Below are positions 1 to 43,279 of a stretch of 43,279 nt of DNA, in pieces. Both the position numbers and the translations under genes were made by a program. Below the pieces are notes generated by a model. That model worked only from the letters and a program-made list of their open reading frames with translations. It did not search any database and was not told the origin of the DNA. The DNA is from Thalassotalea sp. (GTDB taxonomy: Bacteria; Pseudomonadota; Gammaproteobacteria; Enterobacterales; Alteromonadaceae), in NCBI GenBank assembly GCA_029249355.1, contig JAQWHO010000406.1:1-43279 (forward strand), in the 5' to 3' direction. Positions within the stretch are counted from its first letter, which is position 1; each line of letters starts with the position of its first letter.

Positions 1-920
1 CCATTGCTAAAGCATATGCGAGTGCAACTGGTGGTGATAGAGCCGGTGTTCTTGAATCATCATTCATCGCTGAAGTTAAGTCTGACTTAATGGGCGAGCA
101 AACCATTTTATGTGGCATGTTACAAACAGCTGCAGTGTTAGGCCATAAGCAATTAGTTGCTCAAGGTATGGACGCAGCTTACGCACGTAAGTTATTACAA
201 TACGGCATTGAAACAACCACTGAAGGCTTAAAGCACGGCGGCATCACTAACATGATGGACCGTTTATCAAACCCTGCAAAAATTAAAGCGTTTGATATGT
301 CTGAAGAATTAAAAGTTATTTTACGTCCATTATTTGAAAAGCATATGGATGACATTATTGAAGGTCGCTTCTCTGCCACTATGATGGAAGATTGGGCGAA
401 CGATGATGCTAACTTATTAAAATGGCGCGAAGAAACAGCTGAGTCTTCTTTCGAGAAAGCAGCAGATTGCGACATTGAAATTACTGAACAAGAATATTAC
501 GACAAAGGTATTTTCGTAGTAGCTATGGTTAAAGCAGGTGTTGAACTAGCGTTTGAAGCGATGGTTGCTGCTGGCATTATTGAAGAGTCTGCTTATTATG
601 AGTCACTTCATGAAACGCCATTGATTGCTAACTGTATTGCACGTAACAAATTATACGAAATGAACGTAGTAATTTCTGATACGGCTGAATACGGTAACTA
701 CTTATTTACTCATGCTGCACAGCCATTACTTGCTGATTATGCAAGCAAATTATCACTTGAAGAATTAGGTGAAGGCTTAAAAGAAAATTCAAACGGCGTA
801 GATAACGTTCGTTTAATTGAAGTAAACGAAGCTATTCGCAGCCATGGTGTTGAAAGCGTAGGTAAAACATTACGTGGTTATATGACTGATATGAAGCGTA
901 TCGTTGAGTCAAATCTTTAA
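1..920 (+). CDS. ilvC: Ketol-acid reductoisomerase, 3' portion (5' truncated by window edge)
   Basis: Open frame from base 3 ([41 protein letters not shown]...) continuing through ORF 90..920; matches class II KARI C-terminal region. Confidence 0.95.
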
Positions 921-944
921 TATTTAAAATATCCAACATTGCAG

Positions 945-980
945 CAGAATAACGAAAAACACAGCTTTGTCGTTATTCTG
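945..980. terminator. Hairpin after ilvC (11-bp stem CAGAATAACGA/TCGTTATTCTG), weak T tract
   Basis: Perfect inverted repeat read directly at 945-955 and 970-980, just after the ilvC stop. Confidence 0.5.
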
Positions 981-1029
981 TTAATGAAATTATTTTAAAT
1001 GAGATAGTTTATTGCTCGCTGCAATGTAG

Positions 1030-1063
1030 CGGTATTGGTTTCTGGAGCCAATACCGTTTTTTT
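1030..1063 (+). terminator. Rho-independent terminator
   Basis: CGGTATTGG-(9 nt)-CCAATACCG followed by TTTTTTT. Confidence 0.8.
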
Positions 1064-1141
1064 ATGTAAAAAACACAACCAAATGGTGCTTCTTGCACAA
1101 AATATCGTCCCACATTAAACAAATATAAATTAGGAATAAAC

Positions 1142-1453
1142 ATGTCAGAATTTAATAATGTAACAGTAGGTATCGCAGCAAATGTATATTTTGATGGCAA
1201 TGTTACCAGCCGCAAAGTAACTTTTGCCGATGGTAGTTTTAAAACGTTAGGTATTATGATGTCAGGCGAATATACCTTTGGTACAGAAGCAGCTGAACTC
1301 ATGGAAATAACGGCAGGCGATATTTTAGTATTGCTACCAAATAGTGAAGAATGGCTAGCTATTAAAGGTGGTCAATCGTTTAACGTACCTGCTAATGCGA
1401 GCTTTAAAGTTAAAGTAAACACATTAACAGACTATTGTTGTTCATATTTATAA
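1142..1453 (+). CDS. ppnP: Pyrimidine/purine nucleoside phosphorylase (DUF1255/YaiE family)
   Basis: 103 aa: MSEFNNVTVGIAANVYFDGNVTSRKVTFADGSFKTLGIMMSGEYTFGTEAAELMEITAGD...; typical PpnP. Confidence 0.92.
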   Translation: MSEFNNVTVGIAANVYFDGNVTSRKVTFADGSFKTLGIMMSGEYTFGTEAAELMEITAGDILVLLPNSEEWLAIKGGQSFNVPANASFKVKVNTLTDYCCSYL

Positions 1454-1515
1454 CGTCCGACTTTGATATCGAATAAGAAGTTTGCTTGCAAAGTGAATTT
1501 CTTATTTGTTGTATA

Positions 1516-3354
1516 CTAACGAGTAACAACAACATTTCGTCCCTTTTCTTTTGCTTGATAAAGCAAATGGTCGGCATCAGCAATCGCTTCATCAAGGTTT
1601 TTTTGCTCCTGACAACAAATAACACCAATGCTCACAGAAAGCGCTACCGGATCTATTTCAGCTAAATATGCCTGATGTATATCCATTCTAATTTTTTCAG
1701 CAATTTTTCGTGCAGAATTTTGATCTTTATTTTTCAAAATAACTAAAAATTCATCTCCGCCTAGCCTACCTATAATAGAATTTTTAGGTAAGTTTTCTTG
1801 GCACTTTTCAACAACGAGTTTAATGGCCAAATCACCCGCGTAATGTCCTTTTGTATCATTAATACTTTTAAAGTTATCGATATCAAACAAGAGAATTGAA
1901 ACTTTAACGTTCTTTAATCGCATATCATTAAGAGCCCGTTCCCCTTCTTCAAAAAGGAAACGGCGATTAAACACCCCAGTTAAATAATCTGTGCGCGCAT
2001 GATACTTAAAATATTGACGCGTTTTAAATAAGTAAAAACTGAAAACTGAAACGCCTAATATGAGAAACAGCGCGAACACTAAAAAAAGATAAATAGTATT
2101 TTTATCAGTTTTCGCCTTCTCAATATTAAGCTCTTGTATTTCTATGGTTTTTTCTAAAAGTGTTTTATCTAATTCTGTGAGACTTTGAGAGTTTAATAAA
2201 GCTGTACTTTGCACGGCATGCTTGAGGAATAATCTTCTTTCGTTCCTCTCATGATCAATTTGTTCATACATTTTCATCATTGCTGCTGGGTATTGCCCCT
2301 TTTGATAAGCAATAAACGCATTAACGATATTCGACTTTATTTAGTGTTCTGGAAATTTTTCTTTTAATTCTATGACAAGCTTAAGTGCTTGAGCGATTTC
2401 CCCCAAACGAAAATAATTGGAGATATTGACTTCATAAGCCTTTTTAACAAAGAAATTCTCCTGAGTATTATCTTGCTCACTTAATGCTAAGGTGTATGAA
2501 TGAGTACTATTTTTTATTTCACCTTTAGCATGAGCCAAATGACCTGAATTATAATGAGCAAAAAACAAAAAATCTTTAAAACTTTTTTGTTGTTCAGTCA
2601 GGGTGAACATTTCATCAACATGCTGCTGAGCAATTTCATATTCACGCATGTTGATAGCAGTATTCGTTAAACTATGAAGCATATTAAACATATCTTGATA
2701 ATCATTGACCAACCCCCATTGGTTATAGGCATTTAACAAATATTCGTAGGCTTGTGAGTACAATTGATTTCGATCATATATCACGCCAGATGCGTTATAA
2801 ATCATCGCATGGGTATTCGGTGATAAATTGTGCTTTTTAGCAAGCTTCAATGCTTGGTCTAATAGAGACAATCCTGTTGAAAAATTGGCTTTATCATTTT
2901 GAAAACAAAACGCATATTGAACATTCGCCCTCACTTGCAAATCTATTGAAATCGACTCATTAAGTGAGTTATAAGCCAACTCTCTATCAGGACAATATTT
3001 TTCAGTATCGTATGTTTGTAAATAAATGATGTAAGAGCGCTGAATCAAAGAATTAATATATAATTCTCTGTGCGATTCAAGTGATGAGCTGAGTAATTCA
3101 ATGGATTGACTATAGACGTCAAAGGATTCGGTTAATTTATTGTTCTCTTCTAAAGCAAGACCTAATGCTAACCAGTATTGAGCTTTTACGGAAAGGCCTT
3201 GATCGAGATATTTTTGTTCATTCTCTTGTAAAAAACTTAATCGTGCTTGCGGATCTTCTAATGATGCCAGTGTTTCTTCCAAAAATTTAATATCATTTGC
3301 ATGAAGATCAACCATAAAAACAAAAAATATAAACAAGATGAAAACGGCTTTCAT
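1516..3354 (-). pseudogene. TPR-transmembrane-GGDEF diguanylate cyclase interrupted by one in-frame TAA (2341-2343)
   Basis: ORF 2341..3354 (signal peptide + TPR-like repeats) and ORF 1516..2280 (TM + GGDEF, RLGGDEF) are in the same frame. The 60 nt between them is open: ...EKFPEH*IKSNIVNAFIAYQKGQYPAAMMKMYEQIDHERN... Confidence 0.75.
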
Positions 3355-3634
3355 TTATTACTCAAAAGTTTAATTATATTAATAACAAAGCTAGCACTTT
3401 AATGACTATTTTTCTATTCAGGACACGACGGTCTTACAGGCAATAGTCACTTTCTAATGCTAATAGCATAAATAATAAGTGCTTCTAGATATTAACAAAT
3501 AATCAAAACTACGAAAGAGAAATTGGACAAGTTTATTATTTTATTTGTGCATTAGTTCACAATTTCATTAATTCCTATAGAAGGAGCTGCAGTTAAGCTA
3601 TTATCACCATAAAATAATGTCATAAGTAAATATC

Positions 3635-4030
3635 ATGAAATTAACCAAAACAACGCAAAAGCTTGATAATAATATTTGTAAAGCATTAACTATTGCGTGC
3701 GAAAACTCATTACATGAGATTGCAGGTTTCTGTTGGTTAACGCATCGGGCAAACTATACAAATTTTCCTGCGAGTTTAATTGTCACCTGTGTTTTTAACA
3801 CAGAAGAAGATATTGAAATAATGAAGGCAAATGATCTCGCCAAAGGTTTCCAACAAGACATTCAAAAACAACTACTCAAGATTGGCGTTATATTAAAGAA
3901 TATTAACCAAAGCATTCACTTTGATAGCGAAGAGGCGTGTGAAAAGCATCACCAAGGCCAATGGAATGAACGATTGAAATTAAATACTGCAAAACAAAAA
4001 CCCACAAAGAACAATCGATTCAAACATTAG
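3635..4030 (+). CDS. Conserved hypothetical protein, 131 aa
   Basis: Continuous ORF, no close overlap with other genes; family not recognised with certainty. Confidence 0.7.
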   Translation: MKLTKTTQKLDNNICKALTIACENSLHEIAGFCWLTHRANYTNFPASLIVTCVFNTEEDIEIMKANDLAKGFQQDIQKQLLKIGVILKNINQSIHFDSEEACEKHHQGQWNERLKLNTAKQKPTKNNRFKH

Positions 4031-4119
4031 ATTAAATTTTACCACCAATATTAAAAGTTCTATCCAGCATTATTACGAATCGAACAACTAAATATTGGTG
4101 TAGGCAAACTGGCGATCAA

Positions 4120-4587
4120 TTACAACTTTTTGCCGAGCCGCTTTTCAATCTGTTTCTTTTCCCAATCAGCACCAAAAAAAGAATACACTTCAAAAACACC
4201 AAGTCCATGAGACAAAACGCCAATTCCCCACCCCATTGCTACCCACCAAGCCCATATATATTCAGGATTTGTAAAATAATTAAGAATAAACAGACCTGCC
4301 ATTACCACTGCATAATTTATAAGGTGAGTATAAAAGTCTTTAATGTCTTTTACATGCTCAATAACACTAATTTCTTGTTCTGAAAGCTTGTCGCTGTTAT
4401 CCATAGTTTTTCCCTCTTGTAATTCAGATAATGGAATTTCAAAAACAGCTGCTAAAGATTTTAATGACTCTAAACCCGCATTTTGTCCTCTTTCAATGCG
4501 CTGGATAGTTCGAATACTTAAACCACTAAATTGTGAAAGTTGCTCTTGTGACCAAGCATGCTTTAATCTTAATTTTCGAACGATCAT
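4120..4587 (-). CDS. XRE-family HTH protein with C-terminal 2TM-type membrane domain
   Basis: N-term MIVRKLRLKHAWSQEQLSQFSGLSIRTIQRIERGQNAGLESLKSLAAVFEI (HTH_3); C-term VKDIKDFYTHLINYAVVMAGLFILNYFTNPEYIWAWWVAMGWGIGVLSHGLGVF (2TM-like). Confidence 0.88.
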   Translation of the reverse strand: MIVRKLRLKHAWSQEQLSQFSGLSIRTIQRIERGQNAGLESLKSLAAVFEIPLSELQEGKTMDNSDKLSEQEISVIEHVKDIKDFYTHLINYAVVMAGLFILNYFTNPEYIWAWWVAMGWGIGVLSHGLGVFEVYSFFGADWEKKQIEKRLGKKL

Positions 4588-4604
4588 TTTAAATCCTTAA
4601 TCAG

Positions 4605-4628
4605 TTGTTCAGTCATTATTATGAACAA
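4605..4628. promoter_or_regulatory. Inverted repeat TTGTTCA-N10-TGAACAA upstream of the XRE gene; candidate operator
   Basis: Perfect 7-bp half-sites starting 18 nt upstream of the XRE start codon. Confidence 0.4.
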
Positions 4629-4978
4629 CCTGAACTACAAGTGTTACGTCACCATGGCGACAAATACATGACAGCCCAATAAAAACGTGATGGGTGGTAA
4701 CAAAATTTTATATCATTATTGTAGGTTAGTTAAAAATAACGTCATTATCCATAGATAAATAACCATAACTAATGAATTAAGAATTTACTTTTAAATACAC
4801 AACTTTCAACACAGGGAAATGTGAACTAGATGACTTAAAGTTGAAAAATGGTAAAGTGTCGATATATCGTCGTGACAATATTTCATTATTGAGTTTTGTA
4901 AAATTGTTATACCGACTATAAAAAACAATACTGAAACTATTTAATACCTCTAACTAATTTAAACGCAATAGGAAGACA

Positions 4979-5299
4979 ATGAGTAACAAAATTTTTGCTG
5001 ATTTACAACGCATGGTTATGATCGCTAATGAAGAGTTTTTACTTGATAATCCTCAAAATAAAACAGAAGTAGGTTTACAAACTTCAATGAGAGATGAAGG
5101 ATTTATGGCTGATGGTGTGGTATTAGACCAACACTCAACATCAAAAAGAATCGTTTTTCATATGCATGACAATCACCCTGGTGTTGTCGGTTATGCTGCA
5201 GGTTTTTCAAACCGTGAAACTAAAACGGAAATGAAGTCTATTGAACTAGAAAAAGTCACCATTGCTTTTATTAAAGAACAAATGAAAAATCATTTTTAA
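4979..5299 (+). CDS. Hypothetical protein, 106 aa
   Basis: ORF preceded by a purine-rich stretch (aataggaagacaATG); family not recognised. Confidence 0.65.
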   Translation: MSNKIFADLQRMVMIANEEFLLDNPQNKTEVGLQTSMRDEGFMADGVVLDQHSTSKRIVFHMHDNHPGVVGYAAGFSNRETKTEMKSIELEKVTIAFIKEQMKNHF

Positions 5300-5317
5300 A
5301 ATAATTAGAGTAAAGGC

Positions 5318-5347
5318 TTTACTTTTATAGAGCAGTTGCTCTATACT
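5318..5347 (+). promoter_or_regulatory. Sigma70-like promoter (TTTACT-N18-TATACT) for candidate sRNA
   Basis: -35-like TTTACT 5318-5323 and -10-like TATACT 5342-5347, 18-nt spacer; predicted +1 G at about 5354. Confidence 0.5.
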
Positions 5348-5353
5348 GCATTT

Positions 5354-5440
5354 GTTCCTAGCGAACGCCTGTTGTAATAATTTGATATTCTAGCTTTCCC
5401 CAAAGCTACACAACCGAAGATTTTATCTTCGGTTTTTTTT
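5354..5440 (+). ncRNA. Candidate intergenic small RNA (about 87 nt)
   Basis: Promoter immediately upstream; 5' GTTC-CTAGC-GAAC hairpin; internal TAGCTTT-CCCC-AAAGCTA hairpin (5391-5408); terminator AACCGAAGAT-TTT-ATCTTCGGTT + T run. No credible ORF on the + strand. Confidence 0.5.
5412..5440 (+). terminator. Rho-independent terminator
   Basis: AACCGAAGAT TTT ATCTTCGGTT followed by a T run. Confidence 0.85.
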
Positions 5441-5675
5441 GCTTCAAATTCTTTGAATGTGATTATCACTATATAGATCCGATTAATGGTGTGTGTTCGA
5501 TAAAACCTGTAGCAACCGCCAAAACCATCATCGAATAAATAGTGGCGACATCGTGACAAACTCAAACTCTATAAATTGATATATGTTACTACGCACATTG
5601 TTTGGGAGTGAACGCATATTAAAGCAGCTTATTTTAATAAGCTAAAACAAATAAGTGTTTATTGATCTTCGCCAG

Positions 5676-6167
5676 CTATTCAGATTCTGGGGAATACAGC
5701 GATACAATCTCGACATTCACTGAGCGAGAACTCAACATACCCAACTGCTCCGCCGCCGCATAGCTTAAATCGATCACTCGGTCTGTATTAAATGGACCGC
5801 GATCATTAATCCTTACGATGACTACCCGTCCATTCTCAGTATTCGTTACACGTACATCTGTCGGAATAGGTAGTGTTGGGTGTGCGGCCGTCATCGCATA
5901 CATATCATAAGGTTCACCGCTAAAGGTCTTATGACCGTGATACTTTTCCCCATACCAAGAGGCATTTCCTGTTTGTTTAAACCCCTCGGAACTGTCTAAC
6001 ACTTCGTAAGTTACTCCCAATACTATGTAGGGAGTTCCATTCCCGAATTCAGACCGCGGTTGATACTTGGCACAACCAGTCACGCATATAACCAGTAATA
6101 CTAGAAGACTCTTCAAACAGAGAGAAAGACGGTAGACTAAATGGTTTTTAAGCATATTTTTTCTCAT
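5676..6167 (-). CDS. rlpA: RlpA-like septal ring lipoprotein (double-psi beta-barrel), no SPOR domain
   Basis: Lipobox-like LLVICVTGC; GNASWYGEKYHGHKTFSGEPYDMYAMTAAHPTLPIPTDVRVTN...VRINDRGPFNTDRVIDLSYAAAEQLG is typical RlpA DPBB; protein ends soon afterwards. Confidence 0.9.
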   Translation of the reverse strand: MRKNMLKNHLVYRLSLCLKSLLVLLVICVTGCAKYQPRSEFGNGTPYIVLGVTYEVLDSSEGFKQTGNASWYGEKYHGHKTFSGEPYDMYAMTAAHPTLPIPTDVRVTNTENGRVVIVRINDRGPFNTDRVIDLSYAAAEQLGMLSSRSVNVEIVSLYSPESE

Positions 6168-6428
6168 TACGTTCTGATTAAGTGTTTAAAAATGATATAT
6201 ATTTCTCACTCGGCATCTATCTCTAGCTAATATGTTATAGCTTATTGATAATAAGCTTCAATTAAGAAGAGTTCATATGTCACTCACACCTGCCGTTAAG
6301 CGTTTGATTTAACTTACACTATTTTACTGAATGTCACAAACGCGTCAAAGGGAATGTTAGATAGTCTGATTCTCATCCAGTGATTGATAATCTCAAGCAT
6401 TATGCTCAAACAAAACACCAATCACGAA

Positions 6429-6443
6429 TGATAGTAATTATCA
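6429..6443. promoter_or_regulatory. Fur box
   Basis: TGATAGTAATTATCA matches 7-1-7 TGATAATnATTATCA with one mismatch, upstream of a TonB receptor. Confidence 0.75.
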
Positions 6444-6516
6444 TTTGCGTTTGATATTTTACTTATATAGAATCGTTTTCTCTTTTTAACGCTCTCATAA
6501 CAAAAAAGTTAACGAC

Positions 6517-8859
6517 ATGAAATTTGATACTCAATTACAAAACAAAAATAGAATGGCATTAGGTGCTCACGCTATAGCAGCGGCACTGGCCATAGGAAGC
6601 ACTCAATTATACGCAGCAGAAAGTAGCGATGATTGTGATAAAGGCAATGGAATAGCTTGTGAATCAAAAAAAATTAATAAAACTGATGAAGCAATTGAAC
6701 GGATTGCGGTTCACGGCGTTAAGAGTTCAGTATATTTACACGAATCATCAGGCGACATACGTCGTGTAGCTGATTTAGTAGATACTCCACAAGTGATTAC
6801 CGTATTAACGCAAGACCAAATTTTAGAAGCTGGTAAAACTGACCTTAAAGATATTTTGGCGGCTCAAGCAGGTGTTACTTTAGGTACCGGTGAAAATGGT
6901 AACGCATTTGGTGATCGTTATATTATTCGTGGTCACGAAGCCCGTAGTGATATATTTGTTGATGGTTTAAGAGACCCAGGTATGACAACGCGTGAAAGTT
7001 TCGCCACTGAACGTGTTGAAATAACAAAAGGGCCAAGTTCAACATTTGCAGGTCGTGGTTCATCGGGTGGTGCGGTAAATAGTGTCACTAAAAAAGCATC
7101 CGTAGCTTATAACTTAGGACGCGTTGAAGCTGGTTTAGGAACGGATGAGTTTTCACGTATTACCGTAGATTATAATTTACCGCTTTCAGATATATCTGCG
7201 ATCCGTATCAATGCATTAAAGTCAGATAAAGACAAACCAGGCCGTGAAGGTATTTCAAGCGAAAGAACGGGGTTACAATTATCTGGCGTATATTTACCGA
7301 CATCAAAACTATCATTTACCGTTGATGGTTACTTTTTAGACGCTACTGATGTGCCTGATTTAGGTAGTTATTTCGATAGTGCTACTCGCAAACCCGTTGC
7401 CGACATTCCCGTTTATGCTCAAGAGTCAGATTTTCTTTCTTCGGAAGTTAAAACCCTGACATTACGCACTGAATATGAAGTGAATGATTATATCACTTTG
7501 TACAATGCAACTCGCATTGGTGAAACAGAAAACGGCTATATCACCACAGGCGCGAGAGGCACAACGCGCGCTGACTCAGACCCTGCTGCACCGGGCGCTG
7601 CAACGGTGAGTTTAAGTACTCACCAAGGTAACCAAAATGTAGATTATAAGAGCACACAATTTAATTTATTTTGGAATACTGATTTATTCAGTTTTGAAAA
7701 TAATTTTGTTTTTGGCCTTGAGTTTACCGACGAAAGTGTAGAAAACGGCGTTTACGATATTACCTACAACAACCCGACAAACTGCGTAACTTCAGGTCGT
7801 AGAGGTGATAGTAATAGCTATTGTATTACTGATGGTGCAGGTAACCAAGTTGATAATATTGGTCAACTATTGGGTAGAACTTTTGTTGATGACTATGATG
7901 ACGCTTCAATGAATATTGAAACAGTTTCTGCATATATGATGGACACGGTACATTTAACTGAGCAACTTGACCTGTATTATGGCCTTAGAGTTGATAACTT
8001 TGATTATAGTAACGATACATTAAGTCGAGGAACAGAAACGGCTTATGAATATTCAGACACAATGTACAATGGTAACATTGGTTTAATTTATGACCTGTCT
8101 GAGGATGTTAATATTTATGCTAATTACAGTACCGCAACTAACATCAACGGTGGTGAATCTGACTTAGGTGCAAGTTGTGGATATGGCGGTGTTTGTGGCA
8201 CTGCAACTCAAGTACCAGATTCAGATCCTGAGCGGGTAGAAAACTTAGAGTTAGGCACAAAATTGATGGCGTTCGATGATAAGTTCATGTTCACCGCGTC
8301 AATTTTTCAAATTACCAAAAGTGATGTAATGGAAAGTGTAGGTGCTGATGACTACGCTGCCCTTGGCACACTAAATACTGGCGAAAACAAAGTGAAAGGT
8401 ATTGAGATTGGTTTTGTTGGCAACATCACAGAAGCATTAAGTGTGCAGTTTTCTGCAACTTCTATGGACGCAGAAGTAATTGATTCTATTAATGAAAACA
8501 ATATAGGTTTAACCTTAAGTAACTTTGCAAAAGACAGTGTATATCTTCAAGTTAGATATGAGATAAACGACGCTTTAGTGATTGGTGGCGATTATGCTTA
8601 TCAAAGCGAAATGTACGCTGGCCAGCCTGATACAGCAGCGGGTTATGACAGCGAAAATAGTCGTTACAGCATTGTTGTTCCTGATTATCAAGTCGTTAAC
8701 TTATTTGCTAATTACTATGCAACAGATGCATTAACTTTTAGACTAAACATTGGCAATGCATTTGATGAAACATACTACACAGCCGCGTATCGCAGTGGCG
8801 CATTTATGTATTTAGGTAATGCGAATAACACTAAGCTAACAGCTACCTATGAGTTTTAA
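6517..8859 (+). CDS. TonB-dependent siderophore receptor (Fiu/catecholate-like)
   Basis: 780 aa: plug domain (DTPQVITVLTQDQILEAGKTDLKDILAAQAGVTLGTGENGNAFGDRYIIRGHEARSDIFVDGLRD), barrel, C-terminal aromatic (ATYEF). Confidence 0.92.
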   Translation: MKFDTQLQNKNRMALGAHAIAAALAIGSTQLYAAESSDDCDKGNGIACESKKINKTDEAIERIAVHGVKSSVYLHESSGDIRRVADLVDTPQVITVLTQDQILEAGKTDLKDILAAQAGVTLGTGENGNAFGDRYIIRGHEARSDIFVDGLRDPGMTTRESFATERVEITKGPSSTFAGRGSSGGAVNSVTKKASVAYNLGRVEAGLGTDEFSRITVDYNLPLSDISAIRINALKSDKDKPGREGISSERTGLQLSGVYLPTSKLSFTVDGYFLDATDVPDLGSYFDSATRKPVADIPVYAQESDFLSSEVKTLTLRTEYEVNDYITLYNATRIGETENGYITTGARGTTRADSDPAAPGAATVSLSTHQGNQNVDYKSTQFNLFWNTDLFSFENNFVFGLEFTDESVENGVYDITYNNPTNCVTSGRRGDSNSYCITDGAGNQVDNIGQLLGRTFVDDYDDASMNIETVSAYMMDTVHLTEQLDLYYGLRVDNFDYSNDTLSRGTETAYEYSDTMYNGNIGLIYDLSEDVNIYANYSTATNINGGESDLGASCGYGGVCGTATQVPDSDPERVENLELGTKLMAFDDKFMFTASIFQITKSDVMESVGADDYAALGTLNTGENKVKGIEIGFVGNITEALSVQFSATSMDAEVIDSINENNIGLTLSNFAKDSVYLQVRYEINDALVIGGDYAYQSEMYAGQPDTAAGYDSENSRYSIVVPDYQVVNLFANYYATDALTFRLNIGNAFDETYYTAAYRSGAFMYLGNANNTKLTATYEF

Positions 8860-8904
8860 TCTGAGTTAAAAGTAACTAGCAATAAGTAAAGAAAAGAGTA
8901 AAGC

Positions 8905-9585
8905 ATGATTGTTATTGAAAAAATATTATCGAAAGAAGAAGTAACTCATTATCGTCAACAACTGTCTGAGTGCCCTTGGGGTGACGGCGGTAAAACGGCA
9001 ATGGGCATGGCTGCTTCGGTAAAAAATAACAATCAAGCCGATTCAAGCGATGCAAAGGTGAGCCAATTAGCGAATCTTCTGTTATCGCGCATTGGTGAAA
9101 CACCAAAAATTGTGTCGGCCGCTTTACCTCATAAAATATTTCCGCCTTGTTTCAATCGTTACAGTGAAACAGAAGAATATGGCTATCATGTTGACGCTGC
9201 CATAATGAGAATTCCTAATACCACTGAGGTGCTACGAAGTGATGTTTCTATGACTATTTTTCTAAGTGAACCAGAAGAGTATGACGGCGGCGAGTTAATC
9301 ATTTCAACGGAATTTGGCCAACAGCAAATAAAGTTACCTGCAGGATATGCAGTCGTCTATCCATCAAGTAGCTTACATAAAGTAACAGCAGTAACTCGTG
9401 GTCAACGCTTAGCCGCTATCACATGGATGCAAAGCATGATTTCAGATGCAAGTATTCGTCAAAACCTATATCAATTAGATCAAACGATTCAAAATTTAAT
9501 CAAAGAAAATAACACTTCAAGAGCTGAATTAGATAACTTACATAATGTTTATCATAATCTTATTCGCCAATTTGCACAGTTGTAA
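8905..9585 (+). CDS. Fe(II)/2-oxoglutarate-dependent dioxygenase, PiuC/YbiX type
   Basis: 226 aa: MIVIEKILSKEEVTHYRQQLSECPWGDGGKTAMGMAASVKNN...YGYHVDAAIM...DVSMTIFLSEPEEYDGGELII...YPSSSLHKVTAVTRGQRLAAITWMQS. Confidence 0.93.
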   Translation: MIVIEKILSKEEVTHYRQQLSECPWGDGGKTAMGMAASVKNNNQADSSDAKVSQLANLLLSRIGETPKIVSAALPHKIFPPCFNRYSETEEYGYHVDAAIMRIPNTTEVLRSDVSMTIFLSEPEEYDGGELIISTEFGQQQIKLPAGYAVVYPSSSLHKVTAVTRGQRLAAITWMQSMISDASIRQNLYQLDQTIQNLIKENNTSRAELDNLHNVYHNLIRQFAQL

Positions 9586-9637
9586 TGTCATAAACACAAG
9601 GTAGAATTAGTAACCAAATCGACTTTCCAGCTAAGAT

Positions 9638-10792
9638 ATGAACAAATATATTGAAATTTTTAAGCATTTCTTAATGTTAGGCGCTATCAGCTTTGGTGGC
9701 CCTGCCGCACATATCGGTTATTTTCATCAAAAGTTTGTCCAACAATTAAAGTGGCTATCGCAAGAAAAATACGGCCAAATTGTTGCGTTAAGTCAATTTT
9801 TACCCGGCCCTGGCTCTAGCCAAGTTGGTTTTGCTGTCGGTTACCAAAAAGCAGGGTTACTAGGGGCGATAACCGCATTCATCGCTTTTACTCTTCCTTC
9901 CGTTGTTTTAATGGTTGCACTAGCTCAGTTAAGTCATCAACTCAGTGATAGCAGCTATTTTTATGGTGTAACTCACGGATTAAAACTATTAGCGGTAGTA
10001 GTAGTTACCGATGCTGTCGTTACTATGTTCAATAGCTTTTGCAAAACGTCACTGACAAAAAATCTCGCAGTTTTCACCGCAATTACCTTATTAGTATTTT
10101 CGAATGTATTTGCCCAATTAGCCGTTTTACTTATTGCAGGGCTTATCGGTATGAAGTTTTTAACGAATAAATCATTAGAAATTCAACCGGTAAAAACCAC
10201 TTTTTCATGGTGGCCATTAGCGTTATTTGTGGCACTTTTGGCCATGCTTATTATATTTTCTTCACACTATGCATATTTGCGTATCGCAGCAGATTTTTAT
10301 CAAGCCGGTAGTATGGTTTTTGGTGGTGGTCATGTTGTACTGCCATTATTGCAAAATTTATTATCAGATCAACTTTCGACCGATACATTTTTAACTGGTT
10401 ATGCCGCAGCTCAAGCAGTACCGGGGCCTATGTTTACTTTAGCCACTTACCTTGGCTTTCACCTTTCTCCAGAATCTCCTTATTTTGGGGCTATTTTAGC
10501 AACCATAAGCATTTTTCTACCGGGCTTTTTATTAATGCTCGCATTTCTTAAACATTGGCAAAGTTTGGCTAAATTACCAAAGCTCGTTGGAGCCATGCAG
10601 GCAATAAACGCCTCGGTTGTCGGCTTATTAGCAAGCGCCTTGTATTTACCGGTGTTTAGTTCGTCAGTGATTAATTCGCTTGATATGGCGGTTGTGATAT
10701 TTGGCTTTTATTGTTTAAAACAATTAAAAATACCGATTTTAGGACTAGTTTTGGGTTTTAGTACTACAGGTATATTGATAAGTTTATTATAA
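9638..10792 (+). CDS. chrA: Chromate transporter (CHR family, two-domain)
   Basis: Two CHR repeats with PGPGSSQVGFAVGY and VPGPMFTLATYLGF motifs; polytopic membrane protein. Confidence 0.88.
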   Translation: MNKYIEIFKHFLMLGAISFGGPAAHIGYFHQKFVQQLKWLSQEKYGQIVALSQFLPGPGSSQVGFAVGYQKAGLLGAITAFIAFTLPSVVLMVALAQLSHQLSDSSYFYGVTHGLKLLAVVVVTDAVVTMFNSFCKTSLTKNLAVFTAITLLVFSNVFAQLAVLLIAGLIGMKFLTNKSLEIQPVKTTFSWWPLALFVALLAMLIIFSSHYAYLRIAADFYQAGSMVFGGGHVVLPLLQNLLSDQLSTDTFLTGYAAAQAVPGPMFTLATYLGFHLSPESPYFGAILATISIFLPGFLLMLAFLKHWQSLAKLPKLVGAMQAINASVVGLLASALYLPVFSSSVINSLDMAVVIFGFYCLKQLKIPILGLVLGFSTTGILISLL

Positions 10793-10804
10793 AAAATAAT
10801 CAGA

Positions 10805-10828
10805 AAGGGTAAGTAGCTTATTACCCTT
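10805..10828. terminator. Hairpin between convergent chrA and engB, possibly bidirectional
   Basis: AAGGGTAA-N8-TTACCCTT. Confidence 0.5.
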
Positions 10829-10862
10829 AATCAAGATGTGATTTTGAAAAACTTGAAAGGTA

Positions 10863-11480
10863 TTAGTCGCTAACGTCTGTAGATAACCAATCACATATAA
10901 TTTTGTCTGCTTGGTCTGCACCGGTTCTTTTCAATGAAGAAAAGGCCTGTACCCTAATGTCTGCATTTAATGACGCAAGATTCTTTTTCACTTTTAGAAC
11001 TTCGGCACTGGCTTTACCTTGAGATAATTTATCTGATTTAGTTAGTAATGCCAAAACCGGTAAATTACTTTCTGCCGCCCATTCAATTAGGTTTCTATCT
11101 AAATCCTTTAGAGGATGGCGAATATCCATCAGCACGACTAACCCCTTTAAACTTTCACGTTTTTCTAAATATTCACCTAACGCTTTTTGCCATTTCTTTT
11201 TCATTTCTAATGGTACTTTAGCAAACCCATAACCCGGCAAATCAATAAGTCGCTGAGTTTCACTCACTTCAAAAACGTTAATTAACTGTGTTCGACCTGG
11301 AGTTTTACTGATACGTGCAAGGCCTTTTTGATTCGTTAAGGTATTTAATGCACTCGATTTACCTGCATTTGAACGACCAGCAAATGCTACTTCAATGCCC
11401 GTGTCTTCAGGTAACCGACGAATATCAGGCGCACTGATAGTAAATGTAGCTTTAGAAAGATGGACAACAGGGTTAGACAA
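10863..11480 (-). CDS. engB: Ribosome biogenesis GTP-binding protein EngB/YsxC
   Basis: [14 protein letters not shown] (G1), DLPGYGFAK (G3), TKSDKL (G4). Confidence 0.96.
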
Positions 11481-11680
11481 AATAACTTCCAGAACAAAAT
11501 ATTTAAAAAGTAATTATATCTCTTTTTATAAAATAATAATTAAAACCTTGCATTTTTTAATGTTTTTTTTCTTGATTCGCTTAATTATTATCAACATTCG
11601 TGTAAAATGCCGCGGTAAATTTACTCATTTAAGCAATGCTTGGCTACAATTAAGCAAGTCATTAACACAGAGAGTCCCTT

Positions 11681-12940
11681 ATGAAAAAAGTCTTATTTTC
11701 AATAATCATCGGATTTAGCATATTATCTCATGCTAATGCGTTTGAAGGTGATGCCAAAGCTGGTAAAACGAAAGCAGCCACATGTACTGCTTGTCATGGT
11801 GCTAACGGTATTGGAATTATGGGAGCTTATCCAAACATTGCTGGTCAGCATGCTGATTATATTGTTAAACAACTTAAAGCATTTAAAGCAAATAGCGACC
11901 GTAGTGATCCAGTAATGTCGCCAATGGCTGCTGCTTTATCTGAACAAGACATGGCTGACGTTGCTGCATATTTTGCAAGCTTTGGCCGCGATGGTTCAGC
12001 TCCAGCAGTTACGGAAGACGCTGCTAGTGATTCATCTGCAACTTCAGCAGCACCTGTAACAAGAGCACCAGCTAAAGCAGTATATATAGCTGATGCTAAA
12101 TCAGGGAAGGCCCTTTATGAACATGGCGATAAAGCTCGAGGCATTACCGCTTGTATCGACTGTCATGGTAAAGAAGGTAATAGCGATGTATTAATTAACC
12201 CTAATTTATCAGCTCAGCATCCTGAGTATATTGAGAAACAATTAAAAGCATTTAAAGCTGTAACTCGCCACAATGTAGCGATGAATCAGATTTCAGGCAA
12301 TTTATCAGATGAAGACATTGCTAATTTAGGTGCTTATTTCAAAGATCCTGCGGCTGTAGGCGAAGTAAAAGCATCGGCTGCTATGGTAGTTGTAAAGTCG
12401 TTTACTGGTGATGTTGCTGAAGGCAAAATAAAAGCAGTAACTTGTGCAGCTTGTCATGGTGAAGACGGTAATGCGTTAGTGGCTATGTACCCTTCTTTAG
12501 CCGGTCAAGGTGAAGCTTACTTAGTGAAGCAAATTACTGAATTTAAAACTGGCGTTCGACAAGACCCTGTAATGGCGGGCATGGTTGCAGCATTATCTGC
12601 TGATGATATTCAAAACATTTCGGCTTATTTTGCTTCACAAACATTAAATCCTGCAATGGCTGAAACAAGTGCTCGTGGTAAGCAGTTATATATGAGCGGC
12701 GATGCAAAAGCAGGCATAACAGCATGTGTTGCCTGTCACAGCATTAATGGTAAAGGTATGGACAAAGCTGGCTTCCCTTCTGTTGCTGGTCAAAGTCCGA
12801 CTTACTTAAAGTCTCAGCTTGAAAAATTCCGCACGAAAGCGCGTACCAATGACACCAACAGCATGATGCAAAATATTGCGATTAAATTAACCAAGAAAGA
12901 CCTTGATGCCGTAGCAAATTATATGGCGTCATTAAAATAA
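11681..12940 (+). CDS. Cytochrome c4-like protein with four CXXCH haem motifs
   Basis: Signal peptide; CTACH, CIDCH, CAACH, CVACH; divergent from engB. Confidence 0.93.
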   Translation: MKKVLFSIIIGFSILSHANAFEGDAKAGKTKAATCTACHGANGIGIMGAYPNIAGQHADYIVKQLKAFKANSDRSDPVMSPMAAALSEQDMADVAAYFASFGRDGSAPAVTEDAASDSSATSAAPVTRAPAKAVYIADAKSGKALYEHGDKARGITACIDCHGKEGNSDVLINPNLSAQHPEYIEKQLKAFKAVTRHNVAMNQISGNLSDEDIANLGAYFKDPAAVGEVKASAAMVVVKSFTGDVAEGKIKAVTCAACHGEDGNALVAMYPSLAGQGEAYLVKQITEFKTGVRQDPVMAGMVAALSADDIQNISAYFASQTLNPAMAETSARGKQLYMSGDAKAGITACVACHSINGKGMDKAGFPSVAGQSPTYLKSQLEKFRTKARTNDTNSMMQNIAIKLTKKDLDAVANYMASLK

Positions 12941-12966
12941 TTAATCCTCGCATTTAACCTAAATAT

Positions 12967-12992
12967 AAAGCAGCGTTTATCGCTGCTTTTTT
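12967..12992 (+). terminator. Rho-independent terminator of cytochrome gene
   Basis: AAAGCAGCG-TTTAT-CGCTGCTTT TTT. Confidence 0.85.
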
Positions 12993-13008
12993 ATTAGGGT
13001 CTGTTGAT

Positions 13009-13044
13009 CTTTCGCGGTTAAATTCATAATTTTATTGGCGAAAG
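13009..13044. repeat. Inverted repeat CTTTCGC...GCGAAAG of unknown function
   Basis: 7-bp arms with a 22-nt loop, embedded in ggtctgttgatctttcgc...gcgaaagtgaacc. Confidence 0.35.
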
Positions 13045-13096
13045 TGAACCAATCTCTTACACTAAACTTAACCTTTATAATTAGTTAAGAGATTTT

Positions 13097-13729
13097 TTGA
13101 ATCACTTAAACGACATAAATACATTAATTGCCTGCAAGCATTGCGACACAGTAGCAAATTCACCAACTTTAACCGCTGGTGAGTCGGCTCTATGCCCTTG
13201 TTGTGGTTATACACTTTTTTCGCGAAAAGTTGATCCAGTAAATCGCACTTTAGCGGTTTCGCTTGCAGGGTTATTATTATTAATTCCTACCGTCACACTA
13301 CCCATTATTGGCGTGGGCGTTGCTGGTAAGTACAACGATGCCACCTTAATTGATTGCATCATGTTAATGATAAACGCTGATTTTTACATTATCGCTTTTA
13401 GCGTTTTTCTATTCACTATCGCCATACCCAGCGTTAGAATTTTTTCAGCCTTCTATCTTTCTTATAGAATAAAAACAAAGCAATTAAGTACATCCTTGCT
13501 GACTTTTTATCGTTCTTATCACCTTTTCGATAGCTGGACGATGATTCATGTATTTTTTCTCGGTGTGATTGTTTCCATGTATAAGCTCATTTCATTAGAT
13601 GAATTAATTGTCGGTAGTGGTTTAGTTAGCATGCTTTTATTACTTTTTTGCTCAACGTTAATTAGCATCACCCTAGATCAAAAGCTTATTTGGGATTTAT
13701 TGGAGCATGAACTTGAACCAAAAAGCTAA
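13097..13729 (+). CDS. Paraquat-inducible protein A / LetA-like domain protein (first half); TTG start
   Basis: Zinc-finger CKHCD...CPCCGYTLFSRK then PqiA-type TM region. Confidence 0.88.
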   Translation: MNHLNDINTLIACKHCDTVANSPTLTAGESALCPCCGYTLFSRKVDPVNRTLAVSLAGLLLLIPTVTLPIIGVGVAGKYNDATLIDCIMLMINADFYIIAFSVFLFTIAIPSVRIFSAFYLSYRIKTKQLSTSLLTFYRSYHLFDSWTMIHVFFLGVIVSMYKLISLDELIVGSGLVSMLLLLFCSTLISITLDQKLIWDLLEHELEPKS

Positions 13730-14336
13730 AGCATTAAATCTTGGATGTTGCCCTTGTTGTCAAAAAGTTAACGAGATGACTGAAAGGAAGCAACGTTGTT
13801 CAAGGTGTCATCATCAATTTAGCCAACGTAAGCCTTATAGTCTGCAATACACCTTTGCTTGGACATTAGCAGCTATCGTTATGTTTATCCCCGCTAATAT
13901 TTACCCTATGATGGTGTTTTACACTTTAGGTAGGCCTGAAAAATCAACGATACTCGAAGGGATTGCGTCTTTTATTCAACAAGGACATTATCCTATTGCT
14001 TTTATTATTTTTCTTGCTAGCTTTATCATTCCGTTAGGTAAAATAATTGGTCTACTGATATTGCTTTACAATACAAAAAGCTATTCAAGAATATCGAAAA
14101 AAAAGCAAACTCAAATGTACCATTTAATTGCTTCGCTAGGTCCGTGGTCTATGCTTGATGTTTTTGTTGTTGCGGTCATGGCAGCCGTAGTAAATTTTGG
14201 TTTTTTCACTTCTATTGAAGCAGGGGCAGGCATCACGTATTTTACCTTAATGGTTATTTTCACTATTTTTGCTGCGGAAAGTTTTGATCCGAGATTACTT
14301 TGGGACATAGAAAGAAGGAATACTAATGATAGATAA
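13707..14336 (+). CDS. Paraquat-inducible protein A / LetA-like domain protein (second half)
   Basis: CPCCQK...CSRCHHQFSQRKPYSLQYTFAWTLAAIVMFIPANIYPMM; overlaps the previous CDS by 23 nt. Confidence 0.9.
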   Translation: MNLNQKAKALNLGCCPCCQKVNEMTERKQRCSRCHHQFSQRKPYSLQYTFAWTLAAIVMFIPANIYPMMVFYTLGRPEKSTILEGIASFIQQGHYPIAFIIFLASFIIPLGKIIGLLILLYNTKSYSRISKKKQTQMYHLIASLGPWSMLDVFVVAVMAAVVNFGFFTSIEAGAGITYFTLMVIFTIFAAESFDPRLLWDIERRNTNDR

Positions 14337-17300
14337 TAATGACGAACGTCATCCTGCTGCCTATGTTACAAGGAAAAAAGGCATTTCTGCCATATGGATT
14401 GTACCCATTATTGCTTTGCTCTTTGGCGCTTGGCTAATCGTTAAAGCGGTCTCAGAAAGAGGCTCATTTATTACCGTTCAATTTGATAATGCTAGCGGTA
14501 TCGTCGTGGGTAAAACTGAGGTTCGCTATAAAGGATTACCTACTGGAATAGTGACAGGGCTTGAGGTTTCTGAAGATTTAAAAAGCGTTATCGTAGAAAT
14601 AGAAATGGTGGCAAGTGCTAAAAACATGCTAACAGACAACACTTTATTTTGGGCGGTAACCGCCGATATTTCATTTCAAGGCATATCAGGGTTAGATACA
14701 ATTCTGTCAGGTAATTATATTAATGTTCAGCCTGACTTTGAAGGAAAAGGAAATGCTCGTAAGGAGTTTATTGCGCTGAGCGAACCTCCTATTCTTAGTG
14801 AAACCACCCCTGGCTTACATATTAATTTACAAGCCGACAAACTCGGATCTTTAGGCCGAAATTCACCGGTAAGCTATAAGCAAATAAATGTTGGTCACGT
14901 ATCGGGCTATCATTTTGATAATCAGACCAATAAAGTCAATATCAAAGTATTTATTGAACCTGCATATGCCCATTTAGTGAAAGAAAACTCTCACTTTTGG
15001 AATGCAAGTGGATTCGAAGTGTCGGGATCATTTTCTGCTGGCATGCAAGTAAAAACAGAATCATTGGCGTCGATAGTCTCTGGTGGTATTGCCTTTGCTG
15101 ATGCTAAATTCGAAGCCGTATTACCAACAGCAAAAAATGGTCAGCAGTATCAATTATTTTCAAATTTTCAAACGGCAGAAATGGGCCATGAAATTGAACT
15201 AATCCTTCACTGGAATGCCAATATCGAACCCGGTGCGAGCATTTTATATCAAGGATTAAAACTCGGCTATATCGAGTCATTTACAACAATAGACTCGCAA
15301 ACAAGAAAAATAACAGCGCTAGCAAAAATTAACCCTAGAGCAATCCCATATTTAACCAGCCAAACACAATTTTATGTTGTTTCACCTCAATTAAGTTTAA
15401 GTGGCATTACCCATTTAAACGGTTTAATTAAAGGTGCACACATTAGCTTACGACCGTCATTAAAAGGCCAACCACAGCATCAGTTTACGGTATTAAATAA
15501 TAAGCCTGCATACAGTTACGACGAACCGGGTTTACATCTAGTATTGAAAGCCAGTCATATTGAATCTTTAGCGGTTGGAACGGGTATTTTCTACAAAAAA
15601 CAAAAAGTAGGATCTATTCAAGCCATTACCAATAAAACGGCCAACGAATTTGATGTGCATATTTATATACAAGAACAGTATCAAGAGCTTATCAATAGCG
15701 ACAGTCATTTTTGGCATACCAGCGGCATAAAAGTAAAAGGTGGATTGCAAAGTTTTGAAGTGCAAGCTAACTCGCTACAATCGATTTTAACCGGAGGTAT
15801 TGAATTTGATATTCCTAATAATACTGACAACCCCCAAGTAAATAATGGTGATGAATTTATCTTATTTGATGCCAAGGAATCAGCGTTACAACGAGAGACT
15901 TTTCAATTAAATACTGACTCCGCCAAAGGCTTAACCACTAGTACCCGCATTATGTATCGAGGTGAAGTGGCTGGTTCTATCCATAAAATAAAACGTCACC
16001 AAAACAATGTCACCTTAACGGTAGGTCTTTTACCCGATTTCAACTTTTTATTAAAAGAACACTCTCAATTTTGGCTAGTCAAACCGACTCTTTCCTTTAA
16101 CGGATTAAGTGATACCGATGCTTTATTGGGTGGAACTTATATTGGCGTAAATGCAGGGACGGGCGATGCTAAAAAAGTGTTTGAATTATCCGCTAAACCG
16201 CCAACAAAACATCTTAGTTCAAAAGGTTTACAGCTCAACTTACAAACGAATAATGCTCGTTCGGTTAGCCCTGGCAGCCCTATTAGTTATCAAGGAATTA
16301 ATATTGGCCAAATTGATAATATTTCGCTCGTTAAAGCTACAAGTGGGGTAAAAATAGATATCACAATAGATGATGAGCATAAGCATTTAATTACTCCTTT
16401 CAGCCGATTTTATAACACCGGAGGAATTACCATTTCAGGAAGTCTTAATAACTTTAGTGTAAAAACAGAATCCGCATATACCGTTTTACGAGGCGGAATT
16501 AGTTTATTTAATCCAGAAACTACTCCCTCAGATGAAAAAATAAACGAAGGTGAAAGCTTTACGTTATTTGACCATGCTCAACAGGCAGAAATGGCTGGTA
16601 TTGCGATCAAAATTCATTTTAATGATACGGTTGGACTCACAGAAAACTTAGCTATTCAATACCAAGGTCAATCTATTGGTATTGTTACTCGAGTTGCACT
16701 AGACGAAAAGGGCTTTGGAGCGAATGTTTATGCCTTGTTAAATGATCATGGGAAAAAATTTGCAATCCAAGGCACTCAATTTTGGCTGGCAAATGCGTCA
16801 ATTGGTTTGACCGGAGAAAATAATGTTAGCGCTATTTTAGAAGGCAGTTTTATTGGGGTAATTCCTGGTAATGGCGATCAACAACTCGCTTTTAAAGCAA
16901 AAGATATCACTCCCGTTTTAACAAAATTACCTTACGGTTTAAATATCAAACTAACCGCAGATACTTTGGGTTCAATTCGTCTTGGCAATCCCGTACTATA
17001 TCGTCAAGTAAAAGTAGGTAAAGTGATTGGTGTTGGTTTATCTTCAACCGCAAATAAGGTTAATATTTATATCAACATTGCCAAGCCTTACGACACGCTT
17101 GTTAATACTCAAAGCAAATTTTGGAATACCAGTGGCTTCAAAATTGATGCAGGGCTATTTTCAGGCGTAAGTATCAATTCTGAATCAATTGAAAGCTTAC
17201 TTTCAGGCGGTATTGCTTTTGCGACCCCTGAAGTAAAGAATAAATCAGAATCTCTCATTATTGACCAACATCACGAATTTCAATTGCATGATGATTCGCA

Positions 17301-17346
17301 AGAAAATTGGCTCAAGTGGGCGCCTAAAATATTAATAAATCACTAA
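14326..17346 (+). CDS. Multi-MCE-domain intermembrane transport protein (LetB/YebT/PqiB family)
   Basis: One N-terminal TM then repeated MCE/MlaD units (e.g. VQFDNASGIVVGKTEVRYKGLPTGIVTGLEV, INLQADKLGSLGRNSPVSYKQINVGHV); 1006 aa. Confidence 0.93.
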   Translation: MIDNNDERHPAAYVTRKKGISAIWIVPIIALLFGAWLIVKAVSERGSFITVQFDNASGIVVGKTEVRYKGLPTGIVTGLEVSEDLKSVIVEIEMVASAKNMLTDNTLFWAVTADISFQGISGLDTILSGNYINVQPDFEGKGNARKEFIALSEPPILSETTPGLHINLQADKLGSLGRNSPVSYKQINVGHVSGYHFDNQTNKVNIKVFIEPAYAHLVKENSHFWNASGFEVSGSFSAGMQVKTESLASIVSGGIAFADAKFEAVLPTAKNGQQYQLFSNFQTAEMGHEIELILHWNANIEPGASILYQGLKLGYIESFTTIDSQTRKITALAKINPRAIPYLTSQTQFYVVSPQLSLSGITHLNGLIKGAHISLRPSLKGQPQHQFTVLNNKPAYSYDEPGLHLVLKASHIESLAVGTGIFYKKQKVGSIQAITNKTANEFDVHIYIQEQYQELINSDSHFWHTSGIKVKGGLQSFEVQANSLQSILTGGIEFDIPNNTDNPQVNNGDEFILFDAKESALQRETFQLNTDSAKGLTTSTRIMYRGEVAGSIHKIKRHQNNVTLTVGLLPDFNFLLKEHSQFWLVKPTLSFNGLSDTDALLGGTYIGVNAGTGDAKKVFELSAKPPTKHLSSKGLQLNLQTNNARSVSPGSPISYQGINIGQIDNISLVKATSGVKIDITIDDEHKHLITPFSRFYNTGGITISGSLNNFSVKTESAYTVLRGGISLFNPETTPSDEKINEGESFTLFDHAQQAEMAGIAIKIHFNDTVGLTENLAIQYQGQSIGIVTRVALDEKGFGANVYALLNDHGKKFAIQGTQFWLANASIGLTGENNVSAILEGSFIGVIPGNGDQQLAFKAKDITPVLTKLPYGLNIKLTADTLGSIRLGNPVLYRQVKVGKVIGVGLSSTANKVNIYINIAKPYDTLVNTQSKFWNTSGFKIDAGLFSGVSINSESIESLLSGGIAFATPEVKNKSESLIIDQHHEFQLHDDSQENWLKWAPKILINH

Positions 17347-17388
17347 ATTAATATTAAATAAATTCAAATAATAATAAAAAGAGTTCGC

Positions 17389-18891
17389 ATGGAATCGATA
17401 AGCGTTACATCCGCAGACAATAAATTATCAAAGACTTTAAACCCAATTGATAATAGAAGCCGTATTCAAGTAATGGATCTGCTGAGGGGCTTTGCCCTGA
17501 TTGGCATTTTATTTATGAATATTGAGTGGTTTAATCGGCCAATAAGTGACTTATTAAGTTTTGATTTTCAATTAACCGGTTTAGATTGGGCTGCAAGCTG
17601 GCTTGTTAAAGTATTTGTTGAAGGCAAGTTTTATAAAATATTTTCGTTACTGTTCGGTATGGGATTTGCCGTTATGCTGTTAAAAGCACAGGCGGCTGAT
17701 AAACCTTTCGGTGCTTGGTTTAGCAGACGAATGTTAGCTTTATTTATTTTCGGTATGCTTCATCTTATTTTTTTATGGAATGGTGACATTCTTCATGATT
17801 ACGCCGTTGCTGGCATGCTCCTTTTAGGCTTTGTATTTTTACTACGCACCGACCGATTCGCTAAACATAATAACCCCACGACCTTTTTAAAATTTGCATT
17901 ATGGGTAATGGCAGTGCCATTATTTCTATCAATTGCAGCATCACTTTTTTTTGGTATCACTCGACCCCATCAAATAATGAACCAAGACTGGCAACAACAA
18001 GTCACCATTATTGAGCAATCAGACATACAAGTTGCAGATTTAACAGCTCAAGCCGAAAAATTAGCGTTATCAGCTGACTCTTCGAATAGCACTGAAAATT
18101 CAGATGAAACATCAACTAATGAAGAAGACGAAGAAATTGATATCGAGAGCTTATCACCTGAAGAACGAATGGCTTATGACATTGAAGAACGGGTCACCTA
18201 TAAGTTAGAGATGAAACAAAAGCATGATGAAGAAACCGCCGCTTTTACCCAAAAAAGTTATGCCGTAGCCACTAAGTTCCGTGCTCAACAATCACTTATG
18301 TTCTTAAAATTCACTCCAGTTATGGCGATATTTATATGTTTACCTTTATTTATGATCGGTTATTGGTTGGTTGCAAGCGAACGCATTACCAAACCGCAAT
18401 CACATAAAAATTTCTTTAATGTATTATGTTGGGGAGGCTTACTTATTGGCTTAATGCTCAATATCTCTGGCACTTATTTAGTGCTTCATCCTGCGGCTAA
18501 AGGGGCTACAGAATTAGAAGTGATGGGCGAAAGTTTACAATATTATGGGCAACTAGTTTTAGCCTTTGGCTACATTGGCTTATTTGTAAAACTATCGCAA
18601 AAAGCCAATTTTCTAAAATGGTTCTCTTGGCTTGCTCCACTTGGAAAAATGGCATTAACTAACTATATAGGCCACTCAATAATACTCACCAGCATTTTTT
18701 ATGGCTATGCAGGTGGCATGTTCGGACAGATAGCCAGAGCAGAACAAATGTTAATTGTGGTCGCTATTATTTTATTCCAAGTCATTTTAAGTAAATTATG
18801 GCTAACTTATTATAAGTTTGGCCCGTTTGAATGGTTATGGCGTTCATTAACGTATTTAACCTGGCAACCATTACGCAATTCAAAGCAATAA
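17389..18891 (+). CDS. DUF418 domain membrane protein (YeiB-like)
   Basis: RIQVMDLLRGFALIGILFMNIEWF...; C-terminal TMs with GKMALTNYIGHSII typical of DUF418. Confidence 0.88.
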   Translation: MESISVTSADNKLSKTLNPIDNRSRIQVMDLLRGFALIGILFMNIEWFNRPISDLLSFDFQLTGLDWAASWLVKVFVEGKFYKIFSLLFGMGFAVMLLKAQAADKPFGAWFSRRMLALFIFGMLHLIFLWNGDILHDYAVAGMLLLGFVFLLRTDRFAKHNNPTTFLKFALWVMAVPLFLSIAASLFFGITRPHQIMNQDWQQQVTIIEQSDIQVADLTAQAEKLALSADSSNSTENSDETSTNEEDEEIDIESLSPEERMAYDIEERVTYKLEMKQKHDEETAAFTQKSYAVATKFRAQQSLMFLKFTPVMAIFICLPLFMIGYWLVASERITKPQSHKNFFNVLCWGGLLIGLMLNISGTYLVLHPAAKGATELEVMGESLQYYGQLVLAFGYIGLFVKLSQKANFLKWFSWLAPLGKMALTNYIGHSIILTSIFYGYAGGMFGQIARAEQMLIVVAIILFQVILSKLWLTYYKFGPFEWLWRSLTYLTWQPLRNSKQ

Positions 18892-18905
18892 TTAAAACTA
18901 TTACC

Positions 18906-18936
18906 TATCCTCGCTTTAGAATACTAAGCGAGGATA
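18906..18936. terminator. Strong hairpin downstream of DUF418 gene without U tract
   Basis: TATCCTCGCTT...AAGCGAGGATA, 11-bp arms. Confidence 0.45.
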
Positions 18937-19049
18937 TATCAACTAACAAAATCAGTATGACTAAATTTTCACATCAAATTTTGCTAGTTAATTTTAGCTA
19001 TGTAACAATACAAACACATAAGATATATTGTATAAAATAATTTTCTATC

Positions 19050-20753
19050 ATGAGAATAATAATGAAAAATATCGCGATTATTACCGCTAAAGTCGGTTTG
19101 TTTACATTACTTTCCTTGTCAGGTCCTTTATCTATTGCGGCTGAATTATTTAATTCAAAAAGTTCAGTAAGTCGCCAAGACATATTAAGAGGCTCAATTA
19201 CCCCTGAACGCGCATGGTGGGACTTAGGCCATTATCATTTAGACATTAAAGTCGACCCGAAACAAAGAACAATTTCAGGCAAAAACACCATGAAATACCG
19301 TGTGCTTGCAGAAAAGAATCGCTTACAAATTGAATTACAAGCGCCGATGAAATTAGACAAAGTGCTGCAATCAGGTAAAGAGTTATTGGTCGAGAAAGAT
19401 GGCTATAGCTACTTTATTTCACTACAAGAGCAACACGATATTGGTTCTGAACATGAATTAGTCATGTACTTTTCAGGTACGCCACAAGTTGCTATTCGTG
19501 CTCCTTGGGATGGCGGTATTACTTGGACCAAAGACGAAAATGGACTCGACTTTATCGCCTCAAGTAATCAAGGTGTCGGTGCGAGTATTTGGTGGCCAAA
19601 TAAAGACCATGCTTATGACGAACCAGATAATGGTGCTTTGATCAGTGTTGAAGTCCCAGAACATTTGGTTGATGTTTCTAATGGCCGTTTAATAAAAACC
19701 GATCATAATAAAAAAGCAAAAACTAAAACCTACCACTGGCAAGTAGTTAACCCTATCAATAACTACGGCATCAATATTAATATTGGCGACTATGTACATT
19801 TTGGCGAAAAATACCAAGGTGAAAAAGGCCAGCTTGATATGGATTATTGGGTGTTGCGCAATAATTTAGCTAAAGCAAAAACGCAATTTAAAGATGCAAA
19901 ACGTACCATTGAAGCACTAGAGCATTGGTTTGGCCCTTACCCATTTTACGAAGATAGCTTTAAGCTAGTTGAAGCGCCTTATTTAGGCATGGAGCACCAA
20001 AGTTCCGTCACTTATGGCAATGGTTATCAAAATGGTTATTTAGGTAATGATCGCAGCAGTACTGGTGCAGGTATGTTATTTGATTTTATTATTGTTCACG
20101 AGTCTGGTCACGAATGGTTCGCCAATAATATTACCCATAATGATGTTGCCGATTTATGGATTCACGAAAGCTTCACCAATTATTCTGAAAGTTTATTTTT
20201 AGAATATCATTTTGGCAAAGAAACTGCGTATAAATACACTCGTGGCCAACGTCTGAATATAGCGAACCACGCACCGATTATTGGTGAGTATAATATTCAT
20301 AGTGAAGGTTCAAGTGACATGTATGACAAAGGTGGCAACATGTTACACACTATTCGTCAGATAGTTGATAATGACGATACATGGCGCGATATTCTGCGCG
20401 GATTAAATAAAGATTTTTACCATAAAATTGTTACCACGAATGATATTGAACAATATATTAGCGATAAGTCAGCAAAAGATTTCTCAAAAGTTTTCGACCA
20501 ATATTTACGTGATATCCGTATTCCAACGTTTGAGTATTTTATAAAAGATAAAACCATGAAAATACGCTGGGGTAATGTAATTAAAGACTTTGATATGCCA
20601 CTTAAAGTATATATAAATGGCGAAGAAAAATGGTTAAACCCCACAACTCGTTGGACGACTGTCGAATTAAAAAATGATAATCCACAATTAGTGGTTGAAC
20701 CAAACTTTTACATAAGCAGTCAAAATGTTTTAGGTAGCATCAAAAATAAATAG
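19050..20753 (+). CDS. M1 family metallopeptidase (secreted)
   Basis: GMEHQSSVTYGNGY (GxMEN-like), HESGHEWFANNITHNDVADLWIHESFTNYSE (HExxH-x18-E); signal peptide. Confidence 0.93.
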   Translation: MRIIMKNIAIITAKVGLFTLLSLSGPLSIAAELFNSKSSVSRQDILRGSITPERAWWDLGHYHLDIKVDPKQRTISGKNTMKYRVLAEKNRLQIELQAPMKLDKVLQSGKELLVEKDGYSYFISLQEQHDIGSEHELVMYFSGTPQVAIRAPWDGGITWTKDENGLDFIASSNQGVGASIWWPNKDHAYDEPDNGALISVEVPEHLVDVSNGRLIKTDHNKKAKTKTYHWQVVNPINNYGININIGDYVHFGEKYQGEKGQLDMDYWVLRNNLAKAKTQFKDAKRTIEALEHWFGPYPFYEDSFKLVEAPYLGMEHQSSVTYGNGYQNGYLGNDRSSTGAGMLFDFIIVHESGHEWFANNITHNDVADLWIHESFTNYSESLFLEYHFGKETAYKYTRGQRLNIANHAPIIGEYNIHSEGSSDMYDKGGNMLHTIRQIVDNDDTWRDILRGLNKDFYHKIVTTNDIEQYISDKSAKDFSKVFDQYLRDIRIPTFEYFIKDKTMKIRWGNVIKDFDMPLKVYINGEEKWLNPTTRWTTVELKNDNPQLVVEPNFYISSQNVLGSIKNK

Positions 20754-20909
20754 CATGAGATAATATGTCTAAAGAGAATCATAACTAAATAACAACTGGT
20801 TCTCTTTATATATTAGTTACAATTATAAGTCGCTAATTTTCTTTGGTTTATTTAAATAACAATCAACAACCCTACTCTTAAAGTTAATAATTAATGACAA
20901 CATATAATC

Positions 20910-21497
20910 ATGATAAGCATAATTCCCTCAAGCACTTTTAAAACGGTACCCTGGAAAAATGGTAAAGGAGAAACCACTGAACTTGCGATTAATTCAACAG
21001 GCACATTAGATAATTTTCAATGGCGTTTGAGTATTGCCAGCGTCACAGAAAATGGCATTTTTTCTGACTTTTCTGGATACAAAAGAAATTTAATATTGAT
21101 TAAAGGGCACAGTATTCAACTCACTCATGACGAAAATATAGTAGATAAACTCAGCAATATTTTAGACTTCGCAACATTCGATGGTGGTAGTGAAACCTTT
21201 GGAGCATTATCTAAAGGTGCGATTAAAGACTTTAATATCATCACTTCAAAAACATCGTGCGAAACAAAAGTACATACCTTTGTTAATCAAACAAACCAAT
21301 CAATTAATTTTAACGGGCTTGTCTTTGCCTTTAGCCTATCTGACATTATCGAATTACAAGATCACCAAAGTGTTCATCATATGATCAGCCAAGGCGACTT
21401 ATTACAACTGACAAATCCAAAACATATTGAATTATCAGGTAAAGATTTAATTCTTGTTTATATAAAAGAAACTAACGAACACCCAACGCAAAATTAA
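20910..21497 (+). CDS. hutD: HutD family protein
   Basis: FKTVPWKNGKGETTELAI...FQWRLSIASVTENGIFSDFSGYKRNLILIKG is characteristic of HutD/Ves. Confidence 0.9.
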   Translation: MISIIPSSTFKTVPWKNGKGETTELAINSTGTLDNFQWRLSIASVTENGIFSDFSGYKRNLILIKGHSIQLTHDENIVDKLSNILDFATFDGGSETFGALSKGAIKDFNIITSKTSCETKVHTFVNQTNQSINFNGLVFAFSLSDIIELQDHQSVHHMISQGDLLQLTNPKHIELSGKDLILVYIKETNEHPTQN

Positions 21498-21594
21498 CGG
21501 TGTTCAACTGAAATTCTCTGACAGCTATTTGTTTATACTCTATGCTTGGTTATATCAAAAAATAAGAAAATAACGTTACTATTAAGGGTATAAA

Positions 21595-23106
21595 ATGATC
21601 ATTAAAAAACTCATTCATTTCACTTTCCTCTTAACCTGTATTACCTCGTTCGCTTATGCAGATAATGCACGTAAATTAGAAATAGACTCAAAAAATCTAA
21701 CTAAACATACTACAAAAATTAACGGTCAAAAAATTAGTTATACCGCGACAACAGGCACTCAACCCGTGTGGGATGAAGAGGGCAACCCAACAGCCAGCTT
21801 GTTTTATACCTACTATCAACGCAGTGATGTAAAAGATGACAGTACGCGCCCGTTACTTATTTCATTTAATGGTGGGCCAGGTTCAGCTTCTGTTTGGATG
21901 CATGTTGCTTATACCGGACCAAGAATACTGAATGTTGATGATGAGGGTTACCCTTTACAGCCTTATGGTGTAAAAACGAACCCTTATTCAGTATTGGATG
22001 TTGCTGATATTGTCTTTGTTAACCCCGTAAATACAGGCTATTCAAGAGTACTTGCCGATAAAGACGGAAAAATGCCATCAAAAGATCAACAAAAGAAACT
22101 GTTTTTTGGTGTTAACGCTGACGTAAAATATTTAGCCGATTGGATCACAACATTTGTTTCTCGTAATGATCGCTGGCGTTCTCCTAAGTATTTAATTGGT
22201 GAAAGTTACGGTACTACTCGTGTTTCGGGTTTAGCGTTAGAATTACAATCACGTCAATGGATGTATGTGAATGGTGTAATATTAGTGTCACCTACAGATA
22301 TTGGCATTAAGCGCGAAGGCCCTGTAAAAGCAGCAAATCGCTTACCATATTTCGCCGCAGCGGCTTGGTATCATAAAGCATTAGAAAGTAGCCTACAGAA
22401 TAAACCTTTATTAACACTTCTTGATGAAGTTGAAGTATTTACCATTAATAAATATTTGCCTGCGTTAGCAAAAGGCGCATTTATTAGTGATGATGAAAAA
22501 CAAACTATCGCACAACAAGTTGCTCACTATTCTGGTTTATCAAAAAAAGAAGTTTTACGTAGCAACTTAGATATTAATAATTCTTACTTTTGGAAAGAAT
22601 TATTACGAGATAGAGAGCAAACAATCGGTCGTTTAGATTCTCGATATTTAGGGATAGATGAGAAAGCAACGGGCTCTCGACCTGACTACAATGCGGAATT
22701 AACCTCTTGGTTACACAGCTTTACGCCAGCAATTAATTACTATTTACGCGAAGAGTTAGACTATAAAACTGACATAAAATATAACATGTTTGGTAATGTT
22801 CACCCTTGGGATCGTTCAAATAATAAAACGGGCGAAAACCTTCGTTTAGCGATGGCTTCAAATCCCTACTTAAACGTAATGATTCAGTCGGGTTATTTTG
22901 ATGGCGCAACAAATTATTTTGATGCTAAATACACAATGTGGCAATTAGATCCGAGTGGCAAAATGAAAGACCGTTTATCATTTAAAGGCTATGAAAGTGG
23001 TCATATGATGTATCTTCGCCATGAAGATTTAAAATTATCAAATGATGACATTCGTAATTTTATGAAAAAGACGCTACCCAATTCAAAACAAGCGGCTAAA
23101 TATTAA
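21595..23106 (+). CDS. S10 family serine carboxypeptidase-like peptidase
   Basis: SFNGGPGSASVWMH, LIGESYGTTRVSGLA (GESYG), C-terminal YESGHMMYLR. Confidence 0.93.
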   Translation: MIIKKLIHFTFLLTCITSFAYADNARKLEIDSKNLTKHTTKINGQKISYTATTGTQPVWDEEGNPTASLFYTYYQRSDVKDDSTRPLLISFNGGPGSASVWMHVAYTGPRILNVDDEGYPLQPYGVKTNPYSVLDVADIVFVNPVNTGYSRVLADKDGKMPSKDQQKKLFFGVNADVKYLADWITTFVSRNDRWRSPKYLIGESYGTTRVSGLALELQSRQWMYVNGVILVSPTDIGIKREGPVKAANRLPYFAAAAWYHKALESSLQNKPLLTLLDEVEVFTINKYLPALAKGAFISDDEKQTIAQQVAHYSGLSKKEVLRSNLDINNSYFWKELLRDREQTIGRLDSRYLGIDEKATGSRPDYNAELTSWLHSFTPAINYYLREELDYKTDIKYNMFGNVHPWDRSNNKTGENLRLAMASNPYLNVMIQSGYFDGATNYFDAKYTMWQLDPSGKMKDRLSFKGYESGHMMYLRHEDLKLSNDDIRNFMKKTLPNSKQAAKY

Positions 23107-23144
23107 TAGTGTAACTCTATTTCAAGTCGATACAGCTCAAAACT

Positions 23145-23176
23145 AAAAAGGGTAGCCATAGCGGCTACCCTTTTTT
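23145..23176 (+). terminator. Rho-independent terminator of S10 peptidase gene
   Basis: AAAAAGGGTAGCC-loop-GGCTACCC TTTTTT. Confidence 0.85.
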
Positions 23177-23198
23177 ACACATGATATTTATGTGCTCA

Positions 23199-23755
23199 TC
23201 ATTTAATCATCTTAATTGAATGATGATTAATTTCATAATCAATCACTTCATAACCTAACGCTGCTAATTGCGGCTTTAATATCTTAGCATCACCAACCAC
23301 TACCATAAACATTTCCGCTAAACTTAAGTACTTTTTCGCCAGAGCATTAATTTCATTAGACGAGATAGTTTCAACTATTTTTGCACATTTTCACAAAATC
23401 AGCCGTTAAATTATGATCTAAAGTGCGGTTCATCTTTAACGTTTTCAGAGCCTTGAAACATCATATGTGCAAAACCTGATTTTCCTAATTCTTCACTACC
23501 CGAACCGGCGTGTTCAGCCATATCAACATGAACTAGCGGATCCGAATAGTCTTAATGCAAAATAAAGGTTAAGCCATTATCTAAAGTATATTTTTATATG
23601 GAATAACTTTTTTACCTGCTTGTGCTGAAACTTCTTCGATAAAGTTAATGCCTATCGGTAAAATATTTTCCACTGGCGTACTTGCTTGATCACAAGCAGA
23701 TAAACTGGCAATGACTAACCCAACGCTCCATTTTTTAAACTTACTTCTCCTCAGT
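23199..23755 (-). pseudogene. Decayed M16 (insulinase-like) zinc peptidase remnant
   Basis: Fragments KYTLDNGLTFILH*DYSDPLVHVDMAEHAGSGSEELGKSGFAHMMFQGSENVKDEPHF and KIVETISSNEINALAKKYLSLAEMFMVVVGDAKILKPQLAALGYEVIDYEI, with frameshift, stop and large internal deletion. Confidence 0.85.
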
Positions 23756-23782
23756 ATTCTTAATTAATTAGAGTTATTTAAG

Positions 23783-25201
23783 CTATTTAGTGTTAAAGCC
23801 AACATCATTAATGTTAACTTCAGAAATTTCGCCATATTTAGCGAGTTTATCTCGAATAGCATCAGCTTGACCAATAACAACAAACTGAAGGTTTTCTTGT
23901 GGGAAGTATTGCTTGATTAATTGCTTTGTCTTATCGACAGTTAACGAATCAACTTGTTGTTCAAAGCCATTAATGTAGCTTTCATCAAATTGATATCCGT
24001 ACATATTTACTAATAAAGAAGCCAATTCAGTAGAAGTTTCAAATTGAGGTGGAAATTGACCTTTCACATAGGCTTTTGCTGAAGTTAAGGTTTGCTCATC
24101 AATGCCTTTTTCCCATAATCTCGCATAAGTTTTTAAGGCTAAATCAATTGCTTCAATCGTGGTTTCTGTTTTGGTAAATGTTGAGATGGCAAAACTGCCA
24201 TCTTGACTGTATGAATTAAAACGACTTCTCGCGCCATAAGTTAGCCCAGCGTTAACACGCAATTCGTCATTTAACCAAGAAGTAAATCGCGCACCTAAAA
24301 TTGTATTGATAACTGAAAGACCCACGCGGTCTTTATTACTTTGTGCAATACCTTTTCCACCAATTAAAAAAGTAGACTGGCGAGCATCAGGTTTATTCAC
24401 TAACAATAGCTTTGATTGCTTAGCTTTGGCCGTTCTTTCTACTTTAGTAGCGGAGAATTTATGCGTATTTTTCCAGTCAGAAAATAATGCTGATAATTGC
24501 TGTTTCATTTTATTGCTGTCAAAGTCACCAACAACAATCACCGCACTATTTTTAGGTTGATACCATTGATTATAATGCTGTTTTAGCTGCTCCAGTGTTA
24601 GATCTTGAATAGATTTACTGTCGCCTTTGATGACAGCGCCATAACCCTGATCACCAAACAGTAAACGGTTAAAATAATTATTGATCACTGAACTTGGACG
24701 TTCTTTGCCTTGCTGTAAATTTAAAATATGACGTTGTTTTAACTTCTCGAATTCTTCGCTGTCAAAACGAGGAGCGGTAATAATGTCACGGACAATTGGC
24801 AATATTTTTTGATTATCTTTACTCGCTAACGAAGCGCCAATGGTAACAAACTCTAGGTTTGCGTTGCTAAAAACATCGGCACCAACGAAATCAATCGTTT
24901 GATCTAATTCATTTTTATTAAGCGATTGAGTGCCTAACGTTAGGTTTCTTGCCGTAAAATAGTTTAATCCGGCCTGTTCGCCATCTTCTATTGCACCTGC
25001 TTTTATAACGATACTAATATCAATTAATGGCACTTCTTTTTGCTCCATTAAATAAACAGATAAGCCATTGTCTAATGTGAATTTTTCATAAGCAGGTAAC
25101 GTGTAATTTGCAACACTAGCGACACTGAATACTGAAAAACTCAGCGTTAATAAATAATTAAAGATCCGCATTATTGCTGTCCTCTTTTGAAGATAATACA
25201 C
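23783..25201 (-). CDS. M16 family peptidase, non-catalytic-type partner
   Basis: YEKFTLDNGLSVYLMEQKEVPLIDISIVIKAGAIEDGEQAGLNYFTARNLTLGT: M16 fold but no HxxEH. Confidence 0.92.
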   Translation of the reverse strand: MYYLQKRTAIMRIFNYLLTLSFSVFSVASVANYTLPAYEKFTLDNGLSVYLMEQKEVPLIDISIVIKAGAIEDGEQAGLNYFTARNLTLGTQSLNKNELDQTIDFVGADVFSNANLEFVTIGASLASKDNQKILPIVRDIITAPRFDSEEFEKLKQRHILNLQQGKERPSSVINNYFNRLLFGDQGYGAVIKGDSKSIQDLTLEQLKQHYNQWYQPKNSAVIVVGDFDSNKMKQQLSALFSDWKNTHKFSATKVERTAKAKQSKLLLVNKPDARQSTFLIGGKGIAQSNKDRVGLSVINTILGARFTSWLNDELRVNAGLTYGARSRFNSYSQDGSFAISTFTKTETTIEAIDLALKTYARLWEKGIDEQTLTSAKAYVKGQFPPQFETSTELASLLVNMYGYQFDESYINGFEQQVDSLTVDKTKQLIKQYFPQENLQFVVIGQADAIRDKLAKYGEISEVNINDVGFNTK

Positions 25202-26495
25202 CGACTGTTCTATTCGCTTTTTTCAAGTAAATTTTTGCTACTTTTTGCACGTCCGCTATAGTGACTTGGCTATATGCTTGTGGCGCAGTAAACAACTTAT
25301 TGTAATCGCCAAAATACATTTCATAACTACCAATCGTGTTAGCTTTGCCGTTAATTGTTGCCATTTGTCGATAGAAATTGACTAACTTAGTATTTTTAAC
25401 TTTTTGTAATTCTTGCTCAGTCACACCATTTTTAATGATATTGTTAATTTCAGTAATAATCGCCTTCTCAAGTTGTATTGCACTCACATCTTTTGCAGCA
25501 ACCGCATAAATATAAAATAAGTTAGGGTCTATAGATTCAGGTTGATAACTGAAAACTGAGCTGGCAACTTGTTCATTAATTAATGCTTTTTGCAAACGTG
25601 AACTGTCGCCTGTTGATAGAATATCATTGAGTATTTCTAACGCGTAGTAATCTTGATGTTGTGTTTCAGGCACATGAAATGCCATTAATACATTTGGCGT
25701 TGTTACTGACTTTTTCTGAAGATAAACGCGTCGCTCACCTTTTTGTTCTGGCTCAATTGTATGAACTTTCTTTGGCGCTGGCTGTGCAGCAATAGGCTCA
25801 AAATATTGCTTTGCTAAGCGCTTCACTTGTTCAACAGTCACATCTCCTGCAATAACGACGACTGCATTATTCGGTGCATAATAGGTTTTATGGTATTGCT
25901 TTAAATCTTCTAAACTCCAATTATCAATGTCAGATTGATGACCGATCACAGACCAGCTATAAGGGTGAGCACGAAATGCCGCATTTTTTACTTCTTCTGA
26001 AATTGAACGATAGTTTGAATTTTCAAGTCCAGTGCTTCGCTCTGAGGTAACTACGCCTCGCTCACTTTCAACCATTTTTTCATCTATTGCTAAGTTGGCG
26101 ATACGATCTGCTTCTAAATCAAAAATAGTCTCAATGGCAGATACTGGAAACCAATTGGTATAAACCGTTAAGTTTTCAGTTGTGTAAGCATTATTACTTC
26201 CGCCAGATGCCTCCATGGTACGGTCAAACATTTTTGGCCCATATTTTTTAGCGCCATTAAACATCATATGCTCAAAGAAATGCGATAAACCCGTGATCCC
26301 AGGGTATTCATTTCGAGAACCCACTTTCCAAAATAAATACATATTAGCGTTAGGGATAGAATGATCTTCTAACACCATAATTTTCATGCCATTGGCTAAG
26401 GTGAATGCTTTCACATCCTCCGCTTGAGTTACTGCTTTTATTGGATGACTAAAGAGTGCAACAACCAAAGTAGTAATCATCATTAAAGACTTCAT
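25158..26495 (-). CDS. M16 family zinc metallopeptidase, catalytic-type partner
   Basis: KVGSRNEYPGITGLSHFFEHMMFNGAKKYGP (HxxEH). Confidence 0.95.
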   Translation of the reverse strand: MKSLMMITTLVVALFSHPIKAVTQAEDVKAFTLANGMKIMVLEDHSIPNANMYLFWKVGSRNEYPGITGLSHFFEHMMFNGAKKYGPKMFDRTMEASGGSNNAYTTENLTVYTNWFPVSAIETIFDLEADRIANLAIDEKMVESERGVVTSERSTGLENSNYRSISEEVKNAAFRAHPYSWSVIGHQSDIDNWSLEDLKQYHKTYYAPNNAVVVIAGDVTVEQVKRLAKQYFEPIAAQPAPKKVHTIEPEQKGERRVYLQKKSVTTPNVLMAFHVPETQHQDYYALEILNDILSTGDSSRLQKALINEQVASSVFSYQPESIDPNLFYIYAVAAKDVSAIQLEKAIITEINNIIKNGVTEQELQKVKNTKLVNFYRQMATINGKANTIGSYEMYFGDYNKLFTAPQAYSQVTIADVQKVAKIYLKKANRTVGVLSSKEDSNNADL

Positions 26496-26701
26496 ATAAT
26501 ATTCCGTATGATTTTTAACTATAGTTTAACGATTAAGAGCAAGTTTACTCTCAATCTTATTTTTATAACAAAAATTTAACATAAATTTTATAATGGCGCT
26601 TATGTATTGCGTCGAAATTAGCAAAATACACGCTGGAAGGGATGATTACTTAGTAAAGTAAGTACCATTTAGATAATTGATGGGCCATAGAGTTAGGTAT
26701 T

Positions 26702-28171
26702 TTATCTATGCTTTAATTTAGACCTTAATCTTAAAATATAGCCAAAGGTGAGTAGTAATAAAATAAATAGTGAAGCTAAAGCGATTACTAATTTTTTAAC
26801 TAAAGCTTCTTGCCCTAAAATACTTTCCATCATATCTGACTTAAATGAAGTATGAACTTGTTCTCGTTCGCTAACGCTTGCTTTAAAGTCTTCTTCTATT
26901 TCATGAAAATAATTATCTTTATCATTTTTGGCTTGTTTTAATAATATTTCATAACGTTTTTCAAGCCACTTATTTGCTTCTTCATGATCACCAATAACTT
27001 GATAGCCTTCAACAAAACTTAAATATACATCAAGAAGCGTAGACCCCATTTGTTCTGCTTCGGTAATCTTCTGAGCTTTATTTAATAACGCGAATCCTTG
27101 TTCCACTTTTCCTGTATGAATTAATGATAACCCTTTGTTTAAGTAACACACTGCTTCAACATAAATATCATTAATTTTTTCGGCGGTTTCAATACATTTT
27201 GTCGCCCGTTCTATCGACAATTGATAATTTTTATTCCGTAAAAAATAATCAGATAGATTTGCATAAACAGATGTTAAAAGGCCAACATCATTTGACTTGA
27301 TCGCGAATTCTTGCGCTTTGGTGTAAGCATCTAACTCTTCTTCTTGATAGTTAAGCTCGCTAAGCGCTATTGCACGATTTAAATAATTGATTGAAACCAT
27401 ACGATAACTTTTACGTGTGAGTAACGCCTGCACTTCTAATGATTTATCCGATGCTTCAAGCGCTTTTTGATACTCTTTACGATCAATGTATAACACAACC
27501 AAATTAGAGTAGATTGCCGAAGCTTCAATAACGTTTTGGTTGCTTTCAAAAAAGCGCAATGCGTCTGTAAAATCTTTTAAAGACTTACTACTTTGCCCTC
27601 TTCTACTGTGCATAATTGCACGTTTGGCCGTAGCTAAAGCAATAAGCTCTTGATAGTTCAATCGGTTACCAATTTCTATTGCTTTATTAACGTCTTCAAG
27701 CCCTTTTAAAAACCGTCCTTGTCGTAAAGATAACAACCCTTGCTGATCAAAAAATTTACCTAAAACCCAATCATTGCCTTTTTTTACGCCAATCAGATGT
27801 AACTCATTTACATAACTGGCAACTTTTTCATATTCAGAAAGGCTATGATATGTAGCAATATACGCCAGTATATTAGCCACCTTATATTCAAGGCCTAAAT
27901 CTGCAACACCAGTATCACTTAGGGCATCAAGCTGCCGTTTCGCCAACTGCGCATCAAATTCAGCATTCATCGCAATATCAAGTAACTGCTTACCTTCTGG
28001 CGTACTTCTGATCAAAGAGAATGGATCGAATGTCTCTTCTGCTCGAAGTGTATGGGTAATATTTAGATAGCCAATAGAAATGATAATAATGAATAGTTTT
28101 TTTATCTGTAATGACATTTTTATCCTAAAAACAACATTAATAATCACAAGAAAGCCTGTAACATGTTGCAC
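26702..28171 (-). CDS. TPR-repeat protein with C-terminal TM helix, no output domain
   Basis: Signal peptide; multiple TPR-like helices; C-terminal LVIALASLFILLLLTFGYILRLRSKLKHR then stop. Confidence 0.8.
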   Translation of the reverse strand: MQHVTGFLVIINVVFRIKMSLQIKKLFIIIISIGYLNITHTLRAEETFDPFSLIRSTPEGKQLLDIAMNAEFDAQLAKRQLDALSDTGVADLGLEYKVANILAYIATYHSLSEYEKVASYVNELHLIGVKKGNDWVLGKFFDQQGLLSLRQGRFLKGLEDVNKAIEIGNRLNYQELIALATAKRAIMHSRRGQSSKSLKDFTDALRFFESNQNVIEASAIYSNLVVLYIDRKEYQKALEASDKSLEVQALLTRKSYRMVSINYLNRAIALSELNYQEEELDAYTKAQEFAIKSNDVGLLTSVYANLSDYFLRNKNYQLSIERATKCIETAEKINDIYVEAVCYLNKGLSLIHTGKVEQGFALLNKAQKITEAEQMGSTLLDVYLSFVEGYQVIGDHEEANKWLEKRYEILLKQAKNDKDNYFHEIEEDFKASVSEREQVHTSFKSDMMESILGQEALVKKLVIALASLFILLLLTFGYILRLRSKLKHR

Positions 28172-28303
28172 AAATAAGCAATTAAATAGATAATATAAAT
28201 ATAGTTAATAATCCTTGAAACTTCACAAATTTTTTTCTATTGAAGCTATTTATCATTAAAGATAAAAAATTAATCTAAGTCAGCAAATTTTTATAGGCAA
28301 TAA

Positions 28304-29167
28304 TTACTTATTGTGTAATGCCCACACATTAGTCGCCAAGACGATTCCACCACCGATTATCATCATAAAAGAAATAGATTCATTGAGAAAAAAGTATGCA
28401 GCTATAATTCCGTAAATAGGCTCTAAGCTCACAGCAATGCTGGCAGTTTGTGCACTAATTGTTTTTAAAGAATAATTAAATAGTGAATGTGCAAAGGCGG
28501 TAAAAACAATACCAAGTAAGGCTAAAATGGCCAATTGCTCAATTGAAATAGCAACGGGGGCAATCATAATAAAAGGCAATAAAAATAACGCTGCAAAAGT
28601 ATTTTGATATAAAGCGACTTTTTTCGCTGAGCTTTTTGCGACAAATTTCCTATTTAGTAACGTTAACACTGCAAATGATAGAGCAGAGGCAATTCCCCAG
28701 CAGGCTCCAATAAACACATGAGAACTTATATTATTTTCCGGCAATATAAGGCTAATACCTATTATAGTGAGTAATGCTTGAATTAACGCCTGAAAACAAA
28801 ATTTCTCTTTAAAAAATAGTGGCTCTAAAAAGCTAACAAAAACAGGGAAGGTTGCAAACGTGATCAAACCAATCGCGACACTTGATACTTTAATCGCTTG
28901 AAAAAAACTTCCCCAATGGAAGGCTAGAATCCCACCGGTGATAGCTAGAGCGAATAACGTTTTACTCTCGCATTTTAATGATTGCTTTTTGAAGAAATAA
29001 ACAAAAGCAGCAAGGGTGATCGCAGCAAATAGTGCTCGTCCAAACACAATAAAAATAGCCGATAAATTTAACCACTGAGCAAACAGCCCAGAAAGCGCAA
29101 ACAGTAACACTGCGCTATGCAGTGCGACTAAAGCCTGTTTATTATTTTGACGAACTTTTTCGTTCAA
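28304..29167 (-). CDS. DMT superfamily EamA transporter
   Basis: About 10 TM segments; typical EamA repeat features (e.g. GGILAFHWGSFFQAIKVSSVAIG, SLEPIYGIIAAYFFLNE). Confidence 0.9.
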   Translation of the reverse strand: MNEKVRQNNKQALVALHSAVLLFALSGLFAQWLNLSAIFIVFGRALFAAITLAAFVYFFKKQSLKCESKTLFALAITGGILAFHWGSFFQAIKVSSVAIGLITFATFPVFVSFLEPLFFKEKFCFQALIQALLTIIGISLILPENNISSHVFIGACWGIASALSFAVLTLLNRKFVAKSSAKKVALYQNTFAALFLLPFIMIAPVAISIEQLAILALLGIVFTAFAHSLFNYSLKTISAQTASIAVSLEPIYGIIAAYFFLNESISFMMIIGGGIVLATNVWALHNK

Positions 29168-31543
<2,376 letters not shown>

Positions 31544-31559
<16 letters not shown>

Positions 31560-32332
31560 GCAAATACACGCTGAGTATTTTCAAATGTCTTTTGCATAAT
31601 TTCTGATATAGAATAAGGTGTTACATTGGCTAACGTTTCTACCACATAAGGCAAATAACTAGGCTCATTTCGGCTACTTTTGGGCTTTGGCCGAATATTC
31701 CGAGGGGTAAGGTATGGCGCGTCTGTTTCAATAAGTAAACGTTCTAATGGAATATATTTCGCAATATTTTGTAACTCTTGACCTCGACGTTCATCGCAAA
31801 TCCAACCGGTGATGCCTATATACATATCAAGATCTAAACACTGCTTTAATTGAGTTAAATCACCGGTAAAGCAATGTGTAACCATTGCCGGCACATCATC
31901 AATAAAAGGTTTTAAAATATCTAACCACGTTTGAAAGGCATCTCGTTGGTGTAAAAAAAGGGGTAACTTTACTTCGCTGGCAAGTATTACTTGCTGAGAA
32001 AAGACCTCTTGCTGATTTTGTGGCGTAGAAAAATTACGATTAAAATCTAAACCACATTCACCAATGGCCTTAACATGTTCATGTTTTGCTAAAGCGCTTA
32101 GTTGTGCAATATAATTATCAGCAACATTATCGGCATCATGAGGGTGAACACCTGCAGTACAAGCTAAAAATTTTGGAAAGTCATAACAAAGAGAGAGCGC
32201 TTTTTCGCTTTCAGTAACATTAGTTCCTGTTACTAACATCCCTTTAATCTCAGCTAGTTTTGCTCGTTCAATTACAGCTGCTCTATCTTTATCAAAGCGC
32301 GCGTTAGTTAAGTTAACACCTATATCGATCAA
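31544..32332 (-). CDS. tatD: TatD family DNase
   Basis: MIDIGVNLTNARFDKDR...GVHPHDAD...GECGLDFNRNFSTP...ETDAPYLTPRNIRPKPKSSRNEPSYL. Confidence 0.95.
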
Positions 32333-32342
32333 AATAATTTCG

Positions 32343-32885
32343 CTATTTTCTACGTTTAACTTTAATTCTTCTACTTTGGTTTTCTGTTTTTAAATAAATG
32401 ACTCCCAACATTCCCTTAGATAATTTAACGCGATCACCGGGTAGAATTTTGATGTAGTTATCGTCTGACTGCTTCCAGACTTGACCATTTTCAAAAGTAA
32501 TAGATAACTTGTTATGCACTATTTTCTTTACTGACTTTACTGTAAAAAACACTTCGTTAATGCTTTCTTCGGGTTTTACTAAGTGCTCTTCACCAAATTC
32601 ATCTTCATTTTTTTGCTCTTGTTTAACAACCACTGGTTTTGCTGTACTTGGACGTAAAGCTACAACACTGGATTTTGTATCTTTCGGCTCGACAGCTCTA
32701 ATCGCTACCTGTGCTTTCGGTGTCACGCTGCTATTTAATGATTTAACGACATTGTCATAACAAACCAGCCTTTCTAAACTATCTTTGTTATCAGCACATT
32801 GCTGCAAATCAGTTAACGTATCAGCTTGAGCAGTAAAAATGACCATGCTGCTCAAAAACAAAGAGATTAATTTATTTAGATTCAT
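32343..32885 (-). CDS. Small exported hypothetical protein between tatC and tatD
   Basis: From the internal Met at 32885, [21 protein letters not shown] is a good signal peptide; the longer ORF start at 32960 lies deeper inside tatC. Confidence 0.7.
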
Positions 32886-33639
32886 TTTCTGTTTCCTTGG
32901 AGTGTTCATCGTTTTCACCCTCTTTATAGTAAATTGCCGAAATAAATACTCCGACTTCAAATAATAACAACATAGGTACTGCTAATAATGTTTGTGAAAT
33001 GATATCTGGTGGTGTTAATAGCATTCCAACAACAAAGGCTCCAACAGCTACATATGGCCTTTTAAGACGTAAACTCTGCGGTGTTGTAAATCCCGTCCAG
33101 CACAAAAGTATAATGACGATTGGTATTTCAAATGCGACACCAAACGCGAAAAATAACTTTAATACAAAATCAAGATAGCTACTGATATCTGTCGCTATAT
33201 TTACGCCTTCTGGTGCCACAGAAGTAAAAAAGGCAAAAACAATGGGAAACACCACATAGTACGCAAACGAAATACCACCATAAAAAAGAAAACTACTGCC
33301 GAACATTAATGGGCCGACTAGCTTTTTTTCATTTCGATACAAGCCAGGCGCAATAAACGACCACACTTGATACAAAATATATGGCATAGTGATAAAAACA
33401 GCTAAAACAATGGTTAATTTAAAAGGTGCAAAAAATGACGATGCAACATCTGTTGCAATCATTTGCCCCCCTTCAGGCATTGTTGATATGAGTGGTTTAG
33501 AAACATATTCATAAATATCATTCGCAAAATAGATCATTGAACAAAAGACAATTAAAACCGCTAAAACGGCTTTGAGTAATCGAGAGCGTAATTCTAATAG
33601 ATGATCAAATAATGTGTATTGCTTTGTGGATGAACTCAT
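32872..33639 (-). CDS. tatC: Twin-arginine translocase subunit TatC
   Basis: [23 protein letters not shown]...[12 protein letters not shown]...; 6 TM. Confidence 0.96.
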
Positions 33640-33989
33640 TAATTTTCGTTTTCTTTTTTACTAATCGACTCAGTTTTATTTTCTTCAACTGGATCTTTTT
33701 TGTACGGGTGATGAACAGACTTTGCAGCTTCTTGTAAAGTTTTTAAGGACTCAGCAACTTCAGGCGACAAGTTTTGTAAATTAGCATCTTCCGCTTTTTT
33801 TAAGTTGGCATGAAGCTCTTGAATACGTAACTCTTCTGTTAATTCTGTTTTAACACTATTACTAAAGCTTTTTACTCCACTGATCCAACCGCGAACTGTA
33901 CGAATTGCTACAGGTAATCGCTCCGGCCCTAAAACAACCAAACCAATAATTGAAATTAACAGAAGTTCCCAAAAGCCAATATCAAACAT
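33639..33989 (-). CDS. tatB: Sec-independent translocase subunit TatB
   Basis: [36 protein letters not shown]. Confidence 0.96.
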
Positions 33990-33992
33990 CAG

Positions 33993-34223
33993 TTATGCTT
34001 TTTCTTTGTCTTTAGCATCTGCTTCAACTTTAGTTTCAGCATTTGAACTATCTGCTAACGCATCATTTTTTTCGGCGATATTATCATCATCTGATACAGA
34101 TTTTTTAAAGCCTTTCACCGCTGAACCCAGGTCTGAGCCTAAATTACGTAACTTTTTAGTACCAAATAATAAAACCACAATGACTGCAATTATCGCTAAT
34201 TGCCAAATACTTATACCACCCAT
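33993..34223 (-). CDS. tatA: Sec-independent translocase subunit TatA
   Basis: [42 protein letters not shown]. Confidence 0.96.
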
Positions 34224-34316
34224 AAAAAAAACTCCTATAATTCAAGTGAATCCATTATAAAGTTAATTTAAAAAAAAGCACCAATTAGCCAAGTAAAATA
34301 TGAGGTAAAACAAACT

Positions 34317-35357
34317 TTGCAACAAAAGCAGTTTATTAATTTTTCAAGCACCGTATTAGCAATGATATTCTACTTCTTTCTAGTTTGTAGTGTTTATGCA
34401 CAATCTGACGCAGAAGAAAGAACGGTAGAAGCAAATACTGTTGTCAAAAAATCAAGTAATCATTCATTAAAAGAGCTCCCCGATAATATTCATACCAATG
34501 AAGATTATCTTTGGATGCAAAACCTTCATGAATCCATTTCTAATTCTGTATATCAGTCTGCGATATGGTTTGATCAATTTTTTCTTGATGAAAATACCGA
34601 GCAATCAGCGCCTAGAACAAATGCTAGAATACGTATTGGCTGGGAACCAAAAGCACGAGATTGGAGCGAAATAGATACCCGTTTTCGGATCAAAGTTAAA
34701 CTTCCTCATTTCAAAGACAAAATTGATCTGATTTTATCTGATGATGACGATCTGGACCAAAGTAACTTACCGCTAGATTCCGCTAGAGTCCGTCAAGAAA
34801 GTAACGAAGAAAGTTTTGCCGCAGCGGTAAGATTTACCCATAGAAAAGAGAAAAACCGGTTACTTGAATCTAGATTAGGCATTTCTGGTGGTGATATATT
34901 TGTAAAAGCACGTCATAAGCGTCGTTATACATGGGACAATACTCATAGCTTTAGATTAGAGCCTTCTTTATATTATTTTCTAGACGACGGTTTAGGGGCC
35001 AAGCTTTTACTTGAATATGATTATCAACTTAATAAAAATTCACAATTAAGAATCAATTACAGTGTCCGTGGCTCGGAAGCATTTAGTGGTATTCGATGGA
35101 AACATGGCTTTTATAAACTGACACAATTAGAGCAAAATGCGGCAACAATTCTCGGATTAAAAGTGGAAGGGGAACGTAACGGCGAAAAAGGCTTTGTGAT
35201 AGATAACTACACTTTAAGCTACCGCTATCGTTTTAACGCTTTAAAAAGTTGGTTATATTTTGAAGTTGAGCCATTTTTAGAATGGTCTGAGGAAGAGAAC
35301 TACAAAACAACACCCGGAATTGCTTTAAGGGTTGAAGGTTATTTTTATAAAGGATAA
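34317..35357 (+). CDS. Exported hypothetical protein, probable outer-membrane beta-strand-rich; TTG start
   Basis: Signal peptide ending VCSVYAQ; alternating strands (ARIRIGWEPKARDWSEIDTRFRIKVKLP..., FYFEVEPFLEWSEEENYKTTPGIALRVEGYFY-like C-terminus). Confidence 0.75.
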   Translation: MQQKQFINFSSTVLAMIFYFFLVCSVYAQSDAEERTVEANTVVKKSSNHSLKELPDNIHTNEDYLWMQNLHESISNSVYQSAIWFDQFFLDENTEQSAPRTNARIRIGWEPKARDWSEIDTRFRIKVKLPHFKDKIDLILSDDDDLDQSNLPLDSARVRQESNEESFAAAVRFTHRKEKNRLLESRLGISGGDIFVKARHKRRYTWDNTHSFRLEPSLYYFLDDGLGAKLLLEYDYQLNKNSQLRINYSVRGSEAFSGIRWKHGFYKLTQLEQNAATILGLKVEGERNGEKGFVIDNYTLSYRYRFNALKSWLYFEVEPFLEWSEEENYKTTPGIALRVEGYFYKG

Positions 35358-35387
35358 TTAATTCAAAGTAAAAAGCTAAAGTAAGCG

Positions 35388-38006
35388 CTATGCTCTCGCC
35401 TTGGATAAATCTTCTTCAACATCAGTAACTTGAGAGATTTTAGCTGGTCGACTGATATGATAACCTTGACCAAATTCACAGCCTACTTTTTGTAATTTAT
35501 CGAGCATATCTTGTGACTCAATACCCTCAGCCACTAAACGATAGCCAAATTTACTGCCTAATTCATGTAATGCTTTCACTAAAGACATATTATCTTCATT
35601 AGAATTTAATGAACGAATAAAGCTTCGATCTAATTTAATAAATTCAAAAGGGTAACTATGCAAGAAATTCAATGATGATAGACCAGCGCCGTAATCATCT
35701 AACGCGAGTTTAACGCCAAAATCTTTTAACTTTCTTAAACCTTTTAACGCCAATTCTGCATGCTGACTAAATGCTGACTCATTAAATTCTAGTATTAAGC
35801 GTTCTGGCTCAACCGTATTAACTTTTATTAAATCAATTAATTGAGTTAATTGATTCGCTTGAGTCAAATGTCTGCCAGACAAGTTAACACCAATAAAAGC
35901 ATGTTTATATTCATCGCTTGTTTGCCAGCTTTTCAGCTGCAGGCATACTTCTTCAATCACCCAAGTTTCAATATCAAGAATCATCCCCGTTTCTTCAGCC
36001 ATAAACAAAAATTCACTTGGCGTTAATAACCCTTTACTCGGGTGCTGCCAACGTAATAATGCTTCAAAACCAATGGTACTGGTTAATTCAAGATCTGATA
36101 TTTGTTGATAATGCAGTTCAAATTGTTTTTCTTTGATAGCAATACGCAATTCTTGTTCAAGCGTCATACTCGCAATTAGTTGTTCACGCATGCTTTCATC
36201 AAAAAAGACATAACGACCACGACCTAAACTTTTAGCTTGATACATTGCCGCATCAGCATCACGTAGTATTTCATTTGAATCATTATATTGCTGACCACAT
36301 AGAGCAATACCAATACTGGCATTTGAATACAAGGTATGACCTTCTAGTTCAAAAGGTTTTTCAATGGCACTTATAATACGAGAAGCAACTTCTTCAACAT
36401 CATCTTGTGATTGTAATGAATCTAATAAAATGACAAATTCATCACCGCCTAATCGCGCTAAAATATCATTGTCTCGAACGCAATCAGATAAGCGAGCCGC
36501 TATTTCTATCAAAAATTCATCACCTGCATGATGACCTAGAGTGTCGTTGATCACTTTAAAGCGATCTAAATCAATAAACAGCACAGCAAATCGATTATTC
36601 GGATGACGTTTTAAATGTCTTAAGGCGTGCGATAGACGATCAGAAAACATTGCTCTATTAGGTAATTTAGTTAAAGCATCATGATTTGCTTCAAAATATA
36701 ATTGTTCTTCGGCTTTTTGTCTTTCTTCAATTTGCATACGTAAATTAAGGTTTGTTGCTTGTAATTCTTGGGTACGTTGATTAACTACTTTCTCTAACTG
36801 TTCATGACTCTGCTGCACATCTTCCTGCGATTTTTTTCGCATAATTGCCGAGGCTATATGTTGACTAACAAAGCGAATCAATTCTAAATCGCAATGCTGG
36901 TAAGCATATTCATCTTGATAATGCTGAATAGCCAAAACCCCAATAATTTTTCCATTTTCAATTAGCGGAGCACCTAACCATGCTTTAGGTAAGTTTTTAG
37001 ACGGATAAGTTAAACTAAATTTTTGTTTATTAACCGCACCTTGCTCAGACAAAATATAGACATTTTCATCAATAATGAGCAAAGGTAAGCCTGTTTTAAT
37101 TGCGAGCTCGGTTAGGCCATTTGCAAATTTCCTCGGCTGAGGGCTAGAAATTTTTTCATCTTGATAATAGGGGAAAGATAACTCAGTGCCATCATCCGAT
37201 AATAGTGCAATATACAAGTTTTTTGCCGGTAAAAAGCTATTCACTTCACCATGCAATATTTTATAGAAACTGTTGATATCTTTACCTGAAGAAGAAAGCT
37301 CTGATATCGCTAAAAGTGCTTTATGCATCTTCACAGCTTTTTGTCGCTCTGCAATTTCTTGCTGCAGTTTTACATTTGTAGCGGTAAGTTTTTGTGTTCG
37401 CTGGCGGATATTTTTTTCGAGCAATTCTCTACTACGAACCCGATCAATTGCAGTCACTAAATGTTCAGCTATAAATTCTAATAATTGGCAATCTCGGTCA
37501 TCAAAAAAGAGTTTTTTATCATAACTTTGTAAAGCAATCACACCAATAGTTTGATAACCACGTTTCAGTGGTACGCCTAACCAGTCAACACAAGGTGAAC
37601 CATAAAACGCAATTTTTTCTGTGCGCACCAATGCCATTCTTTCGGCTGAACTACAATGAAAAGGTTCACTTTCTTCAAACACTAATTCTGTTAGCGTTTG
37701 TTGCCAATGATTAATATCAAAGTGTTCTAGAAGTTGTTCTTCTTTTGAGTTATGGCTGTAAGCAAGAGAAAGTTGGCGTGATTTATTTAAAAGGACAATA
37801 TGGAAGCTATCTGTCACCAAAAGCGATTGAATGACTGATTCTAGCGCACTATAAAACGATACCATATCAGTCACTGTACTAGCCAATTCAGACAGTTGCA
37901 GTAATCCCGATTGCATCGTTGTAATTTGTCGATATTTTTTAAGTAAGGACTTCAGTTTAGGTAACTGACGTGCAGCTTGAATATCGTTTTTTGCCTTTAC
38001 TTCCAT
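35388..38006 (-). CDS. GAF-GAF-GGDEF-EAL bifunctional c-di-GMP signalling protein
   Basis: Two GAF-like domains separated by coiled coil, NHDALTKLPNRAMF...RLGGDEFVILLDS, then GFEALLRWQHP...LALDDYGAGLSSLNFLHSYPFEFIKLDRSFI. Confidence 0.93.
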   Translation of the reverse strand: MEVKAKNDIQAARQLPKLKSLLKKYRQITTMQSGLLQLSELASTVTDMVSFYSALESVIQSLLVTDSFHIVLLNKSRQLSLAYSHNSKEEQLLEHFDINHWQQTLTELVFEESEPFHCSSAERMALVRTEKIAFYGSPCVDWLGVPLKRGYQTIGVIALQSYDKKLFFDDRDCQLLEFIAEHLVTAIDRVRSRELLEKNIRQRTQKLTATNVKLQQEIAERQKAVKMHKALLAISELSSSGKDINSFYKILHGEVNSFLPAKNLYIALLSDDGTELSFPYYQDEKISSPQPRKFANGLTELAIKTGLPLLIIDENVYILSEQGAVNKQKFSLTYPSKNLPKAWLGAPLIENGKIIGVLAIQHYQDEYAYQHCDLELIRFVSQHIASAIMRKKSQEDVQQSHEQLEKVVNQRTQELQATNLNLRMQIEERQKAEEQLYFEANHDALTKLPNRAMFSDRLSHALRHLKRHPNNRFAVLFIDLDRFKVINDTLGHHAGDEFLIEIAARLSDCVRDNDILARLGGDEFVILLDSLQSQDDVEEVASRIISAIEKPFELEGHTLYSNASIGIALCGQQYNDSNEILRDADAAMYQAKSLGRGRYVFFDESMREQLIASMTLEQELRIAIKEKQFELHYQQISDLELTSTIGFEALLRWQHPSKGLLTPSEFLFMAEETGMILDIETWVIEEVCLQLKSWQTSDEYKHAFIGVNLSGRHLTQANQLTQLIDLIKVNTVEPERLILEFNESAFSQHAELALKGLRKLKDFGVKLALDDYGAGLSSLNFLHSYPFEFIKLDRSFIRSLNSNEDNMSLVKALHELGSKFGYRLVAEGIESQDMLDKLQKVGCEFGQGYHISRPAKISQVTDVEEDLSKARA

Positions 38007-38121
38007 CTAAGGCTAGCCCATTTATTTATTATTAGTATTATTATTGAGCGATTAGTCTACCAAAATATTATCGCTTTGCTAGTGAAAATATGCCAAATGC
38101 ATTGCTATTTTATTACAACCA

Positions 38122-38149
38122 TAAAAAAGCCGACTCATATGTCGGCTTT
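38122..38149 (-). terminator. Rho-independent terminator of rpoH
   Basis: On minus strand AAAGCCGACATATGAGTCGGCTTTTTT. Confidence 0.8.
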
Positions 38150-38184
38150 CATCATACAGAAATCATAGCAAATAAAATAATTTG

Positions 38185-39051
38185 CTATGCGGCCATACCT
38201 GCTTTTAATTTATTTAATGCATTTTTTTCTAGTTGACGAACACGCTCTGCTGATATTTCATATTTATTAGCTAATTCTTGTAACGTACTTTTCTCGTCAT
38301 TTAACCAGCGTGTTTTTACAATATCTTGGCTACGGTCATCTAATGTAATTAAAGCATTCATTAATCGTTTGTTAGCATGATCTTCCCAGTTTTTATCTTC
38401 CACTTCAGTCGCTAAGTCAGACTGTTTGTCTTCTAAATACTGAGCTGGAGAAAAACTACCAGAGCCCATCGCGTTGTCATCATCATCGGAAGACAATTCA
38501 AAGGCTTGGTCTTGGCTCGTCATGCGAGATTCCATTTCTAGAACATCTTTCTCACTTACGCCAAGTGTTTCAGCAACATTAGCCACTTCATCATTGCTAA
38601 ACCAACCTAAACGTTTTTTATTCTTGCGCAAATTAAAAAACAATTTACGTTGTGCTTTGGTTGTCGCTACTTTCACAATTCGCCAGTTTTTAAGCACAAA
38701 CTCATGAATTTCAGCTTTAATCCAATGGACAGCAAATGATACGAGACGAACACCTACTTCGGGATTAAAACGTTTAACCGCTTTCATTAACCCAACATTA
38801 CCTTCTTGAATCAAATCGGCTTGTGGTAAACCATAACCGGCATAACCTTTAGCTACGTGAATAACAAAGCGTAAATGCGACATGATTAATTCTTGTGCCG
38901 CTTGTAAATCATTTTCTGCATATAAACGAGTTGCGAGATCTTGCTCACGCTCAGCCGTTAGCATTGGAATGCTATAAGCAGATTGCATATATGATTCAAT
39001 ACTGCCGCTTTGCGGAACAGTTAGCGTCATAGTTTGAATTTTATCACTCAT
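38185..39051 (-). CDS. rpoH: RNA polymerase heat-shock sigma factor sigma-32
   Basis: [102 protein letters not shown]. Confidence 0.97.
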
Positions 39052-39284
39052 TTATCTAAACCCTTTTCTCTATCTTGCTCGCGATAATAACACGAACATT
39101 TTTTTTGATCGAGTATTTACTATAATCAACATAACTTACTAGACACGGTGATACAATAAATGCTTTCATATCGACTATAATAATTTGTATAAGTTTATTA
39201 AAAAGAATAAATCCCCAAAGCAATAACAGGAGGTTAACCGCTTGTTTACATGTTATTAAACTTTAGTGTATTTGAGGTGTTATT

Positions 39285-40499
39285 TTGTATTCATATGTAG
39301 CTAGACAACCTATTTTAGATATTAACCAGAATGTTATTGCGTATGAGTTATTATTTCGTGATGGAAAAAGTAATACCTTCCCTAATATTGACCCTAACCA
39401 AGCAACCTCAAATATCCTAAATAATAATCATTTAACTTTGGGGGTTGAGCAAGTCACCGGTGATTTGCCGGCATATATAAATTTTCATGCAGAAACTCTT
39501 ATTCGACGCTTTCCAAGCTTTCTAGATCCTAAAAAAATTGTTATTGAAGTTTTAGAAGATATTGAAATTTCAAACCAACTTGTTGAATCAGTAAAGTCCT
39601 TAAAGGACAAAGGTTATACCCTCGCATTAGATGATTTTGATTTCGATCCAAAGTGGGATGTTTTATTCCCGTATATAGACATTATTAAAATCGATGTATT
39701 AGCCTTTTCACTTTTAGAAATTAGTAAGCATGTACGAAAAATACCAAATAAAAACATTACGCTGCTTGGAGAAAAAGTAGAAACTTTAGAGCAATTTGAG
39801 AAACTTAAAATGTTAGGTTTTACCTTATTTCAAGGTTACTTTTTTGCTAAACCAGAAATGCTTAAACAACGAAAAATAACAACTACGAAACAAAATATAT
39901 TAGATCTTATCGGCCAAGCCAGTAAGGTGGTTTTAGACAATGATGTAATTAGCGAAATATTCAGTACCGATCCAGGGTTAACCTATAAGCTATTACGCTT
40001 TATCAATAGTCCTACTTATGGAAACAACCAAGAAATAACCTCTTTAAGACATGCACTTATCTATATTGGCGAGCTGGAATTAAAGAAATTTATTACTTTG
40101 CTGGCTTTATCTGATTTAAGTGAAGGCAAATGTGATGAAGTAATGCGCCTGTCTTTAATCAGAGCAAAATTTTGTGAATTAATTTCACAAACTAAATTAG
40201 ATGAAGTTAACCCACCGAAAGCATTTCTTACCGGAATACTTTCAATGATTGATGGTATTTTAGATCATGATTTAGAGTTTGTTCTTAATGTCTTACCTAT
40301 ACACACAGAAATTAAATCGGCATTACGAAATGACGATAATTACTTAAATGATTACTTAAGCCTAGCTAAACTCATTGAAAAAGGACGTTGGCAAGAAAGT
40401 GAAGTGCTCTCTAATAAAATAGATTTAACAGCCGATTATTGCTTTAAAACCTATCAAGAAGCACTTACCTGGGCGGATGGCATGTTATCAAATCAATAA
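39285..40499 (+). CDS. Degenerate-EAL + HDOD domain protein (YuxH/CdgJ type); TTG start
   Basis: YVARQPILDINQNVIAYELLFRDG...LALDDFDFDPKWDVLFPYIDIIKIDVL; C-terminal HDOD-like LLRFINSPTYGNNQEITSLRHALIYIGELELKKFITLLAL; GAGG at 39274-39277 before TTG 39285. Confidence 0.9.
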   Translation: MYSYVARQPILDINQNVIAYELLFRDGKSNTFPNIDPNQATSNILNNNHLTLGVEQVTGDLPAYINFHAETLIRRFPSFLDPKKIVIEVLEDIEISNQLVESVKSLKDKGYTLALDDFDFDPKWDVLFPYIDIIKIDVLAFSLLEISKHVRKIPNKNITLLGEKVETLEQFEKLKMLGFTLFQGYFFAKPEMLKQRKITTTKQNILDLIGQASKVVLDNDVISEIFSTDPGLTYKLLRFINSPTYGNNQEITSLRHALIYIGELELKKFITLLALSDLSEGKCDEVMRLSLIRAKFCELISQTKLDEVNPPKAFLTGILSMIDGILDHDLEFVLNVLPIHTEIKSALRNDDNYLNDYLSLAKLIEKGRWQESEVLSNKIDLTADYCFKTYQEALTWADGMLSNQ

Positions 40500-40523
40500 A
40501 GGCTTTATACAATATTTTGCATA

Positions 40524-41510
40524 TTAATCGGCAGTAGGTTCTATAGCTCTTATATGCTTTCTAACAGAAATATAACTACCTGCTAAGCCTAAAAATACCG
40601 CAAATGAAATTAAGGTACACATTTCAGAAAAGTCTAACCCTTTTAACTGAAAATCACTCTGATACAAATCTGTTAAATTGATTAATGCGCCAGTGAAATA
40701 TTGCGCTAATATCGACACACAAATTACAGCAACAGCACCACCAAGCACACCATACCAAACGCCAGAATATAAAAAAGGTCGTTGAATAAAGCTATCAGTA
40801 GCGCCAACAAGTTTCATTACGGCTATCGCGTCTTTTTGATTTAAAATAGCCAAACGTATTGTATTGCCAATAATCAAAACCACAGATAAACAAAGTAGAA
40901 CAGCAATACCAATTACAATATCTTCAATGAGCAGTGTTATCGCTTCTAAACGAGTTAACCATTCTAAATCTAGCTTTCCTTGCTCAACTTCTCGCTCGTT
41001 TTCTAGTTTTTGTAACAGCTCTCGTGCCGCTTGCGTTTTACTCGCGCGTTGAGTGGGAGTAACAAGAATAGTTGCAGGTAATGGATTAGAAGATAAATAC
41101 TCAAGTGCTTCGCCAAAACCGGATAACTCTTTAAATTCTTTTAACGCATTGGTCGCTGAAATATATTTAACCTCAGCCACTTCAGGGTATAAATTAATAC
41201 GCTGGACAAGATTTTTTGCTGTTTTATCATCAACGGATAGCTTTAAAAATAAACTTATTTCTGAAGCAGAATCCCACTGCTGGGAAATAGATTTAGCATT
41301 TTTAACAAATAAGTGCAGCGTAGCAGGTAGAGTTAAGCTAATTCCTAAAACTAATACTGTCATCACAGAGGTAAACGGCGTGCGCCATAAATCACCTAAA
41401 CTACCAATACCTTGCTGTAAATGACGGATAAATCGTGCAGAAATCTTTGCCAATAAGTTAGGTTTATCTGATTGGTGGTGTGAAAAATTGCTTTCAGAAA
41501 ACTTAGCCAT
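40524..41510 (-). CDS. ftsX: Cell division protein FtsX
   Basis: RHLQQGIGSLGDLWRTPFTSVMTVLVLGISLTLPATLHLFVKN...; adjacent to ftsE. Confidence 0.95.
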   Translation of the reverse strand: MAKFSESNFSHHQSDKPNLLAKISARFIRHLQQGIGSLGDLWRTPFTSVMTVLVLGISLTLPATLHLFVKNAKSISQQWDSASEISLFLKLSVDDKTAKNLVQRINLYPEVAEVKYISATNALKEFKELSGFGEALEYLSSNPLPATILVTPTQRASKTQAARELLQKLENEREVEQGKLDLEWLTRLEAITLLIEDIVIGIAVLLCLSVVLIIGNTIRLAILNQKDAIAVMKLVGATDSFIQRPFLYSGVWYGVLGGAVAVICVSILAQYFTGALINLTDLYQSDFQLKGLDFSEMCTLISFAVFLGLAGSYISVRKHIRAIEPTAD

Positions 41511-42194
41511 TTATTCGCCTCCCAAACCTTCGATTAGACCATCGTTGATCATCGCACCTTGTTTGAGCGTTAAAGTTCGGTACTTTAACCGCGCAATTAA
41601 TCCTAAATCATGAGTGGCTATTAATACGGCAACGCCCATGTCATTAAACTCTTCAAATAGCTTAATAATATCAAGTGAGAGTTTTGGATCGAGATTACCT
41701 GTTGGCTCATCGGCTAACAAAATGGGAGGTTTGTTGACCAACGCTCTAGCAATACCAACACGTTGTTGTTCTCCACCAGAAAGCATATTAGGAAAACAAC
41801 GCGATTTATCAGATAAATGTACTTTATCTAGCGCGGCATCTACCCGTTTTTTTATTTCTTTATGGCTAAAGCCTTCAATGATTAAAGGTAGCGCTATATT
41901 ATCAAATACGGTGCGGTCCATAAGTAAGTTATGATTTTGAAAAATCATGCCTATACCACGACGGACATAAGGAATTTGTTGATAAGTGACCGTTGATAAG
42001 TCTGTATTATTAATAATGACTTGCCCGCTAGTTGGCTTTTCCATCAAGCTCATTAATTTTAATAATGTACTTTTTCCAGCACCAGAATGCCCCGTTAAAA
42101 ACGCCATTTCTCCCGCCGCAAGACTAAAGCTCACATTGTTTAGCGCAATAAAGCCGCCTGGATAAGTTTTATTGACGTGATTAAAACGGATCAT
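41511..42194 (-). CDS. ftsE: Cell division ATP-binding protein FtsE
   Basis: MIRFNHVNKTYPGGFIALNNVSF...GHSGAGKSTLLK...LSGGEQQRVGIARALVNKPPILLADEPTGNLD. Confidence 0.97.
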   Translation of the reverse strand: MIRFNHVNKTYPGGFIALNNVSFSLAAGEMAFLTGHSGAGKSTLLKLMSLMEKPTSGQVIINNTDLSTVTYQQIPYVRRGIGMIFQNHNLLMDRTVFDNIALPLIIEGFSHKEIKKRVDAALDKVHLSDKSRCFPNMLSGGEQQRVGIARALVNKPPILLADEPTGNLDPKLSLDIIKLFEEFNDMGVAVLIATHDLGLIARLKYRTLTLKQGAMINDGLIEGLGGE

Positions 42195-42206
42195 GTGTAT
42201 TATTTC

Positions 42207-43279
<1,073 letters not shown>

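Follow-up and report, generated by a model that had tools for sequence, protein, structure and literature searches.

The window, a stretch of 43,279 nucleotides from a Thalassotalea genome, contains at 5318-5440 a real intergenic gene which runs from promoter to terminator and is predicted to be expressed as a small RNA (sRNA) of approximately 87 nt. Its features and those of its surroundings are given in Table 1. The promoter, +1 G, hairpins and terminator which a preliminary description had placed here were all recovered, in the sequence itself, by promoter and terminator scanning and by folding. The -35 and -10 elements are separated by 18 nt. Taken alone the promoter is near chance, ie 11 sites were found in 2 kb where 8.3 are expected by shuffling. 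The fold of the 87-nt transcript was better than all but one of 200 shuffles (z = -3.9). The overlapping antisense ORF had been called spurious, and that judgement was borne out: it has no match in Pfam, and in 12 copies of the region no antisense frame is open across it, the longest stop-free run being 49 codons. Upstream, the ORF at 4979-5299 ends close to the sRNA gene. Downstream lies engB, the marker on that side of the locus which in relatives holds spf and a second sRNA, here 5.4 kb from the sRNA. A search of the genome contigs with the neighbouring RlpA-like protein gave no useful relatives.

Table 1. Features at and around the sRNA gene (positions in the window)
Feature	Position	Strand	Basis and remarks
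Operator-like site 1, TAGAGTAAAGGCTTTA, consensus TAGAGTn4ACTTTA	5306..5321		Overlaps -35
-35 element, TTTACT	5318..5323	+	Promoter scan; CTTTAC in 34/36 scored copies
Operator-like site 2, TAGAGCAGTTGCTCTA, consensus TAGAGTn4ACTCTA	5328..5343		Between -35 and -10
Antisense ORF	5341-5565	-	Overlaps sRNA gene; looks spurious
-10 element, TATACT	5342..5347	+	Promoter scan; TATAAT/TATACT in 34/36 scored copies
sRNA transcript, type A, ~87 nt	5354..5440	+	+1 G at 5354 predicted; folding, BLASTN, alignment, covariance model
5' hairpin, GUUC-CUAGC-GAAC	5354..5366	+	Compensatory forms in relatives
Single-stranded stretch, CCUGUUGUAAUAAUUU	5368..5383	+	Conserved; the fold leaves it unpaired
C-rich loop hairpin, UAGCUUU-CCCC-AAAGCUA, proposed seed	5391..5408	+	Fold, alignment, wider-family forms
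Intrinsic terminator, U tail	5412..5440	+	Stem AACCGAAGAT-TTT-ATCTTCGGTT at 5412-5434, then T
engB (yihA), GTPase	10863..11480	-	Pfam MMR_HSR1; PDB EngB chains, E 3e-83; adjoins many type A copies
c-type cytochrome, cytochrome c4-like, adjoins engB	11681..12940	+	Pfam; gene order as in relatives

Conservation and structure of the RNA

The decisive evidence against a chance arrangement is conservation, as judged by comparison of sequences. Of 99 relatives searched by BLASTN with 5300-5440, 26 had a match at E <= 0.01, in many cases at two places; for species and genera of the host family other than the window's own, values ranged from 8e-65 to 5e-23, and the matches cover promoter and transcript. 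The DNA directly upstream of this unit does not align between copies, and therefore it is promoter and transcript together on which selection acts. An unannotated sRNA gene with its own promoter and terminator was what the preliminary description had proposed, and it is this unit, promoter included, that is conserved. A covariance model located the family in 92 of 299 genomes and in 20 of the 52 genera of the host family, mostly as two copies per genome. Three tandem copies occur in one genome of the genus g2, and in this genus two or three copies of the window's type (type A, see below) are spaced approximately 260-600 nt apart (G179:C2:83720-84334).

No Rfam family matched the window at gathering thresholds, and at E<10 only chance-level matches were returned; the best plus-strand score at the site, to MicF (RF00033), was 25 bits against a gathering threshold of 79 and is itself at chance level. 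Scans of the corresponding loci in relatives gave Spot 42 itself and otherwise no match. The earlier failure to recognise a known sRNA family is thus matched by the Rfam scan of the window. The family, which is absent from Rfam 15, is new but of a known kind of sRNA, and an unusual evolutionary swap probably marks its history. A literature search, which did not reach subscription papers, found no publication naming it. Many copies have a weakly conserved TGCCTGAAATTT after the terminator T run, which also follows Spot 42 in several genera.

The 5' hairpin and the terminator covary strongly. The former is found in relatives as AUUCC/GGAAU, GCUC/GAGC, GUCUC/GAGAC, GUCCU/AGGAC and CAUCAA/UUGAUG, and in the terminator stem compensatory changes occur at seven of the nine pairs in 33 copies. 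Within the single-stranded stretch, GUUGUA is invariant in the alignment; the stretch is a possible second seed or Hfq site.

The hairpin with the C-rich loop had been described as a CCCC tetraloop on a 7-bp stem. The conserved feature is an unpaired C-rich loop of 7-8 nt, UUUCCCCA or UUUCCUCA according to type, and the majority of copies show either UAGCU-UUCCCCAU-AGCUA or a UUCCUCAU loop. The C-only tetraloop is confined to the window's genus and its near neighbours, so that the exposed C-rich loop of the preliminary description stands, but its tetraloop on a 7-bp stem is not conserved. Compensatory change in this hairpin, which had been offered as a check, is seen in part. The stem is almost invariant among the close copies, and its structure there is therefore unproven by covariation. 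In the wider family, however, it varies with pairing kept (UAGC/GCUA, AAGC/GCUU and AUAGC/GCUAU), and further paired forms, UUAGCUU/AAGCUAA and AAAAGCU/AGCUUUU, are found outside the two types described next.

Two paralogues and their operators

The host genome contains two copies of the gene. The window copy is of type A, with loop UUUCCCCA; the other, of type B, with loop UUUCCUCA, is on the minus strand of another contig, which also carries polA, and lies directly behind that gene (G000:C25:10836-10925). The two types separate cleanly, both when 38 copies are aligned and when 55 distinct copies are tabulated. Their bodies are nearly the same, and the loop is CCUC in type B as against CCCC in type A, a change which suggests overlapping yet distinct sets of targets.

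Upstream, type A copies have two operator-like sites, TAGAGTn4ACTTTA near -46 and TAGAGTn4ACTCTA near -24, have no HexR-like box, and in many cases have engB nearby. Type B copies have the box TGTAATTnAATTACA, situated nearly always at -56 to -60, and many also have the -24/-25 site. All 24 scored copies with a CCCC loop lacked the HexR-like box (at least three mismatches) and had site 1 (0-2 mismatches). Most of the 31 copies with a CCUC loop had the box with two mismatches or fewer, nearly all at -56 to -60, and polA was upstream in most of the stretches examined. The box of the host type B copy, TGTAATTTAATTACA, has zero mismatches. TGTAATTnAATTACA equals the HexR consensus of Vibrio parahaemolyticus, TGTAATTAAATTACA (PMC11906056), where HexR bound upstream of a promoter is regarded as an activator.

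With few exceptions, type A copies have site 1 between -45 and -48. Site 2 is at about -24 in type A and about -25 in type B, and the same motif occurs upstream of coxB, the gene for subunit II of the aa3 cytochrome oxidase. In 13 of the 15 scored genomes with type A or B the coxB reference point is preceded, at a distance of approximately 320-347 nt, by a match to TAGAGTn4ACTCTA at 11-12 of the 12 positions, a level reached in 0.1% of shuffles; the match is missing in the four genomes outside the clade which holds these copies. In ten genomes TAGAGTNNNNACTYTA was found 21 times, against 4 for the reversed control. About 50 nt beyond the coxB-upstream operator there is a conserved, FNR-box-like TTGACCTAGATCAA. 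Several genomes also have a second, half-like site 64 nt upstream at the coxB locus.

One regulator probably acts on both the type A operators and the aa3 cytochrome oxidase operon. At the sRNA the operator sites overlap the core promoter, and repression would therefore be expected there; the cox operator is upstream of the probable promoter, and hence activation is possible. A LysR gene beside aceA was tested as a candidate for the regulator and found no support: in one genome (G030) operators are nearby, a situation which is not conserved in others. There the operator lies between the isocitrate lyase gene and the divergent LysR gene, and is found again about 200 nt before malate synthase G, likewise without conservation in other genomes.

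Probable descent and proposed mode of action

As described for E. coli and Aliivibrio (PMC3295665), Spot 42 (spf) has polA and engB as its flanking genes, both in the host family and in the order at large. In relatives the full order is polA-Spot 42-second sRNA-engB, and most copies of the window family in relatives adjoin polA or engB. The second sRNA was found between Spot 42 and engB in families f6 and f15 as well as in three genomes of the host family. Its promoter element, TTTAGAGYAAAnACTTYA, has the same geometry as that of type A, and the AGAGYAAnnACTTYA form of site 1 precedes it in other families; its body is CCUGUUGAU ... AUAGCUUCUCCCC ... GCUAU followed by a terminator. Of 248 genomes searched for the promoter element in combination with the loop pattern, 19 gave a match, all of them in families f1, f6 or f15; the reversed control gave none. 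Type A likewise has AGAGYAAnnACTTYA, a C-rich loop hairpin, a CCG-type terminator and a place upstream of engB, with the loop CUUUCCCC in the window as against CUUCUCCCC in the second sRNA. Because promoter operator and hairpin layout are in common, type A is most likely an ortholog or descendant of the second sRNA and not of Spot 42.

It is unlikely that the second sRNA and the two window types share the promoter element alone and are unrelated in body. The covariance model built here gives no strong score on the wider second sRNAs, the right hairpin arms align poorly, and family f10 combines the promoter element with a different body. Against this, the order of elements is common to both: a 5' hairpin, CCUGUUGAU or CCUGUUGUA, a hairpin with (AU)AGCYUCUCCCC or UAGCUUUCCCC, and a CCG-type terminator. 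In f10, TTAGAGTAATTACTTTAA and then TATAAT lie between Spot 42 and engB, before a body which is quite different. Alteromonas-like genera have Spot 42 and yet another second sRNA before engB, of about 60 nt, with a -35 of TGAACT, GTGTGTTTTCTCTCAGT and a short C-rich terminator hairpin; it occupies the position of VSsrna24, which is considered below.

We therefore regard the window gene, with a probability of about 0.75, as type A of a two-member family of base-pairing sRNAs derived from the second sRNA, with a sigma-70 promoter, a cox-linked regulator and action in trans, its type B partner standing in the slot of Spot 42. The sigma-70 promoter, under the two TAGAGTn4ACTYTA operators, would give an RNA of about 87 nt made up of the 5' hairpin, the unpaired UGUUGUAAUAAUUU stretch, the hairpin with the C-rich loop and a Rho-independent terminator with its U tail. 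The loop would pair in trans with G-rich ribosome-binding sites of metabolic or respiratory mRNAs and so lower their translation, the proposed partners being GGGGAAAG-like sites for type A and GAGGAAAG-like sites for type B. Hfq probably assists this pairing; the RNA has the layout of the Hfq-dependent class, ie its own promoter, a Rho-independent terminator, a long U tail and an unpaired seed. Together the pair would read two signals, the carbon state through HexR (type B) and that of the cox-linked regulator (type A).

Pairing with G-rich Shine-Dalgarno regions appears to be the best mechanism for an RNA of this design. Eight genomes were searched upstream of ATG for a 9-nt stretch exactly complementary to the loop. 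Matches were few, with no gene common to the genomes; the sole plausible match at the start of an identifiable gene, one resembling tryptophan 2,3-dioxygenase, came from a single genome. Both coxB and aceA were rejected as targets, as duplex folding with them was no better than with shuffles.

An RNA that titrates a protein, in the manner of the CsrA or Hfq sponges, and does not base-pair is very unlikely. The two near-identical copies per genome, and the three in tandem in one g2 genome, do recall multi-copy sponge RNAs. However, the transcript at 5354-5440 has no GGA motif, the conserved loop is C-rich and unpaired, and the conserved stretches fit a seed and a terminator. The layout is that of a base-pairing sRNA: the gene is transcribed from a promoter of its own and ends in a terminator followed by a U tail, and the RNA is free of GGA and has U/A-rich and C-rich stretches which are unpaired.

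The Spot 42 position and known systems

Spot 42 is the textbook sRNA of carbon metabolism. In the polA tree all genomes with type B, together with those having a single type A copy, fall in one clade (support 100/99), which is without Spot 42. Among 299 genomes none has both a strong type A or B match and a Spot 42 match; the two apparent exceptions, G147 and G149, score only marginally with one of the two models. Upstream of Spot 42 in the host family a TGTAATTnAATTACA-like box is present at -56 to -60, with 0-2 mismatches in 19 of 47 upstream regions and 0-4 mismatches in 34 of 47, and shuffles reach two or fewer in 0.3%. Type B thus has the box of Spot 42, at the same distance (-58) and beside the same neighbour, polA. 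A HexR-like palindrome at -56 to -60 of Spot 42 was seen at polA-engB loci of many genera, and weaker TGAAAnnnAnTTACA forms stand at that position in several other families of the order.

The shared box suggests that in the host family HexR may control Spot 42 as well as type B. On the simplest reading, the second sRNA was copied and the copy took over from the Spot 42 transcript, behind the upstream region of the latter. It seems rather more probable than otherwise that Spot 42 was swapped in place for a copy of its neighbour with the control input kept. The outcome would be two near-identical sRNAs which differ in their loops, HexR governing one and the cox-linked regulator the other.

The polA-engB neighbourhood common to Spot 42 and both window types, the upstream box and distance common to Spot 42 and type B, and the mutual exclusion at strong scores in the 299 genomes could also be taken to mean that the window sRNA is a strongly diverged Spot 42, which we hold to be highly improbable. 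In the three genomes of the host family (G174, G044 and G047) and the families f6 and f15, Spot 42 stands beside a second sRNA with the promoter and loop of the window, and this coexistence in relatives led us to reject the identity. Membership of RF00021 was taken as a covariance model score above 80 bits; with a cut-off of E<10 this model still found nothing over 5250-5650, where the window sRNA lies, and at E<=0.001 it found nothing in the whole host genome. The Spot 42 head GTAGGGTACAGAGG is missing from the window sRNA, and the 5' region GTAGGGTACAGAGGTAAGATGTTCTATCTTTC, present in the Spot 42 of related genera, occurs neither in the window sRNA nor in the family alignment.

It is scarcely credible that the element is a cis-acting part of a neighbouring gene, be it leader, attenuator or terminator. 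Although its terminator is strong and the upstream ORF is at a short distance, it has its own conserved promoter, and the flanking genes differ between copies, engB being oppositely oriented where present.

The clade without Spot 42, with another sRNA behind the same box, offers a natural experiment on the retention of input versus RNA, and the two copies make up a defined sRNA system of marine bacteria which can be tested. It also gives two leads on control, the HexR-like box upstream of Spot 42 and the TAGAGTn4ACTCTA operator in common with the cytochrome oxidase operon.

Among known systems, Csr/Rsm sponge RNAs have several GGA motifs in loops, whereas the window transcript has none. RoxS/RsaE and FsrA of Firmicutes use exposed C-rich regions to pair with central-metabolism mRNAs (PMC8216469), a mechanism like that proposed here; phylum and genes are unrelated, and an analogy is drawn without a claim of homology. 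VSsrna24 of Aliivibrio and Vibrio (Hansen et al. 2012), of about 60 nt and reported to be limited to Vibrionaceae, is located 262 nt downstream of spf, with engB on its other side, and is repressed by glucose (PMC3295665). Its position is that of the second sRNA, and the two are likened by place. Spot 42 (RF00021) is similar in setting: like both types it is a short sigma-70 sRNA with a terminator at the polA-engB locus, and like type B it has, in the host family, a HexR-like box at -58, but its body differs from that of the window sRNA, and type A is preceded by other operators.
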